From contig NC_018178.1 of assembly GCF_000279145.1 (NCBI RefSeq), positions 62,001 through 126,000 on the forward strand: 64,000 nt of DNA, written 5' to 3'. The DNA comes from Melioribacter roseus P3M-2 (GTDB lineage: Bacteria > Bacteroidota > Ignavibacteria > Ignavibacteriales > Melioribacteraceae). A program made the position numbers and the translations under genes. The notes under the pieces were generated by a model. That model worked only from the letters and a program-made list of their open reading frames with translations. It searched no databases and was not told the origin of the DNA. This document shows, piece after piece, positions 1 to 64,000 of this stretch (its first letter is position 1; the number at the start of each line of letters is the position of its first letter).

Positions 1-2
1 AG

Positions 3-911
3 ACAAAAAAACCCACGAGCGAAATGTTGAAAGGCATCGACGCGCTTGTATACGATATTCAGGATGTCGGTTTGCGTTCGTATACATACATTTCGACGCT
101 CGGATTGGCAATGGAAGCCGCTGCCGAAAACAATAAGGAGTTCGTTATACTCGACCGCCCCAATCCTTTCAACGGCATTAAAACGGAAGGAGCGCCGCTG
201 GACACTCTCTTCAAATCTTTTGTCGGTTATTTCCCGGTACCTTATATCTACGGTCTAACGCCCGGCGAACTGGCGCGTTTTATTAACGGAGAAATCTTAA
301 AGCAGAAAGGGAAAGAATGTAATCTGAAGGTAATTCCGATGGAAGACTGGAACCGGCAAATGAGTTTTGAAGATACGGGATTGCTGTGGACGCCTACGTC
401 CAATCACGTGCCCGATTCGGAAACGCCCTATTATATGGCAGCAACGGGAATACTCGGCGAACTGAACGTAGTTTCTATCGGAGTGGGATACACGCTGCCC
501 TTCAGAACAATAGCCGCCGAATGGATTGACCCCGACTTGCTTGCCGCAAGAATGAACGCTCTCAATTTACGCGGCGTTAAATTTCGTCCTATTACATACA
601 AACCGTACTACGGCAAATGGAAAGATACCGTTCTCAACGGCGTTCAAATATATATTACAGACAAAGACGCCGCGGAATTATTAACAATACAATTCTATTT
701 TATGGAAGTTCACAATGAACTTTATCCCGGGAAAAAACTTTTTTCTCTCGCCGATTCTTCGCGAATAAAAATGTTCGACCTGGTGACGGGTACGGACAAA
801 ATAAGAAAAGCATTTACAAAAAATTACAAAGTAAACGACATAAAAGAATTACTAAACGAAGGGCTCGATAAATACAAAAAGAATATACGGAAATACCTTA
901 TCTACAAATAA
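3..911 (+). CDS. namZ: NamZ-like exo-beta-N-acetylmuramidase (DUF1343), 5' end outside window
   Basis: Partial gene: the frame is open from base 3, so the true start lies left of the window; about 303 residues are visible where family members have about 400. The visible N-terminal part (KGIDALVYDIQDVG, then YTYISTLGLAMEAA) is characteristic of the DUF1343/COG3876 family, characterised as NamZ, an exo-lytic N-acetylmuramidase (GH171) that removes MurNAc from peptidoglycan fragments. A conserved LDRPNPFNG block follows. The role in cell-wall recycling is inferred from the family. It is the only clear plus-strand protein gene in the window, and its stop codon abuts the stop of the convergent lipoprotein gene with no spacer and no visible terminator. 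Confidence 0.85.
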   Translation, partial: TKKPTSEMLKGIDALVYDIQDVGLRSYTYISTLGLAMEAAAENNKEFVILDRPNPFNGIKTEGAPLDTLFKSFVGYFPVPYIYGLTPGELARFINGEILKQKGKECNLKVIPMEDWNRQMSFEDTGLLWTPTSNHVPDSETPYYMAATGILGELNVVSIGVGYTLPFRTIAAEWIDPDLLAARMNALNLRGVKFRPITYKPYYGKWKDTVLNGVQIYITDKDAAELLTIQFYFMEVHNELYPGKKLFSLADSSRIKMFDLVTGTDKIRKAFTKNYKVNDIKELLNEGLDKYKKNIRKYLIYK

Positions 912-2576
912 TTATTTACAATACAAATTCACGTCGCCCACAGGCCAGCGAGCTCTCAAATTCAATGTGTCGGGATAGTAATAGAACTTTTCGGCAAATT
1001 TATACGGTTTAACGCTGCCGTATGAATAACTACCGTTTCCGTCCTTATCGATAAAATGCCAAATTATGTATTTACCCGGCAACACTTTATTAATAGCGAA
1101 CTTGTTTGCATCCGTTTTTTCCAGATAATTTTTCCCCGTGTCGATATTTTTAATAACAACATATATATTCGAAGTATCGGAATTGCAAATTACATTGCCG
1201 GATACTGCGGAAAATTCAAGGTCGCTTGCAGTCGTAAAATTTACCGTCAGAACAGAATCGACTTTGTTGCCGGCAATGTCGGTTATTTTACCGAGATCGA
1301 TTTTCATTTCATATTCCGTCGCCTGACGAAGCCTCGATTTTACGATTATGTTAAAAGCCGCATCGTCCGTCTTTTCAATTCTGTAAGAAAAGATATTCCC
1401 CTTTTTATCGGAGAGTATCACGAAACTGTCGGGTAAATAAAATCCTTCGTCGAATTTGCATTTTATTACGGGATTCTCATAATCGATTTTATTTTCGGGA
1501 TAAACTCCTTCAATGCCGATAAATACGGGAGCGGAAGTATCGGCTTTTACAACAGGGGTTATCGGAATAATATCGTAGCTCGTCAGATTGCCTTTCAAAT
1601 CGGGTATATTTTCCGCTACAAGAAAAATCCTGCCGCTTTCAGGTAAAGTGTCCTGCAACGAAATATAGAATTGATTCTTCTTGCCTCTTCCCTTGTAAAA
1701 GAAGCGGGAATAATATTTTTTATTCGTCAGCGAATCGACCAGATAGAAATTACCGGAACCAATATTTGCGCTGTCGACTGCTTCGTTAAATTCGATCAAA
1801 TACTTGTAACTGTCAATCGCATTGGCATTCGATAATTTGGGAGGTATTGTGTCGCCCCGGGTTAACATAAAATCGAGGTCGTTAATTTCCGTATTCCCGT
1901 CGCTTAAGATCACTCTTTTGTATTGAACGCCGTAATAATCGTCGCTAATCTGATATTTCAGGTCGTTCAGTTTATCTTTAAGCGCGATTATTTTATATTC
2001 TCCGTTCCCGAGACCGAGCAGAGTGTATCGCCCGTTCTTTCCCACCTGGGAAATATAATCGGGTTTTTCAGCGGATATGTCGACCGTATCAGACGCGTCT
2101 TTGTAAGCCAGGATCATTACTCCCGAGGGGTCGTCGTCGTAAACTTTTCCGGCTACTTTTCCTATGTCGATCGTATTGCCCGTTGAAAAAGCAAAAGTAA
2201 ACGGTTCGAGCATTTTATTCCCTTTATTGTAATCCTCCACCTCGGCGCCGATTGTAATTGTATAAGTTGTATTCCTCTTAAGCGTATCTCTAAGTTCGAG
2301 GCGTAAAGTTTTGCCGCTCCAGTCGTATTTAAAAGGATATTTCAAAGGCGGCGAAACAAAAATCGCGTTTCGTACGGAATTTTTATTAATATATTCGCTG
2401 AAAGTAATCTCAATAGCATTGTCATTAAAATTTGTAGCGCCGGCAGGGGGATACACTTCAACAACAGAAGGAGGCATTGTATCTTCCGGTCCGCCGCCCG
2501 GCGGCAGTTGATTTGCGCAACTTTGCAATATCATCAACGTTATCAGTAATATTAATTGTTTTGACTTCTTCGCCAT
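912..2576 (-). CDS. Ig-like domain lipoprotein (Big_5-type)
   Basis: Secreted lipoprotein of 554 residues. The N-terminus has a lysine-rich start, a hydrophobic core and a lipobox LQSC with the lipidated Cys at residue 20, followed by a Gly/Pro-rich linker. Residues about 35-130 look like a Big_5 (SbsA-type) bacterial Ig-like domain (pattern PPSVVEVYPPAGATN followed by ITFSE). Further beta-rich modules with TGDTIPP-like boundaries follow. No catalytic signature is visible; the function is unknown and probably concerns the envelope. The start overlaps the end of mltG by 25 bases, so the two are probably translationally coupled. Similar proteins are common in Bacteroidota as Ig-like domain-containing proteins. 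Confidence 0.75.
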   Translation of the reverse strand: MAKKSKQLILLITLMILQSCANQLPPGGGPEDTMPPSVVEVYPPAGATNFNDNAIEITFSEYINKNSVRNAIFVSPPLKYPFKYDWSGKTLRLELRDTLKRNTTYTITIGAEVEDYNKGNKMLEPFTFAFSTGNTIDIGKVAGKVYDDDPSGVMILAYKDASDTVDISAEKPDYISQVGKNGRYTLLGLGNGEYKIIALKDKLNDLKYQISDDYYGVQYKRVILSDGNTEINDLDFMLTRGDTIPPKLSNANAIDSYKYLIEFNEAVDSANIGSGNFYLVDSLTNKKYYSRFFYKGRGKKNQFYISLQDTLPESGRIFLVAENIPDLKGNLTSYDIIPITPVVKADTSAPVFIGIEGVYPENKIDYENPVIKCKFDEGFYLPDSFVILSDKKGNIFSYRIEKTDDAAFNIIVKSRLRQATEYEMKIDLGKITDIAGNKVDSVLTVNFTTASDLEFSAVSGNVICNSDTSNIYVVIKNIDTGKNYLEKTDANKFAINKVLPGKYIIWHFIDKDGNGSYSYGSVKPYKFAEKFYYYPDTLNLRARWPVGDVNLYCK

Positions 2577-3598
2577 CGTCTGTATTCCAGTACGTTCTGT
2601 TCGTGCTCTCTTTGTGTGGAAGCAAATTTATGCCCGCCGTTGCCGTCGGCGACAAAATAATAAAAATTATGTTTCTCTGGGTAAAGAGCGGCCATTATAG
2701 CGTCTTTTCCCGGATTATTGATAGGTCCGGGCGGCAATCCCGGATGTTTATATGTGTTATATTCAGATTCAATTTCCAGATCTTTATAATAAACTTTTTT
2801 ATTCCTTCTGTGACGGATCAAAAATTGAACGGTAGGATCGGCTTGCAGCAGCATACCCCTTTTCAAACGATTATGATATACGCCCGAAATAGTTTTGAAT
2901 TCCGAGAAATCGTTCGATTCAGCGTCGATAATCGAAGCGAGCGTAAGAATTTCGTGTTTGTTCATTCCCAATTCTTTCATTCGCTTTTGAATTTCGGGAT
3001 TGTCGAAAACCGAATCCATTTCCGATTTTAATTTTCTCAATACGGTTTCGGCGTCGCTGTCGGGATAGAAATAGTAAGTCTCCGGCAGAAGGTAACCCTG
3101 AAGTGATTCGACCTCGTCTCCGAGACCGAGCGAGCTGAGGAACGACCTGCTTTTGCTAAGTTCCATAACCTTCGCAGAATCGACACCCAGTTCTCTTTTC
3201 AAAAGCGACGCCAGATCTTTCAACCAAATTCCTTCCGGAATTGTAATCTTCACCTGTTCTACCGGACTGCCGTTAATAAAGAGCTCAATCAGGTCGAGAT
3301 AGCTTAGTCCGTTTGGAATTTTATATTTACCCGCTTTGATTTTTTTGTCCGCCCCGTAGATAAAAGCCGCTGCTTTGATGCTGAATTTTCCTTTTATCAC
3401 ACCTTTCGAATAGAGAGAATCGACAACCTCGTTGAGAGTGGCGCCTCTGGGAATTACCAATTCAACAGGTTCATCCGAATCGAAGTAATTTGGCGAGAAG
3501 AATGTAAACACAAGTACGGAAAGCACAAATGCAAATACTCCCGCAATAAGATATAATTCGTTGTTCGAAAAGTATTTCTTCAAATTTATTTTTTGCAT
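2552..3598 (-). CDS. mltG: Endolytic murein transglycosylase MltG (YceG family)
   Basis: Membrane-anchored lytic transglycosylase that cleaves nascent glycan strands and terminates peptidoglycan chain growth. One transmembrane segment spans residues about 15-34; a LysM-like region (about 45-110) precedes the YceG catalytic domain. The active-site region reads ASIIDAESN; E227 aligns with the conserved catalytic Glu, while the residue two before it is Asp where many homologues have Glu or Gln. The downstream block GVYHNRLKRGMLLQADPTV is diagnostic. Length (348 aa) is normal. The start codon overlaps the tsaD stop by one base (TAATG), so it is in an operon with tsaD. Confidence 0.95.
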   Translation of the reverse strand: MQKINLKKYFSNNELYLIAGVFAFVLSVLVFTFFSPNYFDSDEPVELVIPRGATLNEVVDSLYSKGVIKGKFSIKAAAFIYGADKKIKAGKYKIPNGLSYLDLIELFINGSPVEQVKITIPEGIWLKDLASLLKRELGVDSAKVMELSKSRSFLSSLGLGDEVESLQGYLLPETYYFYPDSDAETVLRKLKSEMDSVFDNPEIQKRMKELGMNKHEILTLASIIDAESNDFSEFKTISGVYHNRLKRGMLLQADPTVQFLIRHRRNKKVYYKDLEIESEYNTYKHPGLPPGPINNPGKDAIMAALYPEKHNFYYFVADGNGGHKFASTQREHEQNVLEYRRWRRSQNN

Positions 3599-4632
3599 TA
3601 CTCCGCGCTCGAATATTCTTTAAAGAAAGGATTTTCCTTTAAGCCCGGATAGGCATTAAAGTCAAAATTAAAACTGTAACCGCCTTCGTAAAGTTTCATC
3701 CCTCTGTATGCAATCATAGCGGCGTTATCGCCGCAAAACTCCAACGCCGGGACAACAAATTTTTTATTGTGTCTTTTTGCCGTTTCTGCCAATTTATTCC
3801 TCAAAAATTTGTTTGCTGCGACGCCTCCGACCAGTGAAAGCGACTTAGGATTAAATTCGCCCAAAGCAAGTTCCGTTTTTTCTACAAGAGCTCTTACGGC
3901 TGCCTTCTGAAACGAAGCCGCGAGCATCGGGATATCTTTCTCCGGAGCTTTCCCCACCCCGCCGTATTCTTTTTCGAGAAATCTCAGCACAGCGGTTTTC
4001 AAGCCGCTGAAAGAAAAATCGTACTTGTTTTTACAGCGCGACACGGGAAAGTCGATTAATTCCCCGTTATAAATTTCAGCATTCTTTTGAATCAACGGTC
4101 CCCCCGGATAACCTAAACCGAGCATTTTCGATACTTTGTCGAACGCTTCGCCGGCTGCGTCGTCGACCGTCGTTCCGAGTTTTATTATCTCGAAATCACT
4201 TTGTACCAGCAACAATAGAGTATGCCCGCCCGAAACTACAAGACAGAGATAAGGGAAATCGGGTTTTTCTTCCATAAGGAATCCCGAAAAAATGTGACCT
4301 TCGATATGATTGACAGGAATAAACGTTTTGCCGAGAGAATATGCCAGTCCTTTCCCGAAATTCAGACCGACCAACAGGGCCCCGATCAAGCCCGGTCCGG
4401 CGGTAGCCGCAATAACATCCATATCTTCGAGCTTAAAGCCTGTTTTATCGAGAGCTTTTTTAATCAATGGCATAATAATCTGCAAATGCGCGCGGCTCGA
4501 GAGTTCGGGCACCACTCCGCCGTAATCGGTATGAAAATCTTGCGACGATATTAAATTAGCCTTTAATTTCCCGTCGGTTATAACTGCAACTGAGGTTTCG
4601 TCGCACGATGTTTCAATACCCAATACATTCAT
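3598..4632 (-). CDS. tsaD: tRNA N6-adenosine threonylcarbamoyltransferase TsaD
   Basis: Transfers the threonylcarbamoyl group from TC-AMP to A37 of ANN-decoding tRNAs (t6A synthesis), acting with TsaB/TsaE/TsaC, which are not in this window. ASKHA-fold protein of 344 residues, full length. Visible signatures: N-terminal GIETSCDETS, the metal-binding HIEGH (H109 and H113), SGGHT near residue 135, and a C-terminal GDNAAMIAYRG. It overlaps the upstream proline dehydrogenase gene by four bases (ATGA) and the downstream mltG by one base, forming a tight minus-strand operon. Confidence 0.97.
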   Translation of the reverse strand: MNVLGIETSCDETSVAVITDGKLKANLISSQDFHTDYGGVVPELSSRAHLQIIMPLIKKALDKTGFKLEDMDVIAATAGPGLIGALLVGLNFGKGLAYSLGKTFIPVNHIEGHIFSGFLMEEKPDFPYLCLVVSGGHTLLLLVQSDFEIIKLGTTVDDAAGEAFDKVSKMLGLGYPGGPLIQKNAEIYNGELIDFPVSRCKNKYDFSFSGLKTAVLRFLEKEYGGVGKAPEKDIPMLAASFQKAAVRALVEKTELALGEFNPKSLSLVGGVAANKFLRNKLAETAKRHNKKFVVPALEFCGDNAAMIAYRGMKLYEGGYSFNFDFNAYPGLKENPFFKEYSSAE

Positions 4633-5540
4633 TTCGATACCGTATTTGGCATAAAGACACTCTTTGTAATATACCAGGCGACCGTCGGATTTTCCTGCAG
4701 GCGTCTGATCGAATAATTATACCAGTGTTTACCGAACGGCACGTAAATTCTTATGGCGTCGCCGTTTGAGTTGATCCTGTCTCTCAATTTTTCTTTAACT
4801 CCGTAGAGCATCTGAAATTCGTATTTGTCTTTGCCGAGTTTTTTCTCTTTAATCATCTCATAAGCTTTATTTACCAGGAAATCGTCGTGAGTGGCAATTC
4901 CAACGTAGTTTCCGTTGTCGAGCAGGTACTCGAGTATTCTCAAAAAGTTTTTACGGATTTCCTCTTTCCCTTTGTAAGCGATTTCTTCCGGTTCGATATA
5001 AATTCCTTTGCAAAGCCTGTAATTGGCGTCTTTCATTTCGGGATGTTTAATGTCGTCCATCGTCCTTTTAAGATAAGCCTGAATAACGATGCCGACATTT
5101 GAATATTTTTCTTTTAATTTTCTGTAAACATAAAATGTGTCGTCGGTGGTGGAAGAATCTTCCATATCGATTCTTACAAAATTATTATAAAGTTTGGCTC
5201 TCTCGGCTAGTTCGGCAATTTGTTCGTAACAAAATTCCCTGTCGATATTAAGTCCCATTTGAGTTGGTTTAACTGAAATATTCGATTTCAATTTGTGTTT
5301 TTCGATGGCGTCCAGAACTTCAAGATATTCTTTTTTTGCCTGAACGGATTCATCTTTGTTTGTAACCGATTCACCGAGAACATCCATGGTTGCAATAATC
5401 CCTTTGGAGTTGAGTTCTTTGACAACTCTCACTCCGTCCACTAAAGATTCGCCGGCGATATAGCGGTTTGCAAATTTGCGCACTACCGCTTTTGGCAGCA
5501 GCTTCACAAATTCTACAATTGCACGATTGATGGGATTCAC
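4629..5540 (-). CDS. Monofunctional proline dehydrogenase
   Basis: FAD-dependent oxidation of L-proline to delta-1-pyrroline-5-carboxylate, passing electrons to the quinone pool. The 303-residue TIM-barrel protein lacks the P5C dehydrogenase domain of bifunctional PutA, and matches the short Thermus/Bacillus type in length. Visible signatures are ISVKPTQMGL, FVRIDMEDS, and the C-terminal substrate-binding stretch YSIRRLQENP with the paired arginines. The gene is four bases into tsaD and ten bases after coaE. No P5C dehydrogenase is in the window. Confidence 0.92.
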   Translation of the reverse strand: MNPINRAIVEFVKLLPKAVVRKFANRYIAGESLVDGVRVVKELNSKGIIATMDVLGESVTNKDESVQAKKEYLEVLDAIEKHKLKSNISVKPTQMGLNIDREFCYEQIAELAERAKLYNNFVRIDMEDSSTTDDTFYVYRKLKEKYSNVGIVIQAYLKRTMDDIKHPEMKDANYRLCKGIYIEPEEIAYKGKEEIRKNFLRILEYLLDNGNYVGIATHDDFLVNKAYEMIKEKKLGKDKYEFQMLYGVKEKLRDRINSNGDAIRIYVPFGKHWYNYSIRRLQENPTVAWYITKSVFMPNTVSK

Positions 5541-5550
5541 TTTTTCACCT

Positions 5551-6153
5551 TTATGATTGTGTCATTGAAATCAAATTAAGTACAAAATCCAATTTTTTAT
5601 GCAATTCTTCAATTGTCGAGTTGTTCTCGATCACAAAATCGGCTCTCTTTTTCTTCAGCTCGTCTTTCATTTGATTTTCCATTCGTCTGAGCGCGTCTTC
5701 TTTCGACAGTCCTCTTTTCATCGCTCTTTCAATACGCAATTTTTCGTGCGAATAAATCAGAATTACAAAGTCGAACAGATCCTCCATACCGGCTTCATAC
5801 AAAATCGCCGACTCCACGAATACAATATCATGCTTCTTGAAATATTTTTCAGCTAAATTCAAAGTCGCTTCGATTGTAGGCGGATGTACAATCGAATTAA
5901 CCTTTGACAACAATTCGCTCGAGTTGAAAATTTTTTCCGCCAGAAGTCCCGTATTTAACTCACCCTTAATATAGATGTCGTCGCCGAAGAGTCGGACTAA
6001 TTTTTTTTTGACAGACGGATCGTTTTTCATTAAATCTTTGGCGAGAGCGTCGGAGAGAATAACCGGATAACCTTTCGATTCAATATATTTGCCGGCTACC
6101 GACTTGCCGGCGCCGAGTCCCCCGGTTATGCCAATCAATAATTTTTCTTTCAC
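5551..6153 (-). CDS. coaE: Dephospho-CoA kinase CoaE
   Basis: Last step of coenzyme A synthesis: ATP-dependent phosphorylation of the 3'-OH of dephospho-CoA. A Walker A loop (GGLGAGKS) occupies residues 11-18 at the N-terminus; the lid and CoA-binding regions follow (VILSDALAKDLM, then HPPTIEATL). Length of 200 residues is normal. It is separated from the preceding rny gene by a terminator-like hairpin, so it and the following proline dehydrogenase/tsaD/mltG genes may form their own transcription unit. Confidence 0.95.
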   Translation of the reverse strand: MKEKLLIGITGGLGAGKSVAGKYIESKGYPVILSDALAKDLMKNDPSVKKKLVRLFGDDIYIKGELNTGLLAEKIFNSSELLSKVNSIVHPPTIEATLNLAEKYFKKHDIVFVESAILYEAGMEDLFDFVILIYSHEKLRIERAMKRGLSKEDALRRMENQMKDELKKKRADFVIENNSTIEELHKKLDFVLNLISMTQS

Positions 6154-6183
6154 AAAAATTCCGGTAATAACTGAAACAATAAA

Positions 6184-6223
6184 GGCTGCCTTATAATCTT
6201 ACGAATGAGATTATAAAGCAGCC
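6184..6223 (-). terminator. Terminator-like hairpin after rny
   Basis: Inverted repeat downstream of rny, read on the minus strand: GGCTGC..TTATAATCT, an eight-base loop, then the complement, followed by TTTATTGTTT. The stem is about 16 bp with one unpaired base; the tail is only moderately T-rich. Confidence 0.7.
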
Positions 6224-6230
6224 GTAAAAT

Positions 6231-7796
6231 CTATTTCGCGTATGCTATTTTCCTAACCTCTCTTATGACAGTAACTTTTATCTGTCCGGGATATTCCATT
6301 TCGTCCTGAATTTTCTGGGCAATTTCGTAGGAAAGTCTGTCGGCGAGAGTATCGTCGACGTGGTCGGGTTCAACAACCACTCTTACTTCCCTGCCCGCCT
6401 GAATAGCATAAGTTTTGGCAACGCCTTCGAACGATTTTGCGAGGGCTTCGAGGTTTTCAAGACGTTTGACGTAGCTTTCGAGAGGTTCACGTCGCGCGCC
6501 GGGACGAGCGCCGCTAATTGCATCGGCTGCTTGCACCAACGCCGCTATCGGGTGTTCCATTTCAATATCCTCATGGTGACTGCCGACGGCATTTACAACT
6601 ATCGGGTGTTCCCGGTATTTTTTGGTAAGTTCGTAACCGAGAAGAGCATGAGGACCTTCGACGTCGCGGTCGATTGTTTTACCGATATCGTGAAGCAATC
6701 CGGCGCGTTTTGCCAGATTTACGTCGAAACCGAGTTCGGCAGCCATTATGCCCGTCAAATAAGCCACTTCGACACTGTGCTGCAGCAAGTTCTGACCGTA
6801 ACTCGAACGATATTTCATTTTGCCTACGTGCTTAACGAGCTCGGGGTGCAAACCGTGAAGACCGAGTTGAATAAGCGTATTTTCGCCTTCTTTCTGGATT
6901 TCCTCGTCGAGTTCCTGCTCGACTTTGGCGACCACTTCTTCGATACGAGCAGGATGAATTCTGCCGTCTGCAATCAGGCGTTCAAGGGCAATGCGAGCCA
7001 CTTCGCGTCTAAATTGGTCGAACGCCGACAAGATTACAGCTTCCGGAGTATCGTCGACAATCACATCGACTCCGGTAGCCGCTTCGAAGGCGCGAATATT
7101 TCGTCCTTCGCGACCGATAATGCGTCCCTTCATTTCGTCGTTCTGAATTTGAACGACCGAGACCGTCGATTCGACCGAGTGGTCGACGGCAGTCCTTTGA
7201 ATAGCCTGAATAACAATTTTTTGAGCTTCCTTTTTGGCTTCTACTTTTGCATGGTCTCTAATTTCTTTAATCATCTGAGCCGCGTCGGCTTTGGCTTTGT
7301 TTAGCATATTTTCCATCAGCATTTTTTTAGCCTCTTCCGACGTGAGACCCGCAATTTTTTCGAGTCTGGAATTCTGCTCGACCAATAAACGCGAAAGCTC
7401 TTCCTGTTTCTTTTCGATTTCTTCTTTTTGAAGCTGAAGTTGTTTTTCTAAATCCTTTAAAGCCTTTTCTCTTTGATTAACGACGTCATATTTTTTTTCG
7501 AGATTATCTTCCCGGGATTCGAGTTGTTTTTCGTAATTCTGAAGTTTTTGTCTTTTTGAATTTACTTCGTTGTCGAACTCTTGTTTCTTTTTCAACCACT
7601 CGTCTTTGACCTCGAGAAGTTTTTCTCTTTTTATATGCTTGGCTTCTTTTTCAGCTTCTTCGACGATTTTTTGAGCTTTTTCTTTAGCAAGTGCAATATT
7701 GTTCTTGCCGATTTTTGAATTAATGAACCAACCGAGCAAGAAAGCCGCCACAAAAACTATTGCACCAATTAACACCATGTACAACTCCAATTGCAT
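6231..7796 (-). CDS. rny: Ribonuclease Y
   Basis: Membrane-anchored endoribonuclease that initiates mRNA decay. I place the start at 7796 (521 aa), because a perfect GGAGG lies five bases upstream and the product then begins with the family's N-terminal transmembrane helix (LYMVLIGAIVFVAAFLLG). A longer reading from 7973 would translate the structured region upstream and gives a non-family N-terminus. Order of domains: transmembrane helix (about 5-25), long charged coiled coil (about 30-200), KH domain with GRIIGREGRNIRAFE, and HD domain with the metal-binding pair in LLHDIGK. It lies downstream of zapA and the candidate 6S RNA. Confidence 0.95.
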   Translation of the reverse strand: MQLELYMVLIGAIVFVAAFLLGWFINSKIGKNNIALAKEKAQKIVEEAEKEAKHIKREKLLEVKDEWLKKKQEFDNEVNSKRQKLQNYEKQLESREDNLEKKYDVVNQREKALKDLEKQLQLQKEEIEKKQEELSRLLVEQNSRLEKIAGLTSEEAKKMLMENMLNKAKADAAQMIKEIRDHAKVEAKKEAQKIVIQAIQRTAVDHSVESTVSVVQIQNDEMKGRIIGREGRNIRAFEAATGVDVIVDDTPEAVILSAFDQFRREVARIALERLIADGRIHPARIEEVVAKVEQELDEEIQKEGENTLIQLGLHGLHPELVKHVGKMKYRSSYGQNLLQHSVEVAYLTGIMAAELGFDVNLAKRAGLLHDIGKTIDRDVEGPHALLGYELTKKYREHPIVVNAVGSHHEDIEMEHPIAALVQAADAISGARPGARREPLESYVKRLENLEALAKSFEGVAKTYAIQAGREVRVVVEPDHVDDTLADRLSYEIAQKIQDEMEYPGQIKVTVIREVRKIAYAK

Positions 7797-7811
7797 AATA
7801 CCTCCATAAAT

Positions 7812-7985
7812 AAGAATATAATAGCCCGCAGGAGCCGGCGTTGCTTTATAGGAAAAGAACCCTTTCCTAAGCAATGCGGGAAATTGCCCGACGCTTTTTA
7901 CTTCCACTGTCCCGTCCGAAGACGAGATCCCGATCGAAACCGGGCGAGGCCTGTAATACACGCCGTGAGTCAATAACCCTTTTAG
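7812..7985 (-). ncRNA. ssrS: Candidate 6S RNA (ssrS) between zapA and rny
   Basis: A non-coding stretch of 244 bases (7797-8040) separates zapA from rny. On the minus strand it holds several GC-rich hairpins: CCCG/CGGG around a GUUUCGAU loop, CGUC-UUCG-GACG, CGGG-CAAUUU-CCCG, and a longer AGGAAA/UUUUCCU stem. The 3' part contains CCUGCGGGC, resembling the CCUGCGG on the 3' strand of the E. coli 6S bubble. The position next to zapA is the classic 6S RNA location. The fold was judged by eye and the ends are approximate; another structured RNA is possible. Confidence 0.45.
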
Positions 7986-8040
7986 TTATTATTTGTTAGT
8001 TCTTTTTTATAAATCCACCGGCTCTGCGGAAAACCTTGGA

Positions 8041-8340
8041 TTATGATGGTGAGGATATAAAATTGGACTCGTCTAAAAGAAGCTTTATTTTCTTTATCTT
8101 ATCGGTAGCCTGGATACTGAATTCCCGGTATTTATTCCTTTCAACGAATAAATCGTAAGCGATATTTAACGCTGCTATTATTGCTATCGTATCCTTAGGT
8201 TGATCGGGCAGTTCTTCCTGTGTTTCTTCCATCATTCTGTTGACATACTCTGCCAGCTCAGCTGCTACTTCCTGATTTTCTACTAATAGAGAATATTCTT
8301 TATCAAATATTTTTACTTTAAGCTTCTTTTTTTCGGCCAT
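8041..8340 (-). CDS. zapA: Cell division protein ZapA
   Basis: Short FtsZ-ring-associated protein that bundles FtsZ protofilaments at midcell. The 99-residue product has the family layout: an N-terminal beta strand region (LKVKIFDKEYSLLVE), then a helix (VAAELAEYVNRMMEE) and a C-terminal coiled coil around DTIAIIAALNIAYDLF. It is followed by the candidate 6S RNA and preceded, 31 bases upstream, by another small coiled-coil gene, which suggests a divisome-related pair. Confidence 0.9.
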   Translation of the reverse strand: MAEKKKLKVKIFDKEYSLLVENQEVAAELAEYVNRMMEETQEELPDQPKDTIAIIAALNIAYDLFVERNKYREFSIQATDKIKKIKLLLDESNFISSPS

Positions 8341-8371
8341 TTTATATCGTTTCCATCATCATACATTATTT

Positions 8372-8683
8372 TTAAGAACGCAAATGATAGTCAATCCTTT
8401 CTATCAATTCGCTTATTTTATTTTTTAATGCTTCCCTTTCCTCCTTGTTTCCACTTACAATTAATTGAGATTCGTTTTCTGAAATTTTACTCAACTTGCT
8501 TTCAATATCGGAAATTTTTTTCTTTAATTCACTATTTTCTCTTTCGAGCAGATTTATTTTTTCGTTTAACAACTTATTGGCTTCTACGAGTTCCTGACCT
8601 TTTTGCAAAAAATAGTAAATTTCTTTTTCGAGCGATCCGAGCTCTTCAAGGAACAAATCGTATTTGTTTAATTCGGGCATCAA
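8372..8683 (-). CDS. Small coiled-coil protein upstream of zapA
   Basis: Unrecognised 103-residue protein that is almost wholly predicted coiled coil: heptad-like Leu/Ile spacing from about residue 15 to 95 (LLNEKINLLERENSELKKK and onward), no membrane segment, no Cys. The start overlaps the pheT stop by four bases (ATGA), so it is translationally coupled to pheT, with zapA 31 bases downstream. Size and position next to zapA suggest a divisome helper analogous to ZapB, but this is inference from shape and context, not from sequence identity. Confidence 0.6.
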   Translation of the reverse strand: MMPELNKYDLFLEELGSLEKEIYYFLQKGQELVEANKLLNEKINLLERENSELKKKISDIESKLSKISENESQLIVSGNKEEREALKNKISELIERIDYHLRS

Positions 8684-11073
8684 CTGCCTCTTAATTTGGC
8701 ATTAAATTTTTCTTCGACTGCTTTTATGGCTCGTCGAAACTCTTTGTCTACTTCTTCTTCGGTCAATGTCCTGCTTTTATCGTAATATTCGAGTCTGAAA
8801 GCAAGACTCTTTTTGTCCATACCTAAACTTTCACTTTGAAAAATATCAAATAACTTAATATGATGCAACAAGTTACTGCTTGCATTCCTTATAACTTTAA
8901 TTACTTCGCCCGCTTCAATTTCTTTGTCGAGAACGAATGCAAAATCTCTGTATACTTTTGGGAACTTGAGCAATTCCTTAAATTCCGGCGCTCCGCGTTG
9001 AATCGACTTAATTTTGTCGAGGTAGAAAACCGAAGCATACACATCCTGCTCAATTTCGAAAGGTTTCAATAGATCGTCTTTCAATTTACCGCCCAGGGCA
9101 ATCACTTGGCCGTCAAGAAGGATTTCCATTCCATATTCGAATTTATCCGAATCGAGGCGTTTGACGTCAAATTCGGCGCCCGGTAGAAATTTATTCAGAA
9201 ATGCGGCAGTAAAACCTTTGAGGTCGTAGAAATCGAATTTTCTCTCTTTTTCGTACCACTCGTCTTCTATAGCGTTTCCCGTCAGTCCGAGGATCAAATG
9301 CTCGCTCTCCCGGAAATCCTCGAAAGAGTTAATTACATCGTTGATTTTTTCGAACACTTTCCCGATTTCAAAAAGTTGCAGATTTTTTTCGTTAACTTTG
9401 ATGTTATTCGAAATTGCCTGCAGCATGCCGGGAATCAACGAAGGTCTCAAATGAGACATCTCGGCGCTCTGAGGATTCAACACGCCGAGCGGATTGCCGT
9501 ATTCTTTTGCTAGTTCCTCCCTGAGGAGGGAATTTGTCAGTATTTCATAGAAACCGAGGGCATTTAAAAGATTCCGAACCGTGTCGTTGCTTTCGGACTG
9601 ATCTACTTTTTCTTCGAGCGTAACGGATATTTTTTCGACTTCGGGTATTTTATCGTAACCGTAAATTCTGGCTACTTCTTCGATCAAATCGATTTCCCTT
9701 TCGATGTCGTGTCTGTATGAGGGAACTTCAAGCTTCAGAGATTCAGCCGATTCGCTCAATCCGAAACCGAGGTTTATAAATATTTTTTTGACCGTTTCTT
9801 TATCGACGTCGTAACCGAGTATTCTTTTTATCCTTTCGTACCGTAATTCCACGTTTTTAGTCGGGAAAGGTTTTGGATAGGCGTCGATTTCGGATTTGCA
9901 GGCATTACCTCCCGCCGTCATTGCAATCAACTGAGCCGCGCGCCTTGCAGCCCAAACGGCGATGTTATAGTCGGCTCCGCGTTCAAAGCGATACGAAGCG
10001 TCTGTTTGGAGTCCGAGTCTTTTTGCCGTTTTTCTTACAGAAGAAGGATTAAAGAAAGCGCTTTCGATCAAAATATTTTTCGTTTCCGGAGTCACTTCGG
10101 AATTTTCGCCGCCCATAACGCCGGCAATTGCAACGGGTCTTTCCGCATCGCAAATCATCAAATCCGCTTCCGAAAGTATTCTCTCTTTAGAATCGAGCGT
10201 TACAAATTTTTCGCCTTCGTGAGCTTTTTTAACCACAATTTTTTTACCTGCCAATTTATCGAGATCGAACGCATGGAGCGGCTGCCCTACTTCGTACAAA
10301 ACAAAATTCGTTACGTCCACTACGTTATTGATCGGACGCAGACCGATACTTTCGATTCTTTTTTTCAACCAATCCGGCGATTCTTTTACTTCAACATTCA
10401 AAACAACTTTGGCAACGTAGCGCGGGCAATTTTCAGGATCAATAATTTCCACAGAAGCATATTTAGCGGACTCTTCGCCGGTTTCATCCAATTTGATTTC
10501 GGGTAATTTTAATTTCTTGTCGAAGAGAGCCGCTAAATCCCTGGCAATTCCGATATGACTAAGGGCGTCTGCTCTGTTGGGAGTAATTGCAATATCTAAA
10601 ACAACATCGTCCAGATTCATAACTTTCGAAAACGGCGTACCCGGTTCGAGGGAGGAATCGAGCGCCATTATGCCTTCGTGATTGTCGCTAATTTCGAGCT
10701 CTTTTTCAGAACAGATCATTCCCTCGGAAACTTCGCCGCGCAATTTCACTTTCTCGATCTTCAATCCGTTTGAAGGGATGACTGCGCCGATTTTTGCCAA
10801 CGGCACTTTTTGTCCTTCGGCAACGTTGGGAGCTCCGCAAACTACGCTGTAATCGCGGCTGCCGTCGTTTACTATACAAAGAGATAGCTTGTCGGCATTC
10901 GGATGTTTTTTCTTCTCCTTAACATAACCGACGACAATATTTTCATAAATTTTAGCCTGATCGATTACCTCTTCTATTTCCAGTCCTGCAAAAGTAAGTT
11001 TATCGACAATCTGTTCAACTGTAATGTCTTCGAGATCAATATAAACTTTAAGCCAGTTTAGAGAAACTTTCAT
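8680..11073 (-). CDS. pheT: Phenylalanine--tRNA ligase beta subunit
   Basis: Beta subunit of the alpha2-beta2 phenylalanyl-tRNA synthetase; carries tRNA binding and editing. Full length (797 aa). Layout by sequence: EMAP/tRNA-binding domain about residues 40-150, B3/B4 editing domain about 210-380, B5 domain about 400-470, and a C-terminal FDX-ACB anticodon-binding domain from about 705. Signatures include APNVAEGQKVPLA, ITPNRADALSHIGIARDLAA and FPKVYRDFAFVLD. It starts 13 bases after pheS with an AGGGTGA ribosome-binding site. Confidence 0.97.
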   Translation of the reverse strand: MKVSLNWLKVYIDLEDITVEQIVDKLTFAGLEIEEVIDQAKIYENIVVGYVKEKKKHPNADKLSLCIVNDGSRDYSVVCGAPNVAEGQKVPLAKIGAVIPSNGLKIEKVKLRGEVSEGMICSEKELEISDNHEGIMALDSSLEPGTPFSKVMNLDDVVLDIAITPNRADALSHIGIARDLAALFDKKLKLPEIKLDETGEESAKYASVEIIDPENCPRYVAKVVLNVEVKESPDWLKKRIESIGLRPINNVVDVTNFVLYEVGQPLHAFDLDKLAGKKIVVKKAHEGEKFVTLDSKERILSEADLMICDAERPVAIAGVMGGENSEVTPETKNILIESAFFNPSSVRKTAKRLGLQTDASYRFERGADYNIAVWAARRAAQLIAMTAGGNACKSEIDAYPKPFPTKNVELRYERIKRILGYDVDKETVKKIFINLGFGLSESAESLKLEVPSYRHDIEREIDLIEEVARIYGYDKIPEVEKISVTLEEKVDQSESNDTVRNLLNALGFYEILTNSLLREELAKEYGNPLGVLNPQSAEMSHLRPSLIPGMLQAISNNIKVNEKNLQLFEIGKVFEKINDVINSFEDFRESEHLILGLTGNAIEDEWYEKERKFDFYDLKGFTAAFLNKFLPGAEFDVKRLDSDKFEYGMEILLDGQVIALGGKLKDDLLKPFEIEQDVYASVFYLDKIKSIQRGAPEFKELLKFPKVYRDFAFVLDKEIEAGEVIKVIRNASSNLLHHIKLFDIFQSESLGMDKKSLAFRLEYYDKSRTLTEEEVDKEFRRAIKAVEEKFNAKLRGS

Positions 11074-11086
11074 TTAATCACCCTGA

Positions 11087-12076
11087 TTAGAATTGATTTA
11101 AAAAGCGTAAATCGCTGTCGAATAAAATTCTAATATCGTCGATGCCGTATTTTCTCATGGCGGTTCTTTCGATCCCCATGCCGAAAGCATAGCCGACGTA
11201 TTCTTCAGGATCGATGCCTACATTTTTCAAAACATTCGGGTCGACCATTCCGCAGCCGAGAACTTCGAGCCATCTGCCTTCTTTTCCTTTCGGCTGCCAC
11301 CAAACATCCATTTCCGCGCTCGGTTCCGTAAACGGGAAGAAGCTGGTTCTGAATCTGTATTTAACGTCGTGTCCGAAATACTGTTTAATGAACGAAACGA
11401 GGGTGCCTTTCAATTCGGCAAACGTAACGTCTTTATCGACATAGAGACCTTCGACCTGATGAAACAGACAATAGCTTTTGGCGCTTATCGCCTCGTTTCG
11501 GAATACTTTACCCGGCATAATCGCCCTAATCGGCGGTTTCTTTTGACTCATCAATCGGATTTGAACAGGGGATGTATGAGTTCTCAAGAGAAATTTATCG
11601 TTGATAAAAAACGTGTCCTGCATATCGCGCGCTGGATGGTCTTCGGGAAAATTGAGCGCTTCGAAATTATTGTAGTCCGATTCGACTTCGGGTCCTTCGT
11701 AGACAGAAAAACCGAGCCCTTTAAAAATCGATTTGATCTCGTCGAGAGTTTGGGTAATCAAATGCTTGCTGCCGATTTGTCTTACCCTGCCGGGCAGCGT
11801 AATATCGACGAAACTTTCGGATTTCTTTTTTTGAGCTTCGAGTTTTTCTTTCAGTTCTTCGAAAACGGACTGCGAATAGATTTTAAATTCGTTGAGAATT
11901 TTTCCGACTTTTCTTTTTTCATCCGTCGAAAGTTTTTTGAATTCCTCGAAGAAATTCTGGATAATGCCTTTGCGGCTGAGAAATTTAAGGCGCAGTTCTT
12001 CGAGGGATTTGAGGTCGTGGACATTTGAGACGTGCGAGTCGAATTCTTTTCTGGCTTCAGTAATTTTGTCGATCAT
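11087..12076 (-). CDS. pheS: Phenylalanine--tRNA ligase alpha subunit
   Basis: Catalytic alpha subunit charging tRNA-Phe. 329 residues: an N-terminal tRNA-binding coiled coil (about 1-90) and a class II synthetase core with YEGPEVESDYNNFEALNFPEDHPARD, LLRTHTSPVQIR, motif 2-like PGKVFRNEAI, and motif 3-like GFGMGIER (here AFGMGIERTAM). It forms a two-gene unit with pheT. The start lies only about 18 bases after a strong terminator hairpin that closes the rplT gene, so its transcription depends on read-through or on a promoter inside that stretch. Confidence 0.97.
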   Translation of the reverse strand: MIDKITEARKEFDSHVSNVHDLKSLEELRLKFLSRKGIIQNFFEEFKKLSTDEKRKVGKILNEFKIYSQSVFEELKEKLEAQKKKSESFVDITLPGRVRQIGSKHLITQTLDEIKSIFKGLGFSVYEGPEVESDYNNFEALNFPEDHPARDMQDTFFINDKFLLRTHTSPVQIRLMSQKKPPIRAIMPGKVFRNEAISAKSYCLFHQVEGLYVDKDVTFAELKGTLVSFIKQYFGHDVKYRFRTSFFPFTEPSAEMDVWWQPKGKEGRWLEVLGCGMVDPNVLKNVGIDPEEYVGYAFGMGIERTAMRKYGIDDIRILFDSDLRFLNQF

Positions 12077-12094
12077 AGCCTTACCTGAGAATTT

Positions 12095-12140
12095 AAAAAA
12101 ATTCCCTTCCGTACAGTCAATGCCCCGATACGGAAGGGAT
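12095..12140 (-). terminator. Intrinsic terminator or attenuator between rplT and pheS
   Basis: Minus-strand inverted repeat TCCCTTCCGTA ... TACGGAAGGGA (11-12 bp stem, 15-base loop) followed directly by seven T residues: a textbook intrinsic terminator. It begins seven bases after the rplT stop and ends about 18 bases before the pheS start. Confidence 0.88.
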
Positions 12141-12147
12141 GGTAAAA

Positions 12148-12495
12148 TTAATTAATCGCGAATTTAACTATTTCCGAAAAAGCCTGCGGATTTTCCACAG
12201 CCAGATTAGCTAATACTTTGCGATTGATAAGAATTCCTTTTTTGTTCAAAGCATCTATAAGTCGCGAATAAGTAGTACCGTTTTGACGAGCAGCGGCATT
12301 AATACGAACTATCCAGAGCGAACGGAATTCTCTCTTTTTGGCTTTACGATCTCTGTAAGCGTACTGCAGACCTTTTTCTACATGGTGCTTGGCGACAGTA
12401 TAAACTTTACTGCGCGCGCCCCAGTAACCTTTGGCCAACTTAAGAATCTTCTTACGTCTTTGTTTCGACGCAACGTGATTTACTGAGCGTGGCAT
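12148..12495 (-). CDS. rplT: 50S ribosomal protein L20
   Basis: Ribosomal large-subunit assembly protein binding 23S rRNA; in other bacteria it also represses its own operon. 115 residues, basic, with the family's N-terminal [19 protein letters not shown] and central [18 protein letters not shown]. It is the last gene of the conserved thrS-infC-rpmI-rplT block and is followed by a strong terminator. Confidence 0.98.
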
Positions 12496-12508
12496 TTCTT
12501 TTCCTCTC

Positions 12509-12703
12509 CTATTGTTGTATCAAAACTTTAATTCGTTTTGAATCGGCTTTCGAAACCAAAGTCGATTTACGCAAATTTCTTTTTCTTTTTCTCGACTTTG
12601 AAGTCAGAATGTGAGACTTATAAGCTTTGTTGCGTTTGATTTTACCGCTTCCTGTAACTCTGAAAGTTTTAGCGGCGCCTCGATTACTTTTCATTTTTGG
12701 CAT
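12509..12703 (-). CDS. rpmI: 50S ribosomal protein L35
   Basis: Small basic ribosomal protein of 64 residues, with the family pattern [21 protein letters not shown] and the C-terminal [10 protein letters not shown]. It lies 13 bases upstream of rplT and nine bases downstream of infC on the minus strand, the standard infC-rpmI-rplT arrangement. Confidence 0.97.
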
Positions 12704-12712
12704 CTTGTCACC

Positions 12713-13243
12713 TTATCTATTTTTTCTTTTCCCTTTTTGCGGTGCTAATATGGCATGCATCGCTCTGCCTTCAAACTTGGGTTCCTGCTCTACTTTTGCC
12801 ACGTCGGACAATTTATCGAGAAATTTTCTGAGCAGTTCTTCGCCAATTTCGGTATATGCTAATTCTCTGCCTTTAAAAATTACGGAAACTTTTACTTTGT
12901 TGCCGTCTTCAATAAATTTTGCAGCGTGCCGGGCCTTAAATTCAAAATCGTGCGTATCGGTATTCGGGTGTAAACGAATTTCCTTTAATACGGTAACCTG
13001 TTGTTTTTTCTTTTGCATTTTTTCGCGTTTTTGCTGCTCGTAGGCAAATTTACCGTAATCGATTATTTTGCACACCGGCGGTTTTGCCTGCGGCGCTATT
13101 TCGACCAAATCCATTCCAGCTTCACGAGCTCTGTTTAATGCTTCTTTGACGGAAACAATTCCGACCTGTTCACCTTTTTCATCGATTAAACGAATTTCGG
13201 GCGCTCTGATTTCTTCATTCACCCGGTGTTTTACTTGTGCGAT
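12713..13243 (-). CDS. infC: Translation initiation factor IF-3, probable ATC start
   Basis: Controls start-codon fidelity and keeps 30S subunits dissociated. N-terminal domain (about 1-80, NEEIRAPEIRLIDEKGEQVG) and C-terminal domain (FKARHAAKFIEDGNKVKVSVIFKGREL). I start at ATC (13243-13241, 176 aa): an AGAGG ribosome-binding site lies six bases upstream, an in-frame TAG sits two codons upstream, and the added residues IAQVKHR fit the HRVNEEIR pattern of IF-3. The only alternative, GTG at 13222 (169 aa), lacks a ribosome-binding site. Non-canonical ATT/ATC starts underlie infC autoregulation in other bacteria. It starts 12 bases after the thrS stop. Confidence 0.93.
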   Translation of the reverse strand: MAQVKHRVNEEIRAPEIRLIDEKGEQVGIVSVKEALNRAREAGMDLVEIAPQAKPPVCKIIDYGKFAYEQQKREKMQKKKQQVTVLKEIRLHPNTDTHDFEFKARHAAKFIEDGNKVKVSVIFKGRELAYTEIGEELLRKFLDKLSDVAKVEQEPKFEGRAMHAILAPQKGKRKNR

Positions 13244-13254
13244 ATACTACCTCT

Positions 13255-15192
13255 TTAATTGTGATTAATTCTGTTTACTATTTCGTTTTGTAATTGCTCG
13301 ATAAATTCTTCAATTGATTGAGAACCCTGGTCGCCGATTTTATGACGTCTTACGGAAATCGAACCGCTTTCTTTTTCTTTTTCTCCTACGATAACCATAT
13401 AAGGAACTTTATTGGTTTCCCAATCGCGTATTTTATAACCGATTTTTTCGTTTCTTTCGTCGAGATGCGATATGATACCGGCATCCAGTAATTTTTTATG
13501 CACTTCGGCGGCATAGTCGAGATAATTCTGCGAAACCGGAATGATTGCAACCTGAACCGGCGCAAGCCATGTTGGGAATGCGCCCGCATAATGCTCTATC
13601 AGAATTCCCATGAATCTTTCGATAGAACCGAGCAGCGCTCTGTGAACCATAAAAGGTCTGTGTTCTTTTCCGTCTTCGCCGATATAACTCATTTCAAAAC
13701 GTTCCGGCAAATTAAAATCGAACTGGACAGTACTCAATTGCCATTCGCGATTCAGAGCGTCTTTAATTTTAATGTCGATTTTCGGACCGTAAAAAGCTCC
13801 GCCGCCTTCGTCTACTTCGTAATCGAGACTTTCTTTTTCGAGAGCATGTTTAAGCGAATTGGAAGCCTTTTCCCAGATTGTATCGTCCCCGATAGCGTCT
13901 TCCGGTTTTGTAGAAACATAAAATTTGAGGTCTTCGAATCCGAACGATCGGAGCATGTAAATCGAGAATCTAACTACTTCAATAATTTCGTCTTCTATCT
14001 GTTCCTGAGTGCAGAAGATATGCGCGTCGTCCTGAGTAAATCCGCGCACTCTCAATAATCCGTGCAATACGCCGCTTTTTTCGTATCGATAAACCGTACC
14101 GAGTTCCGCCCATCTGAGCGGCAAATCTCTGTAGGAACGGAGTTTCGATTTATAAATCATTATATGAAACGGGCAGTTCATCGGTTTAACATAATAATCC
14201 TGCTCGTCAATGCTCATTGGCGCATACATATTCTCTTTGTAGAAAGAAAGGTGACCGCTCGTTTCCCATAGCCAGCCCTTGCCCATGTGCGGCGTATACA
14301 ATAAATCGTATCCGTTTTTAATATGTTCGGCGCGCCAGAAAGTTTCGATTGTATTTCTTATTCGGGCGCCTTTCGGATGCCAATAAATTAATCCTGCGCC
14401 TGCTTCTTCGTGAATGCTGAACAAATCTAATTGCTTGCCCAGTTTTCTGTGGTCTCTCTTTCTGGCTTCTTCGAGCAAAGTAAGATGCTCTTCGAGCATT
14501 TTCTTTTTCGGAAAGGAAACGCCGTAAATTCTCTGAAGTTGTTTGTTGTTTTCGTCCCCTCGCCAATATGAGCCCGATACGTTAAGAAGCTTAATGTATT
14601 TAATTTTTCCGGTGCTCGGCAAATGCGGTCCCGTGCACAAGTCCACGAAATCGCCTTCTTCATAAATACTGATGATATCCTTCGAATCGTCGAGTTCGCT
14701 CAAAATTTCGAGTTTATAGTTGTCGCCTTTTTTCTTAAAGAATTCAACAGCTTCGTTTTTACTCAATTCAATTCTTTTAAACGGATTATCCTGTTTGGCG
14801 ATTTCGAGCATTTTGTTTTCGATTTTCTCGAGGTCCGAATCGCTCAACTTGGAATTGATATCGATATCGTAATAGAATCCGGTTTCTACAGCCGGACCGA
14901 CACCGAATTTAGCTTCCGGGAAAAGCGATTGAATGGCATGAGCCATCAAATGAGACGTTGAATGCCAATAAGTTTCTCTTCCTTCCGGGTCGTTGAAAGT
15001 AAGTATCTGAACTTCGGCGTCGTCGTTTATCCGAGTCGATAAATCTTTTACGTCTCCGTTAATTTTGGCAACGAGAGCCTCCTCGGTAAGCCGTTTGGAG
15101 ATACTCTCGGCTATCTGCATAACCGTAACGCCTTTCGGGAACTCTTTGACCGAGCCGTCGGGGAATTTAATATTTATTTTATCGTTATTCAT
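13255..15192 (-). CDS. thrS: Threonine--tRNA ligase
   Basis: Charges tRNA-Thr and edits mischarged Ser-tRNA. Start taken at the ATG at 15192 (645 aa), preceded by AGGA at a good distance; an in-frame TTG 15 bases upstream has no better site. Domains: TGS (about 1-65), second additional/editing domain (to about 230), class II catalytic core with MNCPFHIMIY (a zinc ligand Cys) and RGFTQDDAHIFC, and a C-terminal anticodon-binding domain from about 540. First gene of the thrS-infC-rpmI-rplT block; a tRNA-Val terminator lies just upstream. Confidence 0.97.
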   Translation of the reverse strand: MNNDKINIKFPDGSVKEFPKGVTVMQIAESISKRLTEEALVAKINGDVKDLSTRINDDAEVQILTFNDPEGRETYWHSTSHLMAHAIQSLFPEAKFGVGPAVETGFYYDIDINSKLSDSDLEKIENKMLEIAKQDNPFKRIELSKNEAVEFFKKKGDNYKLEILSELDDSKDIISIYEEGDFVDLCTGPHLPSTGKIKYIKLLNVSGSYWRGDENNKQLQRIYGVSFPKKKMLEEHLTLLEEARKRDHRKLGKQLDLFSIHEEAGAGLIYWHPKGARIRNTIETFWRAEHIKNGYDLLYTPHMGKGWLWETSGHLSFYKENMYAPMSIDEQDYYVKPMNCPFHIMIYKSKLRSYRDLPLRWAELGTVYRYEKSGVLHGLLRVRGFTQDDAHIFCTQEQIEDEIIEVVRFSIYMLRSFGFEDLKFYVSTKPEDAIGDDTIWEKASNSLKHALEKESLDYEVDEGGGAFYGPKIDIKIKDALNREWQLSTVQFDFNLPERFEMSYIGEDGKEHRPFMVHRALLGSIERFMGILIEHYAGAFPTWLAPVQVAIIPVSQNYLDYAAEVHKKLLDAGIISHLDERNEKIGYKIRDWETNKVPYMVIVGEKEKESGSISVRRHKIGDQGSQSIEEFIEQLQNEIVNRINHN

Positions 15193-15205
15193 AATTTTCC
15201 TGAAC

Positions 15206-15227
15206 AAAAAAAACGGAGCTAACTCCG
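15206..15227 (-). terminator. Intrinsic terminator of tRNA-Val
   Basis: Minus-strand CGGAG-TTAG-CTCCG stem-loop followed by eight T residues, starting nine bases after the tRNA-Val 3' end and ending 14 bases before the thrS ATG. Confidence 0.8.
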
Positions 15228-15235
15228 ATAGTTAG

Positions 15236-15309
15236 TGGGTTCTACAGGACTCGAACCTGTGACCTTCTGCACGTCAAGCAGACGCTCTAGCCAACTGAGC
15301 TAAGAACCC
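15236..15309 (-). tRNA. tRNA-Val (anticodon GAC)
   Basis: Complete 74-nt cloverleaf on the minus strand. Acceptor GGGTTCT pairs with AGAACCC, discriminator A; D-arm GCTC/GAGC; anticodon stem TCTGC/GCAGA around TTGACGT, anticodon GAC; T-arm CACAG-GTTCGAG-TCCTG region. No encoded CCA. This intact copy is the last (3'-most) member of a tandem array whose five upstream members are broken. Confidence 0.93.
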
Positions 15310-15989
15310 ATTTAATTTATTTAACTCATAAAACTATTTTCTTTTTTAATAATTAGTTAATTTATCTTGTCAATGTATAATATTATTTCGAACCTGTGAC
15401 CTACCCGCCAAGGCGGGTCGCTCTAGCCAACTGAGCTAAGAACCCATTTAATTTATTTAACTCATAAAACTATTTTCTTTTTTAATAATTAGTTAATTTA
15501 TCTTGTCAATGTATAATATTATTTCGAACCTGTGACCTACCCGCCAAGGCGGGTCGCTCTAGCCAACTGAGCTAAGAACCCATTTAATTTATTTAACTCA
15601 TAAAACTATTTTCTTTTTTAATAATCAGTTAATTTATCTTGTCAATGTATAATATTATTTCGAACCTGTGACCTACCCGCGAAGGCGGGTCGCTCTAGCC
15701 AACTGAGCTAAGAACCCATTTAATTTATTTAACTCATAAAACTATTTTCTTTTTTAATAATCAGTTAATTTATCTTGTCAATGTATAATATTGTTTCGAA
15801 CCTGTGACCTACCCGCCAAGGCGGGTCGCTCTAGCCAACTGAGCTAAGAACCCATTTAATTTATTTAACTCATAAAACTATTTTCTTTTTTAATAATCAG
15901 TTAATTTATCTTGTTAATATATAATATCGTTTCGAACCTGCGACCTACCCGCCAAGGCGGGTCGCTCTAGCCAACTGAGCTAAGAATTC
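15310..15989 (-). repeat. Five 136-bp tandem units carrying broken tRNA-Val copies with a swapped anticodon arm
   Basis: Exactly 136-bp period: the tRNA 5' end recurs at 15309, 15445, 15581, 15717, 15853 and 15989. Broken copies occupy about 15388-15445, 15524-15581, 15660-15717, 15796-15853 and 15932-15989. Each keeps the acceptor 5' strand, D-arm and T-arm 5' part through TTCGAA, but the 18-nt anticodon arm is replaced by a 17-nt GC hairpin (first one at 15403-15418, ACCCGCC-AA-GGCGGGT on the plus strand), and the acceptor 3' strand is absent. The AT-rich leader between copies includes a TTGACA and a TAGTTTTA box that could be promoter elements. Copies differ at single bases (for example ccgcgaagg in the third; the outermost copy reads aagaattc), so they have diverged naturally. 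This covers a 740-base stretch without protein genes. Confidence 0.92.
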
Positions 15990-16049
15990 AATTAACTTAT
16001 TTTCAATAAGTTATAATTAACTACAAAAACTTAGTTTTGAAAAAAGACG

Positions 16050-16135
16050 TACCGAGGGCCGGACTCGAACCGGCACGGGTGAAAACACCCACAGGATTTT
16101 AAGTCCTGTGCGTCTACCAATTCCGCCACCCCGGC
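16050..16135 (-). tRNA. tRNA-Leu (anticodon TAA)
   Basis: Complete 86-nt class II tRNA on the minus strand. Acceptor GCCGGGG pairs with CCTCGGT (two G-U pairs), discriminator A; D-arm with GGCGGAATTGGTAGACGC; anticodon stem CAGGA/TCCTG around CTTAAAA, anticodon TAA; long variable arm GGGTG/CACCC; T-arm GCCGG-TTCGAGT-CCGGC. No encoded CCA. Unlike its two neighbours it has no broken copies beside it. Confidence 0.95.
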
Positions 16136-16173
16136 AGACATTATGTCAATGAATAATAATCCAAAATGGAATA

Positions 16174-16205
16174 CAAATATAATCTTTTTTTTATCTTTTT
16201 TGCAA
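16174..16205 (-). promoter_or_regulatory. Bacteroidota-type promoter for tRNA-Leu
   Basis: Minus strand: TTG (complement of 16203-16205), 21-base spacer, then TATATTTG (complement of 16174-16181), matching the -33 TTG / -7 TAnnTTTG consensus of Bacteroidota. It lies about 38 bases upstream of the tRNA-Leu 5' end. Confidence 0.6.
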
Positions 16206-16262
16206 TATATGGACAAATAATAGAATTTTAAGGCGCAAATTTACTTATATTACCTAATCGTA

Positions 16263-16294
16263 TTTGCAAAGAAACCGCTAAAACATTATTTTTG
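16263..16294 (+). promoter_or_regulatory. Bacteroidota-type promoter for tRNA-Met/Ile2
   Basis: TTTG at 16263-16266, a 20-base spacer, and TATTTTTG at 16287-16294, matching the Bacteroidota -33/-7 consensus. The -7 box ends 16 bases before the tRNA at 16311, consistent with a short leader. Confidence 0.65.
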
Positions 16295-16310
16295 TACCGC
16301 TTAAAATAAT

Positions 16311-16384
16311 GGGCCCATAGCTCAGTTGGTTAGAGCAGCTGACTCATAATCAGCGGGTCGGAGGTTCAAGTCCTTCTGGGCCCA
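16311..16384 (+). tRNA. tRNA with CAT anticodon (elongator Met, or Ile2)
   Basis: Complete 74-nt cloverleaf: acceptor GGGCCCA pairs with TGGGCCC, discriminator A; D-arm GCTC/GAGC; anticodon stem GCTGA/TCAGC around CTCATAA, anticodon CAT; T-arm GGAGG-TTCAAGT-CCTTC with one G-U pair. No encoded CCA. Elongator Met is the first choice; a lysidine-modified Ile2 cannot be excluded from the sequence alone. A strong terminator follows 17 bases later, and then an array of 3'-half copies. Confidence 0.92.
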
Positions 16385-16932
16385 CAGAAAAAAATAAAAG
16401 CCCGGTACTTAATTTTGCCGGGTTTTTTGTTTTTAAAAAATCAGCGGATCGGAGGCCCGTCTAAGTCGGGTAAATTCAAGTCCTTCTGGGCCCACAGAAA
16501 AAAATAAAAGCCCGGTACTTAATTTTGCCGGGTTTTTTGTTTTTAAAAAATCAGCGGATCGGAGGCCCGTCTAAGTCGGGTAAATTCAAGTCCTTCTGGG
16601 CCCACAGAAAAAAGTTAAACCCGGTACTTAAACTATTGCCGGGTTTTTTGTTTTTATAAAATCAGCGGGTCGGAGGCCCGTCTAAGTCGGGTAAATTCAA
16701 GTCCTTCTGGGCCCACAGAAAAAAATTAACCCGGTACTTAAACTATTGCCGGGTTTTTTGTTTTTAAAAAATCAGCGGGTCGGAGGCCCGTCTAAGTCGG
16801 GTAAATTCAAGTCCTTCTGGGCCCACAGAAAAAAATTAACCCGGTACTTAAACTATTGCCGGGTTTTTTGTTTTCAAAAAATCAGCGGATCGGAGGCCCG
16901 TCTAAGTCGGGTAAATTCAAGTCCTTCCGGGC
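16385..16932 (+). repeat. Five 110-bp tandem units: terminator plus tRNA 3' half with an inserted hairpin
   Basis: Period 110 bp (one unit 111): the 3' ends corresponding to the tRNA CCCAC recur at 16495, 16605, 16716 and 16826, and a truncated one near 16932. Each unit holds a terminator followed by the tRNA 3' half (AATCAGCGG..TCGGAGG and TTCAAGTCCTTCTGGGCCCAC); fragments at 16439-16494, 16549-16604, 16660-16715, 16770-16825 and 16880-16932. Between GGAGG and TTCAAG, where the T-loop begins, sits a 19-nt insert CCCG-TCTAAGT-CGGG-TAAA (16456-16474 in the first). The tRNA 5' half is missing in every copy. Single-base differences show the copies have diverged. This accounts for most of the protein-gene-free stretch 16385-17048. 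Confidence 0.92.
16401..16428 (+). terminator. tRNA terminator, repeated in each array unit
   Basis: CCCGG, a 12-base loop, CCGGG, then six T residues: the intrinsic terminator of the intact CAT tRNA. The same element recurs at about 16511-16538, 16620-16649, 16730-16759 and 16840-16869; the last three have a slightly different loop, which groups them as younger duplicates of one another. Confidence 0.85.
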
Positions 16933-16983
16933 AATAGATTATTTATAATTAATGGCTCTCAACTTTTATCATTTCTAAATAAA

Positions 16984-17014
16984 AAGCCCCATTCACAATT
17001 AAGGAATGAGGCTT
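16984..17014 (-). terminator. Bidirectional terminator after the CBM/PKD gene
   Basis: AAGCCCCATTC / GAATGAGGCTT inverted repeat (11 bp with one G-U pair), A-rich on the left and T-containing on the right. Read on the minus strand it ends the long pectin gene run 35 bases after the 17049 stop; read on the plus strand it also closes the tRNA array. Confidence 0.75.
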
Positions 17015-17048
17015 TGTTATCTTTTTTATTCTACTAAGTACTCTTCTT

Positions 17049-18176
17049 TTATTTAAAGGCTACATCCCACACTTTGGTTAATTCGTCCTTTCCGTCAGGA
17101 CCTTCCACATAAAGCGTCACGTTGTAATCGCCACCTTTCTTATATTGATAAATCGGATTTTGCTCGTATGAGTAGTTGCCGTCTCCGAAGTCCCACTTCC
17201 ACTTCGTTATGTTCCCGACCGACAAATCCCGAAAAGCCACTATTCTTTTTTCGAAATCGATTATCTTAAAATCCCAGTCGGCTTTAATTTTGGGAAGGAA
17301 TTCCTTTAACAGCGGCATTAGTTTGAACAGGCATAAATAAGACGCATTGCCATACATTGTATGTTCGCGCGAGAGATTCCAGAAACCGTTATGTCCGCTT
17401 GAAGCGGAATCATCATAGTCGATAACCGCCCACGATAGTCCGATCATCTTATTCTCCTCGAGCTTCGATTCTACAGATCGCGAAGGTCCGTCCGCCGAAG
17501 CATAATCGAATAGCGTAATGTAAAATTCAAGTGTCAATTTCCCGGAATCGCCGGTTTTATTAAAATCATATTTACAAGCGGAAAGCGCGTACGGAAAATC
17601 TTTTATCCAGGGTTGAACGCCCCATACCATACACCAGTCTTTATTCCCGGAAGGAGTAAAAATATGATAGTTCTGTGCGTGCACTCCATGCATCAACCAA
17701 TGCTCGTCTTCTGTTTTTATACGCGGATCGAGTTTAACTCTTATATCACCCACAGCATTTTCTTTCCATACTTTATAATGCCCGTGGTCTACCAACGGAC
17801 CGCCCGACAGATCGCCGTCTACTACAACTTCGAATATGTCGTTATGGTGATCGCGTCTGGAAAAATTCCAGAAATTGTCATAAGCTTCGTACAAAAAATA
17901 GAGTCGGTTTAATCCTTTTACCCAGCCAACTTTCACTTTTACATCGAGATTTTTTTTGTCGATTTTATCCTGTTTTCCGGAGTCTTCCCACAATTGCTCG
18001 ATACCGATTGCAAAAGAGTCCGGAACTATTGACCAGTCTTCTATATTTCCGTCGATTACGGGTATTCTTTCGTGAGGAAACTGGAATACGGAAAAAGTTG
18101 TATCCTGCCTCAACTGACAGAAATTCGAAGAGGTAATTATAACCATGAATATTAGCGATACAATAATTCTTTTCAT
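17049..18176 (-). CDS. Secreted CBM9-like plus PKD-domain protein
   Basis: Exported protein of 375 residues with an N-terminal signal peptide (about 1-20). Residues about 35-260 resemble a family 9-type carbohydrate-binding fold (start IPVIDGNIEDWSIV, then LYFLYEAYDNFWNF). The last 90 residues are a PKD domain (WKWDFGDGNYSYEQNPIYQYKKGGDYNVTLYV). No catalytic motif is visible and there is no T9SS sorting tail. It lies nine bases after the GH28 gene, so a carbohydrate-binding accessory role in pectin use is likely but inferred. It is the last gene of the accessory run. Confidence 0.75.
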   Translation of the reverse strand: MKRIIVSLIFMVIITSSNFCQLRQDTTFSVFQFPHERIPVIDGNIEDWSIVPDSFAIGIEQLWEDSGKQDKIDKKNLDVKVKVGWVKGLNRLYFLYEAYDNFWNFSRRDHHNDIFEVVVDGDLSGGPLVDHGHYKVWKENAVGDIRVKLDPRIKTEDEHWLMHGVHAQNYHIFTPSGNKDWCMVWGVQPWIKDFPYALSACKYDFNKTGDSGKLTLEFYITLFDYASADGPSRSVESKLEENKMIGLSWAVIDYDDSASSGHNGFWNLSREHTMYGNASYLCLFKLMPLLKEFLPKIKADWDFKIIDFEKRIVAFRDLSVGNITKWKWDFGDGNYSYEQNPIYQYKKGGDYNVTLYVEGPDGKDELTKVWDVAFK

Positions 18177-18184
18177 TATTTTAC

Positions 18185-19594
18185 CTATAAAAATAAGATG
18201 TCATCATATTTGGTTTGGTTTGCGGAACTGCCGTTAAATGATTTTATTCTTATATTTTCTGAATTTTCAATCTTAATAGCGTTCGTGAAATATTCGGGTA
18301 AATTCTCGCCCCATTTTATTGAACTGTTAAATACTGAAACATCTTTAGCATGCCGAATACTTATAGCCGGATTGTCTCTGTGTTCAATCGGCTCATAAAT
18401 TTTAGTGGGCCGGTTGTCGAATAATCCGCCTTTATATTTTGTCCATCTGTCGAATTTTACCGAGACATTTTCAAGTTTAACATTTTCAATTATACTCTCT
18501 TTGGTACCGTTAATTCTGATACTGTTTTCGGCTTTACCGAATACATTTTTCACTAATATATTTTTGATTTTACCAGATTTAGTATCGGGATTTCTCGGTA
18601 TAGCTGTAAACGAAATTGCTTCTCCGCGTCCCCACCACGGGTCGGAATGATACCTCGATATAAACTCGATATTGCTGAAAACAATATCGCTTACTATACC
18701 GTTATCTCTCAGTTGAATATTTATTCCCCGGCAGCTCGATTTTATTTTACAATTTTCAAAAAGCACGTTCTTGATATCGCTCGTAGTTTCGGTGCCGATT
18801 TTTACTCCCGAATCCTGAGTCTCGAGTATGCAATCGTAAACGCGAATATCCGTAGACGGACCGTAGTCTTTGTCCTGTTTAGTGGCTTTAACCACTATTG
18901 CGTCGTCTCCGCAAACTATATCGCAATTTTTTATTTCCACTTTTCTGCAATGGTCGGGATCGACGCCGTCGCAATTTGGAACGTCGAGATAATTTCTGAC
19001 CCGGATTCCATCTACCAGAACATTTTCGCAGCCGAGCATATGAACGCCCCATTCCGGCGCTCTGCTGAAAGAAAAATCTTTCAGCTGCATGTTCCTGCAT
19101 TCTTTCAGAATAAACATTTTCGGACGCCATTTGTTGGGAATCCACCATTCGTTTTCTTCTTCGTAATGGGACATAAAATCAGTAGCGCGTCCTTCAATAT
19201 TACCGAAGCCCGACATAGTCAAACCTTCGGCGCCCTCGGCATAAAAGACAGCCGAATTCTTGTAATCGGCTTGATTTGCGCTAATTATCAATTCAGCGCC
19301 CTGATCGATAAAAAACTCGACTCCGCTTTTCAAAACAATTGTGCCGGTTAAGAATTTGTATCCTTCCGGAATAATAACTTTTGCGTTGCCTCCTTCGGCA
19401 TGGGCTTTGTCAATCGCATTTTGAATGGCTTTAGTATCCAAAGTTTTACCGTCGCCCGCAGCGCCGAATTTAAGAACATTATATTCTTTCCCGCCGCCTC
19501 CTTTTGGCGTAAAAATAAACGGACTCAACGAAGGAGAGATGGCTGTCAACGCCACGGCTCCCGCAGTTTTTATGATGGCATCACGACGTTTCAT
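18185..19594 (-). CDS. GH28 polygalacturonase-type hydrolase, Tat-like signal
   Basis: Right-handed beta-helix hydrolase of the polygalacturonase/rhamnogalacturonan hydrolase family. Catalytic pieces: NCDGVD (N207, D209, D212) and GDD (D230-D231). The usual GHG motif is not seen; SGVKIGT (262-268) sits in its place, and RGINIQ replaces the usual RIK region. This divergence is common in GH28 enzymes acting on the unsaturated or rhamnosylated ends of pectin. The N-terminus KRRDAIIKTAGAVALTA looks like a twin-arginine signal. Ribosome-binding site GAGGA upstream of the ATG. Exact substrate not deducible. Confidence 0.88.
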   Translation of the reverse strand: MKRRDAIIKTAGAVALTAISPSLSPFIFTPKGGGGKEYNVLKFGAAGDGKTLDTKAIQNAIDKAHAEGGNAKVIIPEGYKFLTGTIVLKSGVEFFIDQGAELIISANQADYKNSAVFYAEGAEGLTMSGFGNIEGRATDFMSHYEEENEWWIPNKWRPKMFILKECRNMQLKDFSFSRAPEWGVHMLGCENVLVDGIRVRNYLDVPNCDGVDPDHCRKVEIKNCDIVCGDDAIVVKATKQDKDYGPSTDIRVYDCILETQDSGVKIGTETTSDIKNVLFENCKIKSSCRGINIQLRDNGIVSDIVFSNIEFISRYHSDPWWGRGEAISFTAIPRNPDTKSGKIKNILVKNVFGKAENSIRINGTKESIIENVKLENVSVKFDRWTKYKGGLFDNRPTKIYEPIEHRDNPAISIRHAKDVSVFNSSIKWGENLPEYFTNAIKIENSENIRIKSFNGSSANQTKYDDILFL

Positions 19595-19831
19595 AGATTT
19601 TCCTCTGTTATGTTATCAGAAATTTGCTAAAACAGAAAATTCAATATATGACTTTAAACGAAAAAGAGCGGAATATTATAAACCGTATTAATTCCCGAAA
19701 ATTCGGTCTGTTAACCGATTTTTTATTCGACCGAATGAATGTTTTGATTGATTCATGGGAGACTTCGAACAGATTAAAACAGGAAAAAATATTTTGCAGT
19801 TTTTAATAAACCGCTCTTTAGGGATAGGAAA
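19595..19831. other. Intergenic stretch between rhaA and GH28
   Basis: About 237 bases without a convincing gene. It holds a small plus-strand hairpin CGGT-CTGTTA-ACCG followed by ATTTTTT near 19708-19728 and other AT-rich inverted repeats; a 60-codon plus-strand reading frame at 19624-19806 has no ribosome-binding site or recognisable product. Probably the leader of the GH28 gene. Confidence 0.4.
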
Positions 19832-21103
19832 TCAGCTTCTTTTGCTGAGGACTTCTTTTTCGTAATTTTCAATTACAGTAATATAGTCTTCCCCGACGGG
19901 AACGTCATTAATCAGGCAATAATAATCATATACAGCTCCGAACGGTTTGGTTTTCAACAGTTCGAGCAAAGCCAAGCGCTCGAAATATTGTCCGTTTTCT
20001 TCATATTCCCTCAGCTTTTCGGTAGGTTCAAGCAGCGCGAACAAGAAGGCAAGCTGAGTGGCTCTTGTACCGACCACGTACGCTCCTATCCTGTTCATAC
20101 TACCGTCGAAGAAATCGAGCCCTACATAAATTCGTTTCAAAGCGTTTGCTCTTACTATTTCCTCGGCGATCAATTTAACTTCGTCGTTAAATATTACCAC
20201 ATGGTCGCTGTCCCAGCGTACGCCGCGGCTGATATGAAGGAGCAATTCATCCACAAAGAGAAGCAAAGAAGAAACTTTGTCTCCTATTTGTTCGGTCGGA
20301 TGGAAGTGGCCGCTGTCGATACAAATCAGTTTGTTATTCCTAACCGCATAGCCGGTATAAAATTCGTGCGAACCAACGACCATCGATTCCGAACCGATGC
20401 CGAAGAGTTTGCTTTCGAGCGAGTCCCTTAGATATTCCTTTGGAAATTCCGTTTTGAATATTTCGTCCAGGGATTCTTTCAGTAAAGCGCGGTGAGCGGC
20501 TCTGTCGACGGGAATATCTTTTGAACCGTCGGGAATCCAGATATTATTAACAGACGGTTTGCCGAGTTGCTTGCCAATTTCGGCTGCAATTTCCCGCGTG
20601 CGTTTGACGTGCTCGATCCAGAATTTTCTGTGTTTTTCATTTTTACTCGACAGTGTAAAACCGTCGTCTGCATAGGGATGCGAAAAGCAGGTAGGATTGA
20701 AATCAATACCGATACCGAGTTTCTTCGCCCAGTCGACCCAGCTTTGAAAATGTTTTATTTCTATTTGGTCTCGATCGACTTTTTCGCCTTGAAAATCGCC
20801 GTAGATGGCATGGAGATTCAGACGTTGTTTACCCGGCAGCAGACTCATAACTTTTTCGATATCAGCTCGCAATTGTTCAATTGTTCTGGCTTTCCCGGGA
20901 TAATTGCCGGTCACTTGAATCCCGCCGCCGCTGAGTTCGGAATCGGGAGTTTCGAATCCGCCCACGTCGTCAGCCTGCCAGCAGTGAAGACTTATGTTCA
21001 CCTCTTCCATTTTTTTAATAGCCTCGTCGGTATCAACGCCAAACTCAGCATATGCTTCTTTGGCAATTTGATATGCCTGTTCAACAGTTTTTGGATTTTT
21101 CAT
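19832..21103 (-). CDS. rhaA: L-rhamnose isomerase
   Basis: Converts L-rhamnose to L-rhamnulose (metal-dependent TIM barrel). The 423-residue product follows E. coli RhaA nearly end to end: SLHCWQADDVGGFE, GGIQVTGNYPGKART, RLNLHAIYGDF, GIDFNPTCFSHP, NIWIPDGSKD, ESKLFGIGSES, and VRWDSDHVV with the metal and substrate residues. Strong GGAGG ribosome-binding site. It is followed (downstream on the minus strand) by the GH28 gene and preceded by rhaT, rhaM and a GH105 enzyme, so imported rhamnose is used directly. Confidence 0.97.
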   Translation of the reverse strand: MKNPKTVEQAYQIAKEAYAEFGVDTDEAIKKMEEVNISLHCWQADDVGGFETPDSELSGGGIQVTGNYPGKARTIEQLRADIEKVMSLLPGKQRLNLHAIYGDFQGEKVDRDQIEIKHFQSWVDWAKKLGIGIDFNPTCFSHPYADDGFTLSSKNEKHRKFWIEHVKRTREIAAEIGKQLGKPSVNNIWIPDGSKDIPVDRAAHRALLKESLDEIFKTEFPKEYLRDSLESKLFGIGSESMVVGSHEFYTGYAVRNNKLICIDSGHFHPTEQIGDKVSSLLLFVDELLLHISRGVRWDSDHVVIFNDEVKLIAEEIVRANALKRIYVGLDFFDGSMNRIGAYVVGTRATQLAFLFALLEPTEKLREYEENGQYFERLALLELLKTKPFGAVYDYYCLINDVPVGEDYITVIENYEKEVLSKRS

Positions 21104-21127
21104 GTAATCCTCCGTATTTCTGTATGA

Positions 21128-22168
21128 TTATAATTTGATTACAAATGTGGATAGAATTAATACAATTAAGCCGACCATCAAAGTAGCGACGGTTTTGGCG
21201 CCGGCATTTTTCCATTCCTTGAGTATTAAGCCCCAAACATTACTGAAGAGAATGTTTAATGCCATTAAAATACTCCAGCCGAATACAAACATTTCTTCGG
21301 GCAGTTTGCTTTGTCCCATCCCGAAGAAAAAGAACTGCAAATACCAGAGCGTTCCGCCCAGAAGGCTGAAAAGCAGATTGTTTAACAAAACCCGTTTATT
21401 GACACTAACATAATCGCCGAAGGTTTTGTTTTTATAGTTGAGATACATACAGTAGACAAAATTCGTAACAAATCCTCCGAACATTACAATAATATAAACG
21501 GGATTTACTACGAAGAGCGGATCCGTTCCGAAGGAAGAGGCAACTTTTTGAATAGCATAACCGGCGTCGATTACTCCGGGAATGCCGTTGATACCGAAAT
21601 TGAAGCAAGCGCTCATTAAGCCCGATAGCACCGCAATCAGCAATCCTTTTTTTAGAGCGAAGTCTTTTATGGCTTCTCTTCTGGCTTCCTCCGGCATATT
21701 GCGCGAACGAAGGACGCCCGCATATCCTACGATGGCTATACCTGCTACGCAAAGAGCCACTCCCAATAAAATCAATCTTCCTTCATAAGTCGTAAATAAA
21801 TTTCGCCCCGATACAAAAGGCGGAATTAAAGTTCCCAGAGCCGCTGTAAATCCGAGGGCAACCGATTGACCGAGCCCCACTCCCAGATATCTCATACTCA
21901 ATCCGAACGTCAACCCGCCGACTCCCCAAAGAGCGCCGAATATAAATGCAGCCCAAACGGCGTCGCCCGGGGAGTTTTTCAAAACGTCCAGCAGATTTGG
22001 AACAGTGAAATATGCAAAAATCCAGGGCGCCAGAATCCACGATACAACTCCCTGAACAATCCAGTATGATTCCCACGACCATTCTTTGATTTTTTTAATC
22101 GGCACGTAAAAGCTTGCAGCGCATATACTGCCAAATGCAATAAGTATAATACTCATTAATGAATCCAT
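21128..22168 (-). CDS. rhaT: L-rhamnose/H+ symporter
   Basis: Inner-membrane proton-coupled rhamnose importer of 346 residues with about ten hydrophobic helices. RhaT-family features: WSWESYWIVQGVVSWILAPW, GALWGVGGLTFGLSMRYLGVGLGQSVALG, and the long conserved stretch ahead of the C-terminal helices (WSILMALNILFSNVWGLILKEWK). It lies 24 bases upstream of rhaA and 19 bases after rhaM, in an obvious rhamnose operon. Confidence 0.95.
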   Translation of the reverse strand: MDSLMSIILIAFGSICAASFYVPIKKIKEWSWESYWIVQGVVSWILAPWIFAYFTVPNLLDVLKNSPGDAVWAAFIFGALWGVGGLTFGLSMRYLGVGLGQSVALGFTAALGTLIPPFVSGRNLFTTYEGRLILLGVALCVAGIAIVGYAGVLRSRNMPEEARREAIKDFALKKGLLIAVLSGLMSACFNFGINGIPGVIDAGYAIQKVASSFGTDPLFVVNPVYIIVMFGGFVTNFVYCMYLNYKNKTFGDYVSVNKRVLLNNLLFSLLGGTLWYLQFFFFGMGQSKLPEEMFVFGWSILMALNILFSNVWGLILKEWKNAGAKTVATLMVGLIVLILSTFVIKL

Positions 22169-22187
22169 ATGATTTATCCTTTGTTTA

Positions 22188-22502
22188 TTAGTCCATATGA
22201 AATACCATTTCCAGAGGAACGGTAACTGGCGAATTGTCCGGATTTGTTTCCATTATATCAGCCATGTACTTCCACCATTTTTGGACAATCGGGTTCGACC
22301 CCAAATCCTGCGACGACGAATCCCCGGCAAGTTTTTGTACTGCAAAAAGCGTATTGGTTTCTTCGTCCAGAAATATCGAATAGTCTCTGACGCCGCTTTC
22401 AAGCAGAAGGGTTTTTAGTTCAGGCCAGATGGCCTCGTGTCTCTTTTTGTATTCTTCTTTAAAACCGGGTTTGAGTTTCATTTTAAAAGCAAATGTCTTC
22501 AT
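22188..22502 (-). CDS. rhaM: L-rhamnose mutarotase
   Basis: Interconverts alpha- and beta-L-rhamnose so that isomerase and kinase receive the right anomer. The 104-residue dimeric ferredoxin-like protein has the family pattern [26 protein letters not shown] and the C-terminal [23 protein letters not shown] ribosome-binding site ahead of the ATG; nine bases after the GH105 stop. Confidence 0.95.
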
Positions 22503-22511
22503 AAATCCCCC

Positions 22512-23759
22512 TCAGTTATTTTTTAAATTCTCTTTCAATTTGACGACTTCAATACCCGCGTCAATTACGGAACCGATGCCGTGCTTTTCATTTAATCTGG
22601 CGGGACGTTCGTAATAGAAAACGAGATTGTCCTCAATTCCAGTACCCACGCAAATATCTTTTACCTGACCGTCAGACCTGATTTTCAATTTTTTCAAGCC
22701 CTCCCATCCTTTGAGCGCAACCGAAGCATAACGTTTATCGATCCAGCCCTGGTTGACAGCTCTAGCAATTGAATAGACAAACATTGCAGAACATGAAGAT
22801 TCAAGATATGAATCGTTTTTATCGAGCAATTGATGCCACAGACCTTCTGGGTTTTGGTATTTGGCAATGCCGAGGATTTGCCTTTCGAGATCTTTTCTAA
22901 CTTCTTCCCTGCCGGGATAATCTTCGGGTAAAATATTCAACAGGTGAACTTTAGCCATCATTACCCAGCCGTTACATCTTCCCCAATGCGCAACGCCGTT
23001 TCGTTCAACGTCGGTATAATAGCAGTGCCAGTACAATTCTTTATTGTCGTCCCACAGATATTTGGTAAAGTTTTTTATTTGAAGAATTGCGTCGTCCCAA
23101 TATTTTGTGTCGCCTGAGAACTTGCCCATTCTTGCCAGAAACGGAACGCTCATATAAAGGTCGTCAGCCCACAGAGTCATTTCGTGCGGAAACCTTCTGA
23201 CCAGAGTTCCGTCTTCGAGACGCTCCTGCCCTTCCGAAATATGCCGCGCTGCGTCTTCGATATATTTTTTGTAATCGTCGCGTTTGACGAATTCATAAAC
23301 GTCCATCATGCTGGCGCCCATTGCGCCGCAATCGTCTAGTTCGCGCATTGTCCATAATTGTCCGAATGGGAAATGATAATGAGGCCCGTCTTTTTCTTTA
23401 TTGTATCTTGCCTGGAAATATTTATAATTGTCCATACCGAAAGCAACATGAGCAGCCGCATAGTCGGCATATTTTTTATCTCCTGTAAATTCAGACAGAT
23501 TAATCAATGCCATATTGATCACACCGTTTGTATAATGCCATTCGCCGAAGGGGGAAATAAACCGAAGCGCCGCGTCTTCCGGCGCGTCTTTTGTTGACGA
23601 ATACACTTTTCCAGTATTCAAGTCTTTAAATCCCAGGACTCCGTGTTCGACAATATAATCGGCTACTTTCCTGATTATCTTTTCGTCCTCATTTTTGTTC
23701 TGGGCAAGCGCCAGCGTACTTATAAATAAAATAAGCGTAAAATAAATTACTCGTTTCAC
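22512..23759 (-). CDS. GH105 unsaturated glucuronyl/rhamnogalacturonyl hydrolase, GTG start
   Basis: Removes the unsaturated galacturonyl residue left by pectate or rhamnogalacturonan lyases. 415 residues: signal peptide (about 1-19), then an (alpha/alpha)6-barrel with the ADD motif (HEMTLWADDLYMSVPF, catalytic Asp region) and HWGRCNGWVMMA, matching the GH88/GH105 RGNGW signature. No T9SS tail, so a periplasmic location is likely. It starts at GTG with an AAGGAG ribosome-binding site six bases upstream. First gene of the rhaM-rhaT-rhaA group. Confidence 0.9.
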   Translation of the reverse strand: MKRVIYFTLILFISTLALAQNKNEDEKIIRKVADYIVEHGVLGFKDLNTGKVYSSTKDAPEDAALRFISPFGEWHYTNGVINMALINLSEFTGDKKYADYAAAHVAFGMDNYKYFQARYNKEKDGPHYHFPFGQLWTMRELDDCGAMGASMMDVYEFVKRDDYKKYIEDAARHISEGQERLEDGTLVRRFPHEMTLWADDLYMSVPFLARMGKFSGDTKYWDDAILQIKNFTKYLWDDNKELYWHCYYTDVERNGVAHWGRCNGWVMMAKVHLLNILPEDYPGREEVRKDLERQILGIAKYQNPEGLWHQLLDKNDSYLESSCSAMFVYSIARAVNQGWIDKRYASVALKGWEGLKKLKIRSDGQVKDICVGTGIEDNLVFYYERPARLNEKHGIGSVIDAGIEVVKLKENLKNN

Positions 23760-23800
23760 AGCTTTCTCCTTTAATTTATTAATGAAATAGGTAAAAGTCT

Positions 23801-25138
23801 TTAGTTATGTTTTCCGAGCCAATCTTCCGGAATCGGTATAATGCAAAGATTCATTGATCTACCGTCTTCGGACAGCATAGCCGATTGGATAAGAATTTTA
23901 GAGCCGTCCGGGCTGAACGAGGGATGAGGATGATCTGCCGCAGTGGTTTTATGGCCGGCAGAGAGCAATTTCATTTCATGAGATTGTCTGTCGATTAAAT
24001 AAATCTCGCGCGCAAAATTATCGCCTGCGGCGAACCGGCCGTCATGCGAACCGACAACATGCCAGAATCCGCTGCCGTAAGGTATTTGACCGGCAATCAT
24101 CATTTCACGCGTTTTGATATTTACAATCGCCAGACCGGTCGGTTTTTCCCTAGTGCCGCAATTTCCCCATTCCGCTTCCTGCCCCGGACTCTCGTTATCG
24201 GTTTCATCCGATTTATTTATTCCGGGAATTTTTCTGTGTCCCAATATAGCAAATGCTACTTCGTCGGGAGTTATTACGACTTCGTGAGTAACCCATTCGT
24301 AAGGAGCTTCGGGGTATAACGGTCTTAAGCCAGTTCCGTCCGAGTTTACAATCCATGTGCGTTGCGGCGATTTCCCTCCCGTCTCCCAACAAAAAACTAT
24401 TTGGCCCGGCGCCCACGGATTGCTTTGAATATGCCCTACCTGAAAAGGAACGGAGACAACATATTTAATTTCTCCGGTCTTAACATTAATGCCAGCAATG
24501 CCGCCGGGGCCTGCGCCCATATTGCGGGGACCGAAATTTCCTTCTATCGTGGCGTCTTCCGGCAGATATTTCATTGCTTTTTCTTTGCCTACGCGGAACC
24601 ATAACCACTCTTCATCCGCGTCAAAAGCGAGTTCTCCGTTAGCTCCGTAATCGGCGGGAATTACGCCGCAGACTTTTTGATAAAAAGAAGCGTCTTTCAG
24701 AGCGCCCTTTTCGCTGTCTTCGAATAGTTTATCGAGATTAACTTCGATAATTTCCCTCGGGTTGCTATCATCATAAAATCTTTTCATATAATAAAGCTTC
24801 ATCGATTTTCTGGCTACAATCAGCGTTCCTCTGTAACCGCCTTCGGTAACCTGTACAATATCGCCGCTCTTTTCATTAACTGCCATAGCTTCGCCCCTTA
24901 CTCTCCTCGACCTGAAAATAATCCAATTGCCGTCGGAAGTCCATTGATTGTGCGTGGGATAAATTTTGGAATCGCCCGACTGCAAGCTTGTCAAAAAGAT
25001 TAATTTAACTCCGGTTACCGGATCGATTACGACTTTGCGTTCCGATGGAAATCGTTTCCCTATGTGCGAAAAAACATTTGAAGAAAATATACCGTTAATT
25101 ATCAGAGCGAACACAATAAAGATAATTTTTCTTTTCAT
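23801..25138 (-). CDS. PL22-type oligogalacturonate lyase
   Basis: Seven-bladed beta-propeller lyase that cleaves short (unsaturated) oligogalacturonides by metal-assisted beta-elimination. Signal peptide about 1-24; 445 residues. Recognised from YPTHNQWTSDGNWIIFRS at about residue 61, repeated propeller strands, HVVGSHDGR and the C-terminal metal-site pattern HPHPSFSPDGSKILIQS. Because Ogl enzymes are usually cytoplasmic, the signal peptide suggests a periplasmic form. The weak ribosome-binding site leaves the start slightly open. Located between the PL26 and GH105 genes. Confidence 0.85.
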   Translation of the reverse strand: MKRKIIFIVFALIINGIFSSNVFSHIGKRFPSERKVVIDPVTGVKLIFLTSLQSGDSKIYPTHNQWTSDGNWIIFRSRRVRGEAMAVNEKSGDIVQVTEGGYRGTLIVARKSMKLYYMKRFYDDSNPREIIEVNLDKLFEDSEKGALKDASFYQKVCGVIPADYGANGELAFDADEEWLWFRVGKEKAMKYLPEDATIEGNFGPRNMGAGPGGIAGINVKTGEIKYVVSVPFQVGHIQSNPWAPGQIVFCWETGGKSPQRTWIVNSDGTGLRPLYPEAPYEWVTHEVVITPDEVAFAILGHRKIPGINKSDETDNESPGQEAEWGNCGTREKPTGLAIVNIKTREMMIAGQIPYGSGFWHVVGSHDGRFAAGDNFAREIYLIDRQSHEMKLLSAGHKTTAADHPHPSFSPDGSKILIQSAMLSEDGRSMNLCIIPIPEDWLGKHN

Positions 25139-25163
25139 TATACTGTTCCGAGATGATTAAAAA

Positions 25164-28100
25164 TTATTTTAAACGGTAGATCTTGAAGTCGTCTATTTCC
25201 TGGTGCGATTTTACAGTACGGAATCCGAAATATCCTTCCGTTAAAGGATCGTTGTCTTTATAAGTAAAATACAATTCGCCGTCGACGTAAAGGCTTGTCG
25301 TTCCATTGTAAACAATAATTTGTATAAAGTAGGTTTTGTTCGGTCGAAGGAGATGTTTTTCATCCTTATAATCGAATATGAGAGCGCGCTCGCCGTTTCC
25401 CCGGTATTTCCGAAATCGCGTAGTTGTATTGCTGTTTCCGCCAATACCCGCATAATAAAGACTCAACGAGTCATACGACGAGAATGCGCCGTCTCGCGTG
25501 AACAAATTATCGTTCCTCGGGTCTGTTGCCATCCAGAATTGATTTAAGTCGGATAATCTGTCGTTATATCCACCGTTATCAATTACCTTCCTTTTATACT
25601 CAATCAACAAATTACCTTCGAGTTTTTTATTAAACCATACGGTAGCTCCGTGCTCTACGTCGATAATCAATTTACCGTCTTGAATTTCAACTTTGGAAAA
25701 AGGCGATTTTTTTGTTTCGACAATCCAATTATCCAGTCCGTTTTCGAAGTCGTCCCGGTACAGTAACTCGCCTATTTTGTATCCTTCGGCGCAGACGCTA
25801 TCCCTGAAATTTTGTAAAATTTCTTCGGGAATATTATCACCGACGAGTTCAAGCAATTCGATTGCATTCAGGCACCATTGCGCCGTATTGTTCGTTGAAA
25901 CTCCTCTCACTTCATAAACCGGCTGTAAACTTTGAACGCTGTCGAATTTTGTCATTTTGAAAACCGTATGATAATACCTCGGTTTTGCGTTAAGAAATTC
26001 GTTCCATGCCCGGGCTGCAAAAGCAGTGTCGCCCGAAACTTTAGCGTACCAAGCGGGCAATCTGGCATACCAGGAGCCGGGTTTTCCGAGTTCGACTTTT
26101 CTTCCGAATTCTTTCTCGACTTCAGAAACCGGAGCTCCGTAAAGTTTACAGAATTGATTCCACATTTTATTCCATTTTTCGTTTTTCAATAAATTAGTTA
26201 ATTCGAAAGCGACTTCGGGACCGCCCATCAGAACCGAAAGATGCGCCGAACCAATGTCGTCTTCATTCAATCGATAAAGTTTGTAAGTCTTAGGATCATA
26301 TCCGAAAGCGGCGTCTTTTCCCGAAAAGAAACCGTACGGCATGTCATAAAGACTGTTAACTCCCTGCATAATTCTGTTGCGATATGTCGTATCCCCAGTT
26401 CTTTCCCATTCCGTCATCCAGTTGCCTACAAGCGCAAGCCAGTCGGGTCCGACGCGTACATGCGTAGGATAATCGCTCTTTTCGAGAATCAAACGCAACG
26501 GGTCGATTTTACCTATCGCTTCATTAGCAGCCTCCGTTACTTCATGCATTAAATCGCCCGTTCTTTCGTCGGTAGTCAGATAATAGTAAAATCGATTTAA
26601 AGCCGCTTGAGAAATTCGCGCTTCTTTGGCGCCGCATCCCCAATGAACGACGTTGTGGCGGCTGCCCAATCCTTTGAAAGGTCCCAGATGATAAATATCC
26701 ACTTCGCTGTTATGGCGAGTCATTGCTTCAGCCATTCGGAATATGTCGCTATTTCCCGTTCTCAAAAAGCTGTACCAGAGCCACATATTCGGCATCAATT
26801 CCGTATTTGCCCAGGCATATCCCCCCATATCGTATTTCCACGTATGCCTGCGGCGGTCGTAGCTGTGTTGAATATCTCCGTAATGCCAGAAACCGTACCA
26901 GTGGCGTTGTTCCACTTCCAGTTGATAATATTTAAATGCATTTTCGAGTTGGTTTTCGAGCCAGCATTTAACATTATTGCCCCTGTCCGGCAAACTCCAG
27001 ACGCCGAATACAGGGATGCTGTGCAGATATTCCGGCGTTGCCGCCAATAAAGGCGGTTGATTAACCGTTGCAACCATTTTATGAAGAGTTTCATAATCGG
27101 GCACATTGCCGGAGGCAAATAATACCAATTCTGTTGTGCGTGCGACACCGGTTGCGATACTAAATCCCGGTTGAACGTCTTCATAACTTGCCAGAAGATT
27201 ATGTCCCCAGGCTAAAGTATCGTAATGACGCATATCCATTTCGTCTGCATCCGGAGGCCAGAGCCAAGTTTTCAATCGGACAGTATCTTTTTTGACGTCT
27301 GTTATTTCGAAAGCGGAAGGAAACGACTGCCAGAAATCGCGTAAACATACCGTCAATCCGCCTGAAACGTCGCCGACAAAAGCCAAACCGCTTGCCCGAT
27401 GACCGTATCCGGCGTCTATCCATGCGCTTTTATCGTTTGTCCTTTTCAATATCCTGAATCCGTCCGCGTTGAGCTGCGTTAATTTATAATCATTCCACGA
27501 AGCCCAGTTGTCAATAAGAAACCGTTGCTGTTTTGAAAGCGAATCAGGTTCGGGAATTCGTAAACCTCTCAATTGTCTGTCGTAAAAATCTTCCCGGCGG
27601 TCCAAAGGATATCTTCCGCTCAAAGGCTGACACGGTTCGTCCCATAATCTGCCGTCGTCCCCGGAAAAACGGATATGGCGGTTGTACAGTTGTTCGTCGA
27701 GCGGAACGTCAAAAACCAGTCCCAAACCGCGTATAAAATCTTTTTGCTGATCGCCGTCATAAATAATCGTATGAATCATACGGATAGATTGTTGACCTGC
27801 GTAAAAATAGAGTCGAACAATAAACGGCAGCCAGCTTCTGGCGCCCGACTCGGAGAAATGTTTGCCTTCTATTTTAATTACCGCTCTGACCGGTCCGCTT
27901 TGCTCGACCGTAACATTATCAATATTGCCGATAAATTTTTCTTTTGCGGGTTGTATTCCGGCTTCGGAGCTTGGTCCATTCTGTAAAATACAAACCAATC
28001 TTCCGCCTGTGGAAATTTCTCTCGCGTTAATCTTTATAAAACGAATAAGTCGTTCGCCGCGCTTGGGAATGCCACACTGTAGAACTCCTGTGTTCACTAA

Positions 28101-28529
28101 TATATCATTGCCTGTATCTGTTACTTCCACTTTTGTTTTAAACGGATTGACATCGGCAGCTTTTATGGCTTGGAGTTGAAATACGGCGCCGGAATTCGTA
28201 TCGACAACAGTACTTAAACCGATCCATTTTAACGAACCGTCCGGCCAATAAGCCAAAGGCCATGATTGAACAGGCAAAGTTTTTCCCTGTGAATCTTTCA
28301 ATAAAAATTTTGTTGATTTATCTAACTTGCCTTCAGGAAACGGAACCCCCCAGCTAACGCCGGTAGATAATAACGGCGGTTTACCCCCAAGCCAGGATAA
28401 CTTTACCGGAGCATTGTTCTGGGCTAAAGTCGAATTCCATAAGATACCGAGAATTAGCAGTACACATACTAAAACTATCAGCCGAATTCTTTTTTTCTTT
28501 TGAAAACTATCGGATATTTCTCTCTTCAT
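25164..28529 (-). CDS. PL26-type exo-rhamnogalacturonan lyase with C-terminal DUF6250-like module
   Basis: Large secreted protein of 1121 residues. After an N-terminal hydrophobic segment (about 17-36) the sequence PVKLSWLGGKPP followed by GVSWGVPFPEGKL is the start of the PcRGLX/YetA-type fold (RIFT barrel, then alpha/alpha toroid with WYGFWHYGDIQHSYD and the beta-sandwich), described for exo-unsaturated rhamnogalacturonan lyases. Residues about 915-1121 form a separate jelly-roll module (YRDDFENGLDNWIVE, ending YFGFRTVKSHQEIDDFKIYRL) of the DUF6250 kind seen in pectin loci. No T9SS tail. Ribosome-binding site weak. Confidence 0.82.
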   Translation of the reverse strand: MKREISDSFQKKKRIRLIVLVCVLLILGILWNSTLAQNNAPVKLSWLGGKPPLLSTGVSWGVPFPEGKLDKSTKFLLKDSQGKTLPVQSWPLAYWPDGSLKWIGLSTVVDTNSGAVFQLQAIKAADVNPFKTKVEVTDTGNDILVNTGVLQCGIPKRGERLIRFIKINAREISTGGRLVCILQNGPSSEAGIQPAKEKFIGNIDNVTVEQSGPVRAVIKIEGKHFSESGARSWLPFIVRLYFYAGQQSIRMIHTIIYDGDQQKDFIRGLGLVFDVPLDEQLYNRHIRFSGDDGRLWDEPCQPLSGRYPLDRREDFYDRQLRGLRIPEPDSLSKQQRFLIDNWASWNDYKLTQLNADGFRILKRTNDKSAWIDAGYGHRASGLAFVGDVSGGLTVCLRDFWQSFPSAFEITDVKKDTVRLKTWLWPPDADEMDMRHYDTLAWGHNLLASYEDVQPGFSIATGVARTTELVLFASGNVPDYETLHKMVATVNQPPLLAATPEYLHSIPVFGVWSLPDRGNNVKCWLENQLENAFKYYQLEVEQRHWYGFWHYGDIQHSYDRRRHTWKYDMGGYAWANTELMPNMWLWYSFLRTGNSDIFRMAEAMTRHNSEVDIYHLGPFKGLGSRHNVVHWGCGAKEARISQAALNRFYYYLTTDERTGDLMHEVTEAANEAIGKIDPLRLILEKSDYPTHVRVGPDWLALVGNWMTEWERTGDTTYRNRIMQGVNSLYDMPYGFFSGKDAAFGYDPKTYKLYRLNEDDIGSAHLSVLMGGPEVAFELTNLLKNEKWNKMWNQFCKLYGAPVSEVEKEFGRKVELGKPGSWYARLPAWYAKVSGDTAFAARAWNEFLNAKPRYYHTVFKMTKFDSVQSLQPVYEVRGVSTNNTAQWCLNAIELLELVGDNIPEEILQNFRDSVCAEGYKIGELLYRDDFENGLDNWIVETKKSPFSKVEIQDGKLIIDVEHGATVWFNKKLEGNLLIEYKRKVIDNGGYNDRLSDLNQFWMATDPRNDNLFTRDGAFSSYDSLSLYYAGIGGNSNTTTRFRKYRGNGERALIFDYKDEKHLLRPNKTYFIQIIVYNGTTSLYVDGELYFTYKDNDPLTEGYFGFRTVKSHQEIDDFKIYRLK

Positions 28530-28625
28530 AATTTTTTTACTCTGTCTTTTCGACTTTTATTATGTAATCGCAGTTGGGTAGTTATAATTTCGTCCGAACG
28601 GAAACAACATAACACATCGGCAAGC

Positions 28626-30116
28626 TTATTTAATGACAATCATTTTTTTAGATTCCGTGAACAGCGGCGTTTCTTTATTTTGAATCGTAATCCTATAAAA
28701 ATAAATTCCGCCGCTTAGATTCGAAGCGTCGAACACTACTGTATAATAACCGGCTTCTTTATATTCATTAACTAACTCAGCAATTTCGCAGCCAAGTAAA
28801 TCGTACACTTTAATATTTATTTTTGAAGCAGAAGTTATGGTATAATTAATTTGCGTACTTGGATTAAACGGGTTCGGATAATTTTGATACAACTGAAATT
28901 CGGCGGGTACAGAACTACTTTTGTTCTCCGGCGGTACGCCGGTGGTTCCACCGGCCATTTTATAAATTTCGCTTCCGGCAAGCAGGAAGGCTCCTAGCCC
29001 ATAATCTTCAAAGTTCGGCGCTTTGTCGTAAGTAACGGGCTGTCCGTCGGAGGGTTGTTTACCGGTGCTTTGAACGTATCCCAAAAATCCGTTTTCGTGG
29101 AGCGCGTCATTGGCTAATGCATTCCAACCCTTTATTGCCGCTTCTTTATAAACGGAGTCTGTTAACAATCCTTTATTCACGCCCCATGCCAAGCCGAAAG
29201 TAAAGAACGCGGTACCGGATGTTTCTTTACCGCCGAATTCGCCGGGGTCATGCAAGCTTACGTTCCAGAAACCGTCTTCGCGTTGAACCGCTATGAGCGC
29301 CTCGGCCATTTCATTAAATGTTGTTTCATATTCGTCTCTGTGCGGAGCGTTATAGGGCATTACATCCAAAACGCGCGCTAGCGCCGCAAGAACCCAGCCG
29401 TTGCCTCTCGACCAATACGTATCTTCGCCGTTCGGCGAAGTGTGAGGAGGATCGAAATCTTTGTCGCGCCACCAAAGATGGTCGATTTTATTATATAATC
29501 CCGAATCCCCTTCTTCCGTTTTGGTATGCATATACATTCGATACATTCGATTAAAATATAGAGTATCGTCGTAGATTGCGCCGAGTTTTGCAAACACCGG
29601 CATCGCCATATGCAATGCGTCTATCCACCACCAATCATCAACTTTATTGCTGTTTATCATTCCATCGATAACTTTTTTAATTTTTTCAATCCTTTCCGGT
29701 TGAGGATCTATCTGGTAAAGTTCGATATATGTTTGACCGCACGCCTGGTTATCCGCATTACGTGTAGTCGTGCCTCCGTAAGCCGGTTCCCAATTGTGGC
29801 TTTCGGCCCATTGAACCGCATAATCATAAAATTTTTTGTCGGGTTTAATTCCGTACAACGCCATTAAACCTTCATAGTATGTGGCGCGTGTCCAGATATT
29901 GCTCGGGCGTCTTTTATCCGTAACAATATCCGCTCCCGGGTCCGGCCATTTCTTCATAAAGTATTCATTAGCCAGCAGCATTTTTTCCAGAACTATATTT
30001 TTATCTACATTTTTATCTACCGGGTTTTGAGCATGAACGTTTGTAACGTTTAATAAGGCGACCGTTATAAGACAACTGATTATTCCGGTAATCTTATATC
30101 CGTAATAATTTTTCAT
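28626..30116 (-). CDS. GH105 unsaturated rhamnogalacturonyl hydrolase with T9SS sorting domain
   Basis: Second GH105 of the window (496 aa), only distantly similar to the one near rhaM. Signal peptide about 1-29. The (alpha/alpha)6-barrel carries WWWIDALHMAMPVFAKLG (catalytic Asp region) and TYWSRGNGWVLAALARVLD. Residues about 415-496 are a T9SS type A sorting domain (NYPNPFNPSTQINY, ending KKMIVIK), so the enzyme should be surface-exposed or released. It acts on lyase products such as those from PL11. Confidence 0.92.
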   Translation of the reverse strand: MKNYYGYKITGIISCLITVALLNVTNVHAQNPVDKNVDKNIVLEKMLLANEYFMKKWPDPGADIVTDKRRPSNIWTRATYYEGLMALYGIKPDKKFYDYAVQWAESHNWEPAYGGTTTRNADNQACGQTYIELYQIDPQPERIEKIKKVIDGMINSNKVDDWWWIDALHMAMPVFAKLGAIYDDTLYFNRMYRMYMHTKTEEGDSGLYNKIDHLWWRDKDFDPPHTSPNGEDTYWSRGNGWVLAALARVLDVMPYNAPHRDEYETTFNEMAEALIAVQREDGFWNVSLHDPGEFGGKETSGTAFFTFGLAWGVNKGLLTDSVYKEAAIKGWNALANDALHENGFLGYVQSTGKQPSDGQPVTYDKAPNFEDYGLGAFLLAGSEIYKMAGGTTGVPPENKSSSVPAEFQLYQNYPNPFNPSTQINYTITSASKINIKVYDLLGCEIAELVNEYKEAGYYTVVFDASNLSGGIYFYRITIQNKETPLFTESKKMIVIK

Positions 30117-30149
30117 AAAAGGTTTTTTGAGTTAATAGAATTTCAAATA

Positions 30150-30178
30150 GGCTGTGCCTCTTTCAAAAGACACAGCCT
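30150..30178 (-). other. Intergenic hairpin behind the duplicated T9SS gene
   Basis: GGCTGTGCCTCTTT / AAAGACACAGCC inverted repeat in the gap between the 30198 stop and the next gene. It lacks a following T-run on the minus strand, so it may be a weak terminator or a 3'-end stabiliser. Confidence 0.45.
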
Positions 30179-30197
30179 TGGATAAGTGAGAGGCTAC

Positions 30198-32510
30198 TCA
30201 CTTCAGGAGCATAAGTTTCTTAACGCTCACAAAATCATTCGCTTCGATACGATAGAAATAGACGCCGGAAGCCAAATCAGAAGCGTTGAACTGAATAGTA
30301 TGATAACCGGCGGCATATTCTCCGTTAACCAGATTGGCTACCAATCTGCCCAGGAGGTCATATACTGCAATTTTGACGATGCTTTTTTCCGGCAGCGAGA
30401 ACTTAATGGTTGTTGTCGGATTGAAAGGATTCGGATAATTCTGTTCGAGCGAATAAGAGACCGGCAAAGATTTTTCTTCTTCAACCGATACCGGTTCGGG
30501 CACTTTGCCAAGATTTACCATACGAGCCACTTCATTCAGGTAAACTTGTTTTGCGCCTTCCGTAAAATTATAATAATTGAATAAAGCGGCATCCCCGCCG
30601 GTTGCATAAGCGTGGTCGTTTCCGTTTCCGATTAATGAACGATATCCGGCAGGCATATCTCCGGCTCCGTCATAAAATTCGACCCAGGGTTCCCAGCGTA
30701 CAAAGAGGACATTTGACGTGGCGGCATCCCTTGCAAGCACAATACCGTTACCGGCGTCCGCGGCTTCCAGGAAATCATAAGGAGAAGTTACCCAATACAT
30801 TGTGCTGTCGCTCGATAACGTAACGCCTGCGAATACAGGGTCGTCAGGCATTTCGATTTTAGCTATTATGGTATCTCCTGCTGAATCAAATGACGTTGTA
30901 GCGCCGGTGGGCAGCCAATTCAATCTGTTGTTGCGCGCCGCCCATAAATGCAATAAAAGAACGGGCGAAGTTATATTATTCCAGGCGGTTTTATGCGAAC
31001 CTCCAAAATCGCCGCTTGTTCCGGAACGTCCTATTATCACAAGGTCGACTGAATTCAGCGTATCGACAAATCCTTCTGAAGCTGTTTCGAGCGATGCCGA
31101 ATAAAGAGTGTATACTTTATAGCCCTGCTCCAGTAGCTCGTCTATAAAAGGTTTGTCGGCGCTTAGATTTGTATTCGGATCGACAACGCTTTCTTTACTA
31201 ATAAATGCAATGGTTTTTCCTAGTCCGACCGGTCTCGGCGGAGCCTCGGGCAAATTGACCATCCGCTCGACTTCATTCAGGTATACCTGTTTGGCTTCGG
31301 GAGTAAAATTGTAGTAATTAAAAGGACCCGCATGGTCGTTGCCGTTGCCGATTAACGTACGATATCCTGCGGGATAATCCCCTGCGCCGTCATAGAATTC
31401 CACCCAGGGATCCCAGCGTACGAACAACACATTTGAGGTTCCGGCTTCGCGAGCCAATATCGTTCCGTTTCCCCCGTCGGTTGTCGCCATAAAATCGTAA
31501 GGAGAAACTACCCAATTCATAGTGTTGTCTTCAGCCAGCGTTATTCCCCGAAATACCGGATCGTCCGGCAATTCAATTTTTGCCTTAATAGTATCCCCCG
31601 CATTATCGTATGATGTAGTTGTTCCCGTCGGCAACCAATTCAAACGATTGTTGCGGGCTGCCCACAGATGCAGCAACATAACAGGAGCTTTAATGTTATT
31701 CCAAGCTTCCTTGTGACTTCCCCCGAAATCTCCGCTGGAGCCCGAACGTCCGATAATTATAAGGTCGGCGGAGTTCAAACTGTCCAACAGACCTTGCGAG
31801 GCGGTTTCTATAGAATTCGTATAAACCGTAAAAACTTCATATCCTGCAGATATTAGGTCGTCTATAAAAGGTTTATCGGCGTTTTCATTTGTTGCGGGAT
31901 CAATTTTACCTGGCATACTTACAAAAGCTATTACTTTCGGCATCCATTCCTTATTTATATTGGGATCGAAAGTCTCGCTCGATGTAATAATAATATGATC
32001 CAGCAATGCATTCGGTTCACGACCGAAAAAATCGACAGAATGAACGCCGGCAGAATCGATTACAATCGGCGTATTCCCTTTATGCCAAGACCATGATCCT
32101 CTCGGTTGGCCTGAGACCTGGCCGGCTACAACACCGTCAACGCCGTAGAAAAAAGAATCGCTATGGTCATCCGGGAAAAACACATAAGCCCATACATAAT
32201 GCGTTCCGGTATCGACAAAGTTTACATTATAAGATAATTTGATATTGATTGTTTCGGCGTTGCTTGTGCTTCCGTCGCCTTTTGCCATATAAGCTTTCAT
32301 ATAACCTTCGCCCATAAAGCCCTCAACGGAATCTTCCAGCGCAAAAACGTCGCCGTCTTTTGCATCCAGACCGGGTCTGTATGCGTCATATTTTTCCGCC
32401 GGAATAACGACCAGTCCGAGCGAGTCGCTCTTCTGTACGAATTGCGCATTTACACTGCTCAAGAACAGTAAGACAAATGTTGCCAAAAGATATTTGATCT
32501 TATACTTCAT
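30198..32510 (-). CDS. T9SS surface protein with internally duplicated ThuA/flavodoxin-like module
   Basis: Unrecognised 770-residue exported protein. Signal peptide about 1-22. Residues about 30-180 look like a beta-sandwich sugar-binding module (HYVWAYVFFPDDHSDSFFYGVDG). Residues about 191-421 and 432-668 are two copies of one alpha/beta module, very alike by eye, each with ADKPFIDxL near the start, ADLIIIGRSGSSGDFGGSHK-type glycines, LLHLWAARNNRLNWLPTG and FVRWxPWVEFYDGAGD. The fold resembles class I amidotransferase/ThuA-like proteins but no catalytic Cys is visible. T9SS type A tail from about 690. Strong AGGAGGGG ribosome-binding site. Function unknown; pectin-related by context. Confidence 0.7.
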   Translation of the reverse strand: MKYKIKYLLATFVLLFLSSVNAQFVQKSDSLGLVVIPAEKYDAYRPGLDAKDGDVFALEDSVEGFMGEGYMKAYMAKGDGSTSNAETINIKLSYNVNFVDTGTHYVWAYVFFPDDHSDSFFYGVDGVVAGQVSGQPRGSWSWHKGNTPIVIDSAGVHSVDFFGREPNALLDHIIITSSETFDPNINKEWMPKVIAFVSMPGKIDPATNENADKPFIDDLISAGYEVFTVYTNSIETASQGLLDSLNSADLIIIGRSGSSGDFGGSHKEAWNNIKAPVMLLHLWAARNNRLNWLPTGTTTSYDNAGDTIKAKIELPDDPVFRGITLAEDNTMNWVVSPYDFMATTDGGNGTILAREAGTSNVLFVRWDPWVEFYDGAGDYPAGYRTLIGNGNDHAGPFNYYNFTPEAKQVYLNEVERMVNLPEAPPRPVGLGKTIAFISKESVVDPNTNLSADKPFIDELLEQGYKVYTLYSASLETASEGFVDTLNSVDLVIIGRSGTSGDFGGSHKTAWNNITSPVLLLHLWAARNNRLNWLPTGATTSFDSAGDTIIAKIEMPDDPVFAGVTLSSDSTMYWVTSPYDFLEAADAGNGIVLARDAATSNVLFVRWEPWVEFYDGAGDMPAGYRSLIGNGNDHAYATGGDAALFNYYNFTEGAKQVYLNEVARMVNLGKVPEPVSVEEEKSLPVSYSLEQNYPNPFNPTTTIKFSLPEKSIVKIAVYDLLGRLVANLVNGEYAAGYHTIQFNASDLASGVYFYRIEANDFVSVKKLMLLK

Positions 32511-32619
32511 TACCCCTCCTAAATTAATTATTGTTTAATATGAATTCGGAAAGCAGAATCGGAAAAATTTTTTAACTATAGTATACCGATGCCCTAATTC
32601 GTGTAAGTTTGTAAACTAT

Positions 32620-35532
32620 CTACTTTTTCGGTTTTAAATCGTCCGTGGATTGTTTTGTATGAAAGTCTATTGCAGGCGGTCGTTCTTTCTTTTCGAAGAG
32701 CTCAGCAATCGTTTCATAATCGACTTTGTATTTGGGATTAAATTTGTCCGATAACATATATTTTGTCAAACTATATAATAATTGTCTTGCAGCTGGCCGT
32801 TCCGCCAAATTGCTTTGAAGGTCTGCGCTGCAAACCATAAGTTTTCCGTTTTCCACCTGGGCTTCAAACACTACGGCTAATCTGCGATTTAAGAACCATG
32901 TATCGATCGGTTGTATCAGGGGTTTAAAATCCGGCGGGAACAACTCAAGATTCATTACCTGCTGACGGTTTAAAATTTCCCACCATTGCAAATTGCTGTG
33001 AAATTCTGTGGGGAAATCCGAAAACGCCGGATGTTTGGGATTACACAAAATTCCCAGAGTATGCGGCGGACGCATCTTAAACCACGATGTATTCCAAAAT
33101 ACCGGATTCAAATACTGAATTACATCTTTGCCGCGCTCGACTTTACCGGCGGCATGTAAAAATACTTTCCCGCCGTTCTTTAGCACGGAATCGGCTTTTT
33201 CATCGAGTTCATTACAAAAATATATGTCACGCTTATCAATAGTCGGAAGTTCAACCGGATAGACCCAGAAATTCCAGCTATTTGTATAATTGGCTACCGA
33301 AACCGATAAAGTCAATTTTTTAGCTTTTGTAATTTGCAAAAGCGGCAAATCGATGGAACCAAGAGTTATACAATTGTCGAGCCGTATGTCGTGTTCCTTA
33401 AAAGAACTTTGAGCTATAATGTTACCGGCGCAATCGGTCACCTTCCATTGCGCGGTAATATTTTTCAGCGGTTGTTTTCCGAAATGAAAAACTTCTATAT
33501 CAGCATGAAATGTTTCGTTGTTCATAAAAACAAATTTGGGTATACGGGCAAGAGGGACGGTAGGTCCGAAAAAGTTTCTGAATTCAGACGCGGTTATATA
33601 ACCTTTTTCTTCCCAGAATGCATTGAGCACACCGACGAGCGCAGTTCCCTGCCCCGGGTAATCGTTTAATGCGAGCAATTGTATACCTGCCAATTTACGA
33701 GTACGCAAAGCGGCTTCGATTTCTAACTTGTAACACAATGCCTGCAGCTTTCCCGACGCCATTAAAAAATCTTCCGCTTGTTCACCCATATGATTCTTTG
33801 TTAATACTTCCCGGAACAATTCGAAATTCTTTGCTTTGTAGACGCCAGTATACTTATCAATCTCTTTGAAATCCGGGAAAGCGCAATGTTGTCCCATTTC
33901 ATGCACGACGTAAGGAACAGTATATTGTTCTATTTTATTAAAATAATCGAACATACTTTCCGGACGCTTTTTCCAGGGAAGGCCGCGCGGTTCCGATCTG
34001 ACGATGAATTGACTTTCCGGAACGAGAGGCCAACTTTTTCCGATTGACGCGCCTGTATAAACCCTGCGGTTGTCTTTCTCTTTCCAATGATTGACGAGTT
34101 TGCCCAGGTATTCCGCTTGATTCCGTCCCGCCGGCTCGTTGCCGTAAGCCATCATACAAAATGAAGGATGGTTGCCGTAAGCGTCTAAAATACGATCGGC
34201 TTCATCGTAAATATATTGATCGACAGGTTTGCCGTCTCCCAAACTTGTGCCATGATTCGCCCAACTTGGACCTTCAATCTGTAAATAAAATCCCAATTTG
34301 TCCGCGGCGGAAAATGCCGCTTCGGGCGGGCACCAGGAGTGAAAACGCATATGGTTCAAACCGAACTCTTTACATATTTTGAAAATCCTTTCCCACGATA
34401 TTTCTTCTGTCGGCGGATAACCTCTTTTGGGAAAAACGCAATTTTCAACCGTACCTCTTAAAAAAACCGGGCGATTATTGACTTCAAAGCGAGTCCCGTT
34501 GATAGAAAACGAACGCATTCCGAATTGGATTACACTTTCATCGGTATTTCCGAATTCATCCGTCAAAACCGCAGTCATCATATAAAGCGCCGGATTAAAT
34601 TCATCCCAGAATTGAACATTCTTGCCCATCGGATAAATTATTTCGATCTGCGACTTTCCTTTTACTGCGATTATTTCCTGATTCAAAGGTTCAACTGTAT
34701 GATCTATCGGTGAATTAAATGATTTCGCTCGAAGCGTTATTTTTGCTCTCGCACTTTTATCCAAAATGTTATCGATAATTATTACCGCTTTTACTGATTT
34801 CTCTTCGATATCCGGATAAAGTTTGATAGCGTCAAAAGAAACGGGCGGTTTGGACATAAGACAAATATCGCCGATTATTCCGTTCCAGTTGCCTTGCGTT
34901 TGGTCCGTAATGCCGTGCGAATCCGGACCGACATTTATTTCTTTAATACGATTATCGACTCTTATGGAAATTACATGACTGCCGGGAGTTAACAATTTCG
35001 ATAAATCGTAGCGATGGGGCGTTGAAATACTGTTCCGCATTCCGACTTTTGCGCCGTCAATCCATACCGTTGTTTCCCAATGAGGACGTTCTAAAAACAA
35101 TTCAATCTTTCGCCCGTTCCAATCAGCGGGAATATTCACCTCTCGCTGATACCATGCTACCCCCACATAATGTTTGTTTGGCGTTAACCAGAATGGAAAC
35201 TTCAGGTTATCTTTTTTTCTGTACTTTGCCATCTCCGGTCTAAAATACCATGAACTGTCGTAAATGCTGCCGGTCCACTTTGTGTCAACAGAGAGTTCGT
35301 CGCCTTTGTTGTTATCTCTCATAGAACCGGGCAGAGTTACAAAATCCGTTAATTTTTTTCCGTACCAGTTTAGTTTGATTCCTACGTCGTCCCGATCAAT
35401 TTGGAAACGCCACTTACCCTTTAAAGAAATTGCGTCGTCCCCGGTTGTTTTTGCAAAATGTAATTCTCCGGGAAAAGACAAAAAGGCAAGAACTAATAAA
35501 ACACTCGCACAAATTTTAGATATATTATTCAT
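32620..35532 (-). CDS. GH2 family beta-glycosidase
   Basis: Secreted glycoside hydrolase of 970 residues with signal peptide (about 1-27). Order: sugar-binding jelly roll (about 35-230, including FLERPHWETTVWIDG), Ig-like sandwich (to about 340), and a TIM barrel. The acid/base is E466 in MAYGNEP and the probable nucleophile E545 in VVHEMGQ. Family GH2 covers beta-galactosidase, beta-glucuronidase and beta-galacturonidase; in this pectin setting removal of beta-linked galactose or uronic acid side chains is plausible, but the substrate is not readable from the sequence. No T9SS tail, so probably periplasmic. Confidence 0.85.
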   Translation of the reverse strand: MNNISKICASVLLVLAFLSFPGELHFAKTTGDDAISLKGKWRFQIDRDDVGIKLNWYGKKLTDFVTLPGSMRDNNKGDELSVDTKWTGSIYDSSWYFRPEMAKYRKKDNLKFPFWLTPNKHYVGVAWYQREVNIPADWNGRKIELFLERPHWETTVWIDGAKVGMRNSISTPHRYDLSKLLTPGSHVISIRVDNRIKEINVGPDSHGITDQTQGNWNGIIGDICLMSKPPVSFDAIKLYPDIEEKSVKAVIIIDNILDKSARAKITLRAKSFNSPIDHTVEPLNQEIIAVKGKSQIEIIYPMGKNVQFWDEFNPALYMMTAVLTDEFGNTDESVIQFGMRSFSINGTRFEVNNRPVFLRGTVENCVFPKRGYPPTEEISWERIFKICKEFGLNHMRFHSWCPPEAAFSAADKLGFYLQIEGPSWANHGTSLGDGKPVDQYIYDEADRILDAYGNHPSFCMMAYGNEPAGRNQAEYLGKLVNHWKEKDNRRVYTGASIGKSWPLVPESQFIVRSEPRGLPWKKRPESMFDYFNKIEQYTVPYVVHEMGQHCAFPDFKEIDKYTGVYKAKNFELFREVLTKNHMGEQAEDFLMASGKLQALCYKLEIEAALRTRKLAGIQLLALNDYPGQGTALVGVLNAFWEEKGYITASEFRNFFGPTVPLARIPKFVFMNNETFHADIEVFHFGKQPLKNITAQWKVTDCAGNIIAQSSFKEHDIRLDNCITLGSIDLPLLQITKAKKLTLSVSVANYTNSWNFWVYPVELPTIDKRDIYFCNELDEKADSVLKNGGKVFLHAAGKVERGKDVIQYLNPVFWNTSWFKMRPPHTLGILCNPKHPAFSDFPTEFHSNLQWWEILNRQQVMNLELFPPDFKPLIQPIDTWFLNRRLAVVFEAQVENGKLMVCSADLQSNLAERPAARQLLYSLTKYMLSDKFNPKYKVDYETIAELFEKKERPPAIDFHTKQSTDDLKPKK

Positions 35533-35608
35533 AATTTATAAAGGTATAAATGAAACGCGCCACTTCATTCATGGGATAAGAAACAGAGGAAATAATTACT
35601 TCTTAAAT

Positions 35609-38047
35609 TCAGTAAATAATAATTTTGCTTATCGCTAAGCCGGGATCGAGGAGCGACAGATGCAAATCGACCATGCCGTCTTCATCAAGAATAAAGTCGG
35701 TTTTCGTACGAGAAAAACCCCGCAGCACATTTTCACTCCACTCCGCACTTTTCGAGGGCGTATTTACATCGACTATATCGACGAGGCGACCGTTTATCGA
35801 TATTGCCGTACGAAGTCCGCGCGTCTCGTTGATTGAATGCGTCGGCAGACAAATCAATTCTACTGTACGTTTGCCTTTGGGAAGATTCAATCGGACGGAA
35901 GCTCCGGGAGCTTGCAAAGCATTAGATTCGTCAAATGACCGATCCGTAAAGTTTATCCACGACAGACTTGCACCGCCGACTCCCAATCCCGGCAGGAGGC
36001 ACAATTTTGTTGTATCAAATATTAATTCATTGACTGAAATAATTTTTATCGGTTTTCTTTTATTTACCGTTAATTCTTTTTTATCGTTATGTGAATTTGA
36101 ATCCGGCATATCAAAGACAGGCCGGTTGCGCGGGTTCATGCACATTATTCCGTTCCATTTTCCGCCGGATATTTTCTTGTTATAGATTTCGGTCAACTCC
36201 TTAATTTTTTCGTATGCCTGTTTCGACATTTCATACTTGCCCAGGCGCGCATAAAAATGTTTTTCGTTCAAGTAAGCAGCGCCAAGCACGGGATAGACAA
36301 TCAATTGAAAATAAGCGTCCTGTACTCTTTCGGGTATTCGTCGCTTCAGTTCCATTGTTTTATTAACAATCTCCTTATAGGATGTCATTCGTTCGTTCAT
36401 TTCTTTTTCCGTAAAATTAAGTTTATCAATATGTTCCGGTTTACCGGAAGCCGCCAGGCGATAATATTCATTTTTTATTTTTACGATATCGCCGGAATAA
36501 TTGATTCCGAAATTTTTAGCCGCCCATTCTTCCGGATATTTCTCTGCGTCGACAGGCTGCCATGAGTTAATATCCCATGCCAAATCCATTGCAAATTCGA
36601 TTTCCATTTCAGCAGGTTTTATATCGCCCACATTAAACACCCATAATCTGTCCGCTCCATTTTGATATGCTTTAGTCATTTCATAAGAGATAAGGGAGGG
36701 CGATGTCGAGCACAGCCATAGATAATCTTCGGGCGCGCCCCAGTACGACAAATGATAATAGACGCCGCTTCCGCCGCTTCGTTTTTGTTCTTCGGGCGTA
36801 GAAAGTTTGCGAATGAAGCCGTGATTGTCGTCTGCCCACACTATTGTTACGTCATCCGGCGCTTTAACGCCTGCGTAATAAAGTGCAAGCGCCTCTTTAT
36901 AAGGACAAAATATTTGAGGAATTTCGGAGGGCGATTTTTTGAAATGTTCGGAGATAAGCTTCCTTTGATCTGCGATTACTTTGTTCAAAAGCTCAACTTT
37001 GTCTTTCGTATTGTCAGGACCGGGCATGCCGCTGTCGTGAATTCCGCGCATACCGATTGTAAAGACAGCTTCAAGATTCAGAGCCGCCACTTCCTCAATC
37101 CTGTCTTCCCAGTATTTTTTAATTTCATCCGAGTTAGTGTCGTAACGCCATTCTCCCGGTTGTTTTCCGTACTCCGTCACAAAATTATTTTTCCATTCGT
37201 CCACGTTATTTCTGAGCATCGGTTCGGCGTGACTCGAGCCGACTACAATACTATATTTTTTAGCGGTTTGCGGATTCGATTTGTAATAGAAAAACGCTTT
37301 AGTGCAAGGATGCATCGCAGGCCATATAAAATTTGCTTTCAATCTCAAGAGGAGTTCAAATATCAAAGCGTACGTTTTGGGACCAATATCTTTGATGTCG
37401 GTATCGATATTCTTTGCAGCCCAGGGTTGCAAACCCCAGTCTTCATCATTCAGAAAAACACCGCGATATTTTACCGAGGGCGGTCCCATAGTTATTTTAT
37501 CAATCTCAAGCGAAAGCTCCTTTCGTTTTTCGGGTAAAAGGTCAGCCCAATAGACCCAGGGCGACACTCCAAGCCGTTTAGACACTTCGAATATTCCAAA
37601 TGCCGTACCTCGAGGGTCGCTGCCGCAAATTACAAGGGCTCTATTAATATTTGGCAGAGGACTGTCTATAATTTCTAATATAAAACTTTCCCACTTATCA
37701 ATAATCTTATCAACAGAAAGCTTTTTCTCCTTAACCATCCGGTCGATTAAATCAGACTTGCCGATTGTGCCAATGATAATCGCCGAAGGCGCGTTAATGT
37801 ATTCGCCATTATGAATACCGGGTATTATGTCTGTAATCAAACTGATATCTTTTGCCAAAGCATTGGCGCATATTCCGACTACTTCGGCGTCATTTTTATC
37901 AAAGATAATCGGGACTGCAGAATTATTTCGAACAATATGGAATTCTTTACTGTCGTTCTTTTTTGTAAACGCGTCTGTCCTTCCTGAGATTGCAGCCATT
38001 ACTACCGAAAAGAGCGTAAATATGGCAATCAACCTCCGTAGTATCAT
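35609..38047 (-). CDS. GH115 alpha-glucuronidase family protein
   Basis: Secreted hydrolase of 812 residues, started at the ATG at 38047 so that a normal signal peptide (about 1-26, MILRRLIAIFTLFSVVMAA) leads; an upstream in-frame TTG at 38080 adds 11 residues with no better ribosome-binding site. GH115 features: VICGSDPRGTAFGIFEVSKRLGVSPWVYWAD, YRGVFLNDEDWGLQPWA, LRLKANFIWPAMH, FTIGMRGIHDSGM, and IVWADDNHGFIRKL. The family removes (4-O-methyl-)glucuronic acid from branched polysaccharides such as xylan and arabinogalactan, which suggests glucuronate-decorated side chains on this organism's pectic substrate. Confidence 0.9.
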   Translation of the reverse strand: MILRRLIAIFTLFSVVMAAISGRTDAFTKKNDSKEFHIVRNNSAVPIIFDKNDAEVVGICANALAKDISLITDIIPGIHNGEYINAPSAIIIGTIGKSDLIDRMVKEKKLSVDKIIDKWESFILEIIDSPLPNINRALVICGSDPRGTAFGIFEVSKRLGVSPWVYWADLLPEKRKELSLEIDKITMGPPSVKYRGVFLNDEDWGLQPWAAKNIDTDIKDIGPKTYALIFELLLRLKANFIWPAMHPCTKAFFYYKSNPQTAKKYSIVVGSSHAEPMLRNNVDEWKNNFVTEYGKQPGEWRYDTNSDEIKKYWEDRIEEVAALNLEAVFTIGMRGIHDSGMPGPDNTKDKVELLNKVIADQRKLISEHFKKSPSEIPQIFCPYKEALALYYAGVKAPDDVTIVWADDNHGFIRKLSTPEEQKRSGGSGVYYHLSYWGAPEDYLWLCSTSPSLISYEMTKAYQNGADRLWVFNVGDIKPAEMEIEFAMDLAWDINSWQPVDAEKYPEEWAAKNFGINYSGDIVKIKNEYYRLAASGKPEHIDKLNFTEKEMNERMTSYKEIVNKTMELKRRIPERVQDAYFQLIVYPVLGAAYLNEKHFYARLGKYEMSKQAYEKIKELTEIYNKKISGGKWNGIMCMNPRNRPVFDMPDSNSHNDKKELTVNKRKPIKIISVNELIFDTTKLCLLPGLGVGGASLSWINFTDRSFDESNALQAPGASVRLNLPKGKRTVELICLPTHSINETRGLRTAISINGRLVDIVDVNTPSKSAEWSENVLRGFSRTKTDFILDEDGMVDLHLSLLDPGLAISKIIIY

Positions 38048-38225
38048 TTGACAAAATACGGTAAGCTTTCCGGTACCCAATTAACAGCCTCTAATGTTTT
38101 TTAATACGAGATGCATTGAATGATAAGCAATGATGAATGATAACCGTGTAATGGATTAAATGTCTTTCCGGGAAAATTATGCTTTCCGAATATGGAATAG
38201 TCGCGTAAAAATGCTTCTTGAAATA

Positions 38226-41084
38226 TTATCTGATATTTACGCCTATCAACTTTACGGGGCCTATCAAGCCCGACTCGAGAGGCTCCCAATTAATTGCCGT
38301 GAACAATCCGTCTTCACCCAGATTTATTCTTTCCTTAGCCGCAAAGTTTATATTATAAAATTTTTTGTAATTGATTCCGTTTTTATCCATGTATATAATC
38401 CTGTTAGCCATCAGATTTGTTACACGAACTTCGAGGATATTTTCATCCTTCAATTTATTTTTGTCAATTACAACATAGTATTCGGGACCAATTAGAGTTG
38501 TAATCTTTTCGCCGTTGAGATATATTACGGCGGAGTTACAAACTTTACCCAGATCGATCATAATTGCGTCCGAACCGAAATCCGGATTGGCAAAGGAGAT
38601 TGAATAGCTTGCCGTACCGGAGAACCATTGCAATTCATCGGAATATTCGGTCCACGATTTCAAATTGTTCGTCTTAAACGAATCGGGCGCTACGGGACCT
38701 CCTTTAATAAACTTGATTTGCCATTCCCCGTTCAACGTAAGCGTATCCCCTGCGGATTTATAAAACTTATATTCTTCCGTATTTTGATCTTCAGGATACC
38801 ATTGCAAAATGAGAGTTTCGCCTTTTTTAATATCGATATAAACGCCGGCATAATTATCGTCGATAATTTTGATTTTTGCTTTCCCGTATTTCCTATTCAC
38901 CGGATCGAACAAAATTGCGCTGTTTCCTCCTTTGCGAATTCTAATCCAGCCGTCGACATCCTTTTCGCTCCAATTACTTATAAAATAGCAGAGTCCGTCT
39001 TCTCGAATTACCCTGTTAAACCATAAACCTTCGTCGGCTAAATTTTCGGGATATACATTAATAATACCCAGAACTTTTGATAAGCTATCAGTTACAATAA
39101 ATTTTCCTTTGCCTAACTTGGAAATTCCGTAACCTTCTTCCGGCTGCAAGTTAACTTCGCTCAATTGCTTTTTGAAAACTTCCCTGTTTTCATTTAGGTT
39201 TTGCAGCCCCGGAACGTCTTTGGGCAGGTTATTGCTGAATATTACCGTAGCTCCTTCTTCCGCCAATTCAATTAGTTTATTTAACGTATTCAACGGCATG
39301 TAATCGGTCTCCGGCACGACAATTACTTTGTAACTTACACTATTGCCTGCGACAATTTTATTATTTTCAACCGTCAGATTGTGTAATAGCCTGTCGGAGA
39401 CGAAATCGAATTGGTAACCCTCATTTAAAAAATATTCGCTTAGTCGTTCCAGGTCTTTCGTCAGTTCGTCCCGATGAGTTCCCAGATGTTTCAAAAGCGC
39501 ACCGTCTCTTTTTGCCCAGATATCATAAATCGGGTAATAGAGCAGAATATCGTTGTCAGGTTTCGAAGATTGTAAAAAAGACTGGCAATTAGTAACATAT
39601 TCGTTCATCTTTTTCAGGTCTTCCCACCAGGTATTTGTGGGGGCAAAATGAACGGAAGCATAGAAAAGCCGTCCGGGCCATTCTTCCGAAGGCGGCGAAT
39701 AAGGTGTTCCGTGATAGACAAGATGATTAACGCCGTTTGCAAAGTAGCGGTCGAAATTTTTCTTTGCGTCGGATAATGTGGAAAGGAAATGTTCATTCAG
39801 CCATGTTGCCGCTTCGGCGGAAACTAATTTTTTGCCTGCAACATGCCCCGCCGACGAAGCCAATTTAATGCGCAACGGAGAAGCGCCTTCGGTTTCGGGA
39901 ATATCGCTAGCGGCATAAAGGTCGAGCACGTTTGCAGGCGAGCCATGCGCCTGATTGCGTACTACGGCGTTATAATTACGCGACCAATTTTTCCATACTT
40001 TTGTAAAGCGTTCCAACAACAAATCGGAAATGGTTTCCCTGTAATCAGAAAGTACTCTCGAATTCATATCTTCGGTATCTTCGCCGAACAGCGCGGGCAA
40101 ATAATTTTTCAGATCGTACCCTCTCAATCTTTTGAATTCTTCGAACATAAGCGGAGTCCAATCCGCCTCTCCTAAAGCGTCGTCCACTTCGTAAGAATCG
40201 TTGAAAAACGCTCTGATAGCGTCGAGTTTTTTCCCTTTTGCATTGTTATCAAATTGCGCTAAAAAATGTTTAATAGCTTTTTCGGAAAAATGGTCAATTA
40301 CATTGCCTTCCCCTCCCCTGCTTGCTCGTTCAACCATTTTTCCGTGCCATCCCTGAAAAACAGCATAAAGTTTCCATTGCCCTTCGGGCGCAGTCCAGTG
40401 TAATTTCCCTTCTTTGTCAACTTTGTTTGTTATATCGACTTTTTCGCCCTTATTGTTATAAGCGATCAAAGCAATCAAAGGAAGTTTCCTTTTAAAACGA
40501 ACCTGGTCGAGCGCAAGCTCTTGAAGATTCGGATTGGCGCTTATAGGATATTTTATTTCCGAAATATCGACTTTACGCCTAACGGCTCTTACAAGCGATT
40601 CCTGAATAAACTCGATTTTTTCATTTAATTTTTCACCCTGCTTCAAGTTATAAACTTTGTATTGAACGTACTTGCAAGCATCTTCATCCGAAATCCAGGG
40701 GCCGCCGAAAGGCCAGCCTGAAGCGTTTGCCACGTCGACTCCGAGTCCCAATTCCTTACCTATATTCAAAGTATGCTCAAGCATATCCATCCAGCGCGGA
40801 GTCAAAAACTTAATATCTTTGTCTTCATAACCTTTGACGCCGTATATAGCCGTAACTTCAACGCCTCCGAAGCCTGCTTTACTCAATTCTTCCATATTTA
40901 ATTTCAAGTCGGCTTTCGTAACGGCGCTTCCGTGCCACCACCATCGCGTCCACGGCTTTGTAATGTTATTTACTTCAGGCCATAAATTCTCCTGCCCTTT
41001 ATTTATTACATTGCAGGACATAAATGTGACCACGACCGTTAACAAAATGAAAAGATATCCGAACCGAGAAATAATCTTTGCCAT
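38226..41084 (-). CDS. GH106 alpha-L-rhamnosidase lipoprotein
   Basis: Releases terminal alpha-L-rhamnose. 952 residues; lipoprotein signal with MSC near residue 24. GH106 pattern: TRWWWHGSAVTKADLKLNMEELSKAGFGGVE, LGLGVDVANASGWPFGGPW, then a central barrel with RAFFNDSYEVDDA and the VRNQAHGSPANVLDLYAASDIPETE block. The C-terminal beta-sandwich resembles a sugar-binding jelly roll (NGEWQIKFIKGGP onward). Its product, L-rhamnose, is what the rha genes and the BMC consume, so it is a key link between the two halves of the locus. Confidence 0.92.
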   Translation of the reverse strand: MAKIISRFGYLFILLTVVVTFMSCNVINKGQENLWPEVNNITKPWTRWWWHGSAVTKADLKLNMEELSKAGFGGVEVTAIYGVKGYEDKDIKFLTPRWMDMLEHTLNIGKELGLGVDVANASGWPFGGPWISDEDACKYVQYKVYNLKQGEKLNEKIEFIQESLVRAVRRKVDISEIKYPISANPNLQELALDQVRFKRKLPLIALIAYNNKGEKVDITNKVDKEGKLHWTAPEGQWKLYAVFQGWHGKMVERASRGGEGNVIDHFSEKAIKHFLAQFDNNAKGKKLDAIRAFFNDSYEVDDALGEADWTPLMFEEFKRLRGYDLKNYLPALFGEDTEDMNSRVLSDYRETISDLLLERFTKVWKNWSRNYNAVVRNQAHGSPANVLDLYAASDIPETEGASPLRIKLASSAGHVAGKKLVSAEAATWLNEHFLSTLSDAKKNFDRYFANGVNHLVYHGTPYSPPSEEWPGRLFYASVHFAPTNTWWEDLKKMNEYVTNCQSFLQSSKPDNDILLYYPIYDIWAKRDGALLKHLGTHRDELTKDLERLSEYFLNEGYQFDFVSDRLLHNLTVENNKIVAGNSVSYKVIVVPETDYMPLNTLNKLIELAEEGATVIFSNNLPKDVPGLQNLNENREVFKKQLSEVNLQPEEGYGISKLGKGKFIVTDSLSKVLGIINVYPENLADEGLWFNRVIREDGLCYFISNWSEKDVDGWIRIRKGGNSAILFDPVNRKYGKAKIKIIDDNYAGVYIDIKKGETLILQWYPEDQNTEEYKFYKSAGDTLTLNGEWQIKFIKGGPVAPDSFKTNNLKSWTEYSDELQWFSGTASYSISFANPDFGSDAIMIDLGKVCNSAVIYLNGEKITTLIGPEYYVVIDKNKLKDENILEVRVTNLMANRIIYMDKNGINYKKFYNINFAAKERINLGEDGLFTAINWEPLESGLIGPVKLIGVNIR

Positions 41085-41117
41085 ATCAAATCTGTTTTTA
41101 TGAAAAGATAATGATTA

Positions 41118-42758
41118 CTATTTCAATAAAGTCATCTGTTTTACGACTGAATTATCGTTTATTTTCAATTTATAAAAGTACACTCCGCTTGCCAGTCCTT
41201 CCCCGTCGAAAGTCAATTTATAGCTGCCCCTTTCCTGAAATCCGCTAACGAGGGTAGCTATCTTTTGACCAGATGAATTAAATACGGCGAGATTAACAAC
41301 CGCAGGCTCGCTTAATTCATATAATATATTGGTTACAGGATTAAAAGGATTGGGATAATTCTGATATAATTTGAAGTTATCCGGCAAGTCAATGCAATTA
41401 AGATTAATCGAAGTAATAAATCCCGATTCGATGGCTCCTAAATCGGGCGCATTCCCGAAATAAGGGAATCCGATGTCTGTTCCCGCGTCTATTATTTTAC
41501 CGCCCTGCGCCGGACTCATAAAATCGATATCGGGCAAACTACCGTCTTCCTTACGGGGAGATGTCAGTAAATTTATATCCAGACTTTTAAAGTCGGCGTC
41601 TGACAGGGTAAGGTCAAATTGCCAAGAGTTGGTTACAAGAATATTCCTGCTTGTATCGATATAGGCAATGTGTTTATTGCCGAAACCTTTCTGATAACTC
41701 AAATTATTTTTCAATATATGATCGTATCCGTCGCCGTCAATATTATCGGCGTCTTCACGGCTCGGGCGATTAAGCATATTGAAATTAATTGTATTCTGAT
41801 AAGCGGAATTGTTATACCAGTAATTACCCGCCAGATGATGATTTGCATAAAATCCATTGGCCTTATTTTTAGCCGCTATGCAAAACTGGATCGTATGCAT
41901 TGGAACCGGATTGGGAATTCTGTCGGCAGTGTCGTGTGCAAAGCCGCCCGCCTTGAAACCGTTTCCGTCTCCGAGACTTTGGAACGAAGCTGAATATCCG
42001 TTATAAAAAGCCCAGCAGCTGTCGAAAACCACAGACGCGTCGGCGCGAATGATATCGAATCCGTCGTCGCTATTGAACCACGCGCGACAACCTTTGAACA
42101 CAGTGCCCGTTCCGCTTGCGTCGGGATGGCAACCGAAACCGTCCGTATTTCCGCCTAGTCCGTCTTCCGAAACGTTATCCCAATTCCTGTAGGAATCGCA
42201 ATTGAGAAATAAATTGTTGCCTCCTTTATAATGCCTTAATCCCGTTCCCACATTATCGTGCATGCTTATTTGCTCGAATATATTATTATTGCCCCTGCTG
42301 TAAATGCAGTACGATTCGGTGTGGGATGTTATAGTAACCTGGATGCCCGTCATTTCAATTCCTTTCAGGTGAATATAATTTCCGATGACGTAGATACCCA
42401 CGACTCTTTGATTAGCAGGCATTACATCTGAAAAATCGAAGACGGGAGTCTCCCCAGGGTAAGCCCAATATTTGATTGTATTTCCTTCGGTCCCGCTTTT
42501 ATCCAGATATGTAACGCATGCAAAAAGATTCGACACAACTCTCGATATCCGGTCTTCTCTTACTTTGTAAAGACCGCCGCCTATATAAACAGTATCCCCG
42601 GCTTTGGCTAATTCCTGCGCTTTCTGGAGCGATTCAAGCGGCCGGTCGATAGCGCCGGGATTCGAATCGTCGCCGTCAGGAGCTACATAAATTTGTGAAT
42701 TAATATTAATCGACGTCAATATTATGACGAGCGATGCAAAAATAATTTTTCTATACAC
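41118..42758 (-). CDS. PL9-type pectate lyase with T9SS sorting domain, GTG start
   Basis: Right-handed beta-helix lyase of 546 residues. Signal peptide about 1-21, then YVAPDGDDSNPGAIDRPLESLQKAQE, the start typical of PL9/PelX-like proteins; parallel-helix turns include NTDGFGCHPDASGTGTVFKGCRAWFNSDDGFD, the conserved PL9 region. T9SS type A tail from about 465 (NYPNPFNPVTNILY, ending KQMTLLK). Starts at GTG with AGAGG five bases upstream. PL9 members attack polygalacturonan or rhamnogalacturonan; which applies here is not readable. Confidence 0.85.
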   Translation of the reverse strand: MYRKIIFASLVIILTSININSQIYVAPDGDDSNPGAIDRPLESLQKAQELAKAGDTVYIGGGLYKVREDRISRVVSNLFACVTYLDKSGTEGNTIKYWAYPGETPVFDFSDVMPANQRVVGIYVIGNYIHLKGIEMTGIQVTITSHTESYCIYSRGNNNIFEQISMHDNVGTGLRHYKGGNNLFLNCDSYRNWDNVSEDGLGGNTDGFGCHPDASGTGTVFKGCRAWFNSDDGFDIIRADASVVFDSCWAFYNGYSASFQSLGDGNGFKAGGFAHDTADRIPNPVPMHTIQFCIAAKNKANGFYANHHLAGNYWYNNSAYQNTINFNMLNRPSREDADNIDGDGYDHILKNNLSYQKGFGNKHIAYIDTSRNILVTNSWQFDLTLSDADFKSLDINLLTSPRKEDGSLPDIDFMSPAQGGKIIDAGTDIGFPYFGNAPDLGAIESGFITSINLNCIDLPDNFKLYQNYPNPFNPVTNILYELSEPAVVNLAVFNSSGQKIATLVSGFQERGSYKLTFDGEGLASGVYFYKLKINDNSVVKQMTLLK

Positions 42759-42822
42759 AAGAGCCTCTTTTTAAAACGGATAAAATCTTAATATGAAGAA
42801 AAAGCGAATAACGGGGTTATAC

Positions 42823-44940
42823 CTATTTTAGCTGCCAATTTTCTTTCGTTTCAAGTTCCTTTAGATCATATTTAATCTTCGTTCTTTCGACCGACTCTTT
42901 ATATAACCCGTTCAAGTCGGGTAATGTCAATCGAGCGCCTTTTCGTACGAAGAAAGGCGTTTTATAATCGGGCGTTTCGACTTCTACGTATTGACCGCCT
43001 TCGTATTCTTTTTTATCCCATTGGTCGATCCAGATTTCGCCTTTTGGCAAATATATTTTCTTTTTTGTTTTGCCCTCTTCCCAAACCACAGATACGAGGA
43101 TGTCGTTACCGAACTTATATGTAGTCCAATCTTTCCAGCTTTCCTTCTGCTCGGGATATTCGAGAAACAGAGGTCTAATGATGGGCATCCCCGTTTCACT
43201 GGCAATCTTAGCGTGATCATAGATATAATCAACCAGATGCATTCTCAATTTTGTATAGAACCTCCAGACAGCGAGCAGTTCGTGGTCAAAAGACGGTTCG
43301 TAATTCATATCCCAAAAAACGCGGTTGTTTGTCGGTCCCACTTCCATGATAGGAGAAAAGCATGCAAAACCGAGCCAGCGCTTGGTAGTTTCCCGATTAA
43401 TATTTTTCGGATAGCCGCCGGCGTCCGAACCCCATACGGGATACCCCATTACCGCGCATCTCTGAGCCCCGATTATGACCGACCTGAGTCCTTCGGGAGG
43501 ATTGCCCGTATCGCCCGCCCACATTCCGCCGTACCGTGCGCTGCCTGTATATTGGGCTCGCGGGAATAGAATAAAATCGTTACCCAAAATCGGGCGCACA
43601 GCGTCGAATGTAGCTTTTACATATTGTCGCGGATAATCGTTATAATTTTCTCTGTAGCTTGTGCCTATTGAAGTAAATAGATTTAATGAATCCAGAAGTT
43701 TTTCGCCGTCGGCTCTGTCGAGTTTGAAACCTTTAACGCCGATTTTAGCCAATTTAGCCGGACCGTTTTCGCCCCACCATTTACACGCTTCTTCGTTCGT
43801 AAAATCGATTAACGCCTGTCTGGCATTTCTCCATATGTTGCTTTCCAACTCATAACCTCTGGCGGCGGCAGTATCCGCCATTTTGCCCATAACAAACGGA
43901 CCGATCCAGAGCATTGTCTTTATGTTTTTCGAATCGAGCCATTTAATCATTTTCTCGAAATTCGGCAGTCTGTTGTAATCGATTTCGTAATCGTCAAAAC
44001 CTCTTACACCCGGTCCCCATGGTCTGTCGATCCAATAAGCAGTGCATGGAATATCGTAAGCCGCCATTAATAAAATTTCTTCGGTTATCTGAGAATTATA
44101 AGGAGAATTTACTTTTGTGCCGTCGTAATACTTATCGTTGTTAAAATGTTCATCGCGCCAGCGCCAGGGCCCGAATGCCCATTTGGGAGGCGCGAACGAC
44201 GGACCGGTTTCAAGAGCATGTCTTTTCACAAGTTCCGCCGGCGATTCGTCCATCATCAACGAAAAAGAAAATTGAGGACCTTCGAAAGATATTTGAACCA
44301 TGTCTTCGTATTCTTTACAAAAATCGATAACGCCCGGCCAAGTTCCTTTTACAAAGAGGGCATAATTGCCGGAAGAAATATAAAACGGAGCGTAAGCCGA
44401 AACGGTCGGTTTCGGCTTCACATCAATTCTCTGTCCCCGTAAATTCAATCCTTCTTTAATGCCTTTAGCCCACGATTTATCCTGGGGCCCGTCTACCACT
44501 CTTTCAAAGATGCCCGTAAAGTATTCTTCCGGTTCTGCTTTTGTGTTGATTATCCAGGCGGATGGTTTGACATTTTCGTCCGCCAGTTTGAAATTAAACA
44601 GAATTTCCTTGTCGGATTCTTTAGTATCTAAAATTACCCTACCGTAATCGCCCTTCCATATATACGTATATTCATTTTCGGAATTCTTTTTTATTTCGGG
44701 AGATCCTTTGAGCCAATTAATTTTTCCTTCTGTTATGAAACCAACGGAGCCCAATGTATCCGCGGAAGTTATCAATATATCATTACCATATCTGTTTTCA
44801 ATCTCAAACTTAGTATACGATTCGCCGTTATTTAGAAACATCAGCTTTTGCGGATTACTGCAAGCTGTAAAACCGATAAAAAACAGTAACGCCAATGAAT
44901 TAACTAATGAAGTCATACTTTTTTTAGCGTTGGTATTCAT
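42823..44940 (-). CDS. GH31 family alpha-glycosidase lipoprotein
   Basis: 705-residue lipoprotein with Cys27 in FTACSNP. GH31 barrel: WIDRPWGPGVRGFDDYEID, nucleophile D408 in KGFKLDRADGE, acid/base D477 in MWAGDTG. GH31 includes alpha-glucosidases, alpha-xylosidases and alpha-galactosidases; the substrate cannot be assigned from these motifs. By context it may trim alpha-linked side chains of pectin or xylogalacturonan. It lies between PL9 and PL11 and probably sits on the outer membrane. Confidence 0.88.
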   Translation of the reverse strand: MNTNAKKSMTSLVNSLALLFFIGFTACSNPQKLMFLNNGESYTKFEIENRYGNDILITSADTLGSVGFITEGKINWLKGSPEIKKNSENEYTYIWKGDYGRVILDTKESDKEILFNFKLADENVKPSAWIINTKAEPEEYFTGIFERVVDGPQDKSWAKGIKEGLNLRGQRIDVKPKPTVSAYAPFYISSGNYALFVKGTWPGVIDFCKEYEDMVQISFEGPQFSFSLMMDESPAELVKRHALETGPSFAPPKWAFGPWRWRDEHFNNDKYYDGTKVNSPYNSQITEEILLMAAYDIPCTAYWIDRPWGPGVRGFDDYEIDYNRLPNFEKMIKWLDSKNIKTMLWIGPFVMGKMADTAAARGYELESNIWRNARQALIDFTNEEACKWWGENGPAKLAKIGVKGFKLDRADGEKLLDSLNLFTSIGTSYRENYNDYPRQYVKATFDAVRPILGNDFILFPRAQYTGSARYGGMWAGDTGNPPEGLRSVIIGAQRCAVMGYPVWGSDAGGYPKNINRETTKRWLGFACFSPIMEVGPTNNRVFWDMNYEPSFDHELLAVWRFYTKLRMHLVDYIYDHAKIASETGMPIIRPLFLEYPEQKESWKDWTTYKFGNDILVSVVWEEGKTKKKIYLPKGEIWIDQWDKKEYEGGQYVEVETPDYKTPFFVRKGARLTLPDLNGLYKESVERTKIKYDLKELETKENWQLK

Positions 44941-44992
44941 ATAGAAGCCTTCTTTTTCTTTTATCTCAAAAAAACTTTAAAAAGTTAAAAAT

Positions 44993-47900
44993 TTATCTCA
45001 GCAGAATCATCTTTTTTGTAGAAATAAAATTGCCTGCCAACAATTGATAAAAGTAGATACCGCTTGGTAAATTATCCGCATTGAATTCAATCCTGTAATT
45101 ACCGGGCTCTTTCTGTTCATTAACCAGAGTTGCAACCCGGCGTCCCAATGCGTCATAAACACGCAGCATTACATGTATTCCAGAGGCGCCGGATTTCACG
45201 GTCGCAGGTATTGTATAAGTGATAACCGTAGAAGGATTAAAAGGATTCGGATAATTCTGGTAGAGCAAAAATTCTGCCGGTAATTCCGATACCGTTTCGA
45301 CGGATGTAAGAGGAGTCGATTTAATAATTATTTCATCAAGATTTCCAAAGTCGGAACCGGTGGCAGAGAAACGAATTGTATTGTCATACCCTGAATTCAA
45401 ATTAACCTCGACGCTATCCGTCACATAATTGGTCCAATCTCCCGTGCCTTTCATAGTGAGATTAGTTGCCTGGCCGTTAACGATCAGACTTCCCGTTCTG
45501 TCTGTATTTCCCAATGCATAACGGAATAACAGGGCTCGGGGTCCGCCGCCGAAACCCGGCATATTTGTAAATTCAACGGCGCTGTTACTTGCGTCAAAAT
45601 TCGTGAATGCAGCCCCGTGATACCCCAAATGATTATTTTCCACAAAGACGCTTCCAATCAAATTAGCGTCCTCGGATTGAAACACAAAAGAATCCGCCGG
45701 CGTAATTTGTATTATATCCGTATGAAAAGATTCGGCGTTATTGGTATCGGTAACCGTTAAAGTGTAGTAATAAGTTTTTCCTTTGATTAAATTTTTATCC
45801 ACATACGATGTAAAATTCTTATCAAGCTTGAATTTTACCGGATCAGACATATCGATAGATTCCGACCTGTAAATATTAACATGGGAGATTAAATCAATAT
45901 CGTCATACTTCCAGAGCAGCAAACAAGAATTATTATCGTATCGATACGACACTCCGGCAGGAGCGTCCGGCCTTAACGTGGGCGTTACTGTAATAATGTC
46001 GGATAAATCGGATTTGTTGCCGTCCGTGTCGTACGCTCTCAAAGCATAATAATAAGTTGTATCGTATGTAACATTTGTGTCGAGATATGATGTAACATTG
46101 CCCACGTCAAGCGAATCTAAAAAATCATGAGGCGATTTGCCTTTGTAAAGAATATAGCCGGCAAGATCGGCTTCCACGTTCGAATCCCATTCTATCAACA
46201 CCGTATCACCCAACGAAACGCCTCGCAAATTCATCGGTTTGGACGGCGGTTTTAATCTGTCTGGAATAAGCATACTCTTACCGACAAAAAAACTTGTGTG
46301 AGGCGGTTGGTTATAACCGACGTTCTGCCAGGCAATTGCCAGACGGTATTGCCTGTCGTGCATTAAAGTAACAAGTCTGTAATCGGTTTTAATATTTGTC
46401 GTATAAATTCTTAACGAATTATTGTCGCTCGTACGCCATATAACTTCCTCGCGCCAATCTCCGAATAAATCGGCTTGCAAAGAAGGAGTGGCTTTTGAGC
46501 CGTTGTTCGACGAGCATCCGTTTGCCAAAAGCAAAACCGGATTATTACTGCCGTTGTATTTACGGATATTATTATTATCGAGGAGTTCGCGCTCGAGGTC
46601 GCCATCCCACCAGACAACAAAGTTGGAAGACGGAGGATTCGGTCCTACTTTAAGATTTGTAGCGCTTCTCAATCCGTCGGTTCCTCCCCAGCATTCCATC
46701 CCCTCATACGAGTCGTCCAGATTCGCGGATACGCCTCTTCCGACATCAGCCGGTCCTGTGCCCCAGATTATCTCGCCCGTTTTACCGTCGAGTAATGCGG
46801 AGCCGACTTGCGCATTTTCGTGAATTCCCCAGACTTCCAATCCTGGTCGATTCGGATCGATATCGGAAACGTGCAAAGCGTCGCCGTGACCCAGCCTTGA
46901 ATTCCACAGACCTGTTCCATCGTCGTCGACAGCCATGGCGCCGTATACGATTTCGTCTTTACCGTCGCCGTCCAGATCGGCTACGCTCAAATTATGATTG
47001 CCTTGCCCGGCATAAGCCGGATATCCGTTATTAGTATCGAAAATCCAGCGGGAAGTTAATTGTCCGTCCCGCCAGTCCCAGGCAGCCAGAACGGTGCGCG
47101 TATAATAACCGCGGCACATTACAACGCTCGGACGTTCGCCGTCCAGATAAGCCACGCATGCCAAAAATCGATCGACTCTGTTGCCGTATGAATCTCCCCA
47201 TAAACTGACGTTGCCTCTCGGCGGCAGATAATCCGTCGTTGCCAGAGCCTTGCCTGTCATACCGTCAAAAATCGTAAAGTATTCCGGACCCGACAAAATA
47301 TAACCGCTTGAATTTCTGTAGTCTGCGTTCGGATCTCCAATGACATTGCCTTCTCCGTCGATAGCGCCGTCGGCTGTTTTGCAAGCCAATTCAGCCCGTC
47401 CGTCGCCGTCGAGGTCATAAACCATAAATTGCGTATAATGAGCGCCCGCACGAATGTTCCTTCCCAAATCAATTCGCCAGAGCAGCGTTCCGTCCAATTC
47501 GATACCGTCCAGATATACATTCCCCGTATAACCGCTTTGCGAATTATCCTTTGAATTTGACGGATCCCATTTCAATACAATTTCATATTGTCCGTCTCCG
47601 TCCAGATCGGCTACGCTTGCGTCGTTGGGACTGTACGTATAATCAACTCCGTCCGGAGTTCTTCCGCCCTGAGGGCGTTGGAGCGGAATTGTTTTATAAA
47701 GATTTTCCCACGGCGTAACTTCTTCAGAAGCGTTTAATTCGGTTCCATCTATTACAGAAACAATCTTATACTTATCGTTCAAAGTTCCCGTCGAATCCAC
47801 AAAATTCGTTGACGATTCTACGGGTATATCGTTAATTTTTATGTCCCCTCTGTAGACATTAAACTTTATGCTATCCGGGTCGTCGGCAAGTAATCGCCAC

Positions 47901-48046
47901 CCGATATAAATCCCCCCGTTTTCAGCCGGAACGGCTACGACTCCCCTATCCAGATTTTCGTGTTGAAAAGATTGTCCGATAATGTTAATCGACGCGCCTG
48001 TCAGAACAATATTAACATATAAGATGACCCTCATTAAAAATTTCAT
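44993..48046 (-). CDS. PL11 rhamnogalacturonan lyase with FN3 modules and T9SS sorting domain
   Basis: Cleaves the rhamnose-galacturonate backbone of RG-I by beta-elimination. 1017 residues with signal peptide. Catalytic eight-bladed propeller about 28-610: ENLDRGVVAVPAENGGIYIGWRLL at the start, repeated calcium-binding loops DLDGDGQYEIV, DLDGDGRAELA, DLDGDGKDEIV, and GKSMLIPDRLKPP at its end. Two fibronectin III-like modules (about 612-780) and a carbohydrate-binding-like jelly roll (about 790-925) follow; the T9SS type A tail starts about 935 and ends KKMILLR. Ribosome-binding site GGGAG. Closest known relatives are YesW/YesX-type enzymes. Confidence 0.95.
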   Translation of the reverse strand: MKFLMRVILYVNIVLTGASINIIGQSFQHENLDRGVVAVPAENGGIYIGWRLLADDPDSIKFNVYRGDIKINDIPVESSTNFVDSTGTLNDKYKIVSVIDGTELNASEEVTPWENLYKTIPLQRPQGGRTPDGVDYTYSPNDASVADLDGDGQYEIVLKWDPSNSKDNSQSGYTGNVYLDGIELDGTLLWRIDLGRNIRAGAHYTQFMVYDLDGDGRAELACKTADGAIDGEGNVIGDPNADYRNSSGYILSGPEYFTIFDGMTGKALATTDYLPPRGNVSLWGDSYGNRVDRFLACVAYLDGERPSVVMCRGYYTRTVLAAWDWRDGQLTSRWIFDTNNGYPAYAGQGNHNLSVADLDGDGKDEIVYGAMAVDDDGTGLWNSRLGHGDALHVSDIDPNRPGLEVWGIHENAQVGSALLDGKTGEIIWGTGPADVGRGVSANLDDSYEGMECWGGTDGLRSATNLKVGPNPPSSNFVVWWDGDLERELLDNNNIRKYNGSNNPVLLLANGCSSNNGSKATPSLQADLFGDWREEVIWRTSDNNSLRIYTTNIKTDYRLVTLMHDRQYRLAIAWQNVGYNQPPHTSFFVGKSMLIPDRLKPPSKPMNLRGVSLGDTVLIEWDSNVEADLAGYILYKGKSPHDFLDSLDVGNVTSYLDTNVTYDTTYYYALRAYDTDGNKSDLSDIITVTPTLRPDAPAGVSYRYDNNSCLLLWKYDDIDLISHVNIYRSESIDMSDPVKFKLDKNFTSYVDKNLIKGKTYYYTLTVTDTNNAESFHTDIIQITPADSFVFQSEDANLIGSVFVENNHLGYHGAAFTNFDASNSAVEFTNMPGFGGGPRALLFRYALGNTDRTGSLIVNGQATNLTMKGTGDWTNYVTDSVEVNLNSGYDNTIRFSATGSDFGNLDEIIIKSTPLTSVETVSELPAEFLLYQNYPNPFNPSTVITYTIPATVKSGASGIHVMLRVYDALGRRVATLVNEQKEPGNYRIEFNADNLPSGIYFYQLLAGNFISTKKMILLR

Positions 48047-48252
48047 TTACATTCTCCCGCTAACTTTTTACAAATTGATACATCCGATTTGCTTACAGAA
48101 TTAGTTGAGTAATGATACTGGAAAACTCAAGAAGATTAGCTTTTCCAAAATAAGTAGTAATATCGTTAGTTAATATTTAGAAGATTCACAGCTATGATGT
48201 TGAAAGATTTTTTTCAATTGAGTTTATAAGTATTCACCCGGTTTTAATATAA

Positions 48253-48286
48253 TTAGTGGTCAATCCGAAATTAGATTGACCACTAA
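48253..48286 (-). other. Strong intergenic hairpin behind the T9SS beta-helix gene
   Basis: Perfect 13-bp inverted repeat TTAGTGGTCAATC / GATTGACCACTAA with an eight-base loop, in the 268-base gap between the 48315 stop and PL11. Only a weakly T-rich stretch follows on the minus strand. Possible terminator or mRNA 3'-end stabiliser. Confidence 0.55.
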
Positions 48287-48314
48287 TCCAATAAGTAAAA
48301 GAAAACGAGCTACA

Positions 48315-50039
48315 TTATTTCAGAAGCATCATTTTCTTGGAGGCAACAAAGTTTTTGCCGTTTACGCCTTTAGCGGCAATAGTATAGATATAAATACCGC
48401 TGCTAAGATTGGAGGCGTTGAAATGGAGTGAATGGTTACCGGCCGAAAGCGCTTTTTCGGTCATTTCGAATACTTTTTGACCCAATACATTGTAAACGGT
48501 CATGGTAACAACGGATTGTTCCGGAAGACCAAAGCGAATAGTAGTCGTGGGATTGAAGGGATTAGGATAGTTATTGCCAAGATAATAATCGTTGGGGACA
48601 TTATTATCGTACTGTTCAACCGAGACAAGATTATCCTTCGTTATAAAAGCGGAAAGACTGTCGCCGGGAATATAAACATATTTAGCGTTAGTCATCGAGT
48701 CTCTCAAAGCTGCAAGATATTGATCGCGGTTTGCAAGGTAGATGGCTTTTTTATCCGGGAACCAGTTCAAGTCTCCAAGCGGAAGTCCGTCAGTGCCGCC
48801 AGTAAGCAAAGTATCGTTTTGATAACTCAAGTCGAATTTCGGAGGCCAATTCAGTATAGGTTGTCCGTCGGCGTCATAATCCACAACCAATTCCACTCGC
48901 CAGTCTGGCCAAGTACTCTCTTTCAGCCAATAGTATTTGTCCCAGGCTAACATGCCTTCGAGATTGCTTGTGTTATTAACGAACATAGGATCAAACTGCC
49001 AATAATTTTTTCCGACTGTAAAGTTATCGTCTTCTGTTATTGTAGTATCTACGCCTTTAGGCCACAAGTAACACATGATAACTTTATCGGAATCGTTTTC
49101 AAAATTAGGATTAATTACGCTATCCCAAAATTCGGGGAAAGCCGGGTCGAGATAGAAAGCGTTCATACCCTGATAGAGTGAAATGGAATCGAGTTTTTCA
49201 GCTATTTCATAATGATGATCCCACGTTGTAAAAGGAGCTTCATAGTGGTTTGTTCTCAATGTGCGTCCTCTGTAGCTCCAATTGTAATAGATGTTGTTTG
49301 CCTGCAGAGCTTCGTACCAGTGTAATTCGTGTCCGTTCACCTGCATATTGAGATAAGTGTTGTGAACTTCAATTTCTTTGGATGTGAAGAAATTGCCGCC
49401 GTTTCCAAACAACCGTCCGGAATTGATAGATGTGTTATTTTCAAAAATAAAGTTTTCAACGCCCGCGTCGATACGCAGCAGCATACCGTTGAACGGCGAA
49501 CTGGCTTTACGAACCATATTGATAAAAAGACAGTTTGTAACGCTGATAGTATCGGCATAAGCCTGATTTCTCAGAGTAAACCATTTGATTTCGCCAAAAG
49601 CGCAATTGTCATAAATTATCTTATGTCCGCCCTGATTGACAATGAAAGCGCCTACAAGTTCACCGTTGGAAAGATTTCCGTCAACAATTACATTTTTAAT
49701 AGTAACGCTTCCCCCCGCTTTAATATGGATCATATCCCTTGCGGAACCGTCAGCGGCGGGAATTTGCAGGAAGACAGGCGGCGCGGTTTGATTTTTGATC
49801 CAGGTATTATCCGGTCCTAATATGACGAGGTCAAAATCGACATCCAGAGTGCCGTCGAAAGCATAGATTTGACCGCTCTCCGCCAAATAGACTGTTTTTG
49901 CAGGATCGTGAGATCCGTCGGCGAGAGTATCTGCTGCAATTTGCACATTTACGAACTGATTCGGGTCCAGTACCGTTTGAGCAGACAGATACGAAACAAA
50001 TACAAAAAAGACCATAAAAGGTAAGACTAACCTTTTCAT
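48315..50039 (-). CDS. T9SS-exported beta-helix-like surface protein
   Basis: 574-residue exported protein, signal peptide about 1-20. Residues about 90-290 have short strand-turn repeats with Asn-rich turns (VTIKNVIVDGNLSNGELVG, YDNCAFGEIKWFTLRNQAY, FIFENNTSINSGRLFGNGG) as in right-handed beta-helix polysaccharide-binding or lyase proteins; no catalytic set is identifiable. T9SS type A tail from about 490 (NYPNPFNPTTTIRF, ending KKMMLLK). Very strong AGGAGG ribosome-binding site. It directly follows the TonB-dependent receptor, the place where a SusD-like protein would be expected, so a surface glycan-capture role is conceivable. Confidence 0.7.
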   Translation of the reverse strand: MKRLVLPFMVFFVFVSYLSAQTVLDPNQFVNVQIAADTLADGSHDPAKTVYLAESGQIYAFDGTLDVDFDLVILGPDNTWIKNQTAPPVFLQIPAADGSARDMIHIKAGGSVTIKNVIVDGNLSNGELVGAFIVNQGGHKIIYDNCAFGEIKWFTLRNQAYADTISVTNCLFINMVRKASSPFNGMLLRIDAGVENFIFENNTSINSGRLFGNGGNFFTSKEIEVHNTYLNMQVNGHELHWYEALQANNIYYNWSYRGRTLRTNHYEAPFTTWDHHYEIAEKLDSISLYQGMNAFYLDPAFPEFWDSVINPNFENDSDKVIMCYLWPKGVDTTITEDDNFTVGKNYWQFDPMFVNNTSNLEGMLAWDKYYWLKESTWPDWRVELVVDYDADGQPILNWPPKFDLSYQNDTLLTGGTDGLPLGDLNWFPDKKAIYLANRDQYLAALRDSMTNAKYVYIPGDSLSAFITKDNLVSVEQYDNNVPNDYYLGNNYPNPFNPTTTIRFGLPEQSVVTMTVYNVLGQKVFEMTEKALSAGNHSLHFNASNLSSGIYIYTIAAKGVNGKNFVASKKMMLLK

Positions 50040-50100
50040 AGATTCCTCCTAGTTTTATTATGGATTAAATTAATGGGGAATATTGGTAGTGTTTTTAATT

Positions 50101-50118
50101 GAGCGGTTAAAAAATTAT
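50101..50118 (-). promoter_or_regulatory. 18-bp motif shared with the rhaB upstream region
   Basis: Minus strand ATAATTTTTTAACCGCTC, exactly 61 bases before the ATG of the T9SS beta-helix gene. The same motif (17 of 18 bases) occurs at 54715-54732, exactly 61 bases before the rhaB ATG. Possible promoter -7/start region or operator. Confidence 0.4.
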
Positions 50119-50157
50119 CACCTCCTTGGTACCTGCTAATAAAAATCATATTATTGG

Positions 50158-53118
50158 TCAGAATGAGTATCGGACGCCCAGGTCTGCGGTTGTACCGTAA
50201 TATTCTACACCGGACAGTTTTTCAAGAACGCTTACAAATTGGCGGTCCGGTCTGTTTGTAATGTTATTAATATTCAGATATACTTGCAGACCTTTGAGCC
50301 ATGGTAATTTCTGATATGCCGTAAAGTCCCATCTTGAATAAGGAGCGGTATACGAGTCAAGTTCCTGATAAACGGTGTGCGCGCTTCTTAAAACGTTGTC
50401 TGTGTACTGGAATGATAATCTTGCCGAAAAATCTCCTATATCATAACCGATTGTTAAGTTCAATATATCATTCGGCTGATTTATTAATCTTCCGGAGCGA
50501 GTTGTATCTATATAAGTATACTTTTTAAAGATGCCGCTTCCGATTGCGACGCTTTTGAAGTAAGGATAACGCGTTTCGGAGTTGATGTGGGTATAATTAA
50601 TATTCAGTACGAGCCCTTTTAAGAACGAAGGCAGGAACCAGAAATGCGTTTGCCAATCGAGCTCGATTCCGCGTACGTACGATTTTTCTTCAAGATTTGT
50701 CCAGGTGTAAACAGTAGTTCTCTGATTCGGAGTCAGAGGATATCTGTAATTGATTTTCGAAGCGTCTTTGGTAAAATAAGTAATCGGCACGATTAAATTC
50801 TCTATTTCTTTATAAAATAACCCGGCCGTAAAGAGTCCGATATAATTATCATAAACGGAAACATATACGTCATAATTTTGAGTAATGGCGGTTTTGAGGT
50901 AAGGATTACCCATACGCAAAACAGGGTCGCCGTAAGTGTCGATAAAGAGATAAGGAGAAACGGCTCTGTAGTCTGGATAAATTATACTTTTTGTGCTTGC
51001 CAAACGGATATCGAGCCAATTGGCCGGTTTTATGCGAAGTAATATCTGAGGAAACCAGTTATCGTCTTTTGTGGAATCCCAATGCACTTCTTTATAATCA
51101 TAATAGTATTCCCCCGGGGTAGTCAAGCGACCAAATACATAGGTCGAATCGGCAGTGTAATCGAAGCCAAATTTTTCGTATCTCAATCCCGGCGTCAAAG
51201 TAATAAATTTCCCGATTTTCATTTCTGTCATAAGATAAAAAGCGTAAAAATTCCTCGTATAATTATAATCGTACTGAGTAGATCCGAGCGGGTCGGGCAA
51301 ATAGTAACCGTATTCTTTTGCAATGTCGGCTAAACGATGCATTTTCCAGATCGATACTTTATTGTAGAATACATTGCTGCCGATCCCTTCTTCGCCGGAC
51401 AGGAAATCGCCGATATCGTAATCCGGATCGGCAAACAGCGAAGCCTTGAGACCGTTATCTTCTTTTGTAATGCCAAGGTCAGTCCACGCTACGTCACGCA
51501 GCAAAGTATTGAAATCCAATGCAAGACCGCCGCGATCGACATCAATATACCAAGCCGTTTCATCATTTTTACGAGTGTTTCTTTCGTACTTTCCGCCTAA
51601 TTTCAGATCGCCGGAAATATAACTGAAAAAGTTATACGGAATTTTCACGTTAAAGATTGCAGACTGAGCTGTTTCGTCGATATCACGTTTAAGAGTATTC
51701 ACGTTATTTACAATTTTATCCTGTCCCAGAACCTGTAAGTGATTCAGCAAAACGCTGGGCGAAACCTGATTTTCTTTGCCGGCAATAACGGAATCGGGAA
51801 CCCATCCCTGAACGCCGCCGGATCTTGTCCTCATATCGAGCGTTAAATCGCCCGGGTGACGCTGAGTCGTAATGGAATTCGAAATGGAGAAATCCATATT
51901 TACATTATAGAATTCAAACTCGCCTTGCAATGCGTTGCTTATTACCGTATTTGTAAATTCTCTGTCTGTGGCATAACCTCTCCAATCGTACGACGTTGTA
52001 AAATAGTTTCTTTGTTGTATTTGATGTTCTTTCAGACTTCCGATAAAATTATTTAACAACAATGTTCCGTTCGAAAACTGATAATCGAATACCAAACTGC
52101 CGCCGTATCTTTTTCTGTCTCTAACGTCGTCATAGATATTGACGTCGTTAAGCAATGTAGGAATAAGTCCTTCGTTTGTTATCGATTCGACATTTGTGGT
52201 ATAAGAAGCGCTTAAGCGGTCTGAATTCCTGTTATAATTGTCGATATAAACAGAGAGCTGAATACCCAGTTTATTATCGAATACCCGATTGCTTACGAGA
52301 GCCGCCAGGCGATAATTTCCGTAAGGATTATCATTTGCAAGCGACGCGTATCCTCCCTGCGCCGAGAAATTAGTATGCAATCCTTCGCGGGCTTTACTGA
52401 TTCTAAGATTCACGGTGCCGCCGACGGCGTCGGCGTCCATATCGGCCGTGAGCACTTTTGTAACTTCAATGCCCGAGAGAATATTGGGCGCGATCATATT
52501 TAAGTCGACGCTGCGGTTTTCACGGTCTGTCGATTGAAGTCGCACGCCGTTTACCATCATAACGTTGTATTGAGGCGACAAGCCGCGGATTGTAACCTTT
52601 TGACCTTCGCCGCCGCTGCGAATCAGCGATATACCGGGCAAACGAGCTACCGATTCTGCGGCATTGACATCCGGGATGTCTTTGATGCGATCGGAAGAAA
52701 CAATGTTCTTAATAGTATTTGCAGATAACTGCTGGTTAATCGCCTCCATCTGCCCTTCCGCCTGAGCGGTAATTACAACTTCGCCAGTTTCAAGAGCTAC
52801 GTATTCGAGCTCAACATCCACCTCAATAGTCTTACCTGCAACTACTGTTACCGGAATTCTCTCGTCCTTGTAACCGAGATATTTAACAACCATGGTATAA
52901 TTTCCGGGCGGTATGCTTCTGATGTAATATTCGCCTTCAAACGAAGCGGCTGCTCCGATACTCGTGCCTTCCAATAATACATTCGCGCCGGGCAGAACTT
53001 CTCCTGTCTCTTTATCCAGAACTTTGCCTCGTATTCTACCCGAGCCTTGAGCCTGAATAAAACCCGCCACAAACAAAATCAGTATCATGCACTTGAGCAT
53101 TATCTTACTTACTTTCAT
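50158..53118 (-). CDS. TonB-dependent outer-membrane receptor
   Basis: Outer-membrane importer of 986 residues. Signal peptide about 1-23; carboxypeptidase-regulatory-like domain about 26-115 (GRIRGKVLDKETGEVLPGANVLLEG); plug domain about 120-240 (VTIRGLSPQYNVMMVNGVRLQS, then DMDADAVGGTVNLR); 22-stranded barrel ending in RYSF with a C-terminal aromatic residue. The plug pattern resembles the Xanthomonas/Caulobacter-type receptors more than SusC, and no SusD gene is present. Likely imports pectin oligosaccharides, by context. GGGAG ribosome-binding site; 53 bases after rhaB. Confidence 0.92.
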   Translation of the reverse strand: MKVSKIMLKCMILILFVAGFIQAQGSGRIRGKVLDKETGEVLPGANVLLEGTSIGAAASFEGEYYIRSIPPGNYTMVVKYLGYKDERIPVTVVAGKTIEVDVELEYVALETGEVVITAQAEGQMEAINQQLSANTIKNIVSSDRIKDIPDVNAAESVARLPGISLIRSGGEGQKVTIRGLSPQYNVMMVNGVRLQSTDRENRSVDLNMIAPNILSGIEVTKVLTADMDADAVGGTVNLRISKAREGLHTNFSAQGGYASLANDNPYGNYRLAALVSNRVFDNKLGIQLSVYIDNYNRNSDRLSASYTTNVESITNEGLIPTLLNDVNIYDDVRDRKRYGGSLVFDYQFSNGTLLLNNFIGSLKEHQIQQRNYFTTSYDWRGYATDREFTNTVISNALQGEFEFYNVNMDFSISNSITTQRHPGDLTLDMRTRSGGVQGWVPDSVIAGKENQVSPSVLLNHLQVLGQDKIVNNVNTLKRDIDETAQSAIFNVKIPYNFFSYISGDLKLGGKYERNTRKNDETAWYIDVDRGGLALDFNTLLRDVAWTDLGITKEDNGLKASLFADPDYDIGDFLSGEEGIGSNVFYNKVSIWKMHRLADIAKEYGYYLPDPLGSTQYDYNYTRNFYAFYLMTEMKIGKFITLTPGLRYEKFGFDYTADSTYVFGRLTTPGEYYYDYKEVHWDSTKDDNWFPQILLRIKPANWLDIRLASTKSIIYPDYRAVSPYLFIDTYGDPVLRMGNPYLKTAITQNYDVYVSVYDNYIGLFTAGLFYKEIENLIVPITYFTKDASKINYRYPLTPNQRTTVYTWTNLEEKSYVRGIELDWQTHFWFLPSFLKGLVLNINYTHINSETRYPYFKSVAIGSGIFKKYTYIDTTRSGRLINQPNDILNLTIGYDIGDFSARLSFQYTDNVLRSAHTVYQELDSYTAPYSRWDFTAYQKLPWLKGLQVYLNINNITNRPDRQFVSVLEKLSGVEYYGTTADLGVRYSF

Positions 53119-53171
53119 AACTTAACTCCCTTTTTATTAGAGAATTATTAATTATATACTTAATTGATTTT

Positions 53172-54653
53172 TCATCTCAGAATTTTATTATATCGTCCTG
53201 TATTTTCGTCAAAATAATTTTTATTCTTCGGTAAATAAGTTTTCAAATCACAGGAATTGCCTACGATTTTTCTCCACTCATTAAGATTCTCAACAATTCC
53301 TTTGGAGATTGCCTGGACGCCAATATTGCCCAGCACGGCTCCTTCGACGGGTCCCGCAACAACTTCGCATCCCGTAGCGTCTGCGGTTAACTGGGTAAGC
53401 AGTTCGTTCTGAATACCACCGCCCACAACGTGAAGGCGTTCTATTTTTTTCCCGACGACCGATTCGATTTTTCTCAACGTATCCCGATAACTATACGCAA
53501 GGCTTTCGATAATAACCCTTATAACGAATCCCATATCATTATCATGCTTTTGTCCGGTCTCTTTTAAGAAAGCAATTATTTTTTCGGGCATATTGCCTGC
53601 TTTTAAAAATCTCGCATCCGAAAGGTCGACCCAAGCGCCCGAGGCGCCGTATTTTTCCGCTTTGTCGGTTAACTCTGCATATGCAAATTCCTTCTCTTCT
53701 TTTTCATCCCAGTAACGTTTGCATTCCTGGATAGGCCAAAGTCCCAGTATATTTTTCAGAAATCTAATCGTATTATTAAAGCCGCCTTCGTTTGTAAAAT
53801 TATTACCGAGAGCTTCTTCGCTTAAAACCGGTCGATCGAGTTCTACTCCCATTAAAGACCATGTGCCGGAACTTAAGTAAGCCCAGTTGCCTCCCTGCGC
53901 GGGAACGCCTACGACGGCTGAAGCGGTATCGTGACAAGCAGTGGCAATGACCGATATGTCCGGATCCAATTGAGTTAATCGAGCCGTCGATGATGAGATT
54001 GGTCCCAACACTTTTCCGGGTTCGATGAGTTCGGGGAAAATACTCTTCTTAAATCCCAGCGCTTCCGTAATTTCCCAGCTCCAATTTCTCGTAGAAGGAT
54101 TCACAAGTCCGGAAGTGGACGCAATAGTATATTCCGACACTTTTCTCCCGGTGAGCAAAAAGTTCAGGAAATCAGGTATCATTAGAATTTTATCGGCGAC
54201 ATTCAAAAGGTTGGTTTTTCTTTTCTGTTCGGACAATAATTGATAAATGGTGTTAATTTGAACGAATTGTATGCCTGTCGATTTATAAATTTTTTCTTTG
54301 GGTATAATCTTGAATGTCTCTTCCATCATATTATCCGTACGATCGTCCCTGTAATGATAGGGATATCCGAGGAGCCTGTTCTCGGAATCAAGCAACACAT
54401 AATCCACGCCCCAGGTATCGATGCCGATTCCGTCGAAATGATTCCCGAATTCTTTCTTTGCCCTTTTCAGTCCTTCGATAATTTCTTCGTAGATTACCAA
54501 AATATCCCAATGAAATCCGTAATCGTATTTTATTGACGGAGTTCTAAAGCGATGCGTTTCGTAGAGAGATACTTTTTGATTGTTCAGCAGACCCACCATA
54601 CACCTGCCGCTTTCGGCTCCCAGGTCGAATGCTATAAATTTTTTTTCATCCAT
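53172..54653 (-). CDS. rhaB: Rhamnulokinase
   Basis: FGGY-family kinase that phosphorylates L-rhamnulose to L-rhamnulose-1-phosphate. 493 residues; two actin-like domains. RhaB features: FDLGAESGRCMVG, IGIDTWGVDYVLLD, YHYRDDRTD, STGIQFVQINTIYQL, CHDTASAVVGVPA, and LHVVGGGIQNELL. It joins the rha pathway (isomerase, transporter and mutarotase at 19.8-22.5 kb) to the aldolase in the microcompartment operon. The upstream 220-base region carries the shared 18-bp motif. Confidence 0.96.
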   Translation of the reverse strand: MDEKKFIAFDLGAESGRCMVGLLNNQKVSLYETHRFRTPSIKYDYGFHWDILVIYEEIIEGLKRAKKEFGNHFDGIGIDTWGVDYVLLDSENRLLGYPYHYRDDRTDNMMEETFKIIPKEKIYKSTGIQFVQINTIYQLLSEQKRKTNLLNVADKILMIPDFLNFLLTGRKVSEYTIASTSGLVNPSTRNWSWEITEALGFKKSIFPELIEPGKVLGPISSSTARLTQLDPDISVIATACHDTASAVVGVPAQGGNWAYLSSGTWSLMGVELDRPVLSEEALGNNFTNEGGFNNTIRFLKNILGLWPIQECKRYWDEKEEKEFAYAELTDKAEKYGASGAWVDLSDARFLKAGNMPEKIIAFLKETGQKHDNDMGFVIRVIIESLAYSYRDTLRKIESVVGKKIERLHVVGGGIQNELLTQLTADATGCEVVAGPVEGAVLGNIGVQAISKGIVENLNEWRKIVGNSCDLKTYLPKNKNYFDENTGRYNKILR

Positions 54654-54714
54654 AATTAACCCGTGATTATGATTTGTTTAATGATTGATATACTCTGGTT
54701 GTGTACAAGAAGAG

Positions 54715-54732
54715 GAGCGGTTAAAAATTTAT
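54715..54732 (-). promoter_or_regulatory. 18-bp motif upstream of rhaB
   Basis: Minus strand ATAAATTTTTAACCGCTC, 61 bases before the rhaB start, nearly identical to the element at 50101-50118 at the same distance. No TTG box lies 19-21 bases upstream, so if this is a promoter it may be activator-dependent. Confidence 0.4.
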
Positions 54733-54873
54733 AGAGTAAAAGGGGAATTAATCTATCGCTGTAAGAACAAAATGAATTTATATTGTAATCTATTATCTGT
54801 CTTCTGATAAACCGCAGGAGATGAGAAAGGGGGAAGAGAATAATCTCAAGAGATAACGCCCTGTCATTATAAC

Positions 54874-55884
54874 TTATCTTTTGAGGATACTGTATTCTAC
54901 AGTTACGTCTTCGTAATCGTTATAGCTTTTTCTGTTTTCGAGCATATCGATAAGAATATCGGTAGCCGTTTTTCCGATAACATACGGATTTTGCTGAACG
55001 GAATAATAAGGGACGCCCAATCGGGAAACAATCGTATTGTCGCCGAATTCTCCCAGGAGTATATCCTCCGGGATTGAAAGATTTTTATCCAAGATCGCTT
55101 TGCCCGCTCCGTAAGTAATCAAACCGCCGATACTGATCACTCCGTCGATTTTAATCCCCGTATTCAGGAGAGCAGTCATTTTATTATAACTGTCTTCAAC
55201 GCTTCGGAATGTTTGAAGCACGAGATCTGGATTGAAATCGATGCCGTTATCCTCGAGGGCTTTTTTGTAACCCTGGAATCTGTCTTCGCAAACGGGTATT
55301 AGTGTATTCGGTCCGAGGAACAATATGTTTCTGCGTCCTTCTTTTATCATATCGGTGGTAAGTTCGTAAGCGGCGTCGACATCGTTTATTTTAACTGTGG
55401 TAAAGGGCAGTTCATGCACTTTACGATCCCAGCAAACAATTCGAATACCTTCTTCGTCCATTTTTTTATAAAGTTCCAGATTTTCGTCGCCGCCTACGGC
55501 GTTCAACAAAATACCGTCGACGCCTATGTCGGAAAGGAATTCGATTTTTTTTCTTTCTTTGACGGCATCCTCGTCGTGAACCATTAAAATGCATTCGTAG
55601 CCCTCGTTGCCCGACTCTTCATACATGCCCCGTACGGCTTCGGAAAAGAATGAAATTCTGAGATCGGGAATTAGAACGCCCAGAATTTTACTTCTGTTGG
55701 TAATAAGCGAGCGGGCCAGAATATTGGGGCGATAGCCCATTTCTTTGCATTTTTCTTTAACTAAAGTTTTAGTTTCGACAGAGATATCGCTCGAATCTCT
55801 CAAAGCTTTCGATACTGTTGCCGGAGTAAGAGAGAGTTCCAGCGCAATATCTTTTAATGTGACTTTTTTCTTTTTATAACTCAC
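54874..55884 (-). CDS. LacI-family transcriptional regulator
   Basis: 336 residues, started at GTG. N-terminal LacI helix-turn-helix (VTLKDIALELSLTPATVSKALRDSSDIS) with hinge helix NILARSLITNRS, then a periplasmic-binding-protein-like effector domain (ILGVLIPDLRISFFSEAVRGMYEE). It sits between rhaB and the BMC operon, so it most likely controls rhamnose/BMC genes, with a rhamnose-derived effector; this is inference from position. Two palindromic GTTTTCGA-containing sites in its own upstream region could be its operators. Confidence 0.92.
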   Translation of the reverse strand: MSYKKKKVTLKDIALELSLTPATVSKALRDSSDISVETKTLVKEKCKEMGYRPNILARSLITNRSKILGVLIPDLRISFFSEAVRGMYEESGNEGYECILMVHDEDAVKERKKIEFLSDIGVDGILLNAVGGDENLELYKKMDEEGIRIVCWDRKVHELPFTTVKINDVDAAYELTTDMIKEGRRNILFLGPNTLIPVCEDRFQGYKKALEDNGIDFNPDLVLQTFRSVEDSYNKMTALLNTGIKIDGVISIGGLITYGAGKAILDKNLSIPEDILLGEFGDNTIVSRLGVPYYSVQQNPYVIGKTATDILIDMLENRKSYNDYEDVTVEYSILKR

Positions 55885-56041
55885 TGAAATTGCCCATAAG
55901 TTGTATTAGTATGGATAATATTACCATTTTAACGTCTAAAATTCAAGCAGAGGATTATGGATGCCCGGGCACAGCTCCGCCACGTAAGTCCCATATATTG
56001 AATGATTTATGCAGAAGAGGAAGAATAAAGCCGATATCAGA

Positions 56042-56061
56042 AAAGGTTTTCGAAAACCTTT
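56042..56061. promoter_or_regulatory. Perfect 20-bp palindrome, candidate LacI-family operator
   Basis: AAAGGTTTTC directly followed by its reverse complement GAAAACCTTT. A central CG flanked by A/T-rich arms is typical of LacI/CcpA/PurR-type operators. It is about 160 bases upstream of the lacI start. Confidence 0.5.
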
Positions 56062-56110
56062 AAGTAATTTAACCCTAAAAATGAGCCGATTCAGCTCACC
56101 CTGTATTTAC

Positions 56111-56124
56111 TTAAACGTTTTCGA
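56111..56124. promoter_or_regulatory. Second candidate operator half (AAACGTTTTCG)
   Basis: TTAAACGTTTTCGA contains the palindrome AAACGTTT and shares GTTTTCGA with the perfect palindrome about 60 bases away. Possible second site for the neighbouring LacI-family protein. Confidence 0.35.
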
Positions 56125-56209
56125 TGCCGCTATGAAAATATTAAGATTATTTTCTTATGTCAAGTTAATTTTTCAGTAGATTACCTTTTTTCTGTTATAC
56201 CGGCTCCTT

Positions 56210-58432
56210 CTACTCCTTTTCGAGTATTAATTTATTCAAATAATCCGCAGGATGATATATTCTTTCTTTCCTTTCGGAAAATCCTTTTAATTGTTCTCTG
56301 CACGACGTTCCGCTCGCCAAAATTACAATTCCGTCAGAGCTTCCTAATTTATTTTTTACCTGATCCAACAAGCTGAGTCCCAGCGACTTGCTGATTTTAT
56401 AGTAATGCTTTTTATAACCGAAGCTGCCCGCCATTCCGCAACATTCCTGCGTCGAGATTACGACGTCTATCCCGAGCCGTTTATATAATTCGGGCGCTTC
56501 GTTTCCAAGCCCTATTGATTTCAATTGGCAATGACCGTGATAAAAAATTCTTTCGTCAGTGAATTTTATATTCCTTTTTATATGATTAATGTCAATCTTC
56601 CCTTCTTCGATCTTCCTATTAAGATATTCGAATAAATCGTAACATCTATCTTTTACGGCGGAAAACAGTTTGTCTTCTTTAATCAGTTTCCCGTAATCAT
56701 TTCGGAACATTGTAAGCACGCTCGGTTCCACTACGATAACATCGTATCCATCGTCAATCAAGTTTTTCAAATAAGAGGCGGTTTGAGCCGCTTTTTTCTC
56801 CGCATATTGAATCATACCCTGCGATAAAGCAGCTCTGCCGTCGTCATATACTTCGCTTACTTCAGCGTCAAATCCAAACTTCTCAAGTAATTCCACGGCG
56901 TTCATACCCACGGCGGGATTATTATAGTTAGTAAAGACGTCCGCGAATACAATTACTTTTTGCATCTCCTTATCGGATTTCTCCCGAAGAGGAACATGGG
57001 CTTTTCTTTTCTTATATAATTCAACAAAAGTTTCTACCGAGAATTCGGGAATTTCCCTCTCCTTTTCGACGCCAAAAAAATTATCCAGTATAATTTTTAC
57101 TGGATTCAATTTCATTAAAAAATTTACCGACGAAGGAAATTTAGAGGCAAACTTTGCCATCGCTCCGAAATAGCCGAAGAACATTTTCTGAATTGAGGGA
57201 GATTCTAATTTCGATAGTCTGTTTTTTATAACCGTATTTAAGCGCGGGATATCGATCCTGACGGGACAATTCGGAACGCAGCGCGAACATCCGGTGCACA
57301 ATTCCGCAAAACGTCCTTCCTCCAATTTACCGGTTGTACCGACGGCCCAACTGGCTCCAATACCTCCGGTATAACATTCGCCTCCGAATGCATGACCGCC
57401 GACGGTCTGGAAATTCGCGCATACATTCATGCACGCGCTGCATCTGATGCAATAGAGCGCTTCTTTCAATTCGGGATCGTCTCTCATTGCCATTCGTCCG
57501 TCGTCTATCAATACCAGGAAGAATTTTCTTTCTTTATCCGATCTTTTGTTTAGATTCAGAGTCGGGGCTTTCAGTGGCGGTTCGAGTATGTTTGTATAAG
57601 AAGTCAACACCTGCCCCGTAGCGCTGGCAGCCAGTAATTCGATAAAAATCCCGAAATCTTTTCTGTTGGGAATTATTTTTTCGATTCCCGCAATCGCGAT
57701 ATGGATTGCAGGCAGGTGCGTCGTCAGTCGAATGTTCCCTTCGCTTTCGACCAAAAGGATCGTCCCTTCTTCGGCGGAAATCAAATTTGCCCCCGTAATT
57801 CCGACATCCGCCGCAAGAAATTTTTCTCTTAAAGTTTTGCTGGCAAAGGCGGTCAATTCTTCTCCGGTTTCCAGTGGGTCTGAAGTATTGATATTCTCTT
57901 TGAAGAGTTTCGAGATGCTTTCCCTGCTGCGATGAATGGCCGGTGCGACTATATGCGAAGGTTGTTCTTTGGACAATTGCAATATGAATTCAGCCAGGTC
58001 GGTTTCAACGACTTCGATATTTTCCGCTTCCAAAGTTGCGTTCAGTTTAATTTCTTCGGAAGTAATCGATTTCGATTTAACGGCTAATTTAACCGAATTG
58101 GACAAACAAATTTCTTTAATAAAATTTACGGCTTCTTTTTTGTCTTTTGCATAGAAAACCGAACCGCCCCGGGCTTCGATTGTTTCGGTCAGTTTATCTA
58201 CCAGAAACGGCAGATTCCTGATCGAATTTTCTTTGATTTCCCGCGCTTTATCTTTTAATTCTTCGTAATCATCAATTTGACTTATTGCTTTGTAGCGGTT
58301 GTTATTAAAAGTTTGCGTGTTGTGCCGAACGGATTCCGTTTCGAAAGCAAGCGCGTAGTCGATGGCTTTAAATAAATTAACTTTATTCGCTTTACTCGCA
58401 AAATCTCTCGGATGAACCGATTTACTGTTCAT
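56210..58432 (-). CDS. Fused LutB-LutA iron-sulfur lactate oxidation protein
   Basis: 740-residue protein joining two subunits that are usually separate. N-terminal LUD domain (about 60-300, GITGANLISAEEGTILLVESEGN), two [4Fe-4S] motifs (CIRCSACMNVC and CTGCSRCVPNCP, about 325-395) as in LutB, then two CCG-type cysteine-rich domains (HGHCQLKSIG .. VISTQECCGMAGSFGYKKHYYKIS) as in LutA. With LutC it should oxidise lactate to pyruvate. It overlaps lutC by four bases and is the last gene of the BMC operon, fitting removal of the lactate made by the compartment. Confidence 0.9.
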   Translation of the reverse strand: MNSKSVHPRDFASKANKVNLFKAIDYALAFETESVRHNTQTFNNNRYKAISQIDDYEELKDKAREIKENSIRNLPFLVDKLTETIEARGGSVFYAKDKKEAVNFIKEICLSNSVKLAVKSKSITSEEIKLNATLEAENIEVVETDLAEFILQLSKEQPSHIVAPAIHRSRESISKLFKENINTSDPLETGEELTAFASKTLREKFLAADVGITGANLISAEEGTILLVESEGNIRLTTHLPAIHIAIAGIEKIIPNRKDFGIFIELLAASATGQVLTSYTNILEPPLKAPTLNLNKRSDKERKFFLVLIDDGRMAMRDDPELKEALYCIRCSACMNVCANFQTVGGHAFGGECYTGGIGASWAVGTTGKLEEGRFAELCTGCSRCVPNCPVRIDIPRLNTVIKNRLSKLESPSIQKMFFGYFGAMAKFASKFPSSVNFLMKLNPVKIILDNFFGVEKEREIPEFSVETFVELYKKRKAHVPLREKSDKEMQKVIVFADVFTNYNNPAVGMNAVELLEKFGFDAEVSEVYDDGRAALSQGMIQYAEKKAAQTASYLKNLIDDGYDVIVVEPSVLTMFRNDYGKLIKEDKLFSAVKDRCYDLFEYLNRKIEEGKIDINHIKRNIKFTDERIFYHGHCQLKSIGLGNEAPELYKRLGIDVVISTQECCGMAGSFGYKKHYYKISKSLGLSLLDQVKNKLGSSDGIVILASGTSCREQLKGFSERKERIYHPADYLNKLILEKE

Positions 58433-58962
58433 AATCCTTCCGTTACGATTATATGCAATTTGCCCGGACCGTGAACGCCTCGCACAAGCGGACCCATGTC
58501 CGCCGTGGCGCTCGGTCCCGTTATAATCGAATAACTTCCTTGCAGAAATATATTTTCTTCGTCAAAAAGTTCGCGCGGTCTGCTTACGATTTTATTTCCG
58601 TCCAGGATTACGATGTGATTTCTTACAAGCATTGAGATATAACTCGTTAGGTCGTCGGATATCGGAACAATAACGGAACCGGCGGAAGCAATGCCGCATA
58701 CAGCTGGCGTAATTCCCGTTTTAGCGTTTCTCAGTTTCCCCTTGTCGAAATTCTTTAAATATTTTGCATCGTCGAATATTTGTTCGAAAAAACTCCGTTC
58801 TATTATTCCGGGATTCGAAACCAATATTTCGTTTTCGCCTTCGGTAATTTTTTGCAATGCCGTTTTTATTGAAGAAGGGTCGCCTGCAACCGAGATAACA
58901 TTTGCGCAGGCAGCCTTCGCTTTACCGATAAATTCTTTCAACAATTCTTCTTTGGACTTCAT
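58429..58962 (-). CDS. lutC: LutC-like LUD domain protein
   Basis: 177 residues, started at the ATG at 58962 (an in-frame TTG directly upstream is less likely). Single LUD domain with TGITPAVCGIASAGSVIVP and the diagnostic C-terminal GPSATADMGPLVRGVHGPGKLHIIV. Part of the LutABC lactate oxidation complex; it overlaps the fused LutB-LutA gene by ATGA. It lies 31 bases after ackA. The ribosome-binding site is weak. Confidence 0.92.
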   Translation of the reverse strand: MKSKEELLKEFIGKAKAACANVISVAGDPSSIKTALQKITEGENEILVSNPGIIERSFFEQIFDDAKYLKNFDKGKLRNAKTGITPAVCGIASAGSVIVPISDDLTSYISMLVRNHIVILDGNKIVSRPRELFDEENIFLQGSYSIITGPSATADMGPLVRGVHGPGKLHIIVTEGL

Positions 58963-58993
58963 CAAATTTTTTTTAATAAACCGACTTTATTGT

Positions 58994-60172
58994 TTACGAA
59001 TTATGCTTATTCAGAAATTCCTTGACTTCGGACGCAACGATGAACTCTTCGTTAGTAGGAATAATTGCAAGTTTAACAGGCGAGGCGTCGTTCGATATCA
59101 ATCCTTCTTTCGGATTCGATTCGTTTTTACGGTCGTCGAGAATCACGCCGAGATTTTCCATATTTTCCGCGATCTTTTTTCTCAACAAAACGCTGTTTTG
59201 CCCTCCTCCGGCGGTAAATACAATACAATCGGCGCCGTTTAGAATTGCCAGATACTCGCCGATATACCTCTTTACATTATAGACAAAAGTATCGAAAGCG
59301 AGTTTCGCACGGTAATTGCCTTTCCCCATTTCCGACTCGATATCTCTCAGGTCGCCCGATTTAATGCCTGAGATGCCGTAGAGCCCGCCTTTGGTCATCA
59401 ATATTTCGATTGCATCGTCGATAGAAAGACTTTCTTTTTGCATAAGATAAAGGAGCGCATACGAATCTAGGTCGCCAACGCGTTTGGCGTTAATCAGTCC
59501 GCACTGAGGACTCATGCCCATAGAAGTATCGACCGATACGCCGTTCTTAATAGCGCATACAGAAGAACTGCCGCCGAGATGGCATGAAATAACTTTGTTG
59601 CAATCGAACAGTTCTTTTGCGCGCATAGCAATATAACGGTGCGACGCGCCGTGGAATCCGTATTTTCTTATACCGTGCTTTTCGTAATATTCATACGGTA
59701 TTCCGTACATGTAGGCTTCCGGAGGAATATTTTTATGAAAGTGAGTTTCGAACAATCCGACCAGAGGAACCGTATCGAGTAAATCCTTGAAAATCGATAT
59801 TGCAGTCAAATATACGTCGGTATGAACCGGAGCCAGAGGGCGATACTCTTTCATGGCTGCTATGACTTCTTCGGTCAGTTCCACGCAGCCGGAAATTCCT
59901 TTTGCATGAACGGTTTTAAAACCGACAGCGGAAATTTCATCCGCAGAATATTTTTCGTTAAGCGCTTTTAAGGTCATATTGACCGCTGTCAAATAATCTT
60001 TAATTTCAAGATTATTCGTTATTTCTTTTTCTTCCTTGAAAGCATATCTGAAAATAGCGTCCTTTTGACCTATCTTTTCGACTACCGCCTGGAATAAAAT
60101 ATCCATATTGCCGGCGTCGTATAGTTTGCACTTGTATGAAGTGCTTCCCGGATTAGCAATTAATATTTTCAT
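58994..60172 (-). CDS. ackA: Acetate/propionate-type kinase
   Basis: ASKHA acyl-phosphate kinase of 392 residues. Features: NPGSTSYKCKLYD near the N-terminus, FETHFHKNIP, YGFHGASHRYIAMRA, CHLGGSSSVCAI, and FTAGGGQNS. Located in the BMC operon six bases after the aldolase, it should convert the acyl-phosphate made from lactaldehyde (lactyl-phosphate) to lactate with ATP yield. No encapsulation helix is seen at either end, so it may work in the cytosol. The phosphotransacylase (PduL) needed between aldehyde dehydrogenase and kinase is not in the window. Confidence 0.92.
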   Translation of the reverse strand: MKILIANPGSTSYKCKLYDAGNMDILFQAVVEKIGQKDAIFRYAFKEEKEITNNLEIKDYLTAVNMTLKALNEKYSADEISAVGFKTVHAKGISGCVELTEEVIAAMKEYRPLAPVHTDVYLTAISIFKDLLDTVPLVGLFETHFHKNIPPEAYMYGIPYEYYEKHGIRKYGFHGASHRYIAMRAKELFDCNKVISCHLGGSSSVCAIKNGVSVDTSMGMSPQCGLINAKRVGDLDSYALLYLMQKESLSIDDAIEILMTKGGLYGISGIKSGDLRDIESEMGKGNYRAKLAFDTFVYNVKRYIGEYLAILNGADCIVFTAGGGQNSVLLRKKIAENMENLGVILDDRKNESNPKEGLISNDASPVKLAIIPTNEEFIVASEVKEFLNKHNS

Positions 60173-60178
60173 TGCGTT

Positions 60179-60967
60179 TTATTTTGTTAGTTTACTTTTT
60201 AAGTTAGTCAGCACCTGTTCAACAATATCCTGTATCATACTTTCATTTAATTTTTGAGGTTGAGGATCTTTATTCTGAGCGGCAGAATTTGCGTCCGTAC
60301 TGCAGACGGTAACTCTACCGGGCAGATTGAATTTTTCCCTCAAACCGAGCAGACGGTCGCGTTCCTCGGGCGACAAGACATTCAGGTTGCCCAATTGAAT
60401 GGCTTTCCAGACAATGCTGGCAGTATGTTCGAGAGTTTCCATTTTGTAATAAGCATTGAATAGATCGCTGCCAAGCGTAAGCGCGCCGTGATTTTCGAGC
60501 AGAATTGCATCCGAATTTTTTATATAGGGACGGATATTGTCGGGAATTTCGGACGTAGAAGGCAGACCGTAAGGAGCAATCGGCACAGCTCCGATTACAA
60601 TTATTGCTTCGGGCAATACGCATTTGTCAAGCGGTATGCCTGCAACTGCAAAACTGGTAGCATACGGTGGATGCGCATGAACTACGGATTTTACATCCGG
60701 ACGTTCCCTATAAACTTCAAGATGCATTTTCAACTCGCTCGAAGGACGGTATTTTGAATTTTTCGTGATTACGTTGCCCTGCCTGTCGCATTTGATTATC
60801 ATGTCGGTCGTCATGAAACCTTTACTGACGCCGGTGGGAGTTGTCAAAACCTCGTCGTCGTTTAATAAGACGGTTATGTTGCCGTCGTTTGCCGCTACGT
60901 ATCCCCGCGTCCAAATTCTTTTTCCGACCTCCACAATGTGTTTTCGCAGTTCCCATTCGTTATACAT
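60179..60967 (-). CDS. BMC class II aldolase (rhamnulose/fuculose-1-phosphate), C-terminal encapsulation helix
   Basis: Cleaves L-rhamnulose- or L-fuculose-1-phosphate to DHAP and L-lactaldehyde. 262 residues with the class II zinc site as in FucA: E78, H97, H99 (HAHPPYA), H160 (LENHGAL). After the catalytic domain (about 1-215) comes a flexible linker (TDANSAAQNKDPQPQK), then an amphipathic helix (SMIQDIVEQVLTNLKSKL), the hallmark of BMC encapsulation peptides. This is the only sugar-phosphate aldolase in the window; no RhaD-type gene is present. Confidence 0.93.
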   Translation of the reverse strand: MYNEWELRKHIVEVGKRIWTRGYVAANDGNITVLLNDDEVLTTPTGVSKGFMTTDMIIKCDRQGNVITKNSKYRPSSELKMHLEVYRERPDVKSVVHAHPPYATSFAVAGIPLDKCVLPEAIIVIGAVPIAPYGLPSTSEIPDNIRPYIKNSDAILLENHGALTLGSDLFNAYYKMETLEHTASIVWKAIQLGNLNVLSPEERDRLLGLREKFNLPGRVTVCSTDANSAAQNKDPQPQKLNESMIQDIVEQVLTNLKSKLTK

Positions 60968-61055
60968 GGCTTATTCCTTTATTTTTAGTATTATTTTCCT
61001 TTTATGAAAGTACAAAAAATATCAATATGTTTACGGGAAAATGCAACCAATTCTT

Positions 61056-61337
61056 TTATAATTCGTTCTCGTTATAATCAATTTTATCTACGATGGCAAT
61101 AATTAGCGTTCTAATAGGCGCCAGATCGAGTCCGAAAATCGATTGAGCCACGCCGGGAGCGCCGCCGCAGACAACGATATCGCCCAACCCCGCTCCGATA
61201 TAGTCGAGCGCGACGTGTTCAGTTTCCAGCGCTCTGCCGTCCGGCAGAACGGGTTTTACTACATAAACTTTTTTACCGTTATAAGCCTCGTGCTTTACCA
61301 CGGATACGACTCTTTTTGTAACTTTTGCCAGATACAT
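61056..61337 (-). CDS. BMC-P shell protein (EutN/CcmL family), third paralogue
   Basis: Pentameric vertex protein of 93 residues. EutN/CcmL pattern: MYLAKVTKRVVSVVKHEAYNGKKVYVV, DGRALETEHVALDYIGAGLGDIVVCG, IVDKID at the end. Last of three consecutive BMC-P genes; it overlaps the previous one by one base (TAATG) and is followed after 88 bases by the aldolase. Its sequence differs clearly from the other two, so the vertices may be heterogeneous. Confidence 0.93.
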   Translation of the reverse strand: MYLAKVTKRVVSVVKHEAYNGKKVYVVKPVLPDGRALETEHVALDYIGAGLGDIVVCGGAPGVAQSIFGLDLAPIRTLIIAIVDKIDYNENEL

Positions 61338-61600
61338 TACGCCACGCTGTCGACTAATTTAACAATACTCGCGTTTACCGGCGCAAAGCCGGAATCAAAA
61401 GCCTGGGTTGCGTCGGTGCTCGTAACATAGACCACCAGATCGCCTTCTGCCGCAATGTTTTTCGGGTCGGCAACCACAAGCGGATTTCCTACCGGATTGG
61501 ATTCGGATGAAACCGGCTGAACTACATATAGATGGCAGCCTTCCAATTCTTTCACTTTTTTAGAAGCCCAGGTTTTGCCGATAACGATTCCCAATTTCAT
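61337..61600 (-). CDS. BMC-P shell protein (EutN/CcmL family), second paralogue
   Basis: Pentameric vertex protein of 87 residues: KLGIVIGKTWASKKVKELEGCHLYVVQPV at the start, GDLVVYVTSTDATQAFDSG in the pore loop region, and a short C-terminus (IVKLVDSVA). It overlaps the first BMC-P by four bases and the third by one, in a tight translationally coupled set. Confidence 0.93.
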   Translation of the reverse strand: MKLGIVIGKTWASKKVKELEGCHLYVVQPVSSESNPVGNPLVVADPKNIAAEGDLVVYVTSTDATQAFDSGFAPVNASIVKLVDSVA

Positions 61601-61884
61601 TTCTGCGCCGTAATCTTTTTTGTAATCTGAACGTCGTCAATAATTGCAACGATTACCGCATCGATGGGAGAATCTTTAGTGGTTTCGGTCATACGGGCAG
61701 ACGAACCGTACGTTAAAAGAACAAAATCGCCCTCTCCCGCCTGAACGGCGTCAATAGCCACATGATATGAACCCATCGGTTTCCCCTCATGGTTTACTTC
61801 CTTACATAGAAGCATTTTCTTACCCGTTAATTTAGGGTCTTTATGAGTTGAAACCACGCTCCCTATGACTTTGGCAAATATCAT
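61597..61884 (-). CDS. BMC-P shell protein (EutN/CcmL family), first paralogue
   Basis: Pentameric vertex protein of 95 residues: MIFAKVIGSVVSTHKDPKLTGKKMLLCKEV, AIDAVQAGEGDFVLLTYGSSARM, ending in VIVAIIDDVQITKKI. This is the most canonical CcmL/EutN-like of the three. It overlaps the upstream BMC-H gene by four bases. Confidence 0.94.
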   Translation of the reverse strand: MIFAKVIGSVVSTHKDPKLTGKKMLLCKEVNHEGKPMGSYHVAIDAVQAGEGDFVLLTYGSSARMTETTKDSPIDAVIVAIIDDVQITKKITAQK

Positions 61885-62165
61885 TTAGATTTTCGATTAA
61901 ATGATTCGTCCAACTCGTCTACCGGACGCGGTATAACCAATTGAGAAATAACCTCTCCAATTCGTGAAGCGGCGTCTGTTGCCGCATCAATAGCGGCGCG
62001 CACAGCGGCTACATCTCCTTCGATTACAAAGGAAACATATCCGCTCCCGACCTGCCGCCACTCGACGACGTCTACGTTTGCCGCTTTTACAGCCGTATCC
62101 GCGCCGAGCACCAAAGGCGCAAATCCTTTTGTCTCTAAAATACCGATAGCGTTTTTAATTGCCAT
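61881..62165 (-). CDS. BMC-H shell protein
   Basis: Hexameric facet protein of 94 residues. Start placed at 62165 with AAGGAG six bases upstream; an in-frame TTG at 62180 would run through that ribosome-binding site. BMC-domain features: AIGILETKGFAPLVLGADTAVKAANVDVVEW, GSGYVSFVIEGDVAAVRAAIDAAT, IPRPVDEL. It is the second BMC-H in the window, separated from the other by the aldehyde dehydrogenase. Confidence 0.95.
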   Translation of the reverse strand: MAIKNAIGILETKGFAPLVLGADTAVKAANVDVVEWRQVGSGYVSFVIEGDVAAVRAAIDAATDAASRIGEVISQLVIPRPVDELDESFNRKSK

Positions 62166-62189
62166 TTTATTCTCCTTCAATTAAAAATT

Positions 62190-63605
62190 TTATACAAATC
62201 TGAATGATTTATGAGTCATAATACGTCGTTTTCTTACAAAATGAATAGGAGTACAAATTCCCTCTCCCGTCGGAGTAGCAATCGTATGGGAAAAGTATCC
62301 TTCTCCGAGATCGCCGCCGTTACCCCTTAAAGTTCCGCCGTTAATTACATGCACGTCGCAGTCCAACACTCTGGTAAATATTGTAACGCGTTCAAGGTCT
62401 CTGGAAAAAATACTTGCAGTGTGTTTAAAACCGTGTTCGGCTTTTAGCGCCGCCTGCAAACCTTCTTCGAAATTTTTTACACGTACGACAGGTATGCAAC
62501 AGGTCATCTGTTCGGCAACCACCCACGGATGATTCTTTTCCACTTCGCCGAACAATAACGGCACGTCACCTTGCAGATTAAGCCCGAGCGCTTTGCCCAA
62601 TACCGCAGCGCTTTTTCCGGCAAAATCTCTTTTTATCAGCCAGTGTTTACCCGACAATTCCAGCGCTTTTTCTGCCAGGCGGTTCATCTCTTCGGTCGAC
62701 AGTCGATAATTACCGGCTCTTTCCATTTCAGCCATAAAACGTTCGAATACGCTGTCGACAACGAAAATTTCCTTTTCGGCAATACAGAGAATATTATTGT
62801 CGAAACTTGCGCTCATTGTAATTTCCTGCGCTGCAAGTTCAAGGTCGGCTGTTTCGTCAACCAGAACGGGAGGATTGCCCGGTCCGGCGGCGATAACTTT
62901 TTTGGGATACTCAAGAGCCATTTTAACTACCTGAGGACCGCCGGTTACAGACAATAGTTCAACCTTGTCATGCCCGAACAGAGTCCTGGCAGTTTCAAGC
63001 GTCGGTTCGGCAACGCAGGTTACGAGATTCTTCGGAGCGCCGGCTTCGTACATATATTTATTTGCCAACTGAATTACTTTTGCGCTTACCTTTTTAGCCG
63101 AAGGATGAGGGTTAAAAACAATCGTATTTCCGCCGGCTAATTGAATAATAATATTGTTAATTATTGTCGGGCCCGGATGCGTGCTCGGCGAAATGTTTCC
63201 TATAACTCCGAACGGGGCGTATTCGTCGACTGCCAATCCGTTCCTGCCCGACCAGGCTTCCGGCTGCAAATATTCCACTCCGGGGCTATGATTTGCCGCA
63301 TTGACGTATTTTGATATTTTATGGTCGACTCGACCCATCCCTGTTTCTTCAACGGTCATTTGCGCCAATTCTTCTTTATTTTCGAGAGCCATTTTTCGAA
63401 CCGCGTCGATAAATTTTTTGCGGCATTGAATACTTCTGTCCTTAAATTGCAAGAAAGCTTCGTGAGCCGCTTCGACCGCGTCGTTCATCTCCGTAAAAAC
63501 GCCCCAATCGCCTTTTGCGCCGGATGAGCCGGCAATCGTTTGCGACATTACCTTTTCAACTACCCGTTCAACAATTTTTCGAATTTCATTTTCGTTCAAA
63601 TCCAC
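62190..63605 (-). CDS. BMC CoA-acylating aldehyde dehydrogenase with N-terminal encapsulation helix
   Basis: PduP/EutE-type enzyme (471 aa) that oxidises an aldehyde, here presumably L-lactaldehyde, to acyl-CoA with NAD. Residues 4-22 (NENEIRKIVERVVEKVMSQ) are an amphipathic helix of the encapsulation-peptide type, followed by a Gly/Ser linker. Catalytic domain includes GNISPSTHPGPTIINN, FNPHPSAKKVS, VTGGPQVV, the nucleophile C274 (NNILCIAEKE), and the C-terminal NGGTLRGNGGDLGEGYFSHTIATPTGEG. It lies between the two BMC-H genes. Confidence 0.94.
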   Translation of the reverse strand: MDLNENEIRKIVERVVEKVMSQTIAGSSGAKGDWGVFTEMNDAVEAAHEAFLQFKDRSIQCRKKFIDAVRKMALENKEELAQMTVEETGMGRVDHKISKYVNAANHSPGVEYLQPEAWSGRNGLAVDEYAPFGVIGNISPSTHPGPTIINNIIIQLAGGNTIVFNPHPSAKKVSAKVIQLANKYMYEAGAPKNLVTCVAEPTLETARTLFGHDKVELLSVTGGPQVVKMALEYPKKVIAAGPGNPPVLVDETADLELAAQEITMSASFDNNILCIAEKEIFVVDSVFERFMAEMERAGNYRLSTEEMNRLAEKALELSGKHWLIKRDFAGKSAAVLGKALGLNLQGDVPLLFGEVEKNHPWVVAEQMTCCIPVVRVKNFEEGLQAALKAEHGFKHTASIFSRDLERVTIFTRVLDCDVHVINGGTLRGNGGDLGEGYFSHTIATPTGEGICTPIHFVRKRRIMTHKSFRFV

Positions 63606-63627
63606 TTGATTCCCCGTTTAAATTTTT

Positions 63628-63921
63628 TTACTGTTTCTTTAAATTTAGCGGTTCAATCGGAAACTTACCCGAAATTTTATCCGAAGGGCGAGGTATAATA
63701 ACCTCCGACAAAACATTTCCGATATTCGAAGCGGCCTGAACGCCCGCGTCGACGGCGGCTTTAACCGCCGCTACGTCGCCTCTAATAATAATGCTTACTC
63801 TTCCGCCGCCAACTTTGACCCATTGCGCCAATCTTATATTAGCGGATTTAACGGCTGCATCGGCAGCTTGAATTGCGGCTGTAAAACCCAAAGTTTCTAT
63901 GATGCCCAATGCTTCCAGCAT
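63628..63921 (-). CDS. BMC-H shell protein
   Basis: Hexameric facet protein of 97 residues: LGIIETLGFTAAIQAADAAVKSANIRLAQW, GGGRVSIIIRGDVAAVKAAVDAGVQAAS, IPRPSDKI, then a short extra C-terminal tail. GGAG ribosome-binding site six bases upstream; it begins nine bases after the stop of the preceding partial gene, so it continues an operon entering from the right edge. Confidence 0.95.
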   Translation of the reverse strand: MLEALGIIETLGFTAAIQAADAAVKSANIRLAQWVKVGGGRVSIIIRGDVAAVKAAVDAGVQAASNIGNVLSEVIIPRPSDKISGKFPIEPLNLKKQ

Positions 63922-63930
63922 GTTACGCTC

Positions 63931-64000
63931 CTATTTGTTTAACATTAATAATTCGAATACTTCCTCGTGAGCCGAGGGTATGATGTTTGTGCAGACCAGT
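63931..64000 (-). CDS. 3' end of a gene entering from the right, possibly a BMC shell protein
   Basis: Only the last 22 codons are visible (ending NIIPSAHEEVFELLMLNK, then TAG). The IIPSAHEEVFELL pattern resembles the IPRPHxxLxxxL end of BMC-domain proteins, so a BMC-T or further BMC-H protein is plausible. Frame choice rests on the stop lying nine bases before the next start and on amino-acid composition. Confidence 0.45.
   Translation of the reverse strand, partial: LVCTNIIPSAHEEVFELLMLNK

Follow-up and report, generated by a model that had tools for sequence, protein, structure and literature searches.

The tandem array directly upstream of the tRNA-Val(GAC) gene of Melioribacter roseus P3M-2 is one case of a family of elements which is found throughout this genome and throughout the phylum, and whose fuller members encode a GIY-YIG nuclease. 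We think it probable that the array is a tandem, non-autonomous form, devoid of an open reading frame (ORF), of a GIY-YIG element which nests in tRNA genes. The stretch of DNA analysed here (the window) comprises 64,000 nucleotides, bases 62001-126000 of the 3,300,414-bp single-contig genome; the features discussed are collected in Table 1 with their positions in the window.

The array consists of five units (15310-15989, minus strand) between tRNA-Leu(TAA) and tRNA-Val(GAC). Both TRF (5.3 copies, 97% matches) and alignment of the units confirmed the exact period of 136 bp which the initial annotation had given. Read in the sense of the tRNA, a unit is made of tRNA-Val 1-27, a hairpin, tRNA-Val 45-59, which ends in the T-loop, and an AT-rich leader of 78 bp. 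The acceptor 5' strand, the D-arm and the start of the T-arm are thus kept as had been claimed, and the 3' strands of the T-stem and of the acceptor stem are gone. The hairpin (ACCCGCC-TT-GGCGGGT on the tRNA strand) stands where the anticodon arm would be; this exchange was correctly recognised in the initial annotation, but the sizes are 17 nt for the arm and 16 nt for the hairpin instead of 18 and 17. The leader was also called promoter-like, and here only the AT-richness is borne out: a scan for the sigma-70 consensus in 15200-16960, which is no model of Bacteroidota promoters, gave 5 matches against a mean of 4.1 (sd 1.9) in shuffled sequences. Two of the five matches start in hairpins of the array and finish in the leaders.

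Table 1. Features of the two arrays and of the neighbouring tRNA genes in the window
Feature	Position	Strand	Basis and details
Intact tRNA-Val(GAC), base gene of the array	15235..15309	-	ARAGORN; Rfam tRNA, 71.6 bits
Val unit 1, tRNA-proximal	15310..15445	-	tRNA part 15388-15445, hairpin 15403-15418, leader 15310-15387
Val unit 2, same as unit 1	15446..15581	-	hairpin 15539-15554
Val unit 3, 2 differences from unit 1	15582..15717	-	hairpin 15675-15690, with pair-breaking substitution
Val unit 4, 2 differences from unit 1	15718..15853	-	hairpin 15811-15826
Val unit 5, the farthest out and most diverged (8 differences to unit 1)	15854..15989	-	hairpin 15947-15962
tRNA-Leu(TAA), upstream neighbour and far border of the Val array	16049..16135	-	ARAGORN
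Intact tRNA-Met(CAT), carrier of the sister array	16311..16385	+	ARAGORN, Rfam
Sister Met array; five units (110-111 bp), the fifth truncated	16440..16934	+	TRF, unit alignment; unit starts 16440, 16550, 16661, 16771, 16881; insert of first unit 16456-16474

Divergence between the Val units rises with the distance from the tRNA. Two substitutions are nested outward, and the most distal unit differs from the identical first two at 8 of 136 positions, including a change of GGG to GAA at its 5' end. It is hardly conceivable that the array is an assembly artefact. Short tandem repeats are error-prone in assemblies, but an artefact does not account for nested substitutions between units or for the same architecture in independent genomes, and the paper on the M. 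roseus genome reports that repeated elements were checked by PCR and sequencing (PMC3534657).

The same window holds a second array, absent from the initial annotation, downstream of a tRNA-Met(CAT) gene. Its unit is made of tRNA-Met 38-54, a 19-nt hairpin-bearing insert in the T-arm, tRNA-Met 55-75 and a terminator-like stem. Each full Val or Met unit also carries a copy of the 5' leader or of the 3' terminator region of its own tRNA; the terminator region of the nearest Met unit is that of the intact gene and those of the farther units differ. A profile search of the whole genome gave no PF01541 match in either array. In genome G014 another tandem array, with a period of about 188 bp and no tRNA part visible by eye, lies downstream of tRNA-Met (L080, 1-897).

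Partial tRNA copies of this kind are common in M. roseus. A survey of 43 tRNA match rows, or 42 distinct ARAGORN sequences, in which the flanking DNA was scanned for partial copies, showed 12 of the 42 adjoined by copies in which one arm has received foreign sequence, mostly a hairpin; further weak matches were read as similarity to other tRNAs and are left out of the 12. The genes concerned are Val-GAC, two Met-CAT, Thr-TGT, Gly-CCC, Asn-GTT, Cys-GCA, Asp-GTC, Pro-CGG, Ser-GCT, Ser-TGA and Ser-CGA, and the copies end mostly within or near another arm. At six of these loci (Asn, Cys, Asp, Pro, Ser-GCT and Ser-CGA) the intact tRNA and the hairpin copy are separated by a GIY-YIG ORF (product of about 80-90 aa) which is either complete or decayed; the Ser-CGA match has an internal stop. 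The unselected rate is given by PF01541, which has 18 matches in the genome, 12 of them at tRNA loci, including a fragment at Leu-CAA where no tRNA copy was seen. Three of the other six lie amid interspersed repeats, one is a separate gene, and two form part of ORFs which are 562 and 622 aa long.

The three genes amid repeats (L045, L048 and L049, near 1219477, 597314 and 3125097) are small and away from tRNA genes. The repeats around the last of them follow the pattern GTCATTCTGAG..hairpin..GACGAAGAATCT; the hairpin TCCGACACAGACGGA of the Ser-TGA copies recurs in one repeat. This hairpin is present in three Ser-TGA copies and at two other places in the genome, so that some hairpin types are shared. 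A stray hairpin copy of Asp type is found near 1598250 (L059), about 26 kb from tRNA-Asp and upstream of another GIY-YIG gene.

All five tRNA-linked proteins of M. roseus analysed with Pfam are GIY-YIG proteins (E values from 1.6e-15 to 3.5e-20; 57.6-72.5 bits against a PF01541 cut-off of 22.6). Free-standing homing endonucleases usually have a sequence-specific DNA-binding domain beside the catalytic domain. Pfam found no such domain in the five proteins, and recognised nothing in them besides GIY-YIG and the overlapping T5orf172; two of the GIY-YIG proteins gave no match over the cut-off in NCBIfam. The nearest solved chains are UPF0213, which is uncharacterised, then SLX1, which is a DNA nuclease, and then intron-associated endonuclease 1. 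This kinship suits a putative nuclease which prefers certain DNA structures. Comparison of the Cys-type ORF with the copy in a Melioribacter metagenome-assembled genome (L230) gave pN 0.12 and pS 0.79, which points to purifying selection.

A profile built from the five proteins (A1) has matches in 51 of the 57 family genomes and in 160 of 247 Bacteroidota genomes, which belong to 87 of 121 genera; M. roseus itself is counted in both sets. At the loci taken up from the family a tRNA gene lies at most 300 bp from the ORF in 73 of 89 cases (ORF downstream in 61, upstream in 12) and at those from the phylum in 35 of 43 (28 and 7), always on the same strand; the loci are the best matches to the profile, and these rates describe this protein type, not GIY-YIG genes in general. 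The remainder has no tRNA (14 loci in the family and 6 in the phylum, several at contig ends) or a tRNA farther off (2 and 2). By a rough estimate for M. roseus, about 1% of the genome is within 300 bp of a tRNA gene. The family set includes one locus of M. roseus (L091), and two loci (L140, which overlaps L093, and L186, at the same place as L224) were left out of counts and trees. When named genomes were searched with the Cys-type protein, 79 loci from many phyla came up; a tRNA is no more than 300 bp away at 26 of them, on the same strand in all 26, and 53 have none within that distance. The family, phylum and named-genome sets may overlap.

Searches of phage and plasmid collections with one query protein gave 19 and 4 records respectively, all with less than 60% identity; the elements which were read are chromosomal or on genome contigs. 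At three of the 53 named-genome loci with no tRNA within 300 bp (L245, L292 and L281) an ORF of the same type lies between imperfect terminal inverted repeats (e.g. CCCCGTTAGAGATA...TATCTCTAACGGGG), with no tRNA in the locus. The hairpin copies can be annotated as tRNAs: at one locus (L104, 1398-1474) the tRNA-Ser(GGA) reported by ARAGORN reads as a tRNA gene of Pro type with a hairpin for its anticodon arm.

The protein clades follow the identity of the adjoining tRNA. On a tree of 102 proteins, using tRNA labels with more than one row, the 14 labels need 17 changes, where the minimum is 13 and shuffled labels need 57.4 on average, and none of 200 shuffles was as low. Adding the phylum set gives 37 changes for 108 labelled rows, where shuffled labels average 83.4 and never fall below 78. 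Labels for the host family cluster as well (26 changes against 33.4 in shuffles, lowest 30), and the trees therefore do not tell horizontal movement from descent. The alignment is short (81 columns), and the tree leaves many forks unresolved. Domain matches shorter than 74 residues are excluded from the trees, and in the phylum tree tandem near-copies were cut to one row per locus.

Nuclease clades specific for a tRNA, an ORF always on the strand of the tRNA, and tandem structured repeats whose hairpins show compensatory changes might also be expected of a system working at the RNA level, in which the hairpin copies would be transcribed as tRNA-mimicking decoys or antitoxins restraining a tRNA-specific GIY-YIG nuclease, as in type III toxin-antitoxin systems. 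We consider this unlikely. The copies in the window have lost one strand of the acceptor stem, and no nuclease adjoins the Val or the Met array. The structure prediction which the initial annotation had recommended for one unit did not favour such a way of working: the tRNA part of the Val unit and the Met copy fold no better than their shuffles (z -0.87 and -0.65), and a substitution breaks a pair in the third Val hairpin. The nearest solved relatives of the nuclease, moreover, are an uncharacterised protein and, after it, an enzyme which acts on DNA. The suggestion of the initial annotation that the units are expressed non-decoding tRNA-like RNAs finds no support in the same fold value and the broken hairpin.

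Most foreign inserts are at loops of the tRNA or stand for its anticodon arm. Of 97 distinct inserts 85 are so placed, including those that span a D, anticodon or T loop: the T-loop holds 36, the D-loop 14 and the anticodon loop 8; the anticodon arm is replaced in 14 cases, the stretch from anticodon loop to T-loop in 9, and that from anticodon loop to variable region in 4. The remaining inserts are in the variable arm (5) or elsewhere (7). The 97 hold a few false joins made by the chaining script (e.g. Tyr at L145, a cross-match to another tRNA); one locus (L005), whose places are covered by another (L008), is left out of them, and inserts shorter than 13 nt are excluded from the analyses of placement and of stems. 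A terminal stem of at least 5 pairs is found in 71 of 113 inserts, against about 10.5% of shuffled sequences, and several others are double hairpins by eye. In the Asp (7 loci), Cys (5) and Pro (4) inserts the two arms of each hairpin pair fully, and pairing drops to 0.88, 0.80 and 0.76 when arms are swapped between loci, a comparison limited to inserts with stems of 4 or more, and thereby biased towards pairing. Columns changed on both sides of the stem number 2, 3 and 4, respectively; pairing has thus been kept through double changes.

These data bear on another explanation of the arrays, namely plain tandem duplication by slippage or unequal crossing-over, combined with dispersed palindromes inserted by chance, and no dedicated element. 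The identity of Val units 1 and 2 agrees with it, as do the other GC-rich palindromes of the genome and the occurrence of the TCCGACACAGACGGA hairpin outside tRNA copies. We nevertheless hold it to be quite unlikely, since the same architecture, with inserts mostly in loops, recurs at many types of tRNA and in many genera, is coupled to a nuclease ORF which is on the strand of the tRNA in every counted case, and goes with tRNA-specific clades. A search of the whole genome for the Val hairpin pattern, moreover, found it in the array only, with an exact match in four of the five units. An origin of the Val hairpin from a dispersed palindrome was rejected on this last result; the sharing of TCCGACACAGACGGA keeps the idea partly alive.

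The units have been inserted at the tRNA gene, and the tRNA has been kept intact. This can be seen by comparing occupied and empty sites. In one genus (g24) the tRNA-Lys(TTT) locus is occupied in G024 and empty in G067 and G079. The order in the occupied allele is the whole tRNA, a new terminator-like stem, the ORF and the hairpin-bearing copy; a second unit, partly N, is present, and the native 3' flank of the empty allele comes after the last copy, so that a hairpin copy lies between element and native flank. Val-GAC offers a second congeneric pair: G031 has two ORF-less units of the 5' type, in which another hairpin is found at this anticodon arm, and G069 has an empty Val-Leu spacer of 46 bp, with a hairpin copy upstream of tRNA-Leu instead. 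By a scripted count, the spacer in 24 of 28 relatives showing both tRNAs is 6-139 bp and free of tRNA copies. The search of related genomes proposed in the initial annotation found Val copies in 3 of these 28 spacers (L066, L082 and L085), and a Leu copy was found in one (L073); a 29th locus (L062), where neither tRNA was seen, is outside the count. These empty spacers, the pair that differs by an insertion and the outward divergence of the units bear out the earlier proposal of repeated insertion or duplication at a tRNA gene.

Insertion next to tRNA genes might suggest that the units are scars of integrase-type elements, i.e., fragments of tRNA attachment sites left by repeated gain and loss of prophages or integrative elements. 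A genome of the same genus does have about 8.9 kb between thrS and tRNA-Val (L309, G001:C26:1-10500; the contig ends 28 bp upstream of tRNA-Val). Read by eye, however, this insert has hydrogenase-like ORFs, and no integrase-like ORF was recognised in it. The units which were read hold a GIY-YIG ORF or none and have no room for an integrase, the hairpins are inside an arm, and copies are found on both the 5' and the 3' side of tRNA genes. We regard this explanation as very unlikely.

How arrays without an ORF are related to elements with one is indicated by a locus where the two occur together. In another genome ORF-less units of 203 bp and an ORF-bearing unit are lined up in a Ser-TGA array (L117) and agree in their hairpin-bearing tRNA parts. 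One Asn gene (L096) has two unlike ORFs in a row, each with its own hairpin pattern, and different elements lie on the two sides of one Ser gene (L095); in both cases the ORFs belong to different clades. The inner Asn copy of the former locus (963-1800, reverse strand numbering) combines a hairpin in the anticodon loop with the type of T-loop hairpin that belongs to the outer element, a sign that families of elements may have recombined. At 28 loci at least two ORF copies are found on one side. Nine of these loci have a full copy as well as a broken one, which is distal in eight and proximal in the ninth (L131). Arrays thus look younger nearest the tRNA, with the more diverged or broken units mostly away from it, and unequal crossing-over could give part of this polarity. 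Because of the mixed Ser-TGA array and the polarity, we take both arrays of the window, Val and Met, for non-autonomous members which have grown at the tRNA end. No ORF-bearing Val-GAC element was seen at the loci read in the family, and the only two (L243 and L305) are from other groups. The presumed link between the Val array and the nuclease rests on their shared architecture.

The following mechanism could connect these observations. A fuller element is one unit of a few hundred bp, made up of tRNA', i.e., the partial tRNA copy whose hairpin lies in an arm or replaces it, and the ORF for the GIY-YIG protein of about 80-90 aa, which comprises hardly anything but the nuclease domain. The nuclease would open the tRNA gene at a loop; for the Val array it would have acted in trans or have since been lost, and we infer movement in trans for the Met array as well. 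Recombination via the identical tRNA sequence outside the hairpin would insert the unit and rebuild the tRNA. As the hairpin would replace the cut site in the copy, the copy would escape recutting, and the hairpin may also be the structure which the protein recognises. Through further rounds at the intact gene the array would then grow outward. We thus infer that loops are cut in a homing-like way and that the hairpin prevents a second cut. The argument from immunity is incomplete, since the intact tRNA of an occupied allele keeps the presumed cut site.

Several known systems share some of these properties. REP palindromes and their RAYT (tyrosine/HUH) transposases combine a small nuclease gene with dispersed hairpins which multiply also without the gene. 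The coupling of a small nuclease gene to short hairpins that multiply gene-less as well is common to both; here, however, the nuclease is of the GIY-YIG type, the hairpins form part of tRNA copies, and the Val hairpin has not spread through the genome. The tyrT/rtT region of E. coli has tandem repeats by a tRNA gene, and every repeat contains part of that tRNA. It resembles the Val array in this respect, but is not known to have a hairpin-swapped arm or a nuclease.

The integrative elements which use tRNA genes as attachment sites (PMC9897764) likewise leave the tRNA whole and have a partial copy between element and native flank, as at the Lys-TTT locus. They differ in that the units read here, of at most a few hundred bp, have no integrase (judged by size and ORFs), bear a hairpin inside an arm of the copy, and use both the 5' and the 3' side.

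The closest published system we found is SegB, a free-standing GIY-YIG homing endonuclease of T-even phages encoded at phage tRNA genes (PMC13096335). Its gene adjoins tRNA genes and has been linked to tandem amplification of a segment containing tRNAs. In contrast to the elements described here it is phage-borne and reported with a wide range of tRNA isotypes and not as tRNA-specific clades, and the sections consulted make no mention of hairpin-bearing partial tRNA copies or ORF-less arrays (PMC13096335). A free-standing ORF at a fixed target, as in a SegB-like system, is what the same-strand adjacency to tRNA genes and the clades show here (introns were checked for with Rfam in the window).

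These elements are of known kinds, i.e., homing-type nuclease genes and elements targeting tRNA genes, in a form which we take to be new, and there is a fair chance that they make up a class of their own. Among the open-access PMC matches listed, by titles and starts of abstracts, we recognised no description of tRNA-nesting GIY-YIG elements with hairpin-bearing tRNA copies; an earlier description in other literature is quite possible. A wider proposal, to which we would give somewhat less than an even chance, is that of an undescribed class of mobile elements in which tiny GIY-YIG nucleases target the loops of tRNA genes and insert units of 0.1-0.5 kb at either end, leaving the tRNA whole. 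The hairpin would mark the displaced copy and itself be a recognised end, the nucleases would also drive the hairpin or inverted-repeat elements found around related GIY-YIG genes elsewhere than at tRNAs, and ORF-less arrays such as the Val array would be non-autonomous passengers.

An element of a few hundred bases which depends on a nuclease of about 80 residues would, to our knowledge, be among the smallest mobile elements known. It would explain a number of small GIY-YIG genes beside tRNA genes and a kind of tRNA fragment which can confuse annotation, and it raises the testable question of how a bare catalytic domain picks one tRNA gene and what the hairpin swap does.
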